A stretch of 64,000 bases of DNA from Leptotrichia hofstadii (GTDB taxonomy: Bacteria > Fusobacteriota > Fusobacteriia > Fusobacteriales > Leptotrichiaceae), in contig NZ_AP019823.1 of NCBI RefSeq assembly GCF_007990525.1, forward strand, positions 1,612,001 to 1,676,000. The letters run 5' to 3'. Positions 1 through 64,000 of the stretch are shown here, piece after piece (positions within the stretch are counted from its first letter, which is position 1; every line of letters begins with the position of its first letter). The position numbers and the translations under genes are program-made. Under the pieces are notes generated by a model that had not been told where the DNA came from, ran no database searches, and worked only from the letters and a program-made list of their open reading frames with translations.

Positions 1-1213
1 CATTTTTATCATCATTGTAATAAATTTCAGCGATTTTTTCATTTTTTGATACTTTTTCCCCAACTTTTCTAAAAATATTAATTCCAACTGCATGATCAAC
101 CTCATCTTCTTTTTTAGCACGTCCAGCACCTATAATCATTGCAGCTTTTCCAATTTCTTCTGTCTTTATTTTTTTTACATATCCTTCATTTTCAGAAAAA
201 ATTTCCATCACAGAATTAGCTTTCGGAAGTAAGTTATAGTCATTTATAAGCTCTTTATTTCCACCGCTTTCCCCAATAAATTCTGCTAATATTTGCAATG
301 CGCTTCCATTTTTTATTACTTCATCAATTTTTTCTTTTGCTTGACCAAGTTCTGCCACCTCACCCTTTTCCTTCAAGGCAAGTCCTGCAATGGTATAAAC
401 AACTTCTTTTACGTCAGCCGCACAATTTCCTTTTAAGAACTCAATAGCCTCAATGATTTCATTTGCATTTCCAATTGCGTGTCCAAGCGGTTCATCCATA
501 TTACTAAGCACAACTTTAACTTTTCTTCCAGCACCTTTTCCGATTTCAATCATTCTTTCAGCCAATTTTTTAGCTTGTTCTAAATCTTTCATAAAGGCCC
601 CGTCCCCAACTTTTACATCAAGAATTATAACATCTGAATAAATTGCTAACTTTTTACTCATAATGCTGCTTGCAATTAATGGAATACTAGGCACAGTTGC
701 AGTCACGTCACGCAAAGAATATAATTTTTTATCAAGAGGAACAATCTTGTCGCTATATCCCATCAGTCCAACTCCAGTTTTATTGGCAATTTTTACAAGC
801 TCTTCTTTTGTTGCCGAAAACTTGAATCCTTGAATTGATTCAAACTTGTCAATTGTTCCTCCTGTATGTCCAAGCCCTTTTCCAGACAGCTTTACGTTTC
901 CCATTCCAAGTGCCGATAAAATAGGAGAAAGAATTACTGTAACTTTATCTCCAACACCTCCTGTACTATGCTTGTCCACAAGAAATTTGTCTATTTCCTC
1001 AAATTTTATAACATCTCCAGAGTCTCTCATTACCATTGTGAATTTTAACAGCTCTTCCTGTGTCATATCATTAAAGTAAACTCCCATAAGAAATGCTGAC
1101 ATCTGATAATCAGGTACATTTCCAGCTAAATATTCATTCAATAAAAATTCTATCTCTACATCAGATAGTTTAAGATTATCACGCTTTTTCTCAATTATAT
1201 CAACCGCTCTCAT
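1..1213 (-). CDS. pdp: Pyrimidine-nucleoside phosphorylase (C-terminus cut by window edge)
   Basis: This enzyme splits uridine, thymidine or deoxyuridine with phosphate into base and (deoxy)ribose-1-phosphate in the cytoplasm. Reading the minus strand from ATG at 1213 gives MRAVDIIEKKRDNLKL, then the family signature KHSTGGVGDKVT and the glycine-rich KLSGKGLGHTGGT, which binds phosphate and substrate. AGGAGA lies just upstream of the ATG. About 404 codons are visible; the family has about 435 residues, so only the tail is missing beyond base 1. It follows a nucleoside-binding lipoprotein gene on the same strand, although a terminator hairpin lies between them. The sequence cannot firmly separate Pdp (broad pyrimidine) from DeoA (thymidine-specific); the B. 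subtilis-like start favours Pdp. Confidence 0.92.
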   Translation of the reverse strand, partial: MRAVDIIEKKRDNLKLSDVEIEFLLNEYLAGNVPDYQMSAFLMGVYFNDMTQEELLKFTMVMRDSGDVIKFEEIDKFLVDKHSTGGVGDKVTVILSPILSALGMGNVKLSGKGLGHTGGTIDKFESIQGFKFSATKEELVKIANKTGVGLMGYSDKIVPLDKKLYSLRDVTATVPSIPLIASSIMSKKLAIYSDVIILDVKVGDGAFMKDLEQAKKLAERMIEIGKGAGRKVKVVLSNMDEPLGHAIGNANEIIEAIEFLKGNCAADVKEVVYTIAGLALKEKGEVAELGQAKEKIDEVIKNGSALQILAEFIGESGGNKELINDYNLLPKANSVMEIFSENEGYVKKIKTEEIGKAAMIIGAGRAKKEDEVDHAVGINIFRKVGEKVSKNEKIAEIYYNDDKN

Positions 1214-1320
1214 AAAATCATCTCCTAAATCTTGTAATATTATTAAAAATAAACTTAAAGACTAAAATAGTTTATTCAAACTCTAGATTAATAATCCAGT
1301 CCTCTAAAAACTTTAAGTAT

Positions 1321-1383
1321 TAAAAAAAAGATAAAAAGGTTGTAAAAGAATGGGAATCGATTAATTTCCACTCTCAAACAACC
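1321..1383 (-). terminator. Rho-independent terminator after the BMP lipoprotein gene
   Basis: GGTTGT (1338-1343) pairs with ACAACC (1378-1383), and an inner stem pairs TGGGAAT (1351-1357) with ATTTCCA with one G-U. On the minus strand a T-rich run (1321-1337) follows the stem. Confidence 0.7.
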
Positions 1384-1455
1384 ATTTATTACTTCACTGA
1401 GTATTCAAATAACTTATTTTAGTAAATTTTTACATTTTAAATCTTATGTTTTATT

Positions 1456-2496
1456 TTATAATGCAGGTTTTACTTGAATTTTACCATCTTTAATATCTTG
1501 TTTAATTTGTTCAAGACGTTTGATGTTTTCTTCACCAATTTTATCTTTAGTAAATTCAAAGTCCGTAGTCCCCAATCCATTTTCCTTGATTCCAAAAGTT
1601 TGCACTTTTGCTTCAAATTTTCCATCCACAACAGATTTTATAGTATCAAATACTGTATTGTCAACATATTTTATCATAGATGTCAAAATTATTCCTGGGT
1701 ATAAACTATCTTGGTTAGAATCTACTCCAATTCCATAAACATTTTTTTCTTTAACTGCTTGGAAAACTCCTAGTCCACTTGCTCCAGCAGCATGATAAAT
1801 AACATCTGCACCTTGTTGAATTAATGTTTCAGTTTTAGCTTTAGCTGATGCTTGATCATTAAATGAGTTGTTTCCTCCAATATAAACAGGCAAAACTTTG
1901 ATGTCAGGTTTTATATATCGTGCACCTTGTGCATATCCTGCATAGAATCTCTTGATTAAATCGCTTTCATTCGCACCAACAAATCCAACACTTCCTGTTT
2001 TATCCATCATTGCAGCTAATGCACCTACTAAGAATGATCCTTCATGTTCTTTATACAAAATAGAAGCAACATTTGGTAAACCTTCTACAGTTTCATCAAT
2101 TATTGCAAATTTTTGATCAGGAAAAGCCTGAGCCACTGCAACTAACGAATCTTTCATGCTGTATCCAACTGCGATAATCAAATCAAATTCTCCAGATTCA
2201 GCAAATTGTGTCAAAGCATTTTTGGCTTCTGTTGACGGATCTTTTGGTTCATATTCTTTAAAAGTGATTCCTAATTCTTTCTGAGCTTTTTCCAAACCTC
2301 TGAAAGTTGCATCGTTAAATGATTTGTCACCTTTACCACCAGTAGAATACACTACTGCGACAGCTTTCTTAGAATTTGTCGCATCTGCAGATGTTTTACC
2401 ATCTTTTACCTGCTCTCCGGTAGCTGGCTTATTTCCACAAGCTACAACTAACATTAGTGCAAAAATTACACTAAAAATCGTTACAATCTTTTTCAT
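1456..2496 (-). CDS. BMP/PnrA-family nucleoside-binding ABC transporter lipoprotein
   Basis: This is a substrate-binding lipoprotein of the basic membrane protein (BMP, PnrA/TmpC) family, which captures purine nucleosides for an ABC importer. The signal peptide ends in the lipobox VVAC, so Cys20 would be lipidated and the protein anchored to a membrane. The mature part has the family pattern VVYSTGGKGDKSFND followed by FAIID and LVGALAAMM. Its 346 residues are normal for the family. A strong Shine-Dalgarno (AGGAGGAG) sits just before ATG 2496. The permease and ATPase genes are not beside it; the next gene downstream is pyrimidine-nucleoside phosphorylase, which fits uptake followed by phosphorolysis. 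The exact nucleoside specificity is inferred from the family only. Confidence 0.9.
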   Translation of the reverse strand: MKKIVTIFSVIFALMLVVACGNKPATGEQVKDGKTSADATNSKKAVAVVYSTGGKGDKSFNDATFRGLEKAQKELGITFKEYEPKDPSTEAKNALTQFAESGEFDLIIAVGYSMKDSLVAVAQAFPDQKFAIIDETVEGLPNVASILYKEHEGSFLVGALAAMMDKTGSVGFVGANESDLIKRFYAGYAQGARYIKPDIKVLPVYIGGNNSFNDQASAKAKTETLIQQGADVIYHAAGASGLGVFQAVKEKNVYGIGVDSNQDSLYPGIILTSMIKYVDNTVFDTIKSVVDGKFEAKVQTFGIKENGLGTTDFEFTKDKIGEENIKRLEQIKQDIKDGKIQVKPAL

Positions 2497-2535
2497 TTTC
2501 TCCTCCTAAAAATTTTTATATTTATTCTATGCTTA

Positions 2536-2563
2536 ATTATACCCTATTTTTTTCAAATTTAAA
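2536..2563 (-). promoter_or_regulatory. Candidate sigma70 promoter for the BMP lipoprotein gene
   Basis: On the minus strand TATAAT (2541-2536) is preceded after 16 bases by TTTAAA (2563-2558). The -10 is perfect and the -35 is weak. It lies about 40 bases before the start codon. Confidence 0.5.
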
Positions 2564-2650
2564 ATAGTGCCTTCATAAATTTTTCAAAATTTTTTATAAA
2601 AATTCTTTTGGAAGCATAAAATGTCATTTTATATAATTATTTTTTCTGTA

Positions 2651-5600
2651 CTAATAGATAGCTCGAAGACCTATTCCTCCTCTTACATTTTTACCTTTCG
2701 CATCATATCCGCCATTTAATGTTATTCCAAATATCTGGTTTTCTATTCCGATGTTAAAATCTGTTTTGAAGTTTCCTTTTTTATTTTCCTTTTCGCCTCT
2801 TATATTGAACCAGTCCGCATTTGTCTGCGATACTTTGGCTTTGTTTGCCACATCTCCTATTTTACCAAACTCTTTTTCATAACCTGCTCCTAAAACTGCG
2901 ACAATGCTAGTTCGTAAACCTATAGGCTGTTTATATTTAAATTCAGCTCCTATTTCAGATTTTGCCAAATAGTAGTCATTCCCCTTGACTTCAAGACGCA
3001 TTTCCCCAGATTTTTCCTTGATATTTTCAAATCTTCCATACTCCAGTTTCAGGCTTCCGTAGGATTTTATGCTAGTCCTTTGGCTCGTTCTGATTTCTTT
3101 TGACAATTCATTTTTAACAGCCGCTCCATAAGCTGAGTAGTCTGATTTTGCATTAAAGATTTCATCAACAACAAGATATTTTCTGTGCATGCTGTTTCTT
3201 GAAAGATAGCTTTCTTCCGACACTGTCCATTGCAGGCTTCCGTTATAATCATTTTTCGGCGACATTGTTTTAAAGATTCCTAATTTCAGCATTGCCTGAT
3301 TTTCTTTTGATTTTCCTGCATCCTTGAACTTGAACTTGTTATTTATCATACCTGCATACCATCCTGAGCTGTTTCCAAGTCTCACAGCTTCATTCTCCTT
3401 TAAATAGGCAAAACCGTAGGCACTGCTTGTATAATCAATTATTCCAGCGCTATTTGACCTGTACTCATCTCTTATTCCAAAAGTTTTTATTTTATTGGAT
3501 TGCTTGGACTTAGTATCCCATTCCTTTGACAAATAGGAAATTTCCTTGTCAATCAGCCTTCCAGTACCATAAGTTCTTTGCTGAATATTGGCATACTGAT
3601 GTCCCATCATTTCATCAAATGCTTGTGCTAGCAATGTTTTTTCATTTTTTCCAATGCTGTTTAATTTGTCAAATAATATCTTTTCTTTTGAACCTGGAGG
3701 ATTCATGTCATATCTTTGCTCCAGCCCGTCAGAAAAATTATAAACATTTGCATCCTTGGCAAACGAAGTATACGGTATTTTTACCAAATAGACAGATTTC
3801 AGCTGCTCGCCATCCACATCCGTCTGAACGGTTCCTACCCATGTCAATGATCCTGAATAAATATGCCATTTCTTAATTTGCGGATTGGATAAAATTGTGG
3901 CGTTGTATGGCTCCAGAATATTTTCCTTAATTTTTATAGCTTTGGAATTTGTATATTTTGAGGCTTCCGTTCCAAGTATCAGATCGACCTCCGTTTCTTC
4001 AGAAAGATTGTTCAGACCTTGAATCGGATTGGTAAATTTTATACCTGAAGTATCTATATACATACCGATTTTGCTAACAAACTTATTTGGGTTATGAATA
4101 TTGCTTTCCGTTTCAAGAATTTGTTCAGCAGAATCTCCTGACCCGACAACTTTTATTTCAGGTGAGCTGGCAGAAATATCAAATTCCACAGGATTTACTG
4201 CTTTTCCGTTAATTTTTATCTCGGGTATCCTGTCACCAGCTAAAGATACAATTTCAACACTTCCATCTGGAACTTCTTTCCCAGTTTTTGGTAATTTTGG
4301 CGACTGAATCCGTGTTTCAGCGATAATTCTGGAACTGCCTCCCTGTGGAACAGTTGCCAAAGGCGAAGAGTATTCTTCTAAAACTGCGTCCCTCTTGACA
4401 AGCGCTCCAACTCCTGCTCTCGGAAGAATGTTAATTATTCCGTAGTTTTTAAAGACAGCCCTGTTCGTAGCAACCGCTCCGATAGCTCCAACAGCATCTG
4501 GTGTGGCTGTAATTAATCCGTTATTTATTCCAACAGCCTCCTGATCCAGAAACATACCTATCGAATTTTTCCCTGACAAATGTATTTCTCCGTTATTAAT
4601 AGCGACTGACCCATTTCCAATTGCATACATTCCAATTCCATTTTTTCCTGTAACTTCAATTTTTCCTGTATTTGCATTTTCAATTTTCCCTGTATAAACA
4701 GAAACGTTGTTATCTTTGTCATAATATCCAGCAGCCATTCCGATTGAGTAAAGTTTTTCTGGCACTTTTGATGCCCCAACTTTAATTGTTGCATAATTTT
4801 CTGCAAGATTTTGCCCTGTACTGTAAATTCCGACATTTCCAATTCCATTTGTCAAGTCAATTTCAGCAAAATTTGAAGCGGCTCCTGCCGTATAGATTCC
4901 GTAGTTTTGATTGCCGTATGCTTTTATTTTTGTATTGTTTATTATGTTTCCTGTTGATTTTTCAGAATACAGGAAGATATTTTTATTTTTTAGGGAAACA
5001 TTGGAAGTATTTGAAGTTATCTGATTATTGTTTCCTGTATTGACAATGGCAAATGAATTTTCATCAAGATTAATTGAAGAAAAATCATTGTTTACAATTT
5101 GATTATCTCCAGTTACAAGCACACCTTTTGCCTCGTCTGTTCCAATCGTCAGTTTTCCTTGCAAATTTAAGTTTCCACCTAGGGAATAAATCCCTGTCCC
5201 TGCATTTCCTACAGAAACATTCGAAGTATTTCCAGTATTTACAGAATAACCATAAATTCCTAACGACTTATCTCCAGCTGTTATCTTTCCACTGTTTTCC
5301 ACCATGCTGTTTACACTATTTGTATAAATTGCTATTGCAGGGCTATTTTCTGACAACGCAGAACCCACCGTTATTTTTCCAAGATTTTTGATGTTGTAGT
5401 TTCCAGTTCCTGCGGCATACATTCCAACCGCATTTTCTCCAGCAAGTTCAATTTGACCTGCGTTTCCATTTACCAATTCCTTAGACCCGTGAGGACTTTC
5501 AAAATTCATTCCAAATGTATTTTTAGAAGCTGAAATTATTTTTCCGTTGTTGTATATTCCGCCTGGCAAAGCAGTATTTGAACCTGTTGTTTCTGCCCTG

Positions 5601-8600
5601 TAAAGTATTCCGCTTGACCCCTCCCCTAGAGTTATAAGTCCGTTATTATAGGCTTTTCCCGCTGCCGTTCCTCTATTGTCTTCTGTCAGATAAAGACCCA
5701 CTGAATTTTTTGCTATTGAAATATCGCCGTTATTTGTAATTTCCCCTCTTTTTGCATAAATTCCAATGGATCCTTCCCCTGTCAAGGTAATTTTATTATT
5801 ATTTGTCAATTTTACTTTGGAAGCCGGCCTGTTATTGTTATTTTCCTGTGCAATAGCCAGCTGACCGTTTTTAGTTCCTGTCATGATTTTAGAATTTGTA
5901 ATGGAGGAACTAAGAATTTCCAATTCATTATATGGATCTGCATCGTCATCCAAATTAACATCCTGATCCAGTTCCAGATTACTGTTTACCATTGCCGCAG
6001 AAATATAGCCAGTTCCATTGATTTCAATTGGTCCTGCCGCTGACAGGCTTGCCGGTATTCCTGATAAATTCAAGTTTCCGTTTGCAAGAAACAGTACTCT
6101 TCCACCTTCTTCCATATTTAACTTGAGTTTACTGCTGTTGTTATGGGTAAAATTATTTGCATACCAAGTGGAAAAGTTAAAAGTTCCAACAGGCGCATTG
6201 CCTAAATCATAATAAAATACTGTTCCATGTTTTTTTACATTTGCTGTTACATCTTTTTCAAAAATAATTTTCCCTCCAGGCGTAAATGGAGTGTATGCAG
6301 TATAAAATGTGAGAGAATCTTTCCCTGTATTCAGAACCACATTGTCTTCCAGCTGTATTTCTCCACCTTTATTGGCAAAAATATTAAAAGCTCCATCGGT
6401 TGCCGTAATTTCTGCCTTAGATATTTTTATTTTTGAAGTATTTAAGTAATTGGCATTATCTCCTCTATTTTCAGCAAACAGACCTACTGACTTAGGTTTT
6501 GAAATTTTGATTTTTGTAGTTTCATCAGATTTAATTATACCGCCATGATTTGCATACATTCCAGTAGAACCTTTAGTACTTTCAGTTGTATTTCCATCAA
6601 ACACAATTTCTGCATGATTTTCAATTTTCCCGTCCTTTGTGGCAACCAATGCCCTTACTCTGTCTCCGGAAATAGTAACTTTCCCTTTATTTTCAACTTC
6701 ACTTCCAGCAGAGCTCACAATTCCAGTGGCATTTTTGCTCTCTCCGTTTGTACTTTCCTTAATTGTAATTACACCTTCATTAACCATTCCTCTGCTTGCC
6801 TGAATATTAAGTCCAACATTTCCGTCTCCACCCTCTATTGTTAATTCCTCATTATCCCCGTCTTTTGAAAATTTAAGCCCATTTTGCTTATTAATTCTTA
6901 GAAGTGTATTGTTTTTTCCGTCAATGGATTTCAATTTGAAGTTTTTAAATTCTATTAATCCGCTTTGAGCAACAGATCCGCCTCCAATGTGCATGCCATT
7001 ATTATTTTCCCCATGCAGTTCAACATTAAAGAAGGATTTTTCTAACTGACCATTAACTATGACCTCAAACAATCTGCCTCTGGATAATTTAGAAAAATAA
7101 AATCCTTTAGACCAGCTCCCTTCTACAACAATAGGCTTATTCAGCTGAAATATGGAAACAGGATGCTGAGTATGCGGGATTGTAGATGTAAACTGCATAC
7201 CATAACCGCCTCTTCCATTTAATGTTATATTTCCATTATTTGTAAAAATAAAATAATTTGATAAGTTCATAAAGTTATAAACTACATTGGAATAATCACT
7301 GCCATCAACTATTATGTCTCCATTATTTATAAAGCTTGAGGGAGCAGTATTTCCTCCAAAGTTAAGAAAGTTTACTGCAGAACCAAATCTTTTTGTAGAT
7401 TTTATAAGCCCTTCATTTATAAATTTTAAAGGTTTATTGGCACTATTGTCATTATAAAGAGAAACTGCAGAAGTACTTAGGGAATCTGAAACGATTGCCG
7501 CTCCTTGTTTTAGAGTTGTGGTCGTAATTCCATTTGGGCTTCCGTTCAGCATAATGATGCTAACTAGATTTCTGTATTTCCTTCCATTGGAATGCAAAAA
7601 TTCAATTGGAGCTTCTCCCGAAGAAATAATATCCATATTTTCAATGATAAAATCGTGGCCTCCTCCCATTCTTACCCCTACTTCTCCATAATCTTCATAT
7701 TTAAAATCCTTATTAAGATTATTGCTATAATTAAAGACTGTACTATGACTGCTGCCTTCTATTCCTGTAAAAGTTGTATTATTTGTCTTAAGAGTAAATT
7801 TGTTGCCATTATTATGCACCAGTTCCATTTTCCCTTTTCCGTTTGTTCCTCTAATGTGAGTTTGGGAAATAGGTCCCGTATCCCCAGCATTAGTTCCCAC
7901 AAGTACATTTGGTATTCCTTTTTCATTTCTAATATTACTGTAATCCTGATTATTAGTTTCTATTAAATATCTTGAAGATACAATGCCAATATCAGGAATT
8001 ACTGGAGGTGGAACTACTTCCACATCGCCATCTGGCACTTCAAATGCAGGCAGTTCAGGATTCTGAAAATTGATTCCAGGTCTTGAGGCAAGAACTAGCG
8101 GTTCAATCTGGGCAATTCTTCTTGGATTCACGTTCGCTGAAACTTCCCATTCCACTACCGGTTCTTCTACATCTCGAAGTTCAGTGTTTCCATACGAATT
8201 TTGCATAAGCCCCGAAGAAGCCAAGTTATATTTGGAACTTAGGGATGACACGCTTCTGTTCAGGATGCTGGAACTTCTCGTAAGGTTTCTTTTAGTTTTT
8301 AACGATTTATCGCCTCTTCCATTATACAGCCCTCTCCAGTTGTTAAAGTAGTAGTTATTCCCAAATTGCCATGAACTCCAGATTGGTCTTATTACATGGT
8401 CTCCCTGCTCCATTAACTGAATCAGTTCAAGGTTTGACTTCTTTATAAGTTCTGTATTTTCATTTCTAGCTTTTTGTAAATTTTTTCTGAGATTAGAAAC
8501 AGATGAGTCTATTTGCCTGATTTGATTAGTGATTTCAGTTTCAGCTTCCAATGGCGCGGCCAATAAGTTGTTCTCAAGCCCCAATGCCCCCGTTAATAAA

Positions 8601-8695
8601 AATGTAATCAGCATTCTGTCAGTATATCTGAAATCCTTAACCCTTTTGGCAAAAGATTTTAGATTCTTTTTTAATTTTATAAAATTTCCAGTCAT
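2651..8695 (-). CDS. Large type Va autotransporter adhesin-like protein
   Basis: This 2014-residue surface or secreted protein belongs to the fusobacterial autotransporters. It begins with the N-terminal region common to this group: a charged stretch, the hydrophobic segment MLITFLLTGALGL, then ETEITNQIRQIDSSVSNLRK as a short coiled coil, and a WSSWQFGNNYYFNNW-type aromatic motif near residue 110. The central passenger (about 250-1650) is made of imperfect beta-helix units of the forms GIGMYA, NNGEI and NSGKI. The last 280 residues look like a 12-strand beta-barrel and end in the aromatic residue of GLRAIY, as outer-membrane barrels do. No passenger protease motif is seen. The start is ATG 8695 with AGGAGAG upstream. 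It is a single-gene unit with long spacers on both sides. Binding target unknown. Confidence 0.9.
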   Translation of the reverse strand: MTGNFIKLKKNLKSFAKRVKDFRYTDRMLITFLLTGALGLENNLLAAPLEAETEITNQIRQIDSSVSNLRKNLQKARNENTELIKKSNLELIQLMEQGDHVIRPIWSSWQFGNNYYFNNWRGLYNGRGDKSLKTKRNLTRSSSILNRSVSSLSSKYNLASSGLMQNSYGNTELRDVEEPVVEWEVSANVNPRRIAQIEPLVLASRPGINFQNPELPAFEVPDGDVEVVPPPVIPDIGIVSSRYLIETNNQDYSNIRNEKGIPNVLVGTNAGDTGPISQTHIRGTNGKGKMELVHNNGNKFTLKTNNTTFTGIEGSSHSTVFNYSNNLNKDFKYEDYGEVGVRMGGGHDFIIENMDIISSGEAPIEFLHSNGRKYRNLVSIIMLNGSPNGITTTTLKQGAAIVSDSLSTSAVSLYNDNSANKPLKFINEGLIKSTKRFGSAVNFLNFGGNTAPSSFINNGDIIVDGSDYSNVVYNFMNLSNYFIFTNNGNITLNGRGGYGMQFTSTIPHTQHPVSIFQLNKPIVVEGSWSKGFYFSKLSRGRLFEVIVNGQLEKSFFNVELHGENNNGMHIGGGSVAQSGLIEFKNFKLKSIDGKNNTLLRINKQNGLKFSKDGDNEELTIEGGDGNVGLNIQASRGMVNEGVITIKESTNGESKNATGIVSSAGSEVENKGKVTISGDRVRALVATKDGKIENHAEIVFDGNTTESTKGSTGMYANHGGIIKSDETTKIKISKPKSVGLFAENRGDNANYLNTSKIKISKAEITATDGAFNIFANKGGEIQLEDNVVLNTGKDSLTFYTAYTPFTPGGKIIFEKDVTANVKKHGTVFYYDLGNAPVGTFNFSTWYANNFTHNNSSKLKLNMEEGGRVLFLANGNLNLSGIPASLSAAGPIEINGTGYISAAMVNSNLELDQDVNLDDDADPYNELEILSSSITNSKIMTGTKNGQLAIAQENNNNRPASKVKLTNNNKITLTGEGSIGIYAKRGEITNNGDISIAKNSVGLYLTEDNRGTAAGKAYNNGLITLGEGSSGILYRAETTGSNTALPGGIYNNGKIISASKNTFGMNFESPHGSKELVNGNAGQIELAGENAVGMYAAGTGNYNIKNLGKITVGSALSENSPAIAIYTNSVNSMVENSGKITAGDKSLGIYGYSVNTGNTSNVSVGNAGTGIYSLGGNLNLQGKLTIGTDEAKGVLVTGDNQIVNNDFSSINLDENSFAIVNTGNNNQITSNTSNVSLKNKNIFLYSEKSTGNIINNTKIKAYGNQNYGIYTAGAASNFAEIDLTNGIGNVGIYSTGQNLAENYATIKVGASKVPEKLYSIGMAAGYYDKDNNVSVYTGKIENANTGKIEVTGKNGIGMYAIGNGSVAINNGEIHLSGKNSIGMFLDQEAVGINNGLITATPDAVGAIGAVATNRAVFKNYGIINILPRAGVGALVKRDAVLEEYSSPLATVPQGGSSRIIAETRIQSPKLPKTGKEVPDGSVEIVSLAGDRIPEIKINGKAVNPVEFDISASSPEIKVVGSGDSAEQILETESNIHNPNKFVSKIGMYIDTSGIKFTNPIQGLNNLSEETEVDLILGTEASKYTNSKAIKIKENILEPYNATILSNPQIKKWHIYSGSLTWVGTVQTDVDGEQLKSVYLVKIPYTSFAKDANVYNFSDGLEQRYDMNPPGSKEKILFDKLNSIGKNEKTLLAQAFDEMMGHQYANIQQRTYGTGRLIDKEISYLSKEWDTKSKQSNKIKTFGIRDEYRSNSAGIIDYTSSAYGFAYLKENEAVRLGNSSGWYAGMINNKFKFKDAGKSKENQAMLKLGIFKTMSPKNDYNGSLQWTVSEESYLSRNSMHRKYLVVDEIFNAKSDYSAYGAAVKNELSKEIRTSQRTSIKSYGSLKLEYGRFENIKEKSGEMRLEVKGNDYYLAKSEIGAEFKYKQPIGLRTSIVAVLGAGYEKEFGKIGDVANKAKVSQTNADWFNIRGEKENKKGNFKTDFNIGIENQIFGITLNGGYDAKGKNVRGGIGLRAIY

Positions 8696-9284
8696 TTATT
8701 CACTCTCCTATTTTGATTTTTATTTTTTTAAATATTATTTTTCTAATTCATTTATATGAGTAAAATCTGTTAATATTGAATAGTTTAAAATTACTCCAAT
8801 TTGTCAATTTAAGCAAAATATCCATAATTTTAAGTTAGTTTCCAAAGTAATTTTGTCATACAAATAAAAAACAAATAATCTTAGTTTAATCATATATTTT
8901 TATATAAAAATTTTTTTTGAAAATTATTGTCACCTGTATAATAATAGCTGTAATCAAAAAAATCAAGTGCTTTTTAAAAAATAATATGTCATTAATTCAT
9001 AGTTAATTAAGTTAAAAGTAAATTTATGCCAGTTAATTAAAAAAATTAACAAATATGAACTGTATTCAAACTTATAAATTACAGATGTTATATAAAAATT
9101 TTAAATGACTTTGAAAGTAAATATTAAATAATTTAAAATATATCATAATTTATACCGTTCTAAGGAAAACATAAGAACATTTTAAATAAAACATACATTA
9201 GCAAGATTCTTTTGTTTTTTAGTTTATACAGAAAATTTCCTTTTTTCACTAAAATATTTTTACAACTAAAATTAACAAAATCAG
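8696..9284. other. Long AT-rich spacer upstream of the autotransporter gene
   Basis: No ORF of useful length on either strand. It contains a candidate minus-strand promoter (8938-8966), an isolated TTGACA on the minus strand (8807-8802) without a good -10, and two copies of AGTTAATTAA near 9000-9045. Composition is extremely AT-rich. Transcription from the candidate promoter would leave a leader of more than 200 bases. Confidence 0.6.
8938..8966 (-). promoter_or_regulatory. Candidate promoter for the autotransporter gene
   Basis: The minus strand reads TTGATT (8966-8961), 17 bases, TATTAT (8943-8938). The -10 region is about 240 bases from the start codon, implying a long leader. In such AT-rich DNA chance matches are common. 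Confidence 0.35.
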
Positions 9285-9342
9285 GCAATAAAAAAAATCA
9301 AACTATTAACAAAAATTCATGTCATTGTAATAGTCTGATTTT
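9285..9342 (-). terminator. Terminator after the carboxynorspermidine synthase gene
   Basis: On the minus strand a 15-bp stem (9342-9328 with 9308-9294), perfect apart from one G-U pair, is followed by a run of T's. It ends the upstream gene before the autotransporter promoter region. Confidence 0.85.
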
Positions 9343-9376
9343 CAAAAAATTATTTTACTGTAATGTATTTTCTCTT

Positions 9377-10591
9377 TTAGTCAACTAATGCAGGATTAAA
9401 ATCTTCAACCCAAGGCAATCCAAACTTGTTTAACGCATCCATAAATGAATCTGGATCCATTTCTTCCACGTTGAATACTCCTGGTTTTTTCCATTCTCCA
9501 GTAAGAACCATTGCAGCTCCAATCATCGCAGGCACTCCTGTCGTGTAAGAAATCGCCTGTGAGCTAACTTCCTTGTAACATTCCTGATGATCGCATACAT
9601 TGTATACATAATAAGTTTTCTCTACGCCGTCTTTTTTACCTCTGAAAATATTTCCAATGTTTGTCTTACCTTTTGTTCTAGGTCCAAGTGAAGCCGGATC
9701 AGGCAATACAGCTGTCAAGAATTGCAACGGAACAATTTGCTTTCCTTCAAACTCTATTGGCTCAATTGAAGTCATCCCAACATTTTCAAGCACTTTTAAG
9801 TGAGTCAGGTAACTTTGTCCAAAAGTCATAAAGAATCTAATTCTTTTAATACCTTTAATATTAACTGCAAGCGATTCTAATTCTTCATGGTGCAGTAAGT
9901 ACATATCTTTTTCACCAATTTGCGGGAAATTGTACACTCTTTTAATTTCCATTGGCTCTGTTTCCACCCATTTCCCATCTTCCCAGTAACTTCCATTAGC
10001 TGTAACTTCCCTAATATTAATTTCTGGATTAAAGTTTGTTGCAAATGGGTACCCGTGATCCCCTGCATTTGCATCAAGAATGTCAATGTAATTTATTTCA
10101 TCAAAATAATGCTTTTGTGCATACGCTGAAAACACCCCAGTGACACCTGGATCAAATCCACTTCCTAAGATAGCAGTAATCCCAGCTTTTTCAAATTTTT
10201 CCTTATACGCCCATTGCCATTTATACTCAAATTTAGCTGTGTCCAAAGGCTCATAATTTGCTGTATCCAAATAATCAGTCTTAGTTTCAAGACAAGCATC
10301 CATAATTGTCAAATCTTGATATGGTAAAGCTACATTTATCACAATATCAGGCTTGTATTCATTAATCAATGCCACTAGCTCAGGCACATTATTTGCATCC
10401 ACCTTTGCAGTCTGAATCTCAATTCTTCCAGCATATTTACTTTTTTCAATTCTTTCCTTGATTTCATCACATTTTGCCTTTGTACGGCTGGCTATCATGA
10501 TTGAACTGAATACTTCCGAATTTTGCGCACATTTGTGGCACACTACATTTGATACTCCTCCAGCTCCGATTACTAATGCTTTTTTTCCCAT
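9377..10591 (-). CDS. Carboxynorspermidine synthase (saccharopine dehydrogenase family)
   Basis: This NADPH-dependent enzyme condenses aspartate semialdehyde with a diamine to carboxy(nor)spermidine, the first step of the alternative spermidine route. The Rossmann signature GAGGVSNVVCHKCAQ is at the N-terminus. Long stretches match the carboxynorspermidine dehydrogenase group as I remember it: NVALPYQDLTIMDACLETK, LDTANYEP, AGDHGYPFATNFNPEINIRE and SYTTGVPAMIGA. Its 404 residues fit the family. ATG 10591 is chosen because AGGAGG lies nine bases upstream; the longer frame beginning with TTG at 10609 would include that site. It is divergent from the D-lactate dehydrogenase gene and has its own terminator. 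The partner carboxynorspermidine decarboxylase is not in this window. A saccharopine dehydrogenase role is less likely. Confidence 0.88.
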   Translation of the reverse strand: MGKKALVIGAGGVSNVVCHKCAQNSEVFSSIMIASRTKAKCDEIKERIEKSKYAGRIEIQTAKVDANNVPELVALINEYKPDIVINVALPYQDLTIMDACLETKTDYLDTANYEPLDTAKFEYKWQWAYKEKFEKAGITAILGSGFDPGVTGVFSAYAQKHYFDEINYIDILDANAGDHGYPFATNFNPEINIREVTANGSYWEDGKWVETEPMEIKRVYNFPQIGEKDMYLLHHEELESLAVNIKGIKRIRFFMTFGQSYLTHLKVLENVGMTSIEPIEFEGKQIVPLQFLTAVLPDPASLGPRTKGKTNIGNIFRGKKDGVEKTYYVYNVCDHQECYKEVSSQAISYTTGVPAMIGAAMVLTGEWKKPGVFNVEEMDPDSFMDALNKFGLPWVEDFNPALVD

Positions 10592-10712
10592 TAATTTTCG
10601 CCTCCTCAAATTTATTTTATTTTTATTTATTAATTTTAAATTTTTCTCAACATTATTATACTGTAAAATCTTTATTCTGTAAATTACTTTTTTAAAAATC
10701 TTGTAAAATCAT

Positions 10713-10742
10713 TTGACTTAGGCTATTTTTATTTGCTATAAT
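10713..10742 (+). promoter_or_regulatory. Sigma70 promoter of the D-lactate dehydrogenase gene
   Basis: TTGACT (10713-10718), 18 bases, TATAAT (10737-10742), 37 bases before the start codon. Near consensus. Confidence 0.8.
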
Positions 10743-10779
10743 AAATTAAAAGATAATAAATTTTAGGAGGAATGTAAAA

Positions 10780-11820
10780 ATGAAAATTGTAGTCTTCGAT
10801 GCAAAACCTTATGATATTGAATTTTTCGACAAATGGAACGAAACCTTTGGAGCAGATATTACATATTTTGAAGAAAAATTAAGCTTAAAAAATGTGATGC
10901 TTACTAAATATCAGGATGTTGTCTGTACTTTCGTGAATGATGACTTAAATGAGAAAGTATTGAACATACTTTCCAAAAATGGAGTAAGAGTTGTTGCCGC
11001 AAGATGTGCGGGCTATAACAATATCGACTTAAAGGCTGCCCGTGAAAACAGAATTACTGTTTTAAGAGTACCTGCCTACTCTCCATTTGCCGTTGCTGAA
11101 CATTCGCTAGCTCTTCTTATGTCAGTAAACAGAAAAACTCACAAAGCCTATAACAGAACAAGGGAAGGTAACTTTAGTTTAGCAGGATTAACTGGAATGG
11201 ATTTAAACGGAAAAACTGCCGGAATTATAGGAACTGGAAGAATCGCAAGAATTTTTATAAAAATTTTAAACGGATTAGGAATGAAAGTTATTGGTTACGA
11301 TAAATTTCCTAATGAACAAGCTGCAAAAGAAGAAAATTTTACTTATGTAACATTAGATGAAATATTTGCAAATTCTGACGTGATTTCATTACATTGTCCA
11401 TTATTCCCTGAAACAAGACACATAATTAACAAAGAAACTATTGCTAAAATGAAAGATGGCGTTATTATCATCAATGCCGCCAGAGGTGGATTAATTGATA
11501 CCGAAGCTCTCGTTGAAGGATTAAAAGACAAAAAAATCGGCGGAGCAGGACTTGATGTTTATGAAAATGAAAGCAGCTATTTCTTTGAAGATGAATCAGC
11601 AAGCGTGCTGGAAGATGATTTGCTAGCTAGATTATTATCATTTAACAACGTCGTTTTGACTTCTCACCAGGCATTCTTAACAAAAGAAGCATTAGATAAC
11701 ATTGCTGAAGCTACATTTAACAACATCTTATCATACGTAAAAGAGGAAACTTTACAAAATGAAGTTTGGTATGACGAAGAAAACAATAAAGTTGTTGAAG
11801 GTGTCAGAGTTCAAAAATAA
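10780..11820 (+). CDS. ldhA: D-lactate dehydrogenase
   Basis: This cytoplasmic enzyme reduces pyruvate to D-lactate with NADH, the likely fermentation end step. The 346 residues show the D-2-hydroxyacid dehydrogenase fold: NAD-binding GTGRIA at 151-156, substrate/catalytic Arg235 in NAARGGLID, Glu264 in LDVYENE and the acid-base His296 in TSHQAFLT. These three positions equal the numbers known for Lactobacillus D-lactate dehydrogenase. The segment RCAGYNNIDL is typical of the lactate-specific group rather than glycerate dehydrogenases. AGGAGG precedes ATG 10780, and a strong promoter and a terminator make it a single-gene unit. High expression is expected from these signals but was not measured. 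Confidence 0.93.
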   Translation: MKIVVFDAKPYDIEFFDKWNETFGADITYFEEKLSLKNVMLTKYQDVVCTFVNDDLNEKVLNILSKNGVRVVAARCAGYNNIDLKAARENRITVLRVPAYSPFAVAEHSLALLMSVNRKTHKAYNRTREGNFSLAGLTGMDLNGKTAGIIGTGRIARIFIKILNGLGMKVIGYDKFPNEQAAKEENFTYVTLDEIFANSDVISLHCPLFPETRHIINKETIAKMKDGVIIINAARGGLIDTEALVEGLKDKKIGGAGLDVYENESSYFFEDESASVLEDDLLARLLSFNNVVLTSHQAFLTKEALDNIAEATFNNILSYVKEETLQNEVWYDEENNKVVEGVRVQK

Positions 11821-11866
11821 TTATTATCTAAAATTTTAATAAAAGTTTTACTTTTAAAAACTTATA

Positions 11867-11898
11867 AAGGGGCTGTTTTAAAAGGCAGCTTCTTTTAA
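11867..11898 (+). terminator. Terminator after ldhA
   Basis: AAGGGGCTG (11867-11875) pairs with CAGCTTCTT (11886-11894) as a nine-pair stem including two G-U pairs, followed by TTTAATATTTT. Confidence 0.7.
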
Positions 11899-12043
11899 TA
11901 TTTTCCAAAAAAATACAAAATCTAAATTTAAAAGAGTTTTTGTATTGAAAACTTATTTAATAGTTATTTTCTTTTTTCCTAAAAAAATTTTTACTTTAGA
12001 ATCAAAAAAGCTAGCAAAATAATATAAAGAAAGGTTTAAAAAT

Positions 12044-13139
12044 ATGGATTTATTTGAAATAAAAAAACAGAATGAAATAAATGAAATTAACATTGAAGAA
12101 ATCAGGAGGCATCTTTGACATTGAAAATTTAAAAAATGAAATTGACAATTTGGAGAAAAAGACGTTTGAGGCAGATTTCTGGAATAGCGAGAACAGTCAG
12201 GAAATATTGAAGACTATTAGTGCAAATAAAAAGCTGCTTGAGGAATACAGCAGTTTAAACGGGCTTTTTGAAGATGTTTCTACCATTATTGAGTTTATTG
12301 AGATGGGGGATAATTCGTTTGAAAATGAACTTGAGCAGAAAGCACAGGATTTGAAGAACGAAATTGATAATTTTAAGACAAAATTGCTTCTGGATGAGGA
12401 ATACGACATGAATAATGCAATTCTTACGATAAATTCGGGGGCTGGTGGAACTGAGGCATGTGACTGGGCTGAAATGCTTTACAGAATGTACGACAGATGG
12501 TCAAATCGGCATGATTTCAAAGTTGAAATCCTTGACAGCCTCGCTGGAGAAGAAGCTGGAATAAAAAGTGTAACATTAAATATAAAAGGAAATTACGCTT
12601 ATGGATATTTAAAAGGGGAAAAAGGCGTTCACAGACTTGTCAGAATTTCCCCATTTGACTCTAATGCCAGACGGCATACTTCATTTGCTGCAGTAAATGT
12701 TACACCAGAAATAGAAGATGACGTTGAAATTGATATTCGTACAGAAGACTTGAAAATTGATACTTACAGGGCAAGCGGCGCAGGAGGGCAGCACGTAAAC
12801 ACAACAGACTCAGCCGTTAGAATCACTCATATTCCTACAAACACAGTAGTTACATGCCAAAACGAGCGTTCACAGCTAAAAAACCGTGAAACTGCAATGA
12901 AAATATTAAAATCTAAATTATTCGAGCTGGAACTAGAAAAGCGTGAGAAGGAAATGGCGGAATTAAAGGGAACAGAATCAAAAATCGAATGGGGAAGCCA
13001 AATCCGTTCGTATGTCTTCCAGCCTTATAAAATGGTAAAAGATCACAGAACAAAGGCAGAAGAGGGAAACGTTGAAAAGGTTATGGATGGAGATATTGAC
13101 TTGTTTATAAATGAATATTTAAAATACGCTAAATCCTAA
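12044..13139 (+). CDS. prfB: Peptide chain release factor 2, expressed by programmed +1 frameshift
   Basis: RF2 releases nascent peptides at UGA and UAA. The frame opened by ATG 12044 reads MDLFEIKKQNEINEINIEEI, then RRHL, and meets UGA at 12116-12118. Skipping T12116 continues in the +1 frame as DIENLKNEID to 13139, giving about 364 residues, the normal RF2 length. AGGAGG at 12104-12109 sits just before CTT-TGA-C, the known bacterial RF2 slip site. The product has the stop-codon recognition tripeptide SPF at 202-204 and the catalytic GGQ at 247-249. Low RF2 favours frameshifting, so the protein controls its own level. An ATG at 12081 in the second frame opens an uninterrupted ORF but is not the biological start. 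The location is join(12044..12115,12117..13139). The tag gene follows 63 bases downstream. Confidence 0.96.
12104..12119 (+). promoter_or_regulatory. prfB: RF2 programmed frameshift signal
   Basis: AGGAGG, three spacer bases CAT, slippery CTT, stop TGA, then C. The internal Shine-Dalgarno pushes the ribosome forward by one base. UGA followed by C is the weak termination context seen at this site in other bacteria. Confidence 0.95.
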
Positions 13140-13202
13140 TAACATGTTTAAAATTTAAAATAATTTTACTTATAATAACTAAAAAATTGAAAGGATTAGA
13201 AT

Positions 13203-13766
13203 ATGAAAAAAACTAGATGTCCATGGGCAAAATCTGAAAATGACATTATCTACCATGATACCGAATGGGGAGTGCCTTCCCACGATGATAGTTATCTTTT
13301 TGAAATGCTAATTTTAGAGGGCTTTCAGGCAGGACTTAGCTGGAATCTTATTTTGAATAAAAGAGAAAATTTTAGAAAGGCTTTTGATAATTTTGATTAT
13401 AAAAAAATTGCAAAATATGATGAAACTAAGTTGGCTGAACTGGCTCAAAATGATGGAATTGTGAGAAATAAATTAAAAATAGCCGCTTCTGTTAAAAACG
13501 CCCTTGCATTTATGGAAGTACAAAAGGAATTTGGCTCATTTGACAAGTACATTTGGAATTTTACAGATAACAAGCAAATTATTAATAACTGGAAAGAGAT
13601 ATCAGAAGCACCTGCTACTACAGAATTATCTGATAAAATCAGCAAAGATTTGAAAAAACGTGGCTTTAAATTTGTTGGATCTACAATCGTTTATTCTTTC
13701 TTACAGGCAATCGGAATAGTTGATGACCATTTAATTAGTTGTCCTTATAAAAAGTCAGCTAAATAA
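13203..13766 (+). CDS. tag: DNA-3-methyladenine glycosylase I
   Basis: Tag removes 3-methyladenine from alkylated DNA as the first step of base excision repair. The 187 residues carry the family hallmarks: start KKTRCPWAKS, YHDTEWGVP, LEGFQAGLSW, and the zinc ligands Cys6, His18, His176 (VDDHLISC) and Cys180. AAAGGA precedes the ATG. It lies 63 bases after prfB on the same strand with no terminator in between, so the two may be cotranscribed. No clear terminator follows; the next 400 bases hold an inverted repeat and no gene. Confidence 0.93.
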   Translation: MKKTRCPWAKSENDIIYHDTEWGVPSHDDSYLFEMLILEGFQAGLSWNLILNKRENFRKAFDNFDYKKIAKYDETKLAELAQNDGIVRNKLKIAASVKNALAFMEVQKEFGSFDKYIWNFTDNKQIINNWKEISEAPATTELSDKISKDLKKRGFKFVGSTIVYSFLQAIGIVDDHLISCPYKKSAK

Positions 13767-14168
13767 TTAAAATATAATTTTTGATTTTTTAATAACATAA
13801 ATTGCAATATTACTCACTACATTTTTCCAATTTTTTATCGTATAGGGCATCAAACGCCATGCCCTTACAACCCCGCTTCTCGAATTTCAATTTTACAGCA
13901 AAAGACAAAACTCGCTTTTACCAAAAGTTATTTTAAATTTCATAAAGTTATTGTAAATTCAAATAAAATGGAAAAGCTCAAACAAGTTGTCTTTTACTGA
14001 AAAATTAAAATCTCAGAAATTCTATAACAAATATCTTTACAGTTTAATAAACTGGCGGAGTTTTTATTTATTCAACTACCACTGCTTGACAAGTAAAAGA
14101 AGAAATTTTAGAGTTAGAAAATAAAAATCGGAGTGATATTGCGTAACAATCTTGCCATAATTTAATTA
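13767..14168. other. Gene-free spacer between tag and rnmV
   Basis: The spacer separates convergent genes. It holds a small hairpin near 13848-13865 (GGGCAT with ATGCCC), a long imperfect inverted repeat (13889-14006) and, inside it, two tandem-like copies of an AAAGTTATT-containing unit (13924-13941 and 13944-13961). No coding potential was seen. It looks like repeat debris rather than a regulatory region. Confidence 0.5.
13889..14006. repeat. Imperfect inverted repeat, 20-base arms, 118 bp overall
   Basis: The left arm 13889-13908 and the right arm 13987-14006 are inverted copies matching at 18 of 20 positions (core TTGTCTTTT...AAAAGACAA). The 78-base interior contains a direct repeat. The size and structure suit a small non-autonomous mobile element or a repeat relic, but no target duplication was recognised. 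Confidence 0.6.
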
Positions 14169-14750
14169 TCAGGATAAACTATTTATTTCTTCAACAGCTC
14201 TCTCAAACTGTTCTTTTGAAATATTAAATGAATTAAGAGCCTTTAAAAGCTGTTTTGCATTGTAATATCCAATTTTTAAAATATCTCCGAGCATTATCCT
14301 ACGTTCCTTTGCATTGCTTCCAGAAACAAATCCATTATCAATCAAATCACTAACATTAAATCTATCTTCAACATTTTGACTAGCTGTGATAATGTTTTTT
14401 AATGCCTCTAAAATTACTTTGTCATTGGCATTTTCAACTCCTATATTATCATTTTTAGTTGCATCCTTTTGACTTACAAAAGCATGTTTTATGTTTGGAA
14501 TATATCTTTTTAATGTATCACGAATTTTTTTTCCTGCAAAATCAGGATCTGTAAATAAAATTAAATCATTAGTTTTTGACAATTGAATCATTTTATTTAT
14601 TGTTTTTTTAGATAATGCGGAGAAGCCGTTTAAGGCGATAATATGTGCATCTACAACTCGTTTTATGGCTGTTATGTCATCTCGCCCTTCAACCACTATA
14701 ATTTCATTTATTTTTAGTTTTTCTTTTTGTTTATTTGGCTCTTTTTTCAT
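14169..14750 (-). CDS. rnmV: Ribonuclease M5
   Basis: RNase M5 matures 5S rRNA precursors on the ribosome. The 193 residues contain a Toprim domain with the catalytic EGRDD at 21-25 and DPDFAG at 68-73, followed by ALNGFSALSKKTI-type family residues. The C-terminal part, LGDILKIGYYNAKQLLKALN, is typical of M5. AAAGGA precedes ATG 14750. It lies 25 bases after pepD on the same strand, so the two probably form one transcript. Other Toprim proteins such as primases are much larger. Confidence 0.93.
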   Translation of the reverse strand: MKKEPNKQKEKLKINEIIVVEGRDDITAIKRVVDAHIIALNGFSALSKKTINKMIQLSKTNDLILFTDPDFAGKKIRDTLKRYIPNIKHAFVSQKDATKNDNIGVENANDKVILEALKNIITASQNVEDRFNVSDLIDNGFVSGSNAKERRIMLGDILKIGYYNAKQLLKALNSFNISKEQFERAVEEINSLS

Positions 14751-14775
14751 TTAATATTCCTTTTGTTTTTATTTT

Positions 14776-16260
14776 TTATTTAATGTTATAATCTTCCATA
14801 ACTTTTAGCAATAATTCCCAAGTTTTTCCAACTGAATCTATTTCCATTCTTTCTTCAGGAGTGTGAGCACCGTAAATATTAGGCCCAATTGAAACAATAT
14901 CAACATTTTCCATATTATTATCAAAAATTCCGCATTCAAGTCCAGCGTGAATTGCCTTAATTTCAGGATCTTTTCCTGTTATTTTTTTAAATGAGTTTAC
15001 AACTATTTCACGAATCTTTGAATCTTTTCGGTATTCCCAAGATGGATATGGAGAATTTATTTTTACTGCCACTTCGTATTTTTCAGAAAGTTCCTTCACA
15101 TCATTTAGTAATTTTTCAAGTGATTTATTTACTGAACTTCTTGGCAATGCCTGAATTTTTATAACAATTTTTCCATCTTTATTTTCAGTTTTTATAACTC
15201 CAAGATTTATTGAAGTTTCTACAAGACCTTCTATATCCTTGCTCATTGAAATAACTCCATTTGGAAATTCGTGGAAAAATGAAATAACCGCATTTGTGTT
15301 GGAAATTGATAATTTCCCTTCATTTTTTAGTTCCTCTTTTTTAACTTCCTTCACTTCAATAACTGGATTTTTGTCAATAATTTTAAAATCCTTTATTATA
15401 TTTTCAAAAGCAAGCTTTGCTAATTTTTCAAAATCACTGACTTTTTCATTCTCAAGTTTCACAGCCAGCAACGCCACAGCCTCTCTCGGTATTGCATTAG
15501 TTTTTTCCCCGCCGTCAATGTCCATTATTGCAAGAGTGTATTTTTTATTTAAATGATTCAGAACTTCTGCCAAAATTTTATTTGAATTTCCTAATCCTAA
15601 ATGAATTTCAGCACCTGAATGACCACCTAGAAGCCCTTTCACATCAATACTTATAACAGTATCATCCTCTTCTAGTTTTTCTGTATCAAAGTTAAACTCA
15701 TTAAGGATTCTCGCACCACCTGCACTGCTCACATAAACTTGTCCGTATTCTTCAGTATCCAAATTTATAAGTGTCTTTCCAGAAAAAATTCCAAAATCAA
15801 GGTTATTAACTCCGCTCATTCCGTCTTCTTCGTCAGTTGTGATAATAATTTCAAGTGCTGGATGCTTCAAGTCATTACTGTCAAGTATCGCAAGTGCATA
15901 AGCCACAGCAATTCCATTATCTGCCCCAAGTGTTGTTCCATTTGCCTTCAAGTATCCATCTTCCACAACAAGTTCAATTCCTTGCGTTTCAAAATCAAAT
16001 TTTGTATTTTTATTTTTTTCCCAAACCATATCCATATGTCCTTGCAGGATAAGTGGTGAATATTCCTCATATCCAGCTGTTGCAGGCTTTCTTATTAATA
16101 CATTCAACGCTTTGTCCTGAATAACTTCTAGATTTCTTTCCTTCGCAAATTCTACAATCCAGTCACTAATCTTTTTTTCTTTTCTTGAACCTCTTGGTAT
16201 TTTTGAAATTTCACTAAAATAGTGAAAAACTTTTTCAGGATATAAATTTTCTATTTTCAT
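14776..16260 (-). CDS. pepD: Aminoacyl-histidine dipeptidase (cytosol non-specific dipeptidase)
   Basis: This M20-family zinc peptidase hydrolyses a wide range of dipeptides in the cytoplasm. Metal and catalytic residues are visible: His75 in LQGHMDMV, Asp114 in GADNG, Glu144-Glu145 in TTDEEDG, Asp near 173 in NLDTEE, and a late His in AIHAGLECG. The 494 residues fit PepD, which is longer than other M20 peptidases because of its lid domain. AAAGGA precedes ATG 16260. A hairpin just upstream (16293-16313) separates it from the deoD unit, and rnmV follows closely. Confidence 0.94.
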   Translation of the reverse strand: MKIENLYPEKVFHYFSEISKIPRGSRKEKKISDWIVEFAKERNLEVIQDKALNVLIRKPATAGYEEYSPLILQGHMDMVWEKNKNTKFDFETQGIELVVEDGYLKANGTTLGADNGIAVAYALAILDSNDLKHPALEIIITTDEEDGMSGVNNLDFGIFSGKTLINLDTEEYGQVYVSSAGGARILNEFNFDTEKLEEDDTVISIDVKGLLGGHSGAEIHLGLGNSNKILAEVLNHLNKKYTLAIMDIDGGEKTNAIPREAVALLAVKLENEKVSDFEKLAKLAFENIIKDFKIIDKNPVIEVKEVKKEELKNEGKLSISNTNAVISFFHEFPNGVISMSKDIEGLVETSINLGVIKTENKDGKIVIKIQALPRSSVNKSLEKLLNDVKELSEKYEVAVKINSPYPSWEYRKDSKIREIVVNSFKKITGKDPEIKAIHAGLECGIFDNNMENVDIVSIGPNIYGAHTPEERMEIDSVGKTWELLLKVMEDYNIK

Positions 16261-16292
16261 TTTATTTTCCTTTCTTTTAGTTTAAATTAACA

Positions 16293-16313
16293 ACAAGGGG
16301 ATAATCCCCTTGT
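16293..16313 (-). terminator. Perfect hairpin after the deoD unit (terminator or repeat)
   Basis: ACAAGGGGA and TCCCCTTGT form a nine-pair stem with a TAA loop. On the minus strand TGTTAATTTAAAC follows, a weak T tract. The same AAGGGG/CCCCTT core is seen in hairpins at 55838 and 34994, so it may belong to a dispersed palindromic family. Confidence 0.55.
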
Positions 16314-16345
16314 CTCAAAGATAAAGATTTATTAAATATCTTTAT

Positions 16346-16495
16346 TTATAAAATATTTTCCAGTAATTCTTCAAGCTCTGACATTTCTCTCTGTGTCAAG
16401 TCATACCCGCTTTTTAACTTTTTCAAAATTCTATTTTCAGAACCAACTGAACTACGTTCTAAAATTTTTATAACTAATCTTTTATAAAATTCCAC
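16346..16495 (-). CDS. Small protein of 49 residues, unknown
   Basis: The ORF starts with GTG at 16495, nine bases after GGGAG, and reads MEFYKRLVIKILERSSVGSE and on to ELEELLENIL. It is mostly helical and charged, without membrane segments or cysteines. It begins 38 bases after deoD on the same strand and ends before a hairpin, so it would be on the deoD transcript. I do not recognise the family. The good ribosome-binding site and the position support a real gene; the small size limits certainty. Confidence 0.55.
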   Translation of the reverse strand: MEFYKRLVIKILERSSVGSENRILKKLKSGYDLTQREMSELEELLENIL

Positions 16496-16532
16496 TAATT
16501 TTTTCTCCCTTTAGTTATTTTCTTTAATTATT

Positions 16533-17243
16533 TTAAAGCTGTAACGCTGTTTCTAAGGCCACTTCTATCATTTCATTAAAAGTTGTCTGTCTTTCTTCAG
16601 CGCTTGTAACTTCGTGAGTAATGAATGAATCACTTATTGTAAGTAAAGTTAACGCATTTACTCCTAATTTTGCCGCTGTTGTATAAAGTTGCGCTGTTTC
16701 CATTTCCACACATAATACTCCAAATTCAGCCCATTTTTTCCAAGCGTTAGGGTCATCTCCATAAAAAGTATCACTTGTAAATACATTTCCAGCCTTTACA
16801 TTCAATCCTTTTGCCTTAGCAATTTCATAAGCCTTGAAGACTAAATCCGAACTTGCTGTAGGCGCATAGTCTGCTCCATTAAATCTCAATTTGTTAATAG
16901 CAGAATCAGTCGAAGCTGACATTGCGATAACAACATCTCTAACTTTCACATCTTCTTGATAAGAACCAGCTGTACCGATTCTAATCAAGTTCTTTACTCC
17001 AAATTCAGTTATCAGTTCATGTGAATAAATCCCAATTGAAGGCACTCCCATTCCAGTTCCTTGAACAGATATTTTTTTCCCTTTATAAGTCCCAGTAAAT
17101 CCTAGCATTCCTCTAACATTATTATACTGAACAACGTCTTCTAAAAATGTTTCTGCTATATATTTTGCTCTAAGCGGATCTCCTGGCAATAGTATAGTTT
17201 CTGCAATATCTCCTTTATTTGCTCCAATATGCGGCGTTCCCAT
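16533..17243 (-). CDS. deoD: Purine-nucleoside phosphorylase, DeoD type
   Basis: This hexameric cytoplasmic enzyme cleaves purine (deoxy)nucleosides with phosphate to the base and (deoxy)ribose-1-phosphate. Its 236 residues match the family: start [14 protein letters not shown], phosphate-binding [11 protein letters not shown] and RIGTAGSY, nucleoside-binding VEMETAQLY and the catalytic Asp in TISDSF. AGGAGG lies eight bases before ATG 17243. A promoter is visible upstream. Together with the Pdp and BMP genes at the start of the window it covers purine and pyrimidine nucleoside salvage. Confidence 0.95.
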
Positions 17244-17296
17244 TCCATTACCTCCTAAAGTTTTTATAGTTTTTAAAAAATTTTTTTACTTACTAT

Positions 17297-17325
17297 ATTG
17301 TACTTCACTTTTTGAAATTATTCAA
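17297..17325 (-). promoter_or_regulatory. Sigma70 promoter of deoD
   Basis: The minus strand reads TTGAAT (17325-17320), 17 bases, TACAAT (17302-17297), about 55 bases before the deoD start. Confidence 0.65.
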
Positions 17326-17409
17326 GGTCTTTATTTTGTTTTTTTTTTTGATATTTTTACTCTTTAATTTATAGCGATTGTATATCCTTCCTAAAAATGT
17401 CATCTTTTC

Positions 17410-17438
17410 TTGCATTTTTCAGCTTATTCCAGTATAAT
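17410..17438 (+). promoter_or_regulatory. Sigma70 promoter of the AAA-ATPase/nuclease gene
   Basis: TTGCAT (17410-17415), 17 bases, TATAAT (17433-17438), 34 bases before the start codon. Confidence 0.7.
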
Positions 17439-17472
17439 TTAATCAAGAAAGTAAAAAGGGAGGAATTTTGGA

Positions 17473-19179
17473 ATGAAAAGGCATTTACCGATAGGAATAT
17501 CGGATTTTAAGGAAGTAATAGAAGAAAATTATTATTATTTTGATAAAACTGGATTTATCGAGGATTTGTTTAATGAAAGATCTAAAATTAAATTATTTAC
17601 ACGTCCACGCAGATTTGGAAAAACATTAAATATATCAATGCTGAAGTATTTTTTTGATGTTAGAAATAAAGATGAAAACAGAAAATTGTTTGAAAATTTA
17701 AAAATTTCTAAAAGTAAATATTTTAATTTGCAAGGAGAATATCCTGTAATTTCTGTTACATTTAAAGATTATAGAAAAACTGACTGGAAAGGCGGAGCAG
17801 AATACATTCGGAGTCTAATTTCAAATATATACGATGAATTTTATGAAATTTTATATCCAAAGCTAAATCCGAAAAATAAACAGTTTTTTGAAAAAATTTG
17901 GCTTGAAAAACCAAATACAACTGATACTGACATCGAAAATTCATTGCTTGAACTATCCAAATTTCTTTACAAGGAATACGGCAAAAAAGTAATTCTATTA
18001 ATTGATGAATATGATCAGCCAATAATCAGTTCCTATATTAACGGCTATTACGACGAAGCAATGAACTTTTTTAGAGCATTTTACGGAGCAATTTTAAAAG
18101 ACAACAGTTATCTTGAAACAGGAATTATGACGGGCATTTTAAGGGTTGCAAAGGAAAACGTCTTTTCCGGACTGAATAATTTAAAAATTCATACAATTAT
18201 TGATAACAGGTTTACAGAACATTTTGGAATCATGGAAAATGAAATTAAAGCCGCTTTAAAGGATTTTAAGCTAGAAGTTGAGCTAGAAGATATACAAAAG
18301 TGGTATAACGGCTATTTATTCGGTAATATAAAAGTATACAATCCATGGTCTATTATCAATTTTTTGGACGAGGGAAAATTAAATCCATACTGGGTAAATA
18401 CAAGTGGAAACGACTTAATAAAACTATATTTAGCAAGATTAAAAAACGAAATTTTTGATGATTTTTCTAAATTACTGAATAAGGAGAGTATTTTCAAAAG
18501 AATAGATGATAATATGACTTTTGCAAATTTGGAAACAAATTACAGCCAGAATATATGGAATTTATTTTTTCATAGCGGCTACCTAACACTTGCTGAGCCA
18601 AAAGATTATGATGAAATGACTTATTTAAAAATTCCAAATGATGAGATATTAAAGATGTTTTCACAAATGTTTATTGAAGTATATTTTGAAAATTATGATG
18701 TGTTTTTAAATATGACTTATGCTCTAAAAACTGGAAATATTCAAATCTTTGAGAAAGAACTTAAAAATATTTTGCTGGAAAATGTTGGAATTTTCGATGT
18801 GAGCGGAACTTACAAGGAACAGTTTTATCACGGTTTAATGCTTGGAATAATTTTGATTCTGAAAAATGAATATCAGATAATATCCAATGGCTTTGGAGGT
18901 AAAGGCAGATATGATTTGCTCCTAAAACCTAAAAATATTCAAAAAAGAAATGACGGAATTATCTTGGAACTTAAAGTTTTAAATTTAGAAGGTAATTTTA
19001 ATGAATATGAACTCCAGGAAAAATTGGATAAGGAATGTAAAAACGCATTAAATCAAATTGAAGAAAAAAAATATGTCTCGGCTCTTAAAAACGCTGAAAT
19101 TCATAACGTTATAAAAATTGGAATTGCATTTTTAGGAAAAGATTTAAAAGTTAAGTTTGAAAGGGAATATATAAAATAA
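17473..19179 (+). CDS. AAA-ATPase-like protein with C-terminal PD-(D/E)XK nuclease domain
   Basis: The 568 residues follow the architecture of the widespread AAA-ATPase_like/PDDEXK_9 proteins. The N-terminus PIGISDFKEVIEENYYYFDK is the family opening. RPRRFGKT (45-51) is the modified Walker A, lacking the usual first glycine, as is normal for this group. VILLIDEYDQP (173-183) is the Walker B with sensor residues. Near residues 477-500, GRYDLLL followed by GIILELKV matches the D...ExK nuclease core. GGAGG precedes the start and the gene has its own promoter. Function of the family is not established; these genes are often multicopy in anaerobes and vary between strains, which suggests a defence or mobile role (inference). 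It is convergent with the RNA-repair gene. Confidence 0.88.
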   Translation: MKRHLPIGISDFKEVIEENYYYFDKTGFIEDLFNERSKIKLFTRPRRFGKTLNISMLKYFFDVRNKDENRKLFENLKISKSKYFNLQGEYPVISVTFKDYRKTDWKGGAEYIRSLISNIYDEFYEILYPKLNPKNKQFFEKIWLEKPNTTDTDIENSLLELSKFLYKEYGKKVILLIDEYDQPIISSYINGYYDEAMNFFRAFYGAILKDNSYLETGIMTGILRVAKENVFSGLNNLKIHTIIDNRFTEHFGIMENEIKAALKDFKLEVELEDIQKWYNGYLFGNIKVYNPWSIINFLDEGKLNPYWVNTSGNDLIKLYLARLKNEIFDDFSKLLNKESIFKRIDDNMTFANLETNYSQNIWNLFFHSGYLTLAEPKDYDEMTYLKIPNDEILKMFSQMFIEVYFENYDVFLNMTYALKTGNIQIFEKELKNILLENVGIFDVSGTYKEQFYHGLMLGIILILKNEYQIISNGFGGKGRYDLLLKPKNIQKRNDGIILELKVLNLEGNFNEYELQEKLDKECKNALNQIEEKKYVSALKNAEIHNVIKIGIAFLGKDLKVKFEREYIK

Positions 19180-19184
19180 AAAAT

Positions 19185-19230
19185 TATGGGCTACACTAAG
19201 ACATTCTCCTAGATCAAGCCCATATTTTAT
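19185..19230. terminator. Bidirectional terminator between convergent genes
   Basis: TATGGGCT (19185-19192) pairs with AGCCCATA (19217-19224). TTTTATTATT follows on the plus strand and AT-rich sequence on the other side. Confidence 0.7.
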
Positions 19231-19236
19231 TATTAC

Positions 19237-21420
19237 TTATTTTTTCTTGTTCTCATATTCATTCATTAAGTCAATAATATGAGCATTTTCAACTTTATCA
19301 TTATCAAGTTCGGTAAGCCATTCAATAAACTCCTGCTCGTCCTTGTATCTTCCAGCAAGTTTTGTTCTATTGAAATCTTTTCTATAAAATTCTAGAATTC
19401 CACGCCGTTTTTTCCAAAGACTATAGTGCTTTGCCTTGTATTTAAACATAAGTCCATTTTCAGCACAAAATACAATACCTTCAGCATTTTCAAAATTATC
19501 ATAATTTTCCATCAAGTCAATTATTTCGTCAAAGTTATTGCATTTTTTGATTTCCTTTTTCATTTTAATAACATCATCATCAAAATTCAGCTCTTTTAAA
19601 AATCTTTCACTAAAATTGTTATCCACATGTACACCATTTATAAACAGGCTATTATCAATAACATCTAAGATAAAAAGATGTTCCTTTCCAAAATAATCAA
19701 CTATATGTCTGTCTTCATTTGAAACCACTTCAAATACTATGGAAACATCATTTTCACTGCAAATTCTGAAAATCTCACTTTTCATCTTTTCACTTGCTTT
19801 TTCAAAAAGAGTTTCAAAATATTTGACATGTGTTCCATTTGTTACACTTTTGGTTGCAAATACAAATTTTTCATCAATAACTGAAAGTATTCCTAAAAAT
19901 CCGTTGTATTTTTCGTAGGCTGTAACTGGGTAAACTATGTTGTTTTCAAGATATTCTCTCGTAGAATATTTATTTTCGCCGTAATTAAAAAATTTGTTAT
20001 AGCTTCTTATTTTCACTTTTCCAGTTTCTGCATCCACAAAAAGTCCACGTGCCTTAATTGTCGAGTCATTCCACAATTTTTTCCGAAACACGTTTCTTCC
20101 AAAATTTAATGAATACAAGTTCGGTTTTGTCTTTTTAACACTGATTAGTTTACTTACAATCAATTTATTCACATCTTCATCCGCTGTCAAATTTATCTGC
20201 TTGTTTTCTTTTGCCTTTTCCAGTTCGTGCTGCAAATAATCTCTATCGTAAACAGGGTTTATAACTGATTTTTGCAAAATTTTATCTGGCATTACATCCA
20301 AATATTTCAGTTCTCCACCATACTCAACTTCTCCTTCCAGACAAATTGAATGTTCAGTCGAATTTACACCTCTATGCCCATGAACCTGCACAAAATCCTG
20401 ACATTTCCCTTTCAAATAATTTTCCTCATAAAGTTCTCCAATTTCTGTTTCAAAGCTTCCAACGCCGTTTATCATTTCGTTAGTCGACACAAGTGCCAAA
20501 TTCGGCACAAAAGACAGGCCTGCATGTGTACAAAGAATTTTATGATTGTGAAATTTAAAAGCATAACATTGTCTTAATTTTTTATAAAATTTTCTAATTT
20601 CTCTTTTAAAACTATCTATATTTTTTTCATTTTCCAAAATTGCTGGCAAAGTTACATTTAAAAATTCTTTTGAGTTAATTTTAAAATCATTGGCAAAATT
20701 TTCCAAGTGAATTTCATGATTTCCTTCAATCATTATAACATTTTCCTTTTTATATAACTCCAGCATTAAAAAAAGTGTCTGTTTATGTTCAATTCCTCTG
20801 TCCAAAAAATCTCCTAAAAATACATACAAGGTATTTTTGTCAAAATCCTTCACAATTTCAGAAATCGCTGTAAAACATGAATGAATATCCCCAATTATCC
20901 GAACTTTTTCATATTTTCCCGTCACATCAGCAACATAAAAATTTATAATTTCATTTATGTCAAAAATTCTTTTAAAACTTCCTGAAAGTTTTTCATTCTG
21001 AATATTCCTAAACATTCTGCTTATAACATTTTCATCAACCTGCTTATAGCTTTCTCTCTTTTTATTATTTTCAATACACTCTTCAAGCGGGGTATCAAGC
21101 TGATAATAATAAATTGTATATTTATACTTGTCTGCAAGAGCCTTGTAGGAATTCATCGCTTTTTTTGTAGTATGTGTCGCATCAACAACTGTAAATTCTC
21201 CCTTTTTCATTCTTTCTTCCAGACAGTTAAAAAGCATTTCCCAAGCCAGCCTGTCATTTTTCTGCGAAATCTCAAAATCTCCAAATTTTGTCAATTTAGG
21301 ATTGGAAATTAAAAGCCTAAATTTATCAGCCTCAAGAGTGTATGGCTCCAAATTATTTTTCTTAATAAAGGTACTTTTTCCACTTCCAACTGTTCCCCGT
21401 AACAATAGCAATGTTCTCAT
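19237..21420 (-). CDS. RNA-repair fusion: polynucleotide kinase, phosphatase and Rnl1-type RNA ligase
   Basis: Three domains are readable in 727 residues. The 5'-kinase has the P-loop GTVGSGKST (9-17) and VVDATHTTKK (78-87). A binuclear metallophosphatase follows with GDIH (177-180), GDFLDRG (203-209), GNHE (233-236), THAG (298-301) and HGHRG (347-351). The C-terminal nucleotidyl-transferase has ARGLFVD (457-463), KFFNYGE (476-482), the lysine motif KYNG (504-507), FEVVS (563-567), EGIVF (647-651) and KYKAKHY (660-666). The RG...KFFN pattern ahead of motif I is characteristic of T4 RNA ligase 1. The kinase-phosphatase part resembles bacterial Pnkp, so one chain could heal and seal broken RNA. 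GGGAG precedes ATG 21420. No Hen1 methyltransferase gene is adjacent. Substrates, probably nicked tRNA, are inferred. Confidence 0.88.
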   Translation of the reverse strand: MRTLLLLRGTVGSGKSTFIKKNNLEPYTLEADKFRLLISNPKLTKFGDFEISQKNDRLAWEMLFNCLEERMKKGEFTVVDATHTTKKAMNSYKALADKYKYTIYYYQLDTPLEECIENNKKRESYKQVDENVISRMFRNIQNEKLSGSFKRIFDINEIINFYVADVTGKYEKVRIIGDIHSCFTAISEIVKDFDKNTLYVFLGDFLDRGIEHKQTLFLMLELYKKENVIMIEGNHEIHLENFANDFKINSKEFLNVTLPAILENEKNIDSFKREIRKFYKKLRQCYAFKFHNHKILCTHAGLSFVPNLALVSTNEMINGVGSFETEIGELYEENYLKGKCQDFVQVHGHRGVNSTEHSICLEGEVEYGGELKYLDVMPDKILQKSVINPVYDRDYLQHELEKAKENKQINLTADEDVNKLIVSKLISVKKTKPNLYSLNFGRNVFRKKLWNDSTIKARGLFVDAETGKVKIRSYNKFFNYGENKYSTREYLENNIVYPVTAYEKYNGFLGILSVIDEKFVFATKSVTNGTHVKYFETLFEKASEKMKSEIFRICSENDVSIVFEVVSNEDRHIVDYFGKEHLFILDVIDNSLFINGVHVDNNFSERFLKELNFDDDVIKMKKEIKKCNNFDEIIDLMENYDNFENAEGIVFCAENGLMFKYKAKHYSLWKKRRGILEFYRKDFNRTKLAGRYKDEQEFIEWLTELDNDKVENAHIIDLMNEYENKKK

Positions 21421-21542
21421 TTTTCTTCACTCCCTTCAAAATTCTATTTAATAGATATATTATAATTTTACTATATTTTATTTATAAATCAAAGAAAAAG
21501 TTCAGACTTATATTTTTATAATTTTACAAAACAAGAATTTAT

Positions 21543-21571
21543 TTGAATTTCTAAGAAAAATAGGGTAAAAT
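21543..21571 (+). promoter_or_regulatory. Sigma70 promoter of the HAD-IB gene
   Basis: TTGAAT (21543-21548), 17 bases, TAAAAT (21566-21571), 44 bases before the start codon. Confidence 0.65.
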
Positions 21572-21615
21572 ATAACAATAAAAAAATATTAAAATCAAAT
21601 CAAGGGGGAACGCAG

Positions 21616-22344
21616 ATGAAAAAAAATGTAGCGGCATTTTTTGATATAGATGGAACAATTTACAGGGATTCTTTACTGATTGAGCATTTTAAGATGCTTG
21701 TACAGTATGAATATATTGATATGATGACTTGGGAAGGGAAAGTTAAGGAAAAATTTTCCAAGTGGGAAAACAGGACTGGGGATTATGATGATTATCTAGA
21801 TGAGCTTGTTCAGACTTATATGGAGGCATTAAAGAATTTTAGCAAGGAGGATATGGATTTTATTGCTAAAAGGGTAATGAAACTAAAAGGGGACAAAGTT
21901 TACAGATATACACGTGAGAGGCTTAAATATCATAAGGAGAGAAATCATAAAGTTATAATTATTTCTGGGAGTCCAGACTTTCTTGTAAGCAAGATGGCTG
22001 AAAGATACGGAGTCAAAGATTACAGGGCTTCTATTTATGAAGTTAATGAAGATGGTATTTTCACTGGGAAAGTAACTCCAATGTGGGATGCCAAGAGCAA
22101 ACAGAAGGCAATAGCAGATTTTTGTAAAATGTACGAAATAGATTTGACAAAATCGTATGCTTACGGAGATACAACAGGCGATCTGACAATGTTTAAAAAC
22201 GTAGGGAACGCCATTGCCATAAATCCTGCTAAAAAATTATTGCAGAAAATAAAACGGGATAAGGAACTGAAAGAAAAAGTTATGATTGTTGTAGAAAGAA
22301 AAGATGTTATCTATAAATTAAAAGCGGATGTGGATATTATATAA
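21616..22344 (+). CDS. HAD-superfamily phosphatase, subfamily IB (PSPase-like)
   Basis: This is a 242-residue cytoplasmic phosphohydrolase. Motif I FDIDGT (9-14) supplies the nucleophile Asp10, motif II is the serine in IISGSPDF, motif III a lysine near SKQKAI, and motif IV GDTTGD binds magnesium. The helical cap between motifs I and II is that of subfamily IB, as in phosphoserine phosphatase SerB. A GGGGG ribosome site precedes the ATG and the gene has its own promoter. The true substrate is unknown; no serine-pathway neighbour supports a SerB role. Confidence 0.85.
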   Translation: MKKNVAAFFDIDGTIYRDSLLIEHFKMLVQYEYIDMMTWEGKVKEKFSKWENRTGDYDDYLDELVQTYMEALKNFSKEDMDFIAKRVMKLKGDKVYRYTRERLKYHKERNHKVIIISGSPDFLVSKMAERYGVKDYRASIYEVNEDGIFTGKVTPMWDAKSKQKAIADFCKMYEIDLTKSYAYGDTTGDLTMFKNVGNAIAINPAKKLLQKIKRDKELKEKVMIVVERKDVIYKLKADVDII

Positions 22345-22444
22345 ATTGACATTAAACGAATATATTTTTCAATCAAAAAATATAAGATAAAAAAACTTTT
22401 TATAAATATGTAAAAATTAAATTAACTAAAGAGAGATGATAATT

Positions 22445-23425
22445 ATGGATAAAAATTTAAAGATAGTTTATTTAGACAGAATTACGGCAGGGCCTATTGA
22501 TTTGAAAGAAAAATTTTCTAAATACGGTAAATACATTGAGTATGAAGATACTGATTCTAGCGAAATTGACGAAAGAATAAAGGATGTGGATGTTGTAATA
22601 ACGACCCGGATAAAATTGGGGAAAAAGCAATTTGAGAAGGCTGGAAAACTTAAATTGATACTTGTTACAGCGACAGGATTTAACCATATTGATGTGAAAA
22701 GCGCAAATGAGTTTGGAATAAAAGTAGCGAATGTTTCAGGGTATTCGACTAATTCTGTGGCACAGCTTGCGATTACTTTTTTATTGAATGAATTGATACC
22801 TGTTAATAGGTATTATGAGGAAGTTAAGGAAGGAAAATGGATAAATATTGCTGTTCCTGAATATCAGAAATATCCGATAGATGATGCGACTGGAAAGATT
22901 TTAGGAATTGTGGGATTTGGAAATATTGGGAAAAGAGTTGGAAAGATTGCTGAAACGCTTGGAATGAAAATTATGGTTGCTAAAAATACTGGGGAAAAAT
23001 ATGCCAAAAGTGATACTGCGATTGGAGAAGATGGAATTTTACGGTATGAATTGGACGAAGTGCTGGAAAAATGTGATGTTTTAACACTTCATGTCCCACT
23101 GACTGATTCTACACGGAATCTTATAAATCTTGAAAAAATGAAAAAGATGAAGAAAAGTGCGGTAATTTTGAATCTTGCAAGAGGGCCTGTAATAAATCAG
23201 GAAGATTTGTATTTTGCACTAAAAAATAAAATAATAAAATCAGCGGCTGTTGATGTTACGAGTGTTGAGCCAATTGAAAAAAATTCTAAATTATTTGAGC
23301 TGGATAATATTTTAATTACACCTCATATTGCTTGGAAATCTGAAAAAAGCATGATAAAGCTGATGGACGATGTTGAGAAAAATTTAAAATTGTTTCTTGA
23401 AGGAAAGCTGGAAGGCTTAAAATAG
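22445..23425 (+). CDS. D-2-hydroxyacid dehydrogenase (glycerate dehydrogenase-like)
   Basis: This NAD-dependent oxidoreductase interconverts a 2-oxoacid and a D-2-hydroxyacid. The NAD fold shows GIVGFGNIGKRVG, the substrate arginine is in LNLARGPVINQ, the catalytic glutamate is in the TSVEP segment and the acid-base histidine in TPHIAW. The PHIAW form is shared with hydroxypyruvate/glycerate dehydrogenases rather than D-lactate dehydrogenases. It is clearly diverged from ldhA at 10780. ATG 22445 is chosen because GAGAG lies nine bases upstream; an ATG at 22436 abuts that site. No serine-pathway neighbours narrow the substrate. Confidence 0.87.
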   Translation: MDKNLKIVYLDRITAGPIDLKEKFSKYGKYIEYEDTDSSEIDERIKDVDVVITTRIKLGKKQFEKAGKLKLILVTATGFNHIDVKSANEFGIKVANVSGYSTNSVAQLAITFLLNELIPVNRYYEEVKEGKWINIAVPEYQKYPIDDATGKILGIVGFGNIGKRVGKIAETLGMKIMVAKNTGEKYAKSDTAIGEDGILRYELDEVLEKCDVLTLHVPLTDSTRNLINLEKMKKMKKSAVILNLARGPVINQEDLYFALKNKIIKSAAVDVTSVEPIEKNSKLFELDNILITPHIAWKSEKSMIKLMDDVEKNLKLFLEGKLEGLK

Positions 23426-23532
23426 GGAAAATTTTTCAAAAATATTACAGAAAATTCTGTACAAGGCTAATATTTTAATAAATGCTTTTTACAAGAAGAT
23501 TTTACTAGAAAGGTGAAAGAGGTGAAAGATAA

Positions 23533-24177
23533 ATGTTAATAAATAATTTTAGCGGTATAAAACTTGAGTTTGATGGACTTTATTATGGAGGAAATTATGA
23601 AATTGAAATTTTTCCTGATGGAAGATTTTATTATTCATATATTGAAAATACTTCAGTTGAGCTAAAAAAAGGTTCTTTCCAGATCAATCAGAAGGAAATT
23701 ATGATTTTTGAGGAAATGATGGATTATTTTGAACTTTTGAAAAATCAAAGCAATTATATGATAAATGAGTTTAATTTTGGAAATGGAGTGCTTGTTATTC
23801 AGAAAAATAACGGACGTGAGGAAAAAATTAGGCTTGGCAAGGAAATGATGTTTGAATATGCCAAAACATTAATTGATAAATATACAAAAAAATCAAAAAG
23901 GCTCTTTTTACTGGATACTTATTTGGAAGGAGCTAAATATATCAGAAATTTTGCAATTAAAATTAAAGATGAAGTTCAATTGGATTTATTCCGTGAATTT
24001 AACGGCATTTCGCTAAATGCAGTCGCCATGTATAATTCCAAAAAGGAAAAAGTTGGATATTTGCCGAAAAATCAAAGTGAAATTATTGCAAGAATGATTG
24101 ATGCTGGGAAAAAGTTTATTGCAGTGCCGATTCCTTATGATGAGGAGATAGCTCTTAAAATTTACCTTGTAGATTAA
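23533..24177 (+). CDS. Protein with C-terminal HIRAN-like domain
   Basis: The 214-residue protein has two parts. The first 115 residues contain beta-strand repeats (FDGLYYGGNYEIEIFPDG) of unknown type. The C-terminal 95 residues fit the HIRAN pattern: a YLEGAKY start, LFREFNGISLNAVAMYN, then KVGYLPKNQSEIIARMIDAG. HIRAN modules bind DNA 3' ends or occur in restriction and repair proteins; here no helicase or nuclease is attached. The usual NPYD of HIRAN is replaced by GISL, so ligand binding may differ. GAGGTG lies eight bases before ATG 23533. Function unknown; the domain assignment is from pattern recognition only. Confidence 0.65.
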   Translation: MLINNFSGIKLEFDGLYYGGNYEIEIFPDGRFYYSYIENTSVELKKGSFQINQKEIMIFEEMMDYFELLKNQSNYMINEFNFGNGVLVIQKNNGREEKIRLGKEMMFEYAKTLIDKYTKKSKRLFLLDTYLEGAKYIRNFAIKIKDEVQLDLFREFNGISLNAVAMYNSKKEKVGYLPKNQSEIIARMIDAGKKFIAVPIPYDEEIALKIYLVD

Positions 24178-24201
24178 TTAATAAAAAATTAAAAATTAAT
24201 A

Positions 24202-24230
24202 TTGACAAATGTATATTTTTGAGGTAAAAT
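24202..24230 (+). promoter_or_regulatory. Strong sigma70 promoter of the conserved protein at 24312
   Basis: TTGACA (24202-24207), 17 bases, TAAAAT (24225-24230). The leader is about 75 bases. Confidence 0.8.
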
Positions 24231-24311
24231 AATATCAGATAATTAAAATTAAATTAATTTAAAAAATAGTACTATTATTTAATTGTCAAAAATAAAACAG
24301 GGGGAATAATT

Positions 24312-24749
24312 ATGGGATTCAGATTGAGTGTAAAAGGGCAGGAAAATGAAATTTTACTTGATAAGGAAAGCATTCTGGATGTAAAATACATTTCTGAAAC
24401 GCCCGACGACTCGAACGCAAGAGCAACAGACTTGGGAGTAATATTGGAAATTCGAGGGAAAATACTGGCAGCGGCAAGCGGAGATTCAGAAGACGACACA
24501 AGAAAAGTTGCCCAATGGTCTTTAGTACCGTCAGAAGCAAGCGACGCCTACAGACAAGCCAGCCTTGAAATAATTTCAGCAGGACAGATGGTAAGAAAAA
24601 TCGACATGACGAACGTATTTGTAGTTGATTATATTGAAGAATACGGAAATCAGGCTGGAACTGGAACTTTTTCACTAAAAATAAAACAGAAGAAGGAAAA
24701 AGTGAAGGAAGTGGCAATCGAAGGCGGATACGCAACACAGGAAGCCTAG
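24312..24749 (+). CDS. Conserved beta-rich protein (family often labelled membrane-associated protease 1)
   Basis: The 145 residues read as alternating beta strands, starting MGFRLSVKGQ, with the conserved block ISETPDDSNARATDLG, then ALWSLVPxE-like QWSLVPSEASDAY, FVVDYIEEYGN and TGTFSLKIKQKK. Similar proteins in clostridia carry the label membrane-associated protease 1, but no protease motif, signal peptide or membrane segment is seen here. The strand pattern and the GTFSLKIKQK ending recall tail-tube/Hcp-like proteins (inference, weak). Base and codon use is richer in G and C than the neighbours. A near-consensus promoter, a GGGGG ribosome site and a strong terminator suggest high expression of a single gene. 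Function unknown. Confidence 0.7.
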   Translation: MGFRLSVKGQENEILLDKESILDVKYISETPDDSNARATDLGVILEIRGKILAAASGDSEDDTRKVAQWSLVPSEASDAYRQASLEIISAGQMVRKIDMTNVFVVDYIEEYGNQAGTGTFSLKIKQKKEKVKEVAIEGGYATQEA

Positions 24750-24840
24750 ATTAGCAAATTAGAATTTTAAAAATTCTAATACATAACAGAAATATAAAAA
24801 CATTTTTGAACTTTGGAAAATTTTGTAAGTAAAATTATAT

Positions 24841-24890
24841 AAAAATAATCTCTTTTCCTAGAAAATACGCTAAGATAGAGATTATTTTTT
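24841..24890. terminator. Bidirectional terminator
   Basis: AAAAATAATCTCT (24841-24853) and AGAGATTATTTTT (24877-24889) form a 13-pair stem between convergent genes, with T runs outward on both strands. Confidence 0.85.
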
Positions 24891-24898
24891 ATTTATAT

Positions 24899-25723
24899 TC
24901 AGATTTTATTAAGAGCATACTTTCTAATTGCTTTTGCCACTCCATCGTTCACATTACTGTCAGTTCTGTATTTGGCCGCCTTTGCCGCAAGTTCTGAGGC
25001 ATTTTTCATTGCAACGCTGTAGTTGGCATATTCAAACATTTCGATGTCATTATTTCCATCACCGATTGCCATCACTTCTTCCTGCTTTATCCCCAGCTTT
25101 TCTGCCAGTTTTTTCAATCCTGTCCCTTTATTATTGTCTTTTGGCAGTATTTCGTATACGTATGGCTGGCTCAGTACACCACTATACCTGTCTTTTATTG
25201 TATCTTCATATTTTTTTTGGAAATTTGCCATTTCTTCAGGATTTCCCAGAAACATTGCCTTTATCATTTTGTATTTTCCACTTTTTGCCTCTTCAAGGCT
25301 TATTTCAGTAATATCTGAAAAGACAAATTTTGCATCCATAATAAGCTCATCTGTGGGCTTTCTGCCAATATTAAAATAATGCGCCTCGTCAACCAGTGTA
25401 AAATTTATATTATAGTCTTGAGAAAATTTATACAGATAATCAATGTCATCAGGAGTAAGTTCTGCCCAGTCAATCAGCTCCCAGTCCTTTGTCTTATGAA
25501 TTGAGCATCCGTTATTCAAAATAACATATCCTTCTAAATCAAGTTCATGAAGTCCAAGTTCCTCATAAAACGGCAGAATGCCGTACAAAGGTCTCCCAGT
25601 ACAAAGCACTATTTTTATTCCGGCTTCTATTGCGTCGTGAATAGCTTCTTTTTGCGGCTTGTCGATATGTTTTTTCTCATTCAGCAAAGTTCCATCCATA
25701 TCAATTGCAATAAGTTTTACCAT
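24899..25723 (-). CDS. Cof-type HAD-IIB sugar-phosphate phosphatase
   Basis: The 274-residue cytoplasmic phosphatase has motif I DMDGTL near residue 8, motif II CTGRP, motif III lysine in NKGTGLKKL and motif IV GDGNNDIEMF. The alpha/beta cap between motifs II and III and the KGTGL element place it in the Cof/YidA-like IIB group, which acts on sugar phosphates and related small molecules. AAAGGA precedes the start. It is convergent with the gene at 24312 and shares its terminator. The substrate cannot be read from the sequence. Confidence 0.9.
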   Translation of the reverse strand: MVKLIAIDMDGTLLNEKKHIDKPQKEAIHDAIEAGIKIVLCTGRPLYGILPFYEELGLHELDLEGYVILNNGCSIHKTKDWELIDWAELTPDDIDYLYKFSQDYNINFTLVDEAHYFNIGRKPTDELIMDAKFVFSDITEISLEEAKSGKYKMIKAMFLGNPEEMANFQKKYEDTIKDRYSGVLSQPYVYEILPKDNNKGTGLKKLAEKLGIKQEEVMAIGDGNNDIEMFEYANYSVAMKNASELAAKAAKYRTDSNVNDGVAKAIRKYALNKI

Positions 25724-25929
25724 TTTTCCATCCTTTCTTTTTTATTATGCCCAAATCCCTTTAATATTCTAATAATACTAAATGCTTTTTTGAAGATTAG
25801 GCAAAATAATACAGCTTTTATGCCCCTTTTTTAGAGCAGTTTCACTATACTAGTATACCTTAATTTGAAAAAATATTCAACCATTATGCAAAAAAGTGCC
25901 TGCCTGAATATTCAAGCCCTGTTTTTTAA

Positions 25930-25958
25930 TAGACAAATATTGTAATAAATGGTATAAT
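25930..25958 (+). promoter_or_regulatory. Promoter of the secA unit
   Basis: TAGACA (25930-25935), 17 bases, TATAAT (25953-25958), about 40 bases before the first ORF. It would drive both this ORF and secA, as no terminator is seen between them. Confidence 0.65.
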
Positions 25959-25998
25959 AAACGGAGTTTCAACAATTTTAAACAACAAAATTTTAGGA

Positions 25999-26397
25999 GT
26001 GAGAAAAATAATTATAGATAGAAGAAAAAGTGTAATGCTCGTCATGACTTGCATTATTTTTATGATGACCTATTCAAGTCTTCTTGGAACACCTAGTTTT
26101 AGCCATAAACTGAGCGTATTTGTGGATGAAAACAATCTAAGCCACGAAGATATAAGGGATCTGATTGTCAAAATTAACCAAATTGAAAGTGCAAATAACA
26201 GGCGATTTACGCAGGAACTGAAAAAGATTGAAAAACGTAAGGAAAGGGAAAGTCGTAAGGATAGTACATTTTTATCCTCTGAAAGAAAATGGGATAACGA
26301 TTTTTATGACAATTCTATTGAGCTTTCCATAAATACTGGAAATAATAGTATTTTTTTAATGAAAAAAAATGAAAATAATCTCAGAACCAGGGAATAG
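25999..26397 (+). CDS. Small membrane or secreted protein directly upstream of secA
   Basis: The ORF of up to 132 residues has a positively charged start, a hydrophobic segment MLVMTCIIFMMTY (about 13-25) and a long hydrophilic, highly charged remainder with SRKDSTFLSSERKW near residue 90. It could be a secreted protein or a single-span membrane protein. The start is uncertain: AGGAG at 25995-25999 overlaps the GTG at 25999, and the codons at normal spacing are ATA (26008) and ATT (26011); the first ATG is at 26035 with a poor ribosome site. It ends 61 bases before secA in the same transcript. Its position and exported nature recall secM of E. coli, but no known arrest motif is seen. Family not recognised. 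Confidence 0.6.
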   Translation: MRKIIIDRRKSVMLVMTCIIFMMTYSSLLGTPSFSHKLSVFVDENNLSHEDIRDLIVKINQIESANNRRFTQELKKIEKRKERESRKDSTFLSSERKWDNDFYDNSIELSINTGNNSIFLMKKNENNLRTRE

Positions 26398-26458
26398 AAA
26401 TCAAATATTTTAAGTCCACATTTTTAATAAAAAATATACGAAAGGAAAAATTAGAAAA

Positions 26459-29119
26459 ATGTTAAAAAAAATCGGAGAAAAAATATTTGGTACATCAGAT
26501 GAGAGAGAAATCAAAAAAATGCAAAAATTGGTAGACAAAATTAACGAAATCGAACCACTTTTTGAAAAACTGACAGACGAGCAGTTAAGCCATAAAACAG
26601 TTGAATTTAAAGAAAGATTAGAAAAAGAAACGCTTGACGATATATTAGTAGAGGCATTTGCAACAGTCAGGGAAGCTTCTAAAAGACTTATGGGAATGCG
26701 TCACTATGATGTGCAGCTTATTGGTGGAATGATTCTTCATAAAGGCTGTATAGCAGAAATGAAGACAGGGGAAGGAAAAACTCTGATGGCAACACTTCCA
26801 ATTTATCTGAACGCATTACCAGGTAAGGGAGTACATGTCGTAACGGTTAATGACTATCTTGCAAAACGGGATAGAGATATTATGGCAGGACTTTTTGAGT
26901 TTTTGGGACTGACTTCCGGAGTTGTTGTTGGGAATATTACACCAGAACAAAGAAAAGACGCTTACAACTGTGATATTACTTACGGAACAAATAATGAATT
27001 TGGATTTGATTATTTGAGAGATAATATGGTGGCAGAGCTTGATGAGAAAGTGCAGCGTGGACATAACTATGTTATTGTCGATGAGGTGGATTCCATCCTG
27101 ATTGATGAGGCAAGAACGCCGCTTATTATTTCAGGAGCGGCTGAAGAAACAACGGAATGGTATAACACTTTTGCAGAAGTTGCAAAAAGACTTAAAAGAA
27201 GCTACAAAACTGAGGAAATTAAAGATAAGAAAAATACTGTAATTCCTGATGAAGATTGGGAAGATTATGAAGTTGATGAAAAATCACACACAGTTACAAT
27301 TACTGATAAAGGAATTAAAAATGTTGAAAGAATGTTAAAAATTGATAATTTGTATTCGCCAGAATATGTAGAGCTTACTCACTTTTTAACACAGGCATTG
27401 AAAGCAAAAGAATTATTTAAACTGGACAGGGATTATATTATAAACGATGACAATGAAGTTATTATAGTAGATGAGTTCACTGGGCGTCTTATGGAAGGAA
27501 GACGTTATTCAGATGGACTGCATCAGGCAATCGAAGCAAAGGAAAAATTGGAAGTTGCCGGAGAAAACCAGACTCTTGCGACAATTACGTTACAAAACTA
27601 TTTCAGAATGTATGAAAAATTGTCAGGAATGACGGGTACTGCGAAAACAGAAGAAGACGAATTTAAACAAATTTACAGCTTAAAAGTTATTGTCGTTCCT
27701 ACAAATAAACCTGTTGCCAGAGTAGATTTGCCCGATGTCATTTATATGAATAAAAACGCAAAATATAAAGCAATTGCAAGAAAAATAGAAGAACTTTACC
27801 AGAAAGGGCAGCCAGTTCTTGTTGGTACAGCTTCAATTCAGCATTCAGAAGAAGTATCTGCATTATTGAAAAAAGCTAAAATACCACATGAAATATTAAA
27901 TGCCAAGCATCATGAACGTGAAGCTGAAATAATTGCTCAAGCAGGGCGTTTCAAAACAGTAACAATTGCAACAAATATGGCAGGACGTGGAACGGATATT
28001 AAACTTGGGGGAGATGCAGAGTCGTTTGCTACAAAAGTTGCCGTAAAAGGAACTCCTGAATACGAAGATGTCTACAGAGCATACGTAAGGGAATGTGAAG
28101 AGGACAAGAAAAAAGTTATCGCCGCCGGTGGATTGTTCATTCTTGGAACGGAACGGCATGAAAGCAGACGTATCGATAATCAGTTAAGAGGGCGTGCCGG
28201 CCGTCAAGGAGATCCTGGAACATCAGAATTTTACTTGTCATTAGACGACGATCTTATGAGACTTTTTGGTGGAGACAGGCTTAAAACAATGATGAAAATG
28301 CTAAAAATCGATGAAGATGAGGAAATCAGACATAAACAAATTAGTAAATCAGTGGAAAATGCTCAAAAACGTATTGAAAGCAGAAACTTTTCATCAAGAA
28401 AAAGCCTTATCGAGTACGATGATGTAAACAATACTCAAAGAGAGGTTGTTTACGAGCAAAGGGATGCTATCCTGAAAAATGAAAACTTGAAAGAGTTAAT
28501 TACAAATATGATTTCAGATACTGTAGATGACATCGTAAATTCAGCCTATGTAGGTGAAGGAAATGGCGAAAAGGATTTTAACCTTCTATCAGACAAGCTT
28601 ATGGAAACATTTGAATATGAAATTTCAGAAGATTTACAAAATTCAAATTCAGAAGAAATTTCAAATAAGGTTTATGAAGATTTAGTAAGAATTTATGATG
28701 AAAAAGAAGAGGCAATTGGAGAAGAAATATTTAGAAGAATTGAAAGATACATCATGCTGGAAGTGCTGGATTCTAAATGGCGACAACATTTGAAGGATTT
28801 AACAGAACTGCGTGAAGGGATAAGACTACGTTCTTATGGACAAAGAAATCCTATTCATGATTATAAAATCGTAGCTTATGAAATTTACAATGAAATGATT
28901 GACGCAATAAAACGTGAAACAAGTTCATTTATCTTAAAATTAAGAGTTCGTAGTGAAGAAGATACAAACAACTTGACTCATGAAGAAGTTTCAAATGTAA
29001 GATATGAACACGAGGAAAACCAAATGATAGGTGATGATGTTTCAGATAGAACACCAAATGAATCACACCGTCCGCTTTCAAGAAGAGAAAGAAGAGAACG
29101 TGAAAGAAGAAATGTTTAA
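26459..29119 (+). CDS. secA: Preprotein translocase ATPase SecA
   Basis: SecA drives export of unfolded proteins through SecYEG. The 886 residues show the Walker A MKTGEGKT (101-108), [20 protein letters not shown] around 206-225, the second nucleotide fold [14 protein letters not shown], and the helical scaffold [20 protein letters not shown]. The C-terminus ends in a basic [12 protein letters not shown] tail and lacks the zinc-binding CxC...CH/CC module that binds SecB in many bacteria. AAAGGA precedes the ATG. It follows the small exported-protein ORF by 61 bases and ends at a strong terminator. It serves the many exported proteins encoded in this window. Confidence 0.97.
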
Positions 29120-29174
29120 TTTTGAAAAGTCTTTACCAATTTATATTTTACAATAATAAATAAACATATAAAAA

Positions 29175-29202
29175 GAGTCGCTTAATTGCGACTCAATTTT
29201 TT
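29175..29202. terminator. Terminator between secA and the V-ATPase operon
   Basis: GAGTCGC (29175-29181), loop TTAATT, GCGACTC (29188-29194), then AATTTTTT. It can serve both converging transcripts. Confidence 0.85.
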
Positions 29203-29221
29203 AAACAAAATTCTTATAAAT

Positions 29222-29860
29222 TTACGCTTTTTCAGCCATCATATCCTTAACTTTCATAAGCCTTGTGATGCTTGATCTTTCATTTTCATCAAGTTTCATC
29301 TGAATATAACGGATTGTTTCTTCAAGCTGTGGAATTGTCATATATTCCAGCGCATTTACACGCCGTCTTGTTTTTTCCACTTCATCTGCCATAAGCTGAC
29401 ATGCCTTTTCGATTTCTACCAGTTCCAGCAAGTCTTTCATTACCCGATTCAAGCCATCAACAGCATCATCCAAATCAGCAGATGTTTGAGCATATCCATA
29501 AGGATAAGATACTTCTGCATTTTCCATATCTCTATTAAAAGTCATTGTTGGCACAATTACACTCATTACATTTTTTGTTTTTATATCTGCTAAAAGTTTG
29601 TCTTCTGAATATGCGATAGCACTTTCAAGCATTTCATCGGACATTACACCTCTTGCAAGCAAGAAATCCTTAAATGAATTTTGTAATTTCCCTTCCACTT
29701 CTTCACGCAATTTTCTATTCTGCTTTATCAAAATAATAAATTGACGCATAAGTTCGTCTTGCTTGTCCTTTAACAGTTTATGTCCACTTTTAGCAGTTTT
29801 TAGACGTATCTTTAAACGGCTCAGTTCCATTCTTGTAGGATTTACATTTAATCTTGCCAT
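29222..29860 (-). CDS. ntpD: V-type ATPase subunit D (central rotor stalk)
   Basis: Subunit D is the coiled-coil rotor axle inside the A3B3 head. The 212 residues begin [20 protein letters not shown] and continue as one long helix, then return through [22 protein letters not shown], the conserved D-subunit signature. The gene begins three bases after ntpB, with a GGAG site inside the ntpB end, implying coupled translation. It is the last gene of the nine-gene operon, followed by the terminator shared with secA. Confidence 0.95.
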
Positions 29861-29863
29861 AGT

Positions 29864-31243
29864 CTATTCATCTCCTGCAGGCAAATATTTTTCCAAATAT
29901 TCGTCTCTAATTCTTTTCAACTCTGTTCTTGGTAATATTTTTAGTAAATCCCATCCTAAATTTAAAGTGTCTTCAATAGTTCTGTTATTATCAAACCCTT
30001 GAGCTACATATTGTTCCTCAAATGCAGTTGTAAATTTAACAAATGCCTTATCAGTTTCAGACAATGCTGATTCCCCTAGGATTACAGCCAGCTCCTTAGC
30101 TTCCTTACCAGTTGCATAAGCCGCAAATAATTGGTTCATTGTATCTGCATGATCTTCTCTAGTTTTTCCTTTTCCAATCCCTTTATCCTTCAATCTTGAA
30201 AGTGATGGTAAAACATTTATTGGAGGCATTAAGTTCTGTTTGTATAAATCTCTTGACAAGATTATTTGCCCCTCTGTAATATATCCAGTCAAATCTGGAA
30301 TCGGATGTGTCTTGTCATCTTCTGGCATTGTTAAAATTGGTATTTGCGTAATTGAACCTTCACGCCCTTTAATTCTTCCTGCTCTTTCATAAATTGTGGA
30401 TAAGTCAGTATACAGGTATCCAGGATATCCTCTTCTTCCAGGAACTTCTTTTCTTGCTGCCGAAACTTCCCTTAACGCTTCACAATAGTTAGTCAAGTCA
30501 GTCAAAATTACAAGTACGTGCATTCCTTTCTCAAATGCCAAGTATTCTGCACAAGTAAGTGCCATTTTTGGTGTAGACAAACGTTCAATTGCAGGATCGT
30601 CAGCCAAGTTCATAAATAATACTGCCCTGTCAATTGCTCCTGTTTTTACAAAATCTTCTGTAAATGTCTGAGCTTCTTCAAAGGTAATTCCAATCGCTCC
30701 AAACACTACCGCAAATTTTGAATCTGTTCCCAAAACTTTTGCCTGTCTTGCAATTTGAAGTGCTAATTCTGCATGTGGAAGCCCTGAACCAGAGAAAATT
30801 GGTAATTTTTGACCTCTAACAAGGGTATTTAGTCCATCAATCGCAGAAACTCCTGTTTGAATAAATTCTGACGGATAATCACGTGCAACTGGATTTATAG
30901 CCGTTCCATTTATATCTAATGTTTTTTCAGGAATTATTTTTGGTCCATTATCTTTTGGCCGTCCTAATCCATCAAATACACGACCTATCATATCTTCTGA
31001 TACTCCAAGCGACAAAGGTCTACCCAAAAATCTTACTTTTGAATCCTTTAAATTAATTCCAGCTGAATTTTCAAATAGCTGTACTACTGCCTTATCGCCA
31101 TTTACTTCAAGCACACGTCCACGACGAAGTTCACCATTTTGTGTTTCAATTTCAACAAGTTCCTCATATTTTATTCCTTCAACACCTTCAACGACCATCA
31201 ACGGCCCTACTATTTCCTTAATAGTTTTGTATTCCTTAAGCAT
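29864..31243 (-). CDS. ntpB: V-type ATPase subunit B (non-catalytic head subunit)
   Basis: The B subunit alternates with A in the soluble head. It has 459 residues, starting with [20 protein letters not shown]. The P-loop position reads [18 protein letters not shown], lacking the GKT of the catalytic subunit, as expected for [18 protein letters not shown] and [20 protein letters not shown] are family signatures. Its ATG at 31243 overlaps the end of ntpA by eight bases, with GGAGG upstream. The operon order equals that of the E. hirae sodium V-ATPase. Confidence 0.96.
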
Positions 31244-33011
31244 TTGCTACACCTCCTTTATTTACAAGTTCATCAATTTCTTTTTCCAATTCTTTTGCTA
31301 TTTCTTCAATTTTGCCTAACTCTGCCTCAGGTAAATATTTTGCTCTTGCAATTCTTTCTCTTACAGGCATTGCGATAATTTCACTTAAATACGCTCCATT
31401 TTCAAGCCCTCTTAATCCTTCATCATAGAACTTCAATACTAAGTCAAGCATTTTATCCTGTTTTTCAAGCGAAGTATAAGTATCTGATTCCATAAACGCA
31501 TTTTGCTGCAAGTAATCTTCCCTTATAGATTTTGCAATTTCTAGTTTAAGTTGATCTTTTTCTGACAAAGTGTCCTTACCAACTAGCCTAACAATTTCCT
31601 GTAAGCTGTTTTCTTCTTGCAGCAATGAAATTGCACGTGCTCTATTTTTAGAAAATTTAGGCCCTACATTCTGATCCATCCAGTTATCAACTTTTCCTTG
31701 ATACAATGAATATGAATTTAACCAGTTAATTGCTGGGAAATGACGTCTATATGCCAAATTGGCATCTAATCCCCAGAATACTTTAACAATACGAAGTGTA
31801 GCCTGAGATACTGGCTCTGAAATATCTCCACCTGGAGGAGAAACCGCTCCGATAACTGTTAACGCCCCTTCTCTTCCATCTTGTCCAAGACAAATTACTT
31901 TTCCTGCTCTTTCATAAAATTCAGCGGCTCTTGAACCTAGATAAGCTGGGTATCCTTCATCCCCTGGCATCTCTTCAAGCCGTCCAGACATTTCCCTAAG
32001 AGCTTCTGCCCATCTCGAAGTAGAATCCGCCATTATTGCCACTGAATATCCCATATCCCTAAAATATTCTGCAATTGTAATTCCAGTATAAATACTAGCT
32101 TCTCTGGCTGCAACTGGCATATTTGAAGTATTTGCTATAAGTACAGTTCTTTTCATTAATGATTGTCCAGTTTTTGGATCTATTATTTCTGGGAATTCCA
32201 TAAGAACATCGGTCATCTCATTTCCACGCTCTCCACATCCCACATACACTATAATTTCAGCATCTGCCCATTTAGCCATTTGGTGTTGCACAACGGTTTT
32301 TCCAGATCCAAAAGGTCCTGGTACACATGCCGTTCCACCTTTAGTTACAGGAAAGAACGTGTCAATTACTCTTTGCCCTGTAATCAATGGTGCTTCTGGA
32401 TTTAATTTCTGCTTGTATTTTCTTCCACGTCTTACTGGCCATTTTTGCATCATTTGAACTTCTACCAATTCACCTTTTTCTGTTTTAATAACTGCGATTG
32501 TATCAACTACTGTGTAGCTTCCACTTTTAATAGTTTTCAAAGTTCCTTTAATTCCTGCTGGAACCATAATTTTATGGCTTACAACTGAAGTTTCCTGAAC
32601 TGTTCCCAGAATATCTCCAGTTTCAACTTCTGCTCCAGTAGATAAAACAGGCTCAAATTCCCATTTTTTATCTCTATTTAAAGGATTTACTTCTACCCCT
32701 TTATCCAAAAAATCTCCTGCTATTTCCTGATATTCCTTTAGTGGACGCTGAATTCCATCAAACATCGCTTCAATAAGTCCAGGTCCCAATTCAACACTCA
32801 AAGGCTCTCCAGTTGTAAAAACCTCTTCTCCTGGACCAATTCCAGATGTTTCTTCATATACTTGAATAGAAGCCTGATCGCCTCTCATTTCAATAATTTC
32901 ACCTATCAACTTTTTCTCTGAAACTCTTACCACATCATATACATTGGCATTTTCCATACCTTCTGCAACAACAAGAGGTCCAGATACTTTTATTATTCTT
33001 CCTGTTTTCAA
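31236..33011 (-). CDS. ntpA: V-type ATPase subunit A (catalytic)
   Basis: Subunit A hydrolyses or makes ATP. The 591 residues include the Walker [18 protein letters not shown] (about 231 onward), the catalytic [11 protein letters not shown], the long V-type bulge domain (about 115-190) and [24 protein letters not shown]. The start codon is TTG at 33011, seven bases after AAAGGAG. Overlap with ntpB suggests coupled translation of the A and B partners. Confidence 0.97.
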
Positions 33012-33028
33012 TGAATTTCTCCTTTCAT

Positions 33029-33346
33029 CTAAAATATATTAGATCCTATCGCTTTTTCAACGTACTCATCTATCTTTTTAAGCCCTATCCCCAGACTTCC
33101 TTGATTATTCGGAATCAAAATAACAGCTGGAAGCACTTCACGGTTGTATCTTTCGATGGTATTTTCAACCATACTTGCAACTTGCTCTGTTACAAAGATA
33201 ATACCATAGTTATTACTTGCCATTTCATCTATTGTATTTCTTGCCTCTTCCTTTGTAATAACTGGATACACGTCAATTCCCAATGCCTTAAATGATAAAA
33301 TAGAATCTTTATCTCCAACTACACCTATTTTATGCATAAGTTTCAC
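33029..33346 (-). CDS. ntpG: V-type ATPase subunit F (NtpG in E. hirae naming)
   Basis: Subunit F sits on the rotor with D. The 105 residues show the fold start [20 protein letters not shown], then [13 protein letters not shown] and the conserved [16 protein letters not shown]. The frame overlaps the end of ntpC by 17 bases; either GTG 33346 or ATG 33337 may be the start, since AAAGG lies rather close to the first and rather far from the second. ntpA follows 17 bases downstream. Confidence 0.92.
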
Positions 33347-34328
33347 GCAACCTTTCTCTTATTTTATCCGAACTTATATTGTTTATCTTGCTTACCATTA
33401 TCATTCTTATTGCATTAATTTCACGCTCTTTTGCAACTAGATATGTAAATAACGGCTCTGGTCCAAATACAACATATTTTGACTCTTTATTTAATTCCAT
33501 CAAGTAATTATCAGAAATTTTTTCAAGTTCTGATAATCTTTTTGTTTCACTAAATACTTCTAGTCCTTTTGTCAGATATATTCCCAATTTTTCCTTCTTG
33601 AACTTATTCAAAATAGTATCTGTATTGTCATTTATTGACTCAACAATTTTATTTTTTGAAATTGTTCCACCTTCAAAAATAACAGTTTCCAAAAATCTTG
33701 CATCACGATTTTGTTTTTTCACTCTAAATAAAGTTATCATATTTTGAAAATCAATCAATCCTTCAACATAATCAGTAATAACTTTTACATCAATTTCTTT
33801 TGCCAGTCTTGATAAATTTTTAAAATAATGTTTATCTACAAGTATATCAATTCTTTGTGGATCATGATTTTCTTCAAAGTCCTTCTGTACTTCATTAATT
33901 GCATCCAAAATTTCCTGTGGCAAATCATTGCTTTGCAATTCAAATTTTGTCTTAAATTTCGCAGTATCAATCGTCCCAGCCTGCATAAGCAGACTTGAAA
34001 AATCTTTTCCTGTTATTTTGCTTTTTAATAACACCTTTAGATTATGATAATCATATTTAAGAGATAAAATATCAACAATTGCAGTATTTTTAACCATACT
34101 TCTTACAATGGAAAAAACACGCTCTGTTTCTCTTTTCAGTATTGTTTCATAATCTTGACTGCCCTGAATATCAGCCATATCTTGAGAATATTCCGTTTCT
34201 CCCAATAATTTTAGCACTTCTTCGGGAGTTTCGGCTTCTATCATACGTTCCAGCCTATTTCTAGTCAAAAGCCTCTTTTCAAGTACTCTAATAGTTACGA
34301 CACTTTGTCCGTAATCCATTCTATCCAT
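33330..34328 (-). CDS. ntpC: V-type ATPase subunit C/d (socket between rotor and K ring)
   Basis: Subunit C links the D-F axle to the membrane K ring. The 332 residues are nearly all helical, starting DRMDYGQSVVTIRVLEKRLL, with HNLKVLLKSKITGK and LVAKEREINAIRMIMVSK, which are typical of the family. GGGAG precedes ATG 34328. A 93-base gap separates it from ntpE; no terminator was seen there. Confidence 0.93.
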   Translation of the reverse strand: MDRMDYGQSVVTIRVLEKRLLTRNRLERMIEAETPEEVLKLLGETEYSQDMADIQGSQDYETILKRETERVFSIVRSMVKNTAIVDILSLKYDYHNLKVLLKSKITGKDFSSLLMQAGTIDTAKFKTKFELQSNDLPQEILDAINEVQKDFEENHDPQRIDILVDKHYFKNLSRLAKEIDVKVITDYVEGLIDFQNMITLFRVKKQNRDARFLETVIFEGGTISKNKIVESINDNTDTILNKFKKEKLGIYLTKGLEVFSETKRLSELEKISDNYLMELNKESKYVVFGPEPLFTYLVAKEREINAIRMIMVSKINNISSDKIRERLRETYA

Positions 34329-34421
34329 TTTTTTCTCCCTTGTTTACAAATTCCAGTTAATTATAAAATTTATTTTGTAAAAGAAAATATAAAACTTAAA
34401 TTTCTATAAATTTTATTTACA

Positions 34422-34973
34422 TTATGAAAAAAGAAGTTTGGAAATTTCAACTTCCAGTTCATCTCTCATAAAATCCAGTTTCACTTCAAAAGTGTAATTT
34501 TCCTGAACTCCATTTTCTTCAATAACAAATCCCGAAGTTACAAACTCATTTTTCTTAACTTTTGCAGTTGGGAATTCTTTTTTTACTTTTTCCACAAATT
34601 CTTTTTTTACAATTAACTCTTTTCCAGCTATAGAACTTTTATCAATATTCTGATTCAAATAATTAATATAATCACTCTCATTCATATTAACAAGTTTTGC
34701 TTTTAATTTATCTATAACTTTGTTAATTACTGTCTGCTTTGCCTTTAATTTTTCATTTCTAGCCTTTAAATTTGCACTTGACTTAATTCTGTCAGAAAGC
34801 AGTTCACGCTCTCTTCTTGCATTTTCAAGTAATGTTTGTTTTTTTGCAATAGCTTTTTTTATTTCCAAATCGTATTTTTGCTTTGCTTTTTCCTCTGCAC
34901 TTTTTACAATTTTGTCGGCTTCCTCTTTAGCATCATTTAATATTTTTGATGTTAAATTATTTAAATTAGACAT
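34422..34973 (-). CDS. ntpE: V-type ATPase subunit E (peripheral stalk)
   Basis: The E subunit forms the outer stalk with the small coiled-coil G/H subunit. The first 100 residues are a long charged coiled coil (ILNDAKEEADKIVKSAEEKA) and the rest a compact alpha/beta domain ending ELEVEISKLLFS. ATG 34973 is chosen because AAGGAG lies five bases upstream; a GTG two codons earlier sits inside that site. A hairpin (34994-35014) precedes it. 183 residues is normal. Confidence 0.9.
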   Translation of the reverse strand: MSNLNNLTSKILNDAKEEADKIVKSAEEKAKQKYDLEIKKAIAKKQTLLENARRERELLSDRIKSSANLKARNEKLKAKQTVINKVIDKLKAKLVNMNESDYINYLNQNIDKSSIAGKELIVKKEFVEKVKKEFPTAKVKKNEFVTSGFVIEENGVQENYTFEVKLDFMRDELEVEISKLLFS

Positions 34974-34993
34974 ATTCACTCCTTACCATATTT

Positions 34994-35014
34994 AAGGGGT
35001 ATAAATACCCCCTT
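34994..35014 (-). promoter_or_regulatory. Intercistronic hairpin between ntpK and ntpE
   Basis: GGGGTA (34996-35001) and TACCCC (35006-35011) pair with loop TAAA, extended by A-T pairs. No T tract follows on the minus strand, so it is probably an mRNA processing or stabilising element rather than a terminator. It lies eight bases before the ntpE ribosome site. Confidence 0.55.
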
Positions 35015-35020
35015 TTTAAA

Positions 35021-35515
<495 letters not shown>

Positions 35516-35559
35516 CTATTTTATTTGTTAAACATTTTTGCTAAACTTAAATTATAAAA

Positions 35560-37533
35560 TTAATCATCAAGATTTATATATTTATTTTCTGTTCTAAAAT
35601 CTTTAAACGGTTTTCCTCCACCTTCGTAAAATTTTCCAAAATACTCTACATACATAAGTCTCGAAGTATGAACATAAGCACCTAAGAAAGATAAGAACAT
35701 ATTAAATAAGTGTCCTGCTATCAGTATTACTGGAATAAAAATCATACCAAACCAGTTTCCACCGATCATTCCTGCTATCATATTTATAGCTGACGCAATA
35801 AATCCACCAGAAAGCCCCAAAGCCATAAGTCTTGAATAGGATACGAAATCTCCTACATAACTTGAAATTCCATAAAGGCTGTAAAGTCCTCCACCTAATT
35901 TTGCACCGACTCCTTTAGCTTCACGTCCACCAGTAAGTACGATTCCAGCCATTCCGGCAATCATTACCCACATTGACACGTTTGCCACAACTGCTGACAA
36001 ATTCATTAACTTGAATATTAGGAATAACATTCCTCCAATAAGAGCCATATACCAAAACAATACATCATAAACTGCTTCCAATGATTTACCATCTCTAATT
36101 AACATATATGCTTTTATTGCCAGTCCAACAAATATATGAACTACACCAAATACAATTGAGCCTATCAATAAATCGTTATATTGTGACGCTGGATCTACCA
36201 ATCTCCACATTCCTGGAATTGTCGCTCCAAAATATGAACCATATAAAAGTCCCCAGAAAATAACAGAAAAACTTAAATAAAAGAAAAACTTGATAGATTT
36301 TCTCATTTGAGAACTTAAATTCACTACTTTTAAAACAAACATTGTTGCAAGCAGTAATACAAGCCCATAACCTACATCTGCTCCCATCATTCCAAAAAAT
36401 AAGATATAAAACGGTGTAAACAGTGGAGTTGGGTCAATTTCATTATATCTTGGATATGCATACATTCCAGTCAAATTTTCAAATGTACTTGCAACTTTTC
36501 CATTTTTCAGCTTAATAGGCACTGTCGCATCATCCCTATCCGCATCTGTGAATGTCAAGTAATAATTATCTCCAGCCTCATCTTTTATCACTTTCTCAAA
36601 TTCACTTACTTTTTCCGTTGGAATCCATCCTTTTATCAAAATAGTATTTTCAGTCTGTGCTAATTTTTCTGATTCAACAATTCTTAACTTTTTATTTTGC
36701 ATATATTCGTAAACTGCTTGTAAATCAGTTAGATCTTCACTATAAGTTTTAATTTGAGCTTTTAGTCTACGTTTTTCCTTTTTCAACTCTGATATTTCCT
36801 TTTGCAGTCCATTTTTGTAATCTTGTGGAACTGCATCAATATCAAGATTTTCAACTGTAAAACTGCTATTTCTAAAAACTTCAGCCAACTTTTCCTTTTC
36901 GCTTTCATCAATACTTGAAATTACAAGATAATACACTTCATCTTTTACTATTTTCAGCTCTTCATAATAAGTTTTATCAAGCTCAGAAATGCCGTCAATA
37001 AAAGTTCCTTTTAACTTTATCGGCACTGTACCTAAAAATGTATTTACTTTTTTCAAGTTCTTTAGTTCTTTAGGATTTACATCTAGTCGTTCCCACAAAT
37101 CAATTTCATCATAACGCATGTATTTTTTAGAAATTTCCGATTTTATTTGTGAATATTGTGTTCCAATTTTATTCAGTTCTGAAGAAACTTTTTTCCAGTC
37201 ATAAGTCAATGCTTTTTTTGCCAATTCATCAAATGTATAATTTTCATTTCCATGAATAACATCTCTTAAACGTGTTTTTCTTTCATCATATTTTTTAATA
37301 AGAGAAATCGCATTGCTTAACTGATAAAGACGTTCATCAATGTGTGTCAGCTCTTCATTATTTACATATTTAGTAACACCTTCAACAGCATCTTTACTAA
37401 GTTCCCCATTTTCATCATGCAACTCAATATCTACAAAATTTACTTCTTTAAATTTTTGAAGTTTCTTTAATACTTTAGCTCTTTGTTCTGCGAAAACAAC
37501 TAAATCAAATTTGCTCATTTTAACTATTGCCAT
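35560..37533 (-). CDS. ntpI: V-type ATPase subunit I (stator, membrane part)
   Basis: Subunit I holds the ion half-channels beside the K ring. The 657 residues split into a cytoplasmic coiled-coil half (MAIVKMSKFDLVVFAEQR to about 350) and a membrane half with seven or eight hydrophobic spans, including DVGYGLVLLLATMFVLKVV and the conserved FVSYSRLMALGLSGGFIASA that carries the essential arginine. The ATG shares one base with the stop codon of the preceding small subunit gene, so translation is coupled. Confidence 0.95.
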   Translation of the reverse strand: MAIVKMSKFDLVVFAEQRAKVLKKLQKFKEVNFVDIELHDENGELSKDAVEGVTKYVNNEELTHIDERLYQLSNAISLIKKYDERKTRLRDVIHGNENYTFDELAKKALTYDWKKVSSELNKIGTQYSQIKSEISKKYMRYDEIDLWERLDVNPKELKNLKKVNTFLGTVPIKLKGTFIDGISELDKTYYEELKIVKDEVYYLVISSIDESEKEKLAEVFRNSSFTVENLDIDAVPQDYKNGLQKEISELKKEKRRLKAQIKTYSEDLTDLQAVYEYMQNKKLRIVESEKLAQTENTILIKGWIPTEKVSEFEKVIKDEAGDNYYLTFTDADRDDATVPIKLKNGKVASTFENLTGMYAYPRYNEIDPTPLFTPFYILFFGMMGADVGYGLVLLLATMFVLKVVNLSSQMRKSIKFFFYLSFSVIFWGLLYGSYFGATIPGMWRLVDPASQYNDLLIGSIVFGVVHIFVGLAIKAYMLIRDGKSLEAVYDVLFWYMALIGGMLFLIFKLMNLSAVVANVSMWVMIAGMAGIVLTGGREAKGVGAKLGGGLYSLYGISSYVGDFVSYSRLMALGLSGGFIASAINMIAGMIGGNWFGMIFIPVILIAGHLFNMFLSFLGAYVHTSRLMYVEYFGKFYEGGGKPFKDFRTENKYINLDD

Positions 37534-37844
37534 TATTTCACAATCCTCTCTGCTAATAAATTAACAACTTCATCTATTTTCTTTTCGTCAATTTCAAGAA
37601 TTTTGTTTACATTTTCTTCTTCACTGCTCAAAAGAGATTTTACTCTTTTTTCAGCATCATTCACTGACTCTTTTTTCAAATTTTCTACTTCAAGATTTGT
37701 CTCAGAAATTAGTTTATCGCCGTCATCTTTTATTTTCTGCTCAATATTTTTCAAAATATCTTTTGCCTTTTCATTTGCCTCAGCAATAATCTTATCCGAT
37801 TCACTTTCAGCATCTTTTATTTTTTGTAAAACTTCTTTTGCCAA
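37533..37844 (-). CDS. ntpF: V-type ATPase small coiled-coil subunit G/H (NtpF in E. hirae naming)
   Basis: The 103 residues are a single charged coiled coil, beginning AKEVLQKIKDAESESDKII and ending in EVVNLLAERIVK, the pattern of the stalk subunit that pairs with E. The start codon is TTG at 37844, seven bases after GGAGG. It is the first gene of the operon and overlaps the next gene by one base. Confidence 0.88.
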   Translation of the reverse strand: MAKEVLQKIKDAESESDKIIAEANEKAKDILKNIEQKIKDDGDKLISETNLEVENLKKESVNDAEKRVKSLLSSEEENVNKILEIDEKKIDEVVNLLAERIVK

Positions 37845-37921
37845 GATATAACCTCCTTCATAAATTATTTTTATTATTACTTATGTTTTATTTTTTTATA
37901 AATAATAACATAAAAACAACT

Positions 37922-37935
37922 TGACTGATTAGTCA
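37922..37935. promoter_or_regulatory. Palindromic operator-like site at the V-ATPase promoter
   Basis: TGACT, four bases, AGTCA. It lies just downstream of the -10 element, near the predicted transcription start. The symmetry suits a dimeric repressor (inference). Confidence 0.4.
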
Positions 37936-37946
37936 TTATATATACT

Positions 37947-37975
37947 ATGTTATCAGTTTTTTTGGCTATTGTCAA
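37947..37975 (-). promoter_or_regulatory. Sigma70 promoter of the V-ATPase operon
   Basis: The minus strand reads TTGACA (37975-37970), 17 bases, TAACAT (37952-37947). The -35 is perfect. The leader is about 100 bases. Confidence 0.7.
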
Positions 37976-38039
37976 GAATTTTTCCATTCCAGCTTTGAAG
38001 TATTTTTATAGTAAAATCAGCTTGAAATTGTTAATATAA

Positions 38040-38074
38040 ATAAAAAAATATAACACTTGTTTTATGTTATATTT
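38040..38074 (-). terminator. Terminator after rsmH-ftsL
   Basis: AAATATAACA (38046-38055) pairs with TGTTATATTT (38065-38074); T's follow on the minus strand. Confidence 0.75.
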
Positions 38075-38081
38075 CTTGTTT

Positions 38082-38501
38082 TTATTTATTCAGATTTATA
38101 TATTCAGGCGAGTTAGGAACATCAATCCCTTCTGCCCTTGCCGCCTCTTCCATACGTTTTGAGTCGTTATTGCCGATAAATTCGTCATCAAGCCTTGCAA
38201 CCTCCTTTTTCAGTTCCAGAAGCTCTCTTTCCTTTTTAACCTTTTCCTTTCCTAAATCAGCAATATTATATGCAACGAAGGATCTTAGAAGCGCCACCAT
38301 CGTTACAATCATAACATATATCATAACTGTCTTTATAGCCTTCTTATCTAGTCCCGCAGTTCTGGAAAGCTGTTTTCTCACTTCCTTAGGAGCTACTATT
38401 CTTTCTCTTCTTGCATCTTCTTGTGATCTTGCTGTATTTGTCATTTTTGGAACATCAAGGATTTCCATTTGCATTTTTTTGTTTTTTGAAACACCATTCA
38501 T
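38082..38501 (-). CDS. ftsL: FtsL/DivIC-like cell division protein
   Basis: The 139-residue protein has a basic cytoplasmic segment of about 55 residues, one membrane span (TVMIYVMIVTMVALLRSFVAY) and an extracytoplasmic coiled coil (EKVKKERELLELKKEVARL), the layout of FtsL/DivIC. The sequence itself is poorly conserved, so the call depends on topology and on its place six bases after rsmH, where ftsL sits in many genomes. The AAGGAG site is 13 bases from the ATG, a wide spacing. In the usual division cluster a penicillin-binding protein gene would come next; here a terminator follows. Confidence 0.7.
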   Translation of the reverse strand: MNGVSKNKKMQMEILDVPKMTNTARSQEDARRERIVAPKEVRKQLSRTAGLDKKAIKTVMIYVMIVTMVALLRSFVAYNIADLGKEKVKKERELLELKKEVARLDDEFIGNNDSKRMEEAARAEGIDVPNSPEYINLNK

Positions 38502-38507
38502 AACTGT

Positions 38508-39434
38508 TTATTCACTCCTTTCAAAAATTCTCAATTTTGCTGAATGTGCCCGATTGTTTTCTTCTAATTCTATTTTTTTAGCAATAATTGGTTTTTTTGT
38601 AATTATCTTTCCCAAACTTTTTTTGTTGCATACACAAATTGGTATATCTTTTGGACAAGTACACGGATCTTCATATTCACGAAATTTTTCCTTTACAATT
38701 CTATCTTCCAATGAATGAAAAGTAATTACTAGTAACCTACCATTTTTATTAAGTAGTTCTACTGCTTTATCCAATGTTTCGCTTAGCACTTCAAGCTCCT
38801 TATTTACATAAATTCTTATAGCTTGAAATGTTCTTTTGGCAGGATGCCGTTTCATACTTTTTCCTATTGATTTTATAACAATATCCGCAAGTTCTAATGT
38901 AGTTTCGATTGGCTTATTTTGTCTATATTCTACAATTTTTTTTGCAATTTTACGAGATTTTGGCTCTTCACCGTACTTATAAATAATATCTGCGATTTCC
39001 TTTTCAGAAAAATCATTAACAACTTCGTAAGCACTTATTTTTAGGCTGCTATCCATACGCATATCTAACCGTGCATCAAATCTGTATGAAAAACCTCTTT
39101 CGGCATTATCCAGTTGATTTGAGGAAACTCCTATGTCCATAAGTATCCGATCCACTTTTTCAAAGCCTGCAAGATAAACAGCTGTATCAATATTTCTAAA
39201 ATTGTCCTGAAATATCTGCAGTTTGTGTCCATATTTTTCAAGTCTTTTTTTTGCAAACTCAATAGCTTCCGTATCCTGATCAATTGCAACAACTTTTGAA
39301 TTTTCAGAAGAATTTTCTAAAATACCCTCTGTATGCCCACCGCCGCCAAGTGTACAGTCAACATAAACAGCGTCTTTTTTCGTTATTATATTATCAATCA
39401 CTTCGTCAAACAGCACGGACTTATGGTATTCCAT
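38508..39434 (-). CDS. rsmH: 16S rRNA (cytosine-1402-N4)-methyltransferase
   Basis: RsmH (MraW) methylates C1402 in the ribosomal P site with S-adenosylmethionine. The 308 residues begin YHKSVLFDEVIDNI and carry the AdoMet loop VDCTLGGGGHTEGIL, DIGVSSNQLDNAERGFSYR and the RRHPAKRTFQAIRIYVN-like substrate segment. AAAGGA precedes the ATG. It forms a two-gene unit with ftsL; mraZ and the rest of the division cluster are not adjacent. Confidence 0.96.
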   Translation of the reverse strand: MEYHKSVLFDEVIDNIITKKDAVYVDCTLGGGGHTEGILENSSENSKVVAIDQDTEAIEFAKKRLEKYGHKLQIFQDNFRNIDTAVYLAGFEKVDRILMDIGVSSNQLDNAERGFSYRFDARLDMRMDSSLKISAYEVVNDFSEKEIADIIYKYGEEPKSRKIAKKIVEYRQNKPIETTLELADIVIKSIGKSMKRHPAKRTFQAIRIYVNKELEVLSETLDKAVELLNKNGRLLVITFHSLEDRIVKEKFREYEDPCTCPKDIPICVCNKKSLGKIITKKPIIAKKIELEENNRAHSAKLRIFERSE

Positions 39435-39729
39435 ATTTTCTTCCTTTCTTAGAAATTTTTAAAATATACAAATCTAGAATTTATAAAGCTTTTTAAAACC
39501 AATTTTAGAATGCAAACTAATTTCATGCAAACTCCTAAATTCCTCATTTATTTTTGGCTTTATTTTTAAAATTATTTTAAAATAGCCGTATATTGTACTT
39601 AAATCAATAGTTTGTAATCTTGTTAATTATCAAATCATTTTATTTCTTTCATAATTACTGAAACATTTTAGCATACTTTTCTTATTTTTTCCATATAACT
39701 TTTTAAAATTTATACTTTTATTTACAAAT

Positions 39730-40293
39730 TTATTTATAAACAATCTCATCAGCAATCTTTTCTGCTTCTTTTTTGCCCAAAAGTTCACTAATAATTTCAA
39801 AGGCAAAATCCAATGCAGTTCCTGCACTTCTGCTTGTTATAACATTGCCATCTGTAACAGCTCTGTCTTTTCCTAACACTGCCTTCCCTTTTACCAGTTC
39901 ATTTTCACACGCTGGAAAACACACTGCATTTTTCCCTTCCAAAATTCCAAGGCTAGATAATACCGTAGGTGCCGCGCATATTGCCGCAATTTTTTTATTT
40001 TCATTGTCTTTTGAAAATTTTAACACATTATCTAACAGTGTCTGTGAATTAAAATAATTTCCGACTCCAGGACCACCAGGCAATATTAGCATATCGTATT
40101 CAGAAAAATCAATTTCATCAATTATCTTATCTGCCAGTATTTTCATTCTTCTCGCACTCTCCACAAGGTTATCCTTTGTGATTGAAACTGTATCTACAGT
40201 AATTCCTGCCCTTTGAAGCAAATCAATTGGAGTTACTGCCTCAATTTCTTCAAATCCGTTTGCCAAAAATACTGCCACTTTTTTCTTTTCCAT
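39730..40293 (-). CDS. DJ-1/PfpI family protein (YajL/DJ-1 type)
   Basis: The 187-residue cytoplasmic protein has the reactive nucleophile Cys106 in AAICAAPTVL and the acidic residue Glu16 in ANGFEEIEAVTP, the same arrangement and nearly the same numbering as human DJ-1. Such proteins act as redox sensors, glyoxalases or deglycases; the exact activity is disputed. ATG 40293 is chosen because AAGGAG lies upstream with normal spacing; the GTG at 40302 is inside that site. It stands between ptsI and rsmH as a separate unit. About 295 bases downstream are gene-free and AT-rich. Confidence 0.9.
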   Translation of the reverse strand: MEKKKVAVFLANGFEEIEAVTPIDLLQRAGITVDTVSITKDNLVESARRMKILADKIIDEIDFSEYDMLILPGGPGVGNYFNSQTLLDNVLKFSKDNENKKIAAICAAPTVLSSLGILEGKNAVCFPACENELVKGKAVLGKDRAVTDGNVITSRSAGTALDFAFEIISELLGKKEAEKIADEIVYK

Positions 40294-40424
40294 ATTTTTC
40301 ACTCCTTAACTATAGTAAAATTATTTTAAAATCAGGCTTAAAGGACGTAACTATTTATTTGAACTGCACGAATATCTAATTTTAATACTGATTTTAAAAA
40401 TAAACAGTAATCCTGTTTTCAGGG

Positions 40425-40458
40425 CAAAAAAAGGCTAACAAACTAACTAGCCTTTTTT
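40425..40458 (-). terminator. Terminator after ptsI
   Basis: AAAAAAGGCTA (40427-40437) pairs with TAGCCTTTTTT (40448-40458), an 11-pair stem with T's at the exit. Confidence 0.85.
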
Positions 40459-40468
40459 ACAATATTTA

Positions 40469-42172
40469 TTATAATTTTTCTACAACTTCTTCAGGTGTAT
40501 CTTGCTGTAAAATTAAGTCTCTGAATTTTTTCGCATCTGCATAATTACTGTTTCTAATTATTTTCTTAACAGTTAATCCTGATGATGCGCTCATGCTGAA
40601 TGAATCAAGCCCCATTCCTAGCAATAATTTAGTTGCTCTTTTATCTCCAGCAAATTCTCCACACATACTAACATTTATATTTGCTCCATGCGCAGCGTCT
40701 ATTACTTTTTGAATAGCTTCTAGTACCGCAGGGTTAAATGAGTTGTATAAGTTTGCAACCATTTCATTTCCCCTATCTACCGCTAAGAAATATTGTGTCA
40801 AGTCGTTAGTTCCAATTGAGAAGAAATCAACTTCTTTTGCAAATTTGTAAGCAATAATAGCTGTTGAAGGAGTTTCAACCATTATTCCTACTTTTATATT
40901 TCTATCATAAATTTTTCCAATTTCATCAAGTTCTCTCTTACATTCTTCCAAAATAGCATTTGCTTTTCTGATTTCATTAACTGAACTTATCATTGGATAC
41001 ATAATTTTAATTTGTCCATATTGAGAAGCTCTCAAAATAGCTCTTAATTGAGTTTTGAACATATCTTTATTTTCTAACGAAATTCTGATTGCTCTATATC
41101 CTAAGAATGGATTTAATTCTTTTGGCAAGTCTAAATAAGGTAATTCTTTATCTCCACCAATATCCATTGTTCTTATTGTTACAGGTTTTCCTTGCATTTT
41201 TTCAGCAACTACTCTGTATGCTTGATATTGTTCTTCTTCTGTTGGGAAGTGATCAGAATTCATAAATAAAAATTCTGTTCTATATAATCCAATTCCTGTT
41301 GCTCCTGACTCAATTACAGCGTCAACATCATTAGGGCTTCCAATATTTCCCCAGATATCAACTTTTCTACCATCAAGAGTAACTGCATCTTCATGAATTA
41401 ATTTTTTCAATTCTTCTTTTTCTTTTCTTATTACTTCTTGTTTTTTAATATATTCATTTACCAAGTCTTCAGATGGTTCCAGGTATAGTTCTCCAGTTTC
41501 TCCATCCATAACAACAACTTCACCATCTTTTACTTCAGCAAGTATTCCTTTTACTCCAACTACTGCCGGTAATTCAAGTGATCTTGCCATGATTGCAGAG
41601 TGAGCTGTTTTTCCTCCAATTTCTGTAATAAATCCTATACAGTTTTCCAAATCCAATTGAGCTGTGTCAGATGGAGTCAAGTCTTCAGTTACAACGATTG
41701 TCCCTGGCTCTAAGTTGCTCAAGTCATGAATTTTCATTCCTAATAAATTTTTTAGCCATCTTTTACCTATATCTTGTAAATCAGCGGCTCTTTCTCTTAG
41801 GTATGGATCATCTAATTGTGAAATCATATCACAATATTCATTAATTCCATCATGTAACGCTTTTGCAGCTGGAAGTCCTTCTCCTTTAATTTTATCTTCA
41901 ACTTCCATAATCAAATCTTCATCTTCAAGAAGCATAATATGACCATCGAAAATTGCTGCTTTATCTTCTCCCATTTTCTCTTTCACTTTTTCTCTGATTG
42001 CAATTAATTGAGTTTTAGACTGCTTCAATCCAGCTTGCAATTTTGCCAATTCAGCCTCAATTGTTGAATCCGCCTCTTTTGTTTCCGGAATAACAATCTC
42101 CTCTGCGATAAAAAGTAATACTTTACCTATAGATACTCCCTCTGAAGCACCAATTCCTGTCATTCTTTTCAT
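40469..42172 (-). CDS. ptsI: Phosphotransferase system enzyme I
   Basis: Enzyme I takes phosphate from phosphoenolpyruvate and passes it to HPr to start sugar uptake by the PTS. The 567 residues contain the phospho-histidine motif GGKTAHSAIMARS with His191, the PEP-binding FLYRTEF-like LYRTEFLFM, and the late NVSMCGEFAGD with the catalytic cysteine. The usual GGRTSHSAI reads GGKTAHSAI here, a mild change. GAGGAG precedes the ATG. ptsH is not adjacent; an ankyrin gene lies 48 bases upstream on the same strand. Confidence 0.96.
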   Translation of the reverse strand: MKRMTGIGASEGVSIGKVLLFIAEEIVIPETKEADSTIEAELAKLQAGLKQSKTQLIAIREKVKEKMGEDKAAIFDGHIMLLEDEDLIMEVEDKIKGEGLPAAKALHDGINEYCDMISQLDDPYLRERAADLQDIGKRWLKNLLGMKIHDLSNLEPGTIVVTEDLTPSDTAQLDLENCIGFITEIGGKTAHSAIMARSLELPAVVGVKGILAEVKDGEVVVMDGETGELYLEPSEDLVNEYIKKQEVIRKEKEELKKLIHEDAVTLDGRKVDIWGNIGSPNDVDAVIESGATGIGLYRTEFLFMNSDHFPTEEEQYQAYRVVAEKMQGKPVTIRTMDIGGDKELPYLDLPKELNPFLGYRAIRISLENKDMFKTQLRAILRASQYGQIKIMYPMISSVNEIRKANAILEECKRELDEIGKIYDRNIKVGIMVETPSTAIIAYKFAKEVDFFSIGTNDLTQYFLAVDRGNEMVANLYNSFNPAVLEAIQKVIDAAHGANINVSMCGEFAGDKRATKLLLGMGLDSFSMSASSGLTVKKIIRNSNYADAKKFRDLILQQDTPEEVVEKL

Positions 42173-42220
42173 TGTTTTCTCCTCTATATATAATTTTTTA
42201 TTACAAACAAACTTAAAAAG

Positions 42221-42982
42221 CTATAATCTCCCTCTATTAGCCTTTATATAATCCCTCAATATCTTAACAATTTCACCTTTTCCAAACTTTGTTGCCATAT
42301 CCATAGGAGTTCCGCCATGCTTATCAGTAATTGTAGGATTAGCACCATATTGCAGCAGCATTTTTACTATTTTTACATTTTCCTTTAACGTCGCATCTTC
42401 GAGCGGTGTCCATCCATCTACAGTACTTCCAACATTTGCAAGTCTTGAATCTTTTTTTAACAAAGTTTCCACAGCTTCTTCATTTTCATAGTATGCGGCT
42501 GTTCCAAGAGTCGTTCTATTAAAAATTGGATGCGTTTCATAAAGATTTGCTCCATTTTCAATTAGAAGTTTTAAAATTTCATGATTTTTGGCTTCAATAG
42601 CAACAATAATCGGAGTATATCCATCCTGGCTCTTAGCATTGACATCAACCAGCTTTCCTCCTCCTTCAAATAACGAAGCTTCATCTAGATTGACTCCGTA
42701 TACTCCTGCAGGCCTGTTTACAATTTCATCTGTTATCCTTTTACGGTTCGCAACATTTTTTTCAGTCGCAAGATAAAACTGCACATATTTATTATTATGC
42801 CTGCGGATAGCATCAAGTACTGACTTTAGTTGCTTTTCCTTCTCATCTTCCTCTCTTTTCTTTGTTACAAGATTTTCTCCATTATTATATTTAAAAGTTA
42901 CAGGAAACACTGCATGACTAAACATTGTCAAAATTATAGCAAAAACTGCCTTATTTCCTTTAAATAAAAAAAACTTTTTCAC
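42221..42982 (-). CDS. Exported ankyrin-repeat protein
   Basis: The start codon is GTG at 42982 with GAGG seven bases upstream. A signal peptide (FLFKGNKAVFAIILTMFSHA) is followed by a linker of charged helix and about four ankyrin units from residue 115 onward: DGYTPIIVAIEAKNHEILKL, NRTTLGTAAYYENEEAVETL, DGWTPLEDATLKENVKIVKM and HGGTPMDMATKFGKGEIVKI. Ankyrin domains bind other proteins. It would act in the periplasm or at the surface. It lies at the downstream edge of the array of exported proteins, with a structured 265-base leader and ptsI directly behind it. Partner unknown. Confidence 0.85.
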   Translation of the reverse strand: MKKFFLFKGNKAVFAIILTMFSHAVFPVTFKYNNGENLVTKKREEDEKEKQLKSVLDAIRRHNNKYVQFYLATEKNVANRKRITDEIVNRPAGVYGVNLDEASLFEGGGKLVDVNAKSQDGYTPIIVAIEAKNHEILKLLIENGANLYETHPIFNRTTLGTAAYYENEEAVETLLKKDSRLANVGSTVDGWTPLEDATLKENVKIVKMLLQYGANPTITDKHGGTPMDMATKFGKGEIVKILRDYIKANRGRL

Positions 42983-43048
42983 TTTTATACCTCGCTAGTA
43001 ATATTATACCATATCATTTTAAAAGTGCAAATATTTTTTCCTATTTTT

Positions 43049-43085
43049 TACTAAACTTATACTATTTAGGCGAGGTTTAGTATAA
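43049..43085. repeat. Overlapping dyads upstream of the ankyrin gene
   Basis: TACTAAAC (43049-43056) can pair with GTTTAGTA (43075-43082), or TTATACTA (43057-43064) with TAGTATAA (43078-43085). The two stems exclude each other. They lie about 70 bases before the GTG start in the 265-base spacer, which otherwise holds no gene. Confidence 0.5.
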
Positions 43086-43247
43086 AGATTTTATAAGAAA
43101 AAAAATATTCCCCTTTTTTATTTAAAGAGAAATATTTTGTATTTTTCTTTCATTTCAATCTTTATAACAAAGCTATTTGCAGTATTATAATAATTCTTAA
43201 CCTGTGTAGAATAGAAGAAAATATGCCCGTCCTTCTTACTTTAAAAA

Positions 43248-43667
43248 TTATTTAGAAAGGCTGTCATATCTTTTGGCAAGTTTCAAAGCTCTTTCTTCTG
43301 TCATAGAAAGTCCTGTTCCAGCTGCTCCGAATACAGCCATTTTAGGCCCATCCTCTTCATCAGCCAGCGCTTTTTTTATAGCTGCTTTCCTATCATTTAG
43401 CCATTTTGTCTGTTCAGCCTTAAATTTTGACTGTTCTTTTGCTGGTAATTTTTTCAAAATTAAATCATACACTTTGTTCATCTCTTTTTCCCATTCATCC
43501 GTTAATTCAGAGCTGGCATTCAACATATCTGCTGTCGTTCCTTCAAATTTTGATTCAAGTCTTTCTTCTGCAACTTTCATACGTTCCTTTAATCCATCTT
43601 CATATTTTCCTGCAAATGCAACTGCTCCCACGAGCAACATTCCTATTATTAATAATACTTTTTTCAT
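43248..43667 (-). CDS. LprI-type secreted protein, copy 1
   Basis: The 139-residue protein has a signal peptide ending AVAFA before GKYED and one LprI-like (DUF1311) module: NKVYDLILKKLPAKEQSKFK followed by AEQTKWLNDRKAA. The module is known from Mycobacterium LprI, a lysozyme inhibitor. The C-terminal ERALKLAKRYDSL is shared with its two paralogues. ATG 43667 lies six bases after AAGGAG; an ATG five codons earlier would put that site inside the gene. It is 27 bases downstream of copy 2 on the same strand. Inhibition of lysozyme is possible but unproven. Confidence 0.8.
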   Translation of the reverse strand: MKKVLLIIGMLLVGAVAFAGKYEDGLKERMKVAEERLESKFEGTTADMLNASSELTDEWEKEMNKVYDLILKKLPAKEQSKFKAEQTKWLNDRKAAIKKALADEEDGPKMAVFGAAGTGLSMTEERALKLAKRYDSLSK

Positions 43668-43694
43668 AATAATCTCCTTCATTAAAACATATTT

Positions 43695-44126
43695 TTATTT
43701 TTTCACATTCATTTTGTCATATCTTTTAGCCAGCTCCAAAGCTCTTTCCTTTGTTATGCTCAGTCTTTCGCTAGCAGCTAGCTCTCCAGCCATTCTAGGT
43801 CCCTCTTCCTTTGTATATTTATCATACGCCTTCTGTACTTTAACTTCCCTGTCTTTTAGCCATTTATTCTGTTCAGCTTTAAATTTTGTCTTTTCCTTTG
43901 CTGGCAGTTTTTTTAGAATCAAATCATAGGCTTTATTCATTTCTTTTTCCCATTCTTTATCCAGATCCAGTGAAGCATTAACCATATCGGCTCTTACTCC
44001 GCTATCCCATCCAGCCTGTGCTTTTTCTTCTGCAGTTTTCATTCTTTCTGTCATTTCATCTTCATATTTTCCTGCAAATGCAACTGCTCCTAAAAGTAAT
44101 AATCCTGCTATTAGTAATTTTCTCAT
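43695..44126 (-). CDS. LprI-type secreted protein, copy 2
   Basis: The 143-residue paralogue of the next gene has the same signal peptide end (AVAFAGKYEDEM) and the LprI block NKAYDLILKKLPAKEKTKFK followed by AEQNKWLKDRE. It differs in the linker after the block and ends ERALELAKRYDKMNVKK. AGGAG lies nine bases before ATG 44126. The near-identity of the signal peptide and core with copy 1 indicates a recent tandem duplication. Confidence 0.8.
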   Translation of the reverse strand: MRKLLIAGLLLLGAVAFAGKYEDEMTERMKTAEEKAQAGWDSGVRADMVNASLDLDKEWEKEMNKAYDLILKKLPAKEKTKFKAEQNKWLKDREVKVQKAYDKYTKEEGPRMAGELAASERLSITKERALELAKRYDKMNVKK

Positions 44127-44212
44127 TTTTTATCAACTCCTATTTTTTTGTATTTTGTATTAAATCATAAATCCCTTTTTTAGTCAACTTAATTTTCAAT
44201 AAAATTCAGATA

Positions 44213-44857
44213 TTAATTATATCCTGTTGGACAATAATCCTTTAATATAAATGTATCAACTATATTTCCATCCTTGTCATATTCCACTAATGTCTGAAAT
44301 CTTGTATCAAATGTATATCTTCTAATATGTTCAGCATCTCCAGATCCAGTAGTAAAACCATTTTTTGTTACAGTAGTTATAGGTGTTTCCCATCCTCCAT
44401 CATCTTCACCTTGGAAATACCACTTTCCATTTTTTTGAACAATTTCAAACAGCTGATCACACCAATATCCCTTCACTTTATTCATATTAAAGTTTGTATC
44501 TACTGTCACTTTTGTTTTTTTCCCTTCAGGCAGTTGAATAGTAAGTATCTGATCTGTATCATTTTTAGCAAGTATTACCAAAGTTTTCATTTTCGTATCG
44601 TAAGCATAAGTTTCTTTATCAGTGTTTTGATAATCTGCTGAAAATTTTCCATTTTTCCCTAAAAGTATTGGAGCTGTATCTGTTTCATAGTCCCCAAATG
44701 TTCGTGTCGCATACCATTTTCCATTTTTTTGGAATATTTCAACATTTTCGTATTTTCCCGCCACCTTCTCCAAATTGTGTTTTCCATCTGTTGTAACTTT
44801 TACTGCAAACGCTGGTATTGCAGCTAACGCCATAATTAAAAATAATATTTTTTTCAT
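44213..44857 (-). CDS. Secreted protein with internal duplication, unknown
   Basis: The 214-residue protein has a signal peptide (KKILFLIMALAAIPAFA) and two copies of a beta-rich unit. Each unit has a FQKNGKWY- or VQKNGKWYF-type strand, a TDTAPI/ETPITT segment, KNGKF/KNGF, and ends YAYDTKMKTLVIL or YTFDTRFQTLVEY. Cysteines occur only in the second unit (GYWCDQ, DYCPTG) and could form a disulfide. The family is not recognised. It belongs to the exported array and has AGCAGGT before the ATG. Confidence 0.7.
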   Translation of the reverse strand: MKKILFLIMALAAIPAFAVKVTTDGKHNLEKVAGKYENVEIFQKNGKWYATRTFGDYETDTAPILLGKNGKFSADYQNTDKETYAYDTKMKTLVILAKNDTDQILTIQLPEGKKTKVTVDTNFNMNKVKGYWCDQLFEIVQKNGKWYFQGEDDGGWETPITTVTKNGFTTGSGDAEHIRRYTFDTRFQTLVEYDKDGNIVDTFILKDYCPTGYN

Positions 44858-44921
44858 AATTTTTACCTGCTCTTTCCATTTAAATTTATCATTTAATAAT
44901 TTTTCATTTTTTAATCACAAT

Positions 44922-45398
44922 TTATTTGTATAATTTATAATAATCACGATATAATTTATACATTTCAGGATTATCCTCAGGGAATCTTCTCAAAGTTTCA
45001 GGATCATCAACTTTATCGTAGTTTTCGTCACGCACAATACTGATTATTCTTTTCGTTTTTCTATTCAAAATTACTGGTTCTTTTAATTTTGTATCGTATC
45101 CAACACAGATATATTCATCACAAAGCACATTTTTTTCCTTAACTGCATCTGAAATTTGTGATGGCTCATTTTCATCCCCAGTATCAGAAGCGTAATCCCA
45201 GAACTGATACTTTCCATTCTTCAATTTTTTTATTTCTATTGAAGTGTCATCAGCTGTTATCGTTCTTTTTAACAAAATTTCCTCATGTAATTTCCCATCA
45301 CTTGTAAAAGGTAAATCATAGCCTTTGTAACTAAATTCTTCCTCTGAAAACCCAATAACCCCTATTAATAGCAATAATGCCATAATAATTTTTTTCAT
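44922..45398 (-). CDS. Secreted protein of the DGKLHEE family, longer copy
   Basis: The 158-residue protein has a signal peptide (KKIIMALLLLIGVIGFS) and a domain also found in the gene at 48423: DGKLHEEILLKRTITADDT, an IKKLKNGKYQF strand, and NVLCDEYICVGYDTKLKEPV with a cysteine pair spaced CxxxxC. A charged 25-residue tail (DDPETLRRFPEDN) is unique to this copy. GGAGG precedes the ATG. Family and function are not known to me. Confidence 0.72.
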   Translation of the reverse strand: MKKIIMALLLLIGVIGFSEEEFSYKGYDLPFTSDGKLHEEILLKRTITADDTSIEIKKLKNGKYQFWDYASDTGDENEPSQISDAVKEKNVLCDEYICVGYDTKLKEPVILNRKTKRIISIVRDENYDKVDDPETLRRFPEDNPEMYKLYRDYYKLYK

Positions 45399-45507
45399 TT
45401 TCGTTTCCTCCGCTTTCTATTTTTATTCTTTGTATATTTTTACACTACCAATATATCATAATTTTATTAAAGAAAAATGAGAGTTTTTCTTTTACTTTTT
45501 ATTTTTT

Positions 45508-46716
45508 CTAGTCTGCTTTTACTATTTCATAAACTTTATTTTTATCTTTTATTTCATATACACCTTTTTTATGATTATATTTCATATCAAAACTTGCATA
45601 ATCAGCACCTGTCAGAACTTTACCTTTAAAATAGACATTTCTTCTTCCTTTTGCATATTCCGTATCGCCATACGCACGAAACTCATGGCTTTCTGCTTTT
45701 TCAAGTTTTTTAAATGCACCTTCATCTGTATCTAAGTAATAAACTACATCGTACTTATTTATATATTTGTCATTATATGTCGACAAGTTATATGGATCAA
45801 CCTTAGGAGCGTCTTTTATTTTTACAAGTTTATGATTTTTTACAAAATACATACTGTCCTTATCATGATACAAGTTAGTTTTGATTGCTAACTGTGAAAG
45901 ATTTTCAATATCCACTTCCTTACCATCTATCGGAGCTACACTTCCATCTTTCTCAACAATGTAAAATCCATTTTTATCTTCTATAAGAAAATTGTCAACT
46001 AATCTGCTTACTTTCTTAAATGTTTTTACATCTATACCTTTTAATTTCTTGTTTTCATAATAGACATTGTTTTTATCTTTTGAATAATACCCATTTACTA
46101 CAGATTTAAAATCATACGTTAATTCAAATGTGTTTTTATCTGCTCCTTCTATTTTTTTATTTCCATAATAAACATTATTTTTATCCTCTATATAAGGAAG
46201 TTCTATTATCTTAACGGTATCTTTATCAATACCCAATATCCTCTTACCTCCAAAATAAATATTATTTTTATCTTTTGAAAAACCGTCACTTCCTATTTGG
46301 AATGTAGATAAATCTGCTCCTATTATTTTTCTATCTGAATAATAAATATTATTTTTATCTTTTGAATATAACTGATTTATCACTTCATACGTCTGCGGAT
46401 CATACGGCAATTTTTCCAGTACCAACTTATCACTATCTCCATCCATACTGTAAATGATACTGTAAATTCCATTTTTATCTTTTAGATATCGACGTGCACT
46501 TCCGCTAATATTTATAATTTCAAAAGTGACTGGATCCAGCCCTTCTAATTTTTTCCATATTCTATTTTCTATGACGTAAACTCCATTTTTATCTTTTGAA
46601 TATGAAGCATCTATTTCCTGAAATGTTGCTTTATCTATTTTTGTATTGCTTTTTGCATAACTTACATTTGCCGCTAAAGTCATAATTACAAATATTTTCA
46701 AAATTTTGTTTTTCAT
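45508..46716 (-). CDS. Exported DKNYY-repeat protein
   Basis: After a signal peptide ending SYA the protein is a string of about ten repeats of the type YSKDKNNIYY or YIEDKNNVYYG, each followed by a segment such as KIIGADLSTFQI. This is the DKNYY family, thought to form a beta structure of propeller or helix type; its function is unknown. The start is uncertain between ATG 46725 (too close to AAAGGAG) and ATG 46716 (eleven bases away), and the latter is given. It sits in the middle of the exported array. Confidence 0.8.
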   Translation of the reverse strand: MKNKILKIFVIMTLAANVSYAKSNTKIDKATFQEIDASYSKDKNGVYVIENRIWKKLEGLDPVTFEIINISGSARRYLKDKNGIYSIIYSMDGDSDKLVLEKLPYDPQTYEVINQLYSKDKNNIYYSDRKIIGADLSTFQIGSDGFSKDKNNIYFGGKRILGIDKDTVKIIELPYIEDKNNVYYGNKKIEGADKNTFELTYDFKSVVNGYYSKDKNNVYYENKKLKGIDVKTFKKVSRLVDNFLIEDKNGFYIVEKDGSVAPIDGKEVDIENLSQLAIKTNLYHDKDSMYFVKNHKLVKIKDAPKVDPYNLSTYNDKYINKYDVVYYLDTDEGAFKKLEKAESHEFRAYGDTEYAKGRRNVYFKGKVLTGADYASFDMKYNHKKGVYEIKDKNKVYEIVKAD

Positions 46717-46784
46717 AGCCTTCATTTCTCCTTTAAATTTTTTAATTAATCTATAAATATCTTACAATATTCTATTTTTAAATA

Positions 46785-47306
46785 TTATTTTTTATGTATC
46801 TTATCATATCTTTTTGCCAGCTCCAAAGTTCTTTCCTCTATTCCGCTTGCCCAGGCATTTCCGCCTAAAGTTCCTGATATTGTTCCGCCTTCTGATTCTT
46901 CAGTCTTTTTTTCGACATCTTCTTTAACTTTTTTTATCCATTCTTCCTGCTCTTTTTGCAATTTTTCCTTTTCACTTCCTGACAATTCTGATAAAAGTAA
47001 TTCATAAACCTTTTTCATCTCTGTTTCCCATGAATCTCCTAATTTTTGAATTGCATTATTCATGTCTGCTGTCACTCCAGAATCCAAAGCTGGCCGAACT
47101 TCCTGTTTTACTGCTTCCATTCTTTCCAATATTTGAGCTTCATAGCTGCTTTCTGTTTTTGTACTTTCTGCAGACATTGTAGCCGGCGCTTTAGCTTCCT
47201 GATTTACTTCAGTTTGTTTCCCTTCCTTTTTTTCATCTTTTCCAGATTTTGAACACGCTACAATTCCCATTAATAACAGCACTGTTATTAAAAATAATTT
47301 TTTCAT
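46785..47306 (-). CDS. LprI-type lipoprotein, copy 3
   Basis: The 173-residue protein has a lipoprotein signal with lipobox IVAC (Cys18), a flexible linker rich in Lys, Glu, Thr and Ala, and the LprI block KKVYELLLSELSGSEKEKLQ with EQEEWIKKV. It ends ERTLELAKRYDKIHKK like copies 1 and 2. Unlike them it would be membrane-anchored. ATG 47306 is six bases after GGAGG; a frame from 47339 would contain that site. The glycine-rich stretch GGTISGTLGGNAWASG before the tail is specific to this copy. Confidence 0.8.
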   Translation of the reverse strand: MKKLFLITVLLLMGIVACSKSGKDEKKEGKQTEVNQEAKAPATMSAESTKTESSYEAQILERMEAVKQEVRPALDSGVTADMNNAIQKLGDSWETEMKKVYELLLSELSGSEKEKLQKEQEEWIKKVKEDVEKKTEESEGGTISGTLGGNAWASGIEERTLELAKRYDKIHKK

Positions 47307-47406
47307 GATTTTCCTCCATTTTCTTATTCTATTTTCCATTAGTTATTATACCACATTTTTATTAACAAAAAATGAGAACTAAGAATTAATCATTTTTTAT
47401 GTTTTT

Positions 47407-48393
47407 CTATAATTCTAAAAACTTAAATTTTTTTAAATTTTCTTCATAAAATTTTTTATCTTTATTTCTATGCTTATTATTTATTTCCTTCAGCAGAACT
47501 ATATATTCATTTATCCATTCTTTATACTCATAACCCATATCTCCCATATATTTAATATTATCTTTGAATTTTTGATAATTATTGAAAAAGTAATCAAAAG
47601 TTTCTTTGTCATTACCTTGTCCAATATAAGCATTAAGAATATATAATTGGAAGTTTCGCCCTTCATAGTCATTTGTCAGTTCAGTTTCTTCAGGCTTTTG
47701 CCCCAAATCTTTTGCTATCCTGTGTATCAAATCCGTAGTTATAAACTCATAATTATAGTATTTTGGCTCTCCTTTCAAATATAGCTCTATTGCCTTTTTT
47801 CCAGCTTCAATTGCTTTTTTATAATCTTTTTTATATTTGAAATAATGATAAAGTCCATCATAACTTACAGGATTTTCAGGATAAAGTTTTATCAACTGCT
47901 CTGATGTTATTTTCAAATTTTCATAATCTTCATAATCTCTGTATCTTCTTATAAGATTTTCATATCCTTTTTCAAATTTTGGATTTATTTCTATCGATTT
48001 TTTATAATAACTTATCGCTGTAGAACGGTCATCCTGTGCAAATGCAACCTTTCCCAAAGCCGCTACTGCCAAATAATTTTTTTTATCCTCTTCTATAGCC
48101 TTTATAAACTCATCTTTTTTCCGTTTCAGAGGTATATCTCCACTTAAGGCTGTTTTATTAGCTGATATAAATGTCTCTATTGATTTTCTGTTTATTCCAG
48201 CTTTTTGCAGTTCATTTCTTATTTCATTTTCAGAATAGTAGTCAAATTTCCTATTATTTTTAGCAGACGATGTCATGTTCACTTCAACAGCTCTTTGATT
48301 TTTTTGATTAACTTTGCTTTTTCCAGTTTGATAAGTCGCATACGATAATACCCCAATTATTACTGTTAATGCCGCTACTTTCTTCTTGTTCAT
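47407..48393 (-). CDS. Membrane-anchored TPR protein
   Basis: The 328-residue protein starts MNKKKVAALTVIIGVLSYAT, a single N-terminal anchor or signal without a clear cleavage site. Three or four tetratricopeptide units follow from about residue 100: AVAALGKVAFAQDDRSTAIS, YYKKSIEINPKFEKGYENLI and YKKAIEAGKKAIEL. TPR units bind partner proteins. ATG 48393 has AAGGAG seven bases upstream. It begins 29 bases after the small secreted protein gene, so they are likely cotranscribed. Partner unknown. Confidence 0.75.
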   Translation of the reverse strand: MNKKKVAALTVIIGVLSYATYQTGKSKVNQKNQRAVEVNMTSSAKNNRKFDYYSENEIRNELQKAGINRKSIETFISANKTALSGDIPLKRKKDEFIKAIEEDKKNYLAVAALGKVAFAQDDRSTAISYYKKSIEINPKFEKGYENLIRRYRDYEDYENLKITSEQLIKLYPENPVSYDGLYHYFKYKKDYKKAIEAGKKAIELYLKGEPKYYNYEFITTDLIHRIAKDLGQKPEETELTNDYEGRNFQLYILNAYIGQGNDKETFDYFFNNYQKFKDNIKYMGDMGYEYKEWINEYIVLLKEINNKHRNKDKKFYEENLKKFKFLEL

Positions 48394-48422
48394 TTTCCCG
48401 CTCCTTCTTAAATACACCTATT

Positions 48423-48770
48423 CTACCATTCAGGATAAATAACTCTCATGTCTTCAGGATCTAGAAATACTGCTTTGTTTAATTTTACATCATATCCAAT
48501 ACAACTATTTTCTCTACATATAGTATTTTTTTTCAAAGTTGCTTTACTTACATACACTTCAGCATCAGGCTCCTGAGGAAAATCTGTAATTTCATATTCC
48601 CCTTTTCCTATTTTTTTTATTTTTAATTTTGTATCTTCCGAAGCTATAATTCTGTTTAACAGTTTTTCTTCATGCAATTTACCATCCGTATTGAATTTCA
48701 AATTAAGTCCTGCCGCTCCATAACTTGCTGCTCCTATTAGTAATGTTGCCATCAATAACGTTTTTTTCAT
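48423..48770 (-). CDS. Secreted protein of the DGKLHEE family, shorter copy
   Basis: The 115-residue protein has a signal peptide (KKTLLMATLLIGAASYG) and the same domain as the gene at 44922: DGKLHEEKLLNRIIASEDT, an IKKIGKGEYEI strand and NTICRENSCIGYDVKLNKAV with a CxxxxC pair. ATG 48770 follows GGAGGAG by six bases; an ATG five codons earlier is excluded because the ribosome site would be coding. It is the first gene of the exported array, behind a strong promoter with a long leader. Confidence 0.75.
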   Translation of the reverse strand: MKKTLLMATLLIGAASYGAAGLNLKFNTDGKLHEEKLLNRIIASEDTKLKIKKIGKGEYEITDFPQEPDAEVYVSKATLKKNTICRENSCIGYDVKLNKAVFLDPEDMRVIYPEW

Positions 48771-49012
48771 ATAAATCTCCTCCATTCATTATCTTTAACT
48801 GCTATTCTATTATGCTGTACAATTTATCAAAAAAATGTGAACATATACTTGCTTTCTTCTAAACATAAACTAGTTCATATTTCCATTCAAGGCATTGTTC
48901 TATTCCCACCACTGTAAAATCATAATTTCGGCTTTTATTCTACACTTAACAGAAAACACTTTTTACGTTCAATTTTTACGGTAATATATTTTCCTTTTTA
49001 TATTACAATTGA
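48771..49012 (-). other. Long leader of the exported-protein array
   Basis: The predicted transcript start near 49006 leaves about 235 untranslated bases before the first gene. A seven-codon reading frame MILQWWE without a ribosome site lies inside. No classical riboswitch or T-box was recognised. Confidence 0.45.
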
Positions 49013-49041
49013 ATTATACAATATTTTTTTATAAAAGTCAA
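49013..49041 (-). promoter_or_regulatory. Sigma70 promoter of the exported-protein array
   Basis: The minus strand reads TTGACT (49041-49036), 17 bases, TATAAT (49018-49013). This is one of the best promoter matches in the window. Confidence 0.75.
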
Positions 49042-49099
49042 TAACTTTTTTAAAAAATATGTTTATTTTTATAGTAATTTATTAACCGTTTATTTTTGT

Positions 49100-49152
49100 A
49101 AAAAAAAATAGAAAGATAACAAAAATTTAAAATTAATGTCACCTTTCTATTT
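49100..49152 (-). terminator. Terminator after ftsH
   Basis: On the minus strand a 15-pair stem (49152-49138 with 49120-49106, two or three G-U pairs) is followed by a run of T's. Confidence 0.85.
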
Positions 49153-49178
49153 AAGTGATTCAAATTAGTTTTTATATT

Positions 49179-51506
49179 TTATTCCATAAAACTCGGAAGT
49201 TTAAAATTACTTTTTTTCTTTTTTTCATTTTCAGGTTTTTCGTCCTTATTATCAGTTTCTGTATTAGAATCATCGTCATCATTTTTTGGAGAATCATTTG
49301 AATTATCACCATTGTTATTTTCATCTTTAGTTTCTGAGTTATTTTCGGAAACATCTTGATTTTCAGCTGTTTTTTCTAATATTTCATTTGTATTTTCAAT
49401 GATTTCTGATGATTTTTCATTTTTAATTTTTTCTTCCAGTTCTTCAACCTTTTCTTTCAATTTTTCTTCTGAAGTTTTTTCAGAATTTTCATTATGATTT
49501 ATTTTTTCGCTATTTTCTTCTCCGGTCTTTTTGACTTCATCAGTTTTTAGAGTACTGCTTTCTTTTTCAGTGTCTTCTGAAGCTTTCAAAATCTGATCCG
49601 CAGTCTCTCCTTTGATAATGCTTCTAACTTCGTCTCCAGTAATAGTTTCTTTTTTCAGTAATAATTTTACTACTTCTTCCAGCTTGCTCCAGTTATCCTG
49701 CAAAGTATTTAATGTGTTAAAATACTCTTCAGTTAAGATTTTTCTTATTTCAAGATCAATTTCCCTAACTGTTTCATCACTTTTATTTGGAGCAAATGAG
49801 TATTCATCATCTGAATTTTCAAAGTTAATCGGCCCTAATTTCTTACTCATTCCTACACTTTCAACATAAGCTCTTGCCACTTTTGTAGCCCTTTTTATAT
49901 CAGAATACGCTCCTGTACTTATATCATCAAGTCCGATTTCCTCAGCTGCACGTCCTCCAAACAGTACCTTTATCTCAGCTAACATTTGTCTGCTTGTAGT
50001 TACTAGTTTTTCTTCAGGAAGCGGCATCATAAATCCACCAGCGTCCCCTCTAGGAATTATCGTAACTTTATGAACAGGATCCGCTCCCGGTGTCAATTCA
50101 GTCATAATAGCATGCCCAGCTTCGTGATAAGCTAGAAGCTTTTTCTCTTCAGGTTTAATAATCTTGCCTTTTTGTCCAAGTCCCATTCCAATTTTATCCA
50201 CAGCTTCATCTAAATCAACCATCTTTATTGTGTCACTCGCTCTTCTCGCTGCCAGAATTGCCGCTTCATTCAATAAGTTTGCCAAATCGGCTCCAACAAA
50301 TCCCGGCGTGATTTTAGCAATATCCTCAAGCCTTACATCACTATCAAGCTTTTTATTTCTTGAGTGAACTTTTAATATTGCAACACGCCCTTGCAAGTCT
50401 GGCGCATCAACAGTAACACGTCTGTCAAAACGTCCAGCACGCAATAATGCAGGATCAAGCACATCTTCCCTGTTTGTTGCCGCAAGTACAATAACTTTAG
50501 TATCCGTTTCAAATCCATCCATTTCAACTAGCAGCTGATTTAATGTCTGTTCACGTTCATCATTGCTTCCGCTGTTTTTTCCAACGCTTCTTCTTCTACC
50601 GATGGCATCAATTTCATCAATAAATATGATTGAAGGGCTTGATTCCTTTGCTTTTTCAAACAAATCCCTTACCCGCGATGCTCCAACTCCAACAAACATT
50701 TCCACAAATTCTGACCCTGAAATGCTAAAAAAGGATGCTCCAGATTCTCCAGCTACCGCTTTTGCAAGCAACGTTTTCCCGGTTCCCGGTCTTCCTAGCA
50801 GAAGTACTCCTTTTGGCACTCTTGCGCCAGCTTTTGTATATTTTTCAGGATTTTTCAAAAAATCAACAACTTCCCTCAGTTCTTCTTTTGCTCCATCAAC
50901 GCCTGCAACATCGTCAAATTTCACATCAGGCTTCTTGTCAATCTTATTGACTCTCGATTTTCCAAAGCCGAAGATATTTCCAGGTCCTCCACCTTGAGAA
51001 CCTCCAACCATCTTTCTTGCAAGATATACCATAAGCCCAATCATTATAATCATTGGCAAGAACTGACCCAATAGCAGAAGGAAGAAGTTTCCGCCAGAAG
51101 GCTGCAACGAATTTAACTTAACATGTTTCTGTCCAATCGCATTAATGATAATCGGCTCATTTCCGATTCTATCTGTTATTTTTTTTGTAAAATAAAGTAT
51201 TTCTTTTCCATCTTCCTTTACCAGTGCAATCAGTTTATCATCTTTTTCATTTATCTCAGTAAAATCTCCCTTTTGTGTTTTATTTACAAATTCTGTATAA
51301 GAAATTTCCTTTTTATTTTGAAAGTAAGTTTGTATATCACGATGAAATATTGCTGTGAAAACGAACAGCAGTACTACAAAAACAAAAAACAGAAAACCTG
51401 AAAATGGCGATTTATTTCCATCATCCTGTCTGTTATTTTTTCTATTATTGTCTTTTCGTAGTTCTTCCAGCCGTTTTCTAATATCGTTTTTATCTCTTTC
51501 TGCCAT
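49179..51506 (-). CDS. ftsH: ATP-dependent zinc metalloprotease FtsH
   Basis: FtsH degrades misfolded membrane proteins and short-lived regulators. Two membrane helices (about 36-54 and 141-162) frame a small outer domain. The AAA module has Walker A GRPGTGKT (238-245; GPPGTGKT is more usual), Walker B IIFIDEID (293-300) and the arginine finger region LRAGRFDRR. The zinc site is HEAGH (461-465). After about residue 640 a tail of some 130 residues is highly acidic and low in complexity (Glu, Asp, Asn, Lys, Ser), ending in [16 protein letters not shown] 51506 follows GGAGG. The start overlaps the end of tilS by 17 bases. 775 residues is long for the family because of the tail. Confidence 0.95.
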
Positions 51507-53001
51507 TTTTCCTCCCAATTATTAATAATTTACTTTTATTGTTATCTTCTAATTCTTTAATATCTTTCTTTTGAACTTTTTCCAAAAATTTTGAAAATTT
51601 TATATCTGAAACTGCCAGTATTTCTTTTAATTTCTTACATTTTTTTTCATTTTTAATTTCTATTATTTCATTATTTCCAGCCTCCGGACCGCTTAAAACT
51701 TCATCAATTTCAATTTCTACGATAGGAACAGAATCCCTGTCCCATTTCATAACCTTTTCATCAATCAGAATTTTTTTAACTTTCTTATGCCCCAAATTTT
51801 TCAGCAAAATTCTATCCCCATCTTTTCGGCTTCTGACAATAATTTTTCCATCTTTCATTTTTTCATTATCAAATTTGTAATAGGCATAGTCCATATCTTT
51901 TTCATCTATAAAATAAGTTTCAAAATCCTTAATATTTTTATATAAAGCTATCTTATGATTATACCACTCAATACTTTGATTTTCCTTTAAAATTTTAATT
52001 CTATCAGAAAATTCTATCTCTTTATTACAATTTAGATTTTTTTTTGTATTTTTATTTGAAATAGCAACAATTTTTAATTCCCCGTATGCATTTTGCAAAA
52101 TCTTATTTTTACCTAAATGAAACTCTTTTGAGCCTTTATTTTGCAATTTTCCATTTTCTGAAAAAACACTTTCACAAATCTGTTCTATCTTTTCCCTTGA
52201 AATTTCCACATTATTCTGCTTCAGAAATTGAATTAATTCATTCTTCTGATTTATATGCTTTTCATAATTATGGAAAACTGGCATTTCACAAGTTTCCTTA
52301 TCATTAATTTCCCTGATTAGGGACTCTATTTTTTTCCTAAAAGCAGGATTAATTTTTTCAAAATCAGGAAAAATCTTATTTCGGATAAAGTTTCTTGTAT
52401 AATCGTTTTCATTATTTGTATAGTCAACCAGATATTGGTAATTCTTGCTTCTTAGGAAGGATAAAATTTCATTTTTTTCAAAATCTAAAATAGGTCTTAC
52501 TATATTTTCTCTCACTCTCGGAATACCTTTTAACCCAGTTACTGATGTGCCCCTCAAAAGCCGAAAAATAAAAGTTTCCACATTATCATCCAGATTATGT
52601 CCAGTCGCAATTTTATTGTACCCTATCTTTTTCCTGATATTTTCAATAGTTTCATACCGCAATTCCCTTGCCGCCAGTTCCACAGACTTTTTATTCTCTG
52701 CCGCGTATTTTTTTACATCGATGCTTTCAATATAATGGTTAACGTTATTTTTACTTGCAAATTCATTTATAAATTTTAAGTCGTTTTCGACATCGTAACG
52801 CAAGTTGTGATTAATATAGGCTATTGAAATTTCCAGTGAAATCATATTTTTCATTAAATCAAGCAAATGATAAAGAAAAACTGAATCAGGTCCTCCAGAA
52901 AATGCAATAAGAATCTTATCCTTCTCAGAAATCAGCTTTTTTTTTATGGCTTCCTCTGATTTTTTCAATATTTTTTTTTCAATTTTTCTTACTTTTTCCA
53001 T
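51490..53001 (-). CDS. tilS: tRNA(Ile)-lysidine synthase
   Basis: TilS converts C34 of the CAU-anticodon tRNA-Ile to lysidine so that it reads AUA, an essential step in AT-rich genomes. The N-terminal ATP-pyrophosphatase domain has SGGPDS at 35-40, then INHNLR and [20 protein letters not shown]. The C-terminal tRNA-binding domain includes RSRKDGDRI and [14 protein letters not shown]. Its 503 residues are slightly long. ATG 53001 follows AGGG by nine bases; a TTG frame upstream has no ribosome site. It sits between mltG and ftsH; tilS-ftsH adjacency is common in bacteria. Confidence 0.94.
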
Positions 53002-53031
53002 TAAATTTAGCCCTAACTTCAATTTTCAGAT

Positions 53032-53982
53032 TTATTTTAACTGACCGCTTTCACGACGTTTTTTCAGGTGTTCCTCATGTGTTTTGGAATAATATGTTTT
53101 CCCTTTATATGTAAAGAAAAACAGGTTATCTGTCTTTTCAGCGTTTAAAACTGCTTTAAAAGTCTCTATTGGAGGATTTCCAATTGGTGTCGGAGGCAAT
53201 CCTTTTACCTTGTATGAATTGTATGGGGTATTTTGCGATTTCAATTCATTTCTGGAAGCCTGTCTTCCTAATTCATATTTTAAAGTCGCGTCTGATTCCA
53301 GCTTCATATCAATTTCCAGTCTTTTTAAGAATATTCCCGCAACTTTTGGCTTATCTGCAGCATCAGGCACTTCCGCCTCCACGATTGAAGCCATTTTCAA
53401 ATTGTCGTAAAATTTCTGTTTGTCAGGGTACTTTTCAGGCGGGAATTTTTTTAGAAATTCAGCCAGAATAGTCTGAATAACCTGTTTTGTCGTAACATTT
53501 TCAGGAAAAATGTAAGTTTCAGGGTAAAAATATCCTTCAAAATTATTATTTTCATGCGGATATGGAAAATCCACTTCACTAAGAACCTTGTCTATTTCTT
53601 CCTTAGTTCCCAGTTCAAGAGCTTCCATCCGTGCAAATACCTGTTTTGAAGTAAATCCTTCAGGTATTGTCAGCCGGACTCCGTTAGTTTCGCTGCTCTT
53701 AATTTTTTTTATAATTTCATATTTTGAAAATTTTCCATTAAATTTATAAGTTCCCACTTTTAACTTCATATTTCCGCCATTCAGCTTCAAATAGGCTCTG
53801 TCAACAATTCCGTAATTCAATTTCAGTTCCTTGTAAATTTGTGGAAATGTAGTCCCTTTTTTTATATTTATGTTGACGTTACTGTATTCTTTTTTTGCAA
53901 CAAAAAAGTTATAAAAAAGTGTCAGACACATAAATAATATTAAAAATATCCCAATGTAAATAGCTCTTAATGTATTTTTCAT
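53032..53982 (-). CDS. mltG: Endolytic murein transglycosylase MltG
   Basis: MltG cuts nascent glycan strands at the outer face of the inner membrane and so sets their length. The 316 residues have one N-terminal membrane helix (about 8-28), a LysM-like segment, then FEGYFYPETYIFP and MASIVEAEV with the catalytic Glu202, and the late GLPPTPIGNP-type loop GLPPTPIGNPPIETFKAVL. AGGAG precedes ATG 53982. It starts the mltG-tilS-ftsH group. Confidence 0.94.
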   Translation of the reverse strand: MKNTLRAIYIGIFLILFMCLTLFYNFFVAKKEYSNVNINIKKGTTFPQIYKELKLNYGIVDRAYLKLNGGNMKLKVGTYKFNGKFSKYEIIKKIKSSETNGVRLTIPEGFTSKQVFARMEALELGTKEEIDKVLSEVDFPYPHENNNFEGYFYPETYIFPENVTTKQVIQTILAEFLKKFPPEKYPDKQKFYDNLKMASIVEAEVPDAADKPKVAGIFLKRLEIDMKLESDATLKYELGRQASRNELKSQNTPYNSYKVKGLPPTPIGNPPIETFKAVLNAEKTDNLFFFTYKGKTYYSKTHEEHLKKRRESGQLK

Positions 53983-54135
53983 TCTTTATCTCCTAAATAT
54001 TCAGCATTTATAGTATTAATTGCCTTAAAGATTATCCCAAAATTTAATAAATGCAAGTCTTTTTTGCTCTGCCGCTTTCTTTTAAGATAAACTTAACAGC
54101 TTTAATCAATAAAATTGACAGTTTAATTATTATAC

Positions 54136-55203
54136 TTAATATTCCTTATTTACTCCTGTGTCATTGTCGTTACTTTTTATTTCAGTTTCATTTTTTAAGT
54201 CTTTATTGTCAAGTTCAATCACTTCCACGCCTTTAGTGCCAGTATTTTTTTCTGGTGTTGACATTTTTTGCTTTCTTAGCTGTCTTTCGTGATACCTTTT
54301 AGCGCCAATTGTATCAATCTGAAATACAGAAGCAGGGTTCTCGCTCAGCTTTTGTTCCAGATATTCTGTTTTTTTACGGAGTTCATCCTTCTTTCTGTCG
54401 CTTTCTATTTCTCTTATGCTTTTTATATTTGTATTATAGTATATATCTCTCATATTGCTTCTGTTTGAAACAAAACTGTTAAATTCAGCCAGCTCGTCAC
54501 CTTCCAGCGAGATTTTGTCATTATTTGGATAACGCGAAAGCACCTTTGTAAAGCCATCATTAAATCTTATAACCATATAACGGTAGTTTTTATCGAAGAA
54601 TAGTATTTCATTTCTGTTATTTTTAAAATATTTTTTTTCAACATCCAGATAAACGTGCCCTTTTTTCTCTTCAATCCATCCTCGCCGTCTATCCTCCTGC
54701 CATGTATCCGTTTTTGGGTCAAAATAACTTTTTATAATTTGATACCCATTTTCCTGCTGCACGAAGTCATATCGGATATTTTCAAGTCCAGTTTCTGAAA
54801 TATCGTCACTTTTTAGCAGATACCATGTTCCGTAGCTTTTGGAAACTTGAAATTTTATTATTGGATTTACTTTTTCATCAATTTTTCTGATAAATTTCTC
54901 AAGCTTATTGATTTTCTCCTGCTTTTTCTTTTTTTCAGCCTCTTCCTCGTCCTTAATCTGATCCAAGAAAATCAAATCCCCTTCTTCACTGTTTTCATCC
55001 TGTATATTGCCATTTTCATTCTCAAAATCACTCATATTGTTTTTATTAATAATAATGTCAATTTTAACGGCATCATCCTCAACCTTATTACCGTTACTTG
55101 AAGCACTGCTTCCGTTAGCTAGGGCTGTTAACGAAAATATCCAGAAACATGCCGCAATATACATTTTTATATTCCCATATTGATTAATTTTCTGTCTATT
55201 CAA
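54136..55203 (-). CDS. Exported protein with lipocalin-like domain
   Basis: The protein of about 355 residues has a signal peptide (hydrophobic part CFWIFSLTALA), an acidic and lysine-rich linker (about 45-115) and a beta-barrel segment. Numbered from the GTG at 55212, this has the lipocalin motifs GTWY (128-131), FFDKNYRYMVI (205-215) and VLSRYPN (224-230), in the order and spacing of bacterial Blc-type lipocalins. A long helical charged tail follows. The start is ambiguous: GTG 55212 overlaps the AAAGGTG site, and TTG 55203 has normal spacing and is given. Lipocalins bind small hydrophobic ligands; the ligand here is unknown. It is a single gene on the minus strand. Confidence 0.65.
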   Translation of the reverse strand: MNRQKINQYGNIKMYIAACFWIFSLTALANGSSASSNGNKVEDDAVKIDIIINKNNMSDFENENGNIQDENSEEGDLIFLDQIKDEEEAEKKKKQEKINKLEKFIRKIDEKVNPIIKFQVSKSYGTWYLLKSDDISETGLENIRYDFVQQENGYQIIKSYFDPKTDTWQEDRRRGWIEEKKGHVYLDVEKKYFKNNRNEILFFDKNYRYMVIRFNDGFTKVLSRYPNNDKISLEGDELAEFNSFVSNRSNMRDIYYNTNIKSIREIESDRKKDELRKKTEYLEQKLSENPASVFQIDTIGAKRYHERQLRKQKMSTPEKNTGTKGVEVIELDNKDLKNETEIKSNDNDTGVNKEY

Positions 55204-55438
55204 AGCGTTCACCTTTTATTTTCAGTTTTTATGTTTGCAATATTTTACAACTTTTGAAATCAAAATGTATTTTATCTTAATTTTAAAGTCGATTCAAGCA
55301 TACATAACTTTTACTAATTATATCACACATTTTTTAAATTGCAAATCAAATATTTATCTGCCTGTTTAATTTTTATCAAACCAAAACACGGTTTTTTTGT
55401 TACTATAAAAAATATAGTATAATTTTATACTTAAACTA
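55204..55438. other. Divergent intergenic region, AT-rich
   Basis: It separates the lipocalin-like gene (minus) and the small lipoprotein gene (plus). Apart from the plus-strand promoter at its right edge no structure was recognised. Confidence 0.5.
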
Positions 55439-55467
55439 TTGACTTTCACAAAAAACTGTTGTATACT
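55439..55467 (+). promoter_or_regulatory. Sigma70 promoter of the small lipoprotein gene
   Basis: TTGACT (55439-55444), 17 bases, TATACT (55462-55467), 49 bases before the start codon. Confidence 0.75.
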
Positions 55468-55516
55468 TTTTATAGAAAATAATTTACCGTAAAAGGTTGG
55501 AAAGGAATTGATTATT

Positions 55517-55714
55517 ATGAAAAAAACTTTTAAACTTTTAACAATTATTCTGGCAATGTCATCATTTACCAGCTGTACAAGCTTAATGGCACTTGCAGGA
55601 AGTGAAAAGGCAGACAGGGAACTGCGTGCCCGTACTATTGAAGAGTCAAAACGTTATTGCGCTGTTTCCAGAGTTTCTACTGGAGAATGTCTGGAATGGA
55701 GAAAACATGACTAA
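55517..55714 (+). CDS. Small lipoprotein, unknown
   Basis: The 65-residue protein begins MKKTFKLLTIILAMSSFTSC, a lipoprotein signal with the slightly unusual lipobox FTSC, then a helical stretch RELRARTIEESKRYCAV and the end STGECLEWRKHD. Two further cysteines could pair. AAAGGA lies ten bases before ATG 55517; a TTG three codons earlier abuts that site. It has its own promoter. The family is not recognised. Confidence 0.7.
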   Translation: MKKTFKLLTIILAMSSFTSCTSLMALAGSEKADRELRARTIEESKRYCAVSRVSTGECLEWRKHD

Positions 55715-55777
55715 TATTTTATACCAGGCCCCTGTTAAAAAGCAGAAAGCTATATTTTGTTTGCCTGCGATGAATAC

Positions 55778-55893
55778 TAGACCTGTTCGACAACTAACTA
55801 TATGTACTTATAATTTAATAAAACAAATATTCTGAAGCAAGGGGTCAAGACCCCTTGTGGAAATAAAAAAACTTAAGTTATCGAACACGTCTA
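55778..55893. repeat. Nested inverted repeat with a central GC-rich hairpin
   Basis: Outer arms 55778-55797 and 55874-55893 are inverted copies matching at 17 of 20 positions (core TCGAACA). Between them CAAGGGGTC and GACCCCTTG (55838-55857) form a perfect nine-pair hairpin. The arrangement suggests a small non-autonomous repeat element inserted between two genes; the hairpin may also end transcription from 55517. Confidence 0.6.
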
Positions 55894-55979
55894 CTGTATT
55901 ACCTACTAAAAATAATTTACAATAAATCTATTATTTTAATGGGGGAATAGTATTAGTAAAAAAGAAAGAAGGCTTAAAA

Positions 55980-56474
55980 ATGAAAAGTTTAAGAAAAATT
56001 ATATTGTCATTATTTATTGTAATATCCGTATTTACATTTGCAAAGGAAGATTCAAGTTCAAGCATAAGATTTGGAAGCCCTGCATCTGGGTATATAACAG
56101 TGCCTGCAAACTGGTATGAATTTAACGATCCCAATACTTCCGCCACTGCTAAGCAAGTGACCATAGACAGTGCAAATATCATAACTTTAGATATTGTTTC
56201 AACTAACGGAAAGGCAACTGCGAAAAGAGCCGCTGAAGTAATAGTGCAGAAATATCTTAATTTAGGAACTTCTGAAGACAATATTTTTCAAGGCAGTGTC
56301 AGCTTAAACGGTTACGACGGAGAACAGGTCGCGATAGAATATGAGGATGGCAGTGTTTTAATAATGTACTTTATTGAAGCTAATGGAAACATCTATTACA
56401 TTGCTCAGGAAGGTGAAAAGGAACATCAAAAACAACTTGCAGGCGTAATTAAAACTTGGAGTCCTAGAAGATAA
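55980..56474 (+). CDS. Secreted protein of about 140 mature residues, unknown
   Basis: The 164-residue protein has a signal peptide (KKIILSLFIVISVFTFA) and an alpha/beta domain: SGYITVPANWYEF at its start, TAKRAAEVIVQKYLNLG in the middle, then QVAIEYEDGSVLIMYFIEAN and a final IKTWSPRR. The pattern of a VPANWYEF strand, a helix and a late aromatic strand recalls the PsbP/DUF1795-like fold (weak inference). AGAAGG precedes ATG 55980 and a strong terminator follows. Confidence 0.68.
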   Translation: MKSLRKIILSLFIVISVFTFAKEDSSSSIRFGSPASGYITVPANWYEFNDPNTSATAKQVTIDSANIITLDIVSTNGKATAKRAAEVIVQKYLNLGTSEDNIFQGSVSLNGYDGEQVAIEYEDGSVLIMYFIEANGNIYYIAQEGEKEHQKQLAGVIKTWSPRR

Positions 56475-56483
56475 ATAGCAATA

Positions 56484-56519
56484 AAAAAGACTGTTTTGAA
56501 TTTGGAACAGTCTTTTTAT
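56484..56519. terminator. Bidirectional terminator
   Basis: AAAAAGACTGTT (56484-56495) pairs with AACAGTCTTTTT (56506-56517), a 12-pair stem between a plus-strand gene and purD. Confidence 0.9.
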
Positions 56520-56536
56520 TTTCATTTAATTTTTTA

Positions 56537-57802
56537 CTAAAATCTTCCGCCAATATCTTTTCTAAAATACATTCCTTCAAAATTTATAGTTTTCAAAAGT
56601 TCATACGCCTTTTTCTGTGCTTCTTCCAATGTATTTCCCAAAGCTACAGCATTTAGCACTCTTCCACCATTTGTCAACAGTTTTCCGTCTTCAACTTTTG
56701 CTCCACAGATAAACACTTTGTTGTCAACAGTTTCTTTAAAGTCAAGTACTCCAGCAATTTCATCGCCTTTTCTGTAACTTTCTGGATAACCTCCAGAAGC
56801 GGCTACTACACAGCACGAATGTAGCGGTTTCCAATTGACTTTAACTTCCGATAATTTTTTACCAAAGGATTTTTCTATTAACTCTAGCAAGTCATTTTCC
56901 AGAAGCGGCAATACCGCCTGAGTTTCCGGATCTCCCATTCTCATATTGTATTCAAGCAGATAAACGCCTTTTTTCGTAATCATAAGCCCAAAGAAAATCA
57001 CTCCCGCAAAATCCATTCCTTCAGACTGCATTCCCTTCAAAGTCGGCTCCATTATATCTGACTTAAATTTTTCAAAAATTTCATCCGTAACAAAAGGATT
57101 TGGACTGATAACACCCATTCCTCCTGTATTTAATCCAGTTTCATCTTCCCCTATCTTTTTATGATCCTTTGCTGACAATAACGGTACAATTACTTTACTG
57201 TCTGTAAAGGATAAAATTGAAGCCTCTACTCCATCCAGAAATTCTTCAATTACAACCTGATTTCCGGCATTTCCAAATTTCTCATCAACCATTATATCTT
57301 CCACAGCCTTAATAGCTTCATCTAAATTTTGAGCAATAATAACACCTTTTCCAGCTGCAAGCCCGCTAGCCTTTATAACCACAGGAAAATCTTTCCAGTT
57401 ATTCAAAAATTCCTTAGCTTTTTCAGAATTATCGAAAATTTCATAAACTGCTGTCTTTATTCCATATTTTTTCATAAAATCCTTAGAATATGCCTTACTT
57501 CCCTCAAGAATCGCGGCCTTTTTATCAGGCCCAAAGATTTTCAGTCCATTTTTATGAAATTCATCCACAATTCCCTGAACAAGCAATTCCTCGCTTCCCA
57601 CAACTGTCAATTCAACATTATTATCCTTAGCAAACGAAATATACTCATCAATTGATCCTAAATTCACACTTTCTGCATTTGGCAGCATTTCCACACAGGC
57701 ATTTCCTGGAGCTATAAAAATTTTCTCCACCTTTTCATTTTGAGAAAGTTTCCAAGCAATCGCATGCTCTCTTCCACCAGCACCTACAATCAATATTTTC
57801 AT
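56537..57802 (-). CDS. purD: Phosphoribosylamine-glycine ligase (GAR synthetase)
   Basis: PurD joins phosphoribosylamine and glycine with ATP, the second step of purine synthesis. The 421 residues form an ATP-grasp enzyme: GAGGREHAIAWKLSQ at the start, VVIKASGLAAGKGV for ATP, LNTGGMGVISPNPF and EYNMRMGDPETQAVLP for metal and substrate. ATG 57802, five bases after AGGAGG, is chosen over the ATG one codon earlier. The other pur genes are not adjacent; an EVE-like gene lies 22 bases upstream on the same strand. No purine riboswitch was recognised. Confidence 0.96.
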   Translation of the reverse strand: MKILIVGAGGREHAIAWKLSQNEKVEKIFIAPGNACVEMLPNAESVNLGSIDEYISFAKDNNVELTVVGSEELLVQGIVDEFHKNGLKIFGPDKKAAILEGSKAYSKDFMKKYGIKTAVYEIFDNSEKAKEFLNNWKDFPVVIKASGLAAGKGVIIAQNLDEAIKAVEDIMVDEKFGNAGNQVVIEEFLDGVEASILSFTDSKVIVPLLSAKDHKKIGEDETGLNTGGMGVISPNPFVTDEIFEKFKSDIMEPTLKGMQSEGMDFAGVIFFGLMITKKGVYLLEYNMRMGDPETQAVLPLLENDLLELIEKSFGKKLSEVKVNWKPLHSCCVVAASGGYPESYRKGDEIAGVLDFKETVDNKVFICGAKVEDGKLLTNGGRVLNAVALGNTLEEAQKKAYELLKTINFEGMYFRKDIGGRF

Positions 57803-57823
57803 CATTTCCTCCTGTATACTTAT

Positions 57824-58309
57824 TTATATATATTTTTCTATATACTCTAAAAGTTCACTAGCAACTCTCAGTGGACCTTGAGGTGCAGTTTTTAATCCGT
57901 TATCTTTAAGATTTTCTAAAGATAAATTTTCATTATCTACATATTTTAATAATTTTAATCTTATAAATTCTTTTTTCATATTTTGATTTTTATCAAATTC
58001 ACTTTTATTAAGCCAATATTTCCTATCATCTACTTCAATATTAGAAGAAATAAAGATTTTCTCTATAATCGCTTTATACATTATTTTTTGTTGAGGTCTT
58101 GTACAATATAGATATACAGTATCACCTTCTTCATATTTTGATTTTTTTGTCCAATCTATAAATCCCTTATCGTTAAAAGCAGAAAAATAATCATACTTTG
58201 TAGAGTTTGCTGGTATTATCCAATATCTTATTTTCCCTCTTAAATATATTTTAGCACATTTTCCTGTAATATTAAATGCAAAAAATTGAAAATTATTTAT
58301 TTCTATCAA
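57824..58309 (-). CDS. Stand-alone EVE/PUA-like domain protein, start uncertain
   Basis: The recognisable domain starts at YWIIPANSTKYDYFSAF and runs through DWTKKSKYEEGDTVYLYC, ends KIMYKAIIEKI, and closes with NGLKTAPQGPLRVASELLEY. This matches the EVE-like module often fused to HNH or McrB-type restriction endonucleases, where it reads modified bases; no nuclease is attached here. The frame opens with TTG 58309 and 26 residues of unconserved lead without a ribosome site. Nearer the domain the only candidate start is an ATA after AGAGGG. The gene may use a rare start, or be 5'-damaged. It lies between the TPR genes and purD. Confidence 0.65.
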   Translation of the reverse strand: MIEINNFQFFAFNITGKCAKIYLRGKIRYWIIPANSTKYDYFSAFNDKGFIDWTKKSKYEEGDTVYLYCTRPQQKIMYKAIIEKIFISSNIEVDDRKYWLNKSEFDKNQNMKKEFIRLKLLKYVDNENLSLENLKDNGLKTAPQGPLRVASELLEYIEKYI

Positions 58310-58358
58310 TCATATATCATTATTTTCAAATAAATTTTATTTTCTTTCATAAATTTTT

Positions 58359-59495
58359 TTAATCTAACTTCTGATGCATTGGACAATCAACTAAATAGCA
58401 AGTTTTATACATTTTTTCTAAATTTATTCTTTTATTTTGAGGCTTATAATTACTATTCATTATCTTTTTATATATCTCCAAAACCTTTTTTATTTCATTC
58501 TTTTCTTCTTCAATAAATTCACCAATCTCTTCTTCATTCCAGTATTTTTTGTCATAAATTTCTCCAATTTCAATCTTTTCAATATACTTGTTATGTTTTT
58601 GAATCAATTCTGACAATTTGCTTTCTGCTTTCTTAAAATTTCCTAATTTTTTTAAACTGTAAAAATAAAATGAAAAACGCATATTATAATAAAAATGTTC
58701 TTCCCAATCAAGTTCATCTATCTCCTTTTCAAAAACCAAGACACACCTATCGTATTCTTCACATAAATAATATAAGTCTATAAGTTCTTCAAATAAAATT
58801 TGCTCGTCATAATAATATTTCTCTGACGACACTTTCTCTAACAATTTATCCCAAATTGGCTCAGCCAATTTTTTATCATTAGTATAATGTAAGCACAGTG
58901 CCAATGCATATAAAATTCCTGCACTTTCAGGTTCCTTTTTATAACATTTCAATAACATTTCTTTCGCTTTTTCAAAATAACCACAATAAAACAAGGTTAT
59001 CCCATAATTATAATCATCTTCTATTTCCTTCTCATCTGAAAATTTTTCCATTTTCTGAAAACATTCAAGTGCCTTTTTGTATTTTTTTCTTTTTAAATAA
59101 TATTCTCCCAATACTTCCCATACAATCGCCGATTGTTTCCCCATTTCAATTAATTTTGTCAAATAATACTTACACTTTTTATCATCATAAGCATCTTTTT
59201 CATATAAATCAGCCAAATCCTGATAGATAATAGCCTTCTCATCATCATTTAAATCTTTTGAATATTTTGTCAAAAAATCTTCTAATACATTCACACTCTT
59301 CTTTCCATCTTGATATACCGTAAAATAGGCTATCGCTAATTGACACACTTTTTCTACATCTCTCGGATTTTCCAAAAGACATTTCTCTAAATAATCCTTA
59401 TATTCAATAAATACATGCTTATAATTATCGTAACTATCATTTTTTTGTATTTCATCCTGAATATATCTTGCCCATTCTTTTTGTGTCTGTTTCAT
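58359..59495 (-). CDS. TPR-rich cytoplasmic protein with CxxxxC-P-x-H tail, copy 2
   Basis: The 378 residues are almost wholly helical and contain TPR units, for example IVWEVLGEYYLKRKKYKKAL and AGILYALALCLHYTNDKKLA. No signal peptide. The end reads MYKTCYLVDCPMHQKLD, a C-[YW]-L-x-D-C-P-x-H motif also ending the upstream paralogue. ATG 59495 follows AAAGGAA by seven bases and lies four bases after the stop of that paralogue, so they are cotranscribed. Both begin with a similar RDVEKVCQLAIAYF-type block. The family is not recognised beyond TPR. Confidence 0.72.
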   Translation of the reverse strand: MKQTQKEWARYIQDEIQKNDSYDNYKHVFIEYKDYLEKCLLENPRDVEKVCQLAIAYFTVYQDGKKSVNVLEDFLTKYSKDLNDDEKAIIYQDLADLYEKDAYDDKKCKYYLTKLIEMGKQSAIVWEVLGEYYLKRKKYKKALECFQKMEKFSDEKEIEDDYNYGITLFYCGYFEKAKEMLLKCYKKEPESAGILYALALCLHYTNDKKLAEPIWDKLLEKVSSEKYYYDEQILFEELIDLYYLCEEYDRCVLVFEKEIDELDWEEHFYYNMRFSFYFYSLKKLGNFKKAESKLSELIQKHNKYIEKIEIGEIYDKKYWNEEEIGEFIEEEKNEIKKVLEIYKKIMNSNYKPQNKRINLEKMYKTCYLVDCPMHQKLD

Positions 59496-59499
59496 AATT

Positions 59500-60669
59500 T
59501 TATTCCTTTCGTATTTCTTCAATTACCAAATGTTGTGGACAATCCAGTAACCAACATTCATATTTCAAGTACATAAATATTTCCATCTTAGGCTTAAAAT
59601 CTGTATTCAATATTTTTTCCAGCACTAAATTAATGTTTTTCAATTTCTGTTTTTCATCTTCTATCATTTCCAAAAGTTCTTCTTCCGTTGTATCTTTCCG
59701 ATATTCTTCGTCAGTCTTTATTTCTTCAATATTTTGAAAAATCTCTTTTTCAGCTTCTTTCAATATTCTATCTATTTTCTCAAATTTATTCAATTGTTTC
59801 AAAGAATAAAGATACGGTGCCATATAATTTGCTTCTAAATTAAAATTAACATTCTCTGCATATTTACAATATTTTTCATAATTACTACATAAATAATATA
59901 AATCTTTTATATTACCATTATCAATGGTATTAAAACCTTCATACGTCAACCAATTCAAATATTTTTCATAATCTGTTTTCTCCAGCATTTCAAACTCTTT
60001 TATTTTTTCCAAAAGTTTTTCTATATTTTCAATATCTTTATTTCCTAAATAAATTTCACAAAGAATTCTGTAAAAATGATATTTAATGTTGTCTGAGTCC
60101 TCCATTAACAAATCATCTAAAATTTTTTCAGCCTTTTTATATTCTTTATTTTGAATTAAAATCAATGCATATCCATAACTATATTTCGTTTCATCACTCA
60201 TTTTGCAGGCGATTTCTATATTTTCAAGAGATTTTTGATACATTTTAGTATGAAAACAAATAGCTGCAAGTCTGTAATAAATGTCTGCATTATTTGAATT
60301 AATTTTTATTGCTTTTTCAAGATAATCAATAGCCTTTTCTTCCATACATCCCATATCCTCACACAAATAAGCCAAATCAACATATATTCTAAACTTTTCA
60401 TCTTCTGTCAAAATATCAAAATTCCTTTTCAAAAATGTTTCTAAAATTGCTATATCGTCGCATTTCCTGCTCAAATAGCAAACTCCCGCCAACTGACAAA
60501 CAACCGAAACATCTTCAGGATTTTTCACAGTTTCCTTCAACAAGTATTTCCTATAATTTTCAAGTGCAACATCATATTCTGTTCTATCTTCATTTCCCAT
60601 TTTTTCCCATATTTTATAAATATATTTTTTCATACCTTCATTCAATTTAACTTCAATATCCAATTTCAT
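59500..60669 (-). CDS. TPR-rich cytoplasmic protein with CxxxxC-P-x-H tail, copy 1
   Basis: The 389-residue paralogue of the next gene has TPR units such as ADIYYRLAAICFHTKMYQKS and TKYSYGYALILIQNKEYKKA, the block EDVSVVCQLAGVCYL near residue 55 and the ending YECWLLDCPQHLVIEEIRKE. The ATG at 60669 directly abuts GGGAG; TTG 60663 would have better spacing, so the start is uncertain by two codons. No signal peptide. Tandem duplication gave the pair. Function unknown; TPR arrays and the paired Cys/His tail suggest a scaffold with a metal- or redox-sensitive end (inference). Confidence 0.72.
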   Translation of the reverse strand: MKLDIEVKLNEGMKKYIYKIWEKMGNEDRTEYDVALENYRKYLLKETVKNPEDVSVVCQLAGVCYLSRKCDDIAILETFLKRNFDILTEDEKFRIYVDLAYLCEDMGCMEEKAIDYLEKAIKINSNNADIYYRLAAICFHTKMYQKSLENIEIACKMSDETKYSYGYALILIQNKEYKKAEKILDDLLMEDSDNIKYHFYRILCEIYLGNKDIENIEKLLEKIKEFEMLEKTDYEKYLNWLTYEGFNTIDNGNIKDLYYLCSNYEKYCKYAENVNFNLEANYMAPYLYSLKQLNKFEKIDRILKEAEKEIFQNIEEIKTDEEYRKDTTEEELLEMIEDEKQKLKNINLVLEKILNTDFKPKMEIFMYLKYECWLLDCPQHLVIEEIRKE

Positions 60670-60709
60670 CTCCCAATTTTTATTTTAAACTTATTATAAC
60701 ACTTTTTTA

Positions 60710-60743
60710 AAAAACAAAAAAGGCTACAATTTTACTTGTAACC
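60710..60743 (-). terminator. Terminator after the toxin-antitoxin module
   Basis: On the minus strand GGTTACAA (60743-60736) pairs with TTGTAGCC (60729-60722) with one G-U, followed by TTTTTTG and more T's. Confidence 0.8.
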
Positions 60744-60774
60744 TGTCTTCTTTCACAATTTATTTATTCTATTT

Positions 60775-61050
60775 TTAAATTTCATAATGTGTCCACATAC
60801 TAATGATATTTATTCTTTTCTCTTCTTCTATAACTTCATACACTAGCCTGTGCTGTTTATTAATTCTTCTTGAATAGTAACGTTTCAAATCTTTAGTTAA
60901 AATCTCATAGGACGGTGGTGTTTGAAAAGGATTTTTCTTTATAAGATTTATTAATTTTTCCACATTATTTTTTAATGCTGGAAATTGCTTTATTTTCTCT
61001 TTATCCTTATTCACTTTTTTCAAAATATAAATTTTGTACTCTTCTACCAT
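60775..61050 (-). CDS. yoeB: Txe/YoeB family toxin (ribosome-dependent mRNA endonuclease)
   Basis: YoeB toxins bind the ribosome and cut mRNA at the A site. The 91 residues show the family pattern KKNPFQTPPSYEILTKDLK, YYSRRINKQHRLVYEV and the end SMWTHYEI. The catalytic set is present: Glu49, Arg68, His88 and Tyr89. The frame overlaps the antitoxin gene by seven bases, with the antitoxin first, as in yefM-yoeB. A terminator follows. Nothing suggests inactivation. Confidence 0.92.
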   Translation of the reverse strand: MVEEYKIYILKKVNKDKEKIKQFPALKNNVEKLINLIKKNPFQTPPSYEILTKDLKRYYSRRINKQHRLVYEVIEEEKRINIISMWTHYEI

Positions 61051-61283
61051 TCAAAAACCTCGTAATCTTCATCAGAAGCCTTTTTTGCAACTTCAATTTT
61101 TTCTTTCATTGTTGGATCTGATAACAGGTATAGAGTTTCTAATAAACCATTATATTCAACTTCGCTAATGATAATAGCATTTCCTTTTTTAGTGTTCACA
61201 TTGATAACATCATTATAGTCAATTGCCGACTCTAAATAAGAAAATAAATTTTTTCTCAAATTAGTTGCATTTGTATTTGTCAT
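61044..61283 (-). CDS. yefM: YefM/Phd family antitoxin
   Basis: The 79-residue antitoxin binds DNA with its N-terminal Phd/YefM domain (NATNLRKNLFSYLESAIDYN, KKGNAIIISEVEYNGLLET) and wraps the toxin with its acidic C-terminus (KASDEDYEVFEW). ATG 61283 follows GAAGGAG by eight bases; a longer frame from 61301 would contain that site. The promoter overlaps a TGTACA-type palindrome, so the pair should repress itself. Confidence 0.9.
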   Translation of the reverse strand: MTNTNATNLRKNLFSYLESAIDYNDVINVNTKKGNAIIISEVEYNGLLETLYLLSDPTMKEKIEVAKKASDEDYEVFEW

Positions 61284-61303
61284 AAAAATCACTCCTTCCA
61301 TCT

Positions 61304-61338
61304 ATGTACATAATACAGTACATCATTATAAAAGTCAA
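61304..61338 (-). promoter_or_regulatory. Promoter and operator of the YefM/YoeB module
   Basis: The minus strand reads TTGACT (61338-61333), 17 bases, TATTAT (61315-61310). ATGTACAT (61304-61311) and GTACAT (61318-61323) flank and overlap the -10. TGTACA is the known recognition core of E. coli YefM, so this is likely the self-repression site. Confidence 0.75.
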
Positions 61339-61355
61339 GCAACTTTTTATAATTT

Positions 61356-62531
61356 CTATTTTCCCCTGCTTTTTATAATCTTATTCACATTATTAATAAC
61401 TTCATAATCATCTTCTCTCAATTCCACATTTTTTCCAATTGGAATATACCACAAGAATTTTGAGAAATAATCTTTTAATTTTTTATCAGAAAAATCATAT
61501 CCTGCTACTGCATAAGGATAACTTCTCATTATTTTCAAATCTTCATTGGTAAGTTCTTTTAATTCATCTGCTGTTAAATATTCCGCACTGTAAGCGGCTT
61601 TTGTTAAATCATCTCTGTATTTATAGCCTTTTTCCGTTTTTTCAGGAAAATAGTAATTACCGTTTAGATATGCTATTTCTGATAGGCTAAATTCATCTTC
61701 AGGACTAAAATTCTTTGTTTTAAAATGTAAATATCCTTTTTTTAATTTCGCATAGAGAACTTTATATTGTCCGTCTCTATCGTAATAATTTCTGTATCCG
61801 TAATCAATATTCCCTTCTCCAACTAATTTCCAGTCTATATATTTTCCATTCTTCATCTTTATTTCAGGTATTGCAATCAAAGCGCTTCCAGGCTCAACAA
61901 TTACTTCAAAGTCATCCACTTTTTGATTTTTCCATTTTGAAATAGTAGACCAGACATAATTAAAGTCGTTATATCCGACACCTCCACTTCCATCGTAACG
62001 ATAGCTATGCTCAATTACATTTTCTCCCTTTTTAAAGTTTGCTTTAAAATAATAAACATAGCTTCTTTTATAATAGTCGGCTTCCTCTTTTGCATTTTCT
62101 TCGTCATATTCCTTAAAATATTTTTTCACTTCTTCAAGTTTCTTTACATCCTTTGGAACAAAATCGGTTAATCTGTAAGAAACTGTATTTACACTTTTCC
62201 CATTTACAACAGTTCTAAAATTTTTAAAATGATTAACTTCATCCCATTCCTCATTTCCACCTTCAGGCGTAATAAACCCAATGTATTTCTCGCCAGCCTC
62301 AGGACTATCAAACACAAATCTTACAGTTACCGCCATTTCATTTACTGGTCCATACTCCCCCTTGACTTTTTCCAGCTTAAAATGAAGTTTCTCACTCTTT
62401 ATAGCAATATTAGACACATTCATTGGAACAATATGTCCACCTTCCGAACCAAATTCCCAGTCATTTGCCAGTAAATTTGTACAAAAAATAAACATTAAGC
62501 AAAATAATAAAAATATTCTGATTTTTCTCAT
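61356..62531 (-). CDS. Exported YARHG-domain protein
   Basis: After a signal peptide ending LLAN the 391-residue protein has a beta-rich N-terminal region with DWEFGSEGGHIVPMNVSNIA and long aromatic strands, resembling DUF4424-type extracellular proteins, and a C-terminal YARHG-like domain near 315-375: LTADELKELTNEDLKIMRSY, YDFSDKKLKDYF and FLWYIP. The YARHG core itself reads YAVAG here, so the namesake residues are changed. ATG 62531 follows AGGAG by eight bases; a GTG three codons earlier is inside the site. It is a single gene between the toxin module and the symporter. Function unknown. Confidence 0.72.
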   Translation of the reverse strand: MRKIRIFLLFCLMFIFCTNLLANDWEFGSEGGHIVPMNVSNIAIKSEKLHFKLEKVKGEYGPVNEMAVTVRFVFDSPEAGEKYIGFITPEGGNEEWDEVNHFKNFRTVVNGKSVNTVSYRLTDFVPKDVKKLEEVKKYFKEYDEENAKEEADYYKRSYVYYFKANFKKGENVIEHSYRYDGSGGVGYNDFNYVWSTISKWKNQKVDDFEVIVEPGSALIAIPEIKMKNGKYIDWKLVGEGNIDYGYRNYYDRDGQYKVLYAKLKKGYLHFKTKNFSPEDEFSLSEIAYLNGNYYFPEKTEKGYKYRDDLTKAAYSAEYLTADELKELTNEDLKIMRSYPYAVAGYDFSDKKLKDYFSKFLWYIPIGKNVELREDDYEVINNVNKIIKSRGK

Positions 62532-62619
62532 AGCAACCACTCCTATTTTTTATTAATTTTTTGTTTTTCATTATAAATTATACCTTGTATTAAATTTTAG
62601 TCAATATCTTTAATTCTTA

Positions 62620-62672
62620 TTTTTAGAAAAATTAAAAGGACTAACTCCTGTTTTACACAGGAATCAATCCTT
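62620..62672 (-). terminator. Terminator after the symporter gene
   Basis: On the minus strand 62672-62657 pairs with 62651-62636 over 16 positions (several G-U), loop GTAAA, followed by TTTAATTTTT. Confidence 0.85.
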
Positions 62673-62783
62673 GTTAACCCATTAAATTACTTATCTAATT
62701 ACAGATTTATCAATAACATAGACAAGTCAAAAATCTTAGGAGCAACTATAAATTTACTGCTTTAGAAATTTTTAAAAAATTTA

Positions 62784-64000
62784 TTATGCTTCGCTTATTC
62801 TTTCCCCTTTAAAAACTTCTTCATTAAAAGTTCCCATTTCCTTGTCTACAACAGTTGAAACTACCATTGCACCGTTTACATTTATTGCTGTACGCCCCAT
62901 ATCTATTATTGAGTCAATTGGCAGCACTAAAGCTACTGGAGCAAAAGGCAATCCCATTCCACCTAGTACGACTGTTGCTGCAATGTAGGCTGTTCCCGGC
63001 ACTCCTGCCATACCGAACGACCCTAATGAGATTACTGTTATAAGGCTTATTAGAAATACTGGAGTAATTGCAATGCCGTTCATATTGGCAATCATTATTG
63101 CTATTACTGCTGGAAATACTCCTGCACAACCATTCATTCCTATTGTTGTCCCTAGTGCCGCTGTAAAATTAGCAGTTGGTGAACTTACTCCTACTTCTTT
63201 TTCCAATGTTTCAATTGTTACAGGTAAAGTTCCCATGCTTGAAGTTGTTGTAAATGATAGAACTAACGGTGCTGTTACTTTCTTGTAATATCTTAGTGGA
63301 TTTACACCGTGTATTGCAAGATTTAAAGATTGCATTATTACAACCAGTCCTAATGAAATAAACATTACAATCAGATATGTAACAAGATTTTTAAACACTT
63401 CAAGCCCATAAGAAGCTGTCAAATCAAACATCAATGCCGCAACTCCATACGGAATTATTTTTATTATTGTAATCGTAACGCTTGTCATTACTGAAAACAA
63501 TGCTTCTGTTACGTCCTTCAAAGGTTTTATTTTCTCAGGATTTTTTAATCCAACTCGGTTTGTTGCAAATCCTAAAAACGCTGTAAATATTACTACTCCA
63601 ATAACACTTGTTTCTGTCATAGCCTTAAAAATATTTGACGGTATAAACGAGACTACAACATCAACAAGGCCTTTATATTCCCCTTTTCCAGCCCATGCTT
63701 CCATTCCTTCAGGCAATTTCATTCCAACTCCCAGCTTAAATGTCATTGCAATTACAATTCCAATAATCGCCGAAATAGCCACAGTCGCTGTATAATAAAC
63801 TACTGATTTTATGGTAAGTTTTTTCAAATTCTCATTATTTTTAGAATTAATTATCGAATTATAAACAGATAGCCCAACTAACGGAATAACTATCATTTTT
63901 AAAAGGCTCGTAAATCCTCTCCCTACTAACGAAGCTGCATTTGTTACATTCTTTATAACAACCTCATGCTCAGCCGCTCCCACTAATCCCAAAGTTGATT
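62784..64000 (-). CDS. DAACS-family sodium symporter, TcyP/YdjN-like (N-terminus cut by window edge)
   Basis: The membrane protein takes up a small anionic or zwitterionic solute with a cation. About 405 codons are visible; the frame is open to base 64000 and perhaps 40 residues are missing. Family features include FTSLLKMIVIPLVGLSV, SFTTTSSMGTLPVTIETL, GTTIGMNGCAGVFPAVIAI and IDMGRTAINVNGAMV. The NGCAG loop and DMGRTAxNVxG ending are shared with the L-cystine transporter TcyP/YdjN rather than glutamate or dicarboxylate carriers, which read NMDGTA. L-cystine uptake is therefore the best guess. No start in the window is genuine; the TTG at 63992 is inside the gene. Confidence 0.85.
   Translation of the reverse strand, partial: STLGLVGAAEHEVVIKNVTNAASLVGRGFTSLLKMIVIPLVGLSVYNSIINSKNNENLKKLTIKSVVYYTATVAISAIIGIVIAMTFKLGVGMKLPEGMEAWAGKGEYKGLVDVVVSFIPSNIFKAMTETSVIGVVIFTAFLGFATNRVGLKNPEKIKPLKDVTEALFSVMTSVTITIIKIIPYGVAALMFDLTASYGLEVFKNLVTYLIVMFISLGLVVIMQSLNLAIHGVNPLRYYKKVTAPLVLSFTTTSSMGTLPVTIETLEKEVGVSSPTANFTAALGTTIGMNGCAGVFPAVIAIMIANMNGIAITPVFLISLITVISLGSFGMAGVPGTAYIAATVVLGGMGLPFAPVALVLPIDSIIDMGRTAINVNGAMVVSTVVDKEMGTFNEEVFKGERISEA

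Follow-up and report, generated by a model that had tools for sequence, protein, structure and literature searches.

Does the small open reading frame (ORF) immediately upstream of secA in Leptotrichia hofstadii encode a monitor of protein secretion, i.e., an exported peptide that stalls its own ribosome and thereby tunes the synthesis of SecA? The question arises from a 64,000-nt stretch of the L. hofstadii genome (contig NZ_AP019823.1, positions 1,612,001–1,676,000; hereafter the window), for which a preliminary description had proposed such a monitor. By comparing this upstream ORF (uORF) with its relatives throughout the Leptotrichiaceae and with the arrest peptides reported upstream of sec genes in other bacteria, we conclude from the sequences that it is quite probably a Sec-monitoring arrest peptide for secA that carries a candidate new motif. 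The best reading of our analysis is a protein that would resemble SecM in function without being a homologue of SecM.

Organization of the locus

The exported-type uORF lies 61 nt before secA on the same strand, and the downstream gene carries all SecA Pfam domains, which confirms the layout originally described (Table 1). A gene for a HAD-type hydrolase lies upstream of the uORF in the opposite orientation. A good promoter match is present 5′ of the uORF, and a scan of the region from this match to secA found no terminator-like site; together these observations are consistent with the single transcript that had been assumed for the two genes. The elements TAGACA and TG[AG]TATAATAA recur upstream of the uORF in most Leptotrichia species, and promoter-like elements of similar form precede the ORF in three other genera (g4, g6 and g8; genera of the family are designated g1 to g11 throughout). 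The preliminary description had also pointed to a hairpin at 26331–26357, near the end of the ORF. This hairpin exists and is weak (-4.5 kcal/mol) but is not conserved, and we rejected it as a terminator or regulator. A search for Rfam elements at the uORF likewise returned only sub-threshold chance matches.

Table 1. Features of the uORF–secA locus of L. hofstadii (window coordinates)
Feature	Position	Strand	Description
Putative promoter of the uORF–secA unit	25930..25958	+	TAGACA-17-TATAAT with extended TG; 11/12 consensus matches
Shine-Dalgarno sequence AGGAG of the uORF	25995..25999	+	Overlaps the GTG start; from sequence, common to six species
uORF, candidate secretion monitor	25999..26397	+	132 aa, GTG start, TAG stop; within-genus pN/pS 0.31
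ATA codon, possible weak start	26008..26010	+	8 nt after the Shine-Dalgarno sequence; homologous position is ATG in L021–L023; start choice inferred
Hydrophobic segment, export signal or membrane anchor	26032..26076	+	Codons 12–26; hydropathy; AlphaFold helix 8–24
Conserved helical spacer domain	26092..26268	+	Codons 32–90; low pN/pS; pLDDT about 73–90
Variable spacer, predicted disordered	26269..26361	+	Codons 91–121; pLDDT about 40; high pN/pS
Weak hairpin AAATACT/AGTATTT, then T's	26331..26353	+	-4.5 kcal/mol; not kept in most relatives; probably incidental
Candidate arrest motif KKNENNLRTRE and stop codon	26362..26397	+	Last 8 codons pN/pS 0.14; conserved across genera; pattern unique in the genome
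Intergenic spacer uORF–secA	26398..26458	+	61 nt; anti-Shine-Dalgarno arm absent here, present in the matching region of other genera
Shine-Dalgarno core AGGA of secA	26443..26446	+	Predicted accessible in this species; opening energy 0.34 kcal/mol
secA	26459..29119	+	886 aa, ATG at 26459; Pfam SecA_DEAD, SecA_PP_bind, SecA_SW, P-loop_SecA

Distribution in the Leptotrichiaceae

A monitor of SecA would be expected to stay beside secA, and the check suggested at the outset, that the uORF and its C-terminus be conserved there in Leptotrichia, came out in favor of the proposal: the uORF adjoins secA in 13 of 13 Leptotrichia genomes, and its C-terminal tail is constrained. The same linkage is found in g2, g3, g4, g6, g7, g8, g9 and g11 and in one of the two g10 species, and the uORF type is present in every genus of the family with a readable secA-upstream region (in g5 the single secA is truncated at the 5′ side). 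The genes upstream of the uORF vary between species while the uORF–secA pair stays, with 42–283 nt between the end of the uORF and secA (g1–g4, g6, g8, g9, g11 and the g10 species that has the uORF). The upper extreme belongs to locus L024, where the spacer consists mostly of AGATAA- and AGAAAA-like repeats (283 nt vs. 46–78 nt in its relatives). Of the two g7 genomes, one carries a copy whose tail has diverged (INIMISLE-stop), and no match to secA was obtained in the other. The second g10 species (genome G027, contig G027:C2, locus L042) has no uORF, and a YfiH-like gene (family likeness judged by eye from product and position) ends 19 nt before its secA; we read this species as a natural loss of the candidate monitor.

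At the secA loci examined in the Fusobacteriaceae and other outgroups, no comparable ORF precedes secA; in most cases the end of a DNA ligase gene (ligA, identified by eye) stands there, and other genes in the rest. A profile of the uORF protein found strong matches only within the family, one per genome, and missed g2, g10 and g11 because the proteins there are shorter and too diverged. Outside the Leptotrichiaceae the few profile matches had E values of 1e-4 to 1e-2, and several contained internal stops or had partial coverage; they were not accepted as family members. In a single-protein search the nearest named records were from Leptotrichia sp. oral taxon 879 and L. hongkongensis.

The survey also turned up some irregular secA genes. 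In one complete genome a frameshift or a sequencing error has broken secA into two open frames that overlap (G017:C1:918838-921482); a Fusobacteriaceae genome has a second SecA-like reading frame of 54% identity with one internal TAG (G055:C1:31699-34233); and in G018, listed as 92% complete, secA went unmatched even at E 1e-10, probably owing to an assembly gap.

Architecture of the uORF protein

Hydropathy predicts an N-terminal export-type signal in the uORF protein: residues 12–26 have a mean Kyte-Doolittle value of 2.04 and are preceded by basic residues, with nothing comparable further on. All genera checked have one N-terminal hydropathy maximum of 2.0–2.5, again preceded by basic residues. 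The distance from the hydrophobic segment to the C-terminus is 103–115 residues in one group and 69–76 in the other. The short-form proteins (g2, g7, g10 and g11) can be aligned to each other; they keep the export segment and the C-terminus, and between these their sequence is unrelated to the middle region of the long form. In the AlphaFold model of the L. hofstadii protein an N-terminal helix is followed by three helices over residues 32–90; the rest, which includes two short helices, is modelled at low confidence. Fold comparison gave no PDB match with E below 2, and sequence comparison no convincing one; Pfam and NCBIfam membership was rejected, the searches giving only scattered weak matches under the cut-offs.

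A constrained tail abuts the stop codon

Selection acts on the uORF at the protein level, as seen from its overall pN/pS within loci L014–L023, and does so unevenly. In the same loci, ten-codon windows give mostly 0.02–0.36 for codons 31–90 and 0.65–1.37 for codons 91–130, and at the very end of the ORF the constraint returns: the last eight codons have a pN/pS of 0.14 vs. 0.82 for the preceding 22, and 0.21 vs. 0.92 when compared against the diverged group L024–L026. The leucine codons of the tail interchange among CTC, TTG, TTA and CTT, and those of arginine among AGA, CGA, CGG, AGG and CGT, which places the constraint on the peptide. The consensus, K-x(2)-E-N-[ND]-L-[RK]-x-x-E-stop, is flush with a UAA or UAG stop codon. 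Across genera the tails read ENNLRTRE, ENNLRIRE, KNNLRIRE, ENILKLRE, ENNLKLIE, RNNLKYIE, KNDLRNLE, LNDLRYLW and VMERSLE, with E at -1 in all but one genus and, in most, R or K at -4, L at -5 and N at -7. The preliminary description had seen no known arrest motif in the protein, and none is present; a lineage-specific tail emerges on comparison of the relatives.

Summed over the last eight residues, the column score for nine genera (15.36) exceeds those of all 5000 residue shuffles (maximum 0.47), and that of the five most diverged genera likewise beats all 5000; because this test ignores shared ancestry, the codon-level pN/pS contrast is the stronger evidence. The pattern N-[ND]-L-R-x-R-E-stop occurs a single time in the genome, at the uORF. 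The 29 uORF stops comprise 14 UAA and 15 UAG and never UGA, which is only suggestive since UGA is already rare in the window (the long open frames there end in 32 UAA, 11 UAG and 4 UGA). From these comparisons we regard a conserved, peptide-level tail tied to secA as very likely. In L. hongkongensis JMUB5056 (L018, genome G002; also L102), seven consecutive T's bring a TGA into frame immediately upstream of the tail, and the tail itself survives in another frame as NENNLRIRE-stop; a sequencing error, a real frameshift or slippage could each account for this.

Relation to known arrest peptides

Four in-silico criteria have been set out for arrest peptides that monitor Sec or YidC (Fujiwara et al., 2024; PMC10987492): (i) a uORF of a sec or yidC gene that encodes a small protein of unknown function, (ii) an N-terminal secretion signal or transmembrane segment, (iii) C-terminal conservation among homologues and (iv) a spacer of more than 30 residues between the signal and the C-terminal end. 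The 132-residue protein encoded just before secA has, by hydropathy, such an N-terminal segment, its C-terminus is conserved by both pN/pS and column scores, and its relatives have spacers of 69–115 residues. Since the four features are found together and the motifs of SecM (FxxxxWIxxxxGIRAGP) and of the RAPP-like peptides are absent from every family member, we classify the uORF as a candidate Sec-monitoring arrest peptide distinct from SecM.

Its likeness to SecM lies in the arrangement, a small exported protein directly upstream of secA with a long spacer and a conserved C-terminal stretch, and both spacer classes of the family are near those of SecM (medians 131.5 and 71 residues; PMC10987492). 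In g9–g11 the likeness may extend to the secA Shine-Dalgarno (SD) sequence, which is predicted to be masked there by an element that would open under a stalled ribosome. Unlike SecM, the uORF tail is proline-free and abuts the stop codon, shows no detectable homology and, in Leptotrichia, is followed by no SD hairpin. With ApdA, ApdP, ApcA and their relatives of the RQH/RAPP type it shares the position upstream of sec or yidC genes, an export or transmembrane segment and the possession of a C-terminal motif.

The closest parallels are with peptides that act at their stop codon. Arrest at the stop codon is well established for peptides encoded upstream of sec genes, and uA_NSP-stop (Sphingobacteriaceae), uDF_NAP-stop (Bacteroidota) and uDF_DGMK-stop (Clostridia) have been shown to need the stop codon for arrest (PMC10987492). 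Bacteroidota and Clostridia are the hosts reported for them; that study does not mention Fusobacteriota in its main text, an unlabelled entry in its supplementary listing being possible, and the literature searched held nothing relevant on arrest peptides of Fusobacteriota. Like these peptides, the uORF family combines a position upstream of a sec gene and an N-terminal localization signal with conserved residues immediately before the stop codon. It differs in that N-[ND]-L-[RK]-x-x-E-stop ends in glutamate, not in proline or lysine, in its occurrence in the Leptotrichiaceae and in being a candidate for arrest. TnaC, the tryptophan-sensing leader peptide, also stalls at its own stop codon; termination at the uORF would similarly be blocked while its stop codon occupies the A site, whereas TnaC senses free tryptophan, is not exported and has no sequence resemblance to the uORF.

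Proposed mechanism and the Shine-Dalgarno sequence of secA

An exported protein whose conserved tail runs right up to the stop codon probably stalls its ribosome and thereby tunes SecA. In the mechanism that we propose, the N-terminal signal would target the nascent chain to SecA and SecYEG, and N-[ND]-L-[RK]-x-x-E, lying next to the peptidyl-transferase centre, would cause the ribosome to pause, most likely holding glutamyl-tRNA in the P site and the UAA or UAG stop codon in the A site. The pull of brisk export on the nascent chain would end the pause, and poor export would prolong it. In g9–g11 a paused ribosome would cover the anti-SD arm past the stop codon and so free the secA SD, giving more SecA.

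Folding models give this last step a concrete form in three genera. In g9 (L039–L041), g10 (L038) and g11 (L033, L035–L037), an arm that starts about 4 nt past the uORF stop pairs with the secA SD; the predicted cost of opening the SD is about 1.4–6 kcal/mol in free RNA and falls below 0.8 once the model places a ribosome on the stop codon. A drop of this size is matched by 0–9% of dinucleotide-shuffled spacers, and the median opening cost in control secA leaders (Fusobacteriaceae and other outgroups) is 0.90 kcal/mol. When the 3′ edge of the ribosome is slid along the mRNA, the SD opens only at +4 to +10 nt past the stop, its opening energy dropping there from about 2–6 to below 0.5 kcal/mol. 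To judge from toeprint distances, this range is the one expected if the stop codon occupies the A site, and not if the ribosome has stalled several codons upstream. We consider SD release in g9–g11 reasonably likely, and a stall in which the A site contains the stop codon somewhat favored.

In the clade of the window the secA SD is predicted to be open with or without a ribosome, and sequestration of the SD or the start codon there was rejected as no better than in shuffled spacers, save in single species such as L022 and L025. The RNA switch, as modelled, is therefore not family-wide. Two diverged members of the genus, L025 and L026, share a related hairpin in which one change is compensatory (TTTCAATTT/AAATTGAAA vs. 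TTTCGATTT/AAATCGAAA) and whose predicted effect on the SD is small. Arrest in Leptotrichia may instead affect secA by protecting the mRNA, through structure outside our model or by another route. It is tempting, if doubtful on present evidence, to generalize to a proline-free stop-codon arrest peptide that controls secA throughout the Leptotrichiaceae, in which the peptide was kept and the mRNA switch replaced, with SD sequestration in the Sebaldella/Sneathia-like genera and an output without sequestration in Leptotrichia. In g8 (L029, L030), about 35 nt before secA, an SD-like GAGAGGAG abuts an upstream in-frame ATG, and a strong hairpin lies between this site and the expected secA start.

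Alternative explanations

The identification of the uORF as a secretion-monitor-like leader draws its support from the family-wide linkage to secA, the export signal, the long spacer and the C-terminus conserved to the stop codon. Against arrest stand the conservation and helicity of codons 31–90, the L. hongkongensis frameshift, the loss of the uORF in one g10 species and the open secA SD predicted in the clade of the window. The first of these points also favors a different protein altogether, an ordinary small exported or membrane-anchored helical envelope protein that is co-transcribed with secA and whose C-terminus serves as a binding or sorting tag. Purifying selection over the entire ORF, together with the low pN/pS and confidently modelled helices of the central region (pLDDT about 73–90), would suit such a protein, and because the arrest model does not require the helical domain, this is the main reason to allow for an alternative or additional role. 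We nevertheless consider the envelope protein unlikely as the explanation, given the strict linkage to secA with strong profile matches nowhere else, the replacement of the middle region in g2, g7, g10 and g11 by unrelated sequence between a retained export segment and C-terminus, a constraint that stops exactly at the stop codon and, in three genera, ribosome-gated SD hairpins that start just past it.

It is less probable still that the uORF acts on secA by its plain translation or by translational coupling, with no peptide-specific arrest. The shared transcript with no terminator found would allow this, and in g9–g11 any ribosome terminating at the uORF stop would briefly open the secA SD; however, the uORF–secA distances are too great for ordinary coupling, and the conserved last residues, kept despite free synonymous change, are left unexplained. 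The same synonymous change makes it very improbable that the conservation at the end of the ORF reflects an RNA element, whether a structure or a regulator site. AU-rich stems do occur near the stop codon at many loci, but third codon positions and the first positions of arginine codons vary while the residues hold, and neither a conserved internal hairpin nor a credible Rfam match was found.

Implications of a candidate monitor in the Fusobacteriota

If the arrest-peptide reading is true, SecA monitoring would extend to a lineage of the Fusobacteriota, a phylum without such a regulator in the literature searched, and the known arrest sequences would gain one without proline or a RAPP-like core that ends in glutamate at the stop codon. 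As the same tail is found on otherwise dissimilar proteins in ten genera, the family offers naturally occurring variants with which to study how termination is blocked by a nascent chain, and it would also show how an mRNA switch changes while the peptide signal persists.

A clade-specific start region

The preliminary description had regarded the start of the uORF as compromised. The overlap on which this view was based is real, the last G of AGGAG being the first G of the GTG start, with an ATA codon 8 nt after the SD; this layout, including the ATA at the same spacing, is confined to the six species L014–L019. L020 has a similar GGGAG 10 nt before the same GTG, and in L021–L023 the GTG position is ATG, with a second ATG where L014–L019 have ATA. 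The layout is most simply explained by a short deletion that moved the SD onto the start codon in an ancestor common to L014–L019. Weak initiation in these six species is plausible as a trait of their clade, not a property of the family, and being limited to one clade it lies outside the core mechanism.
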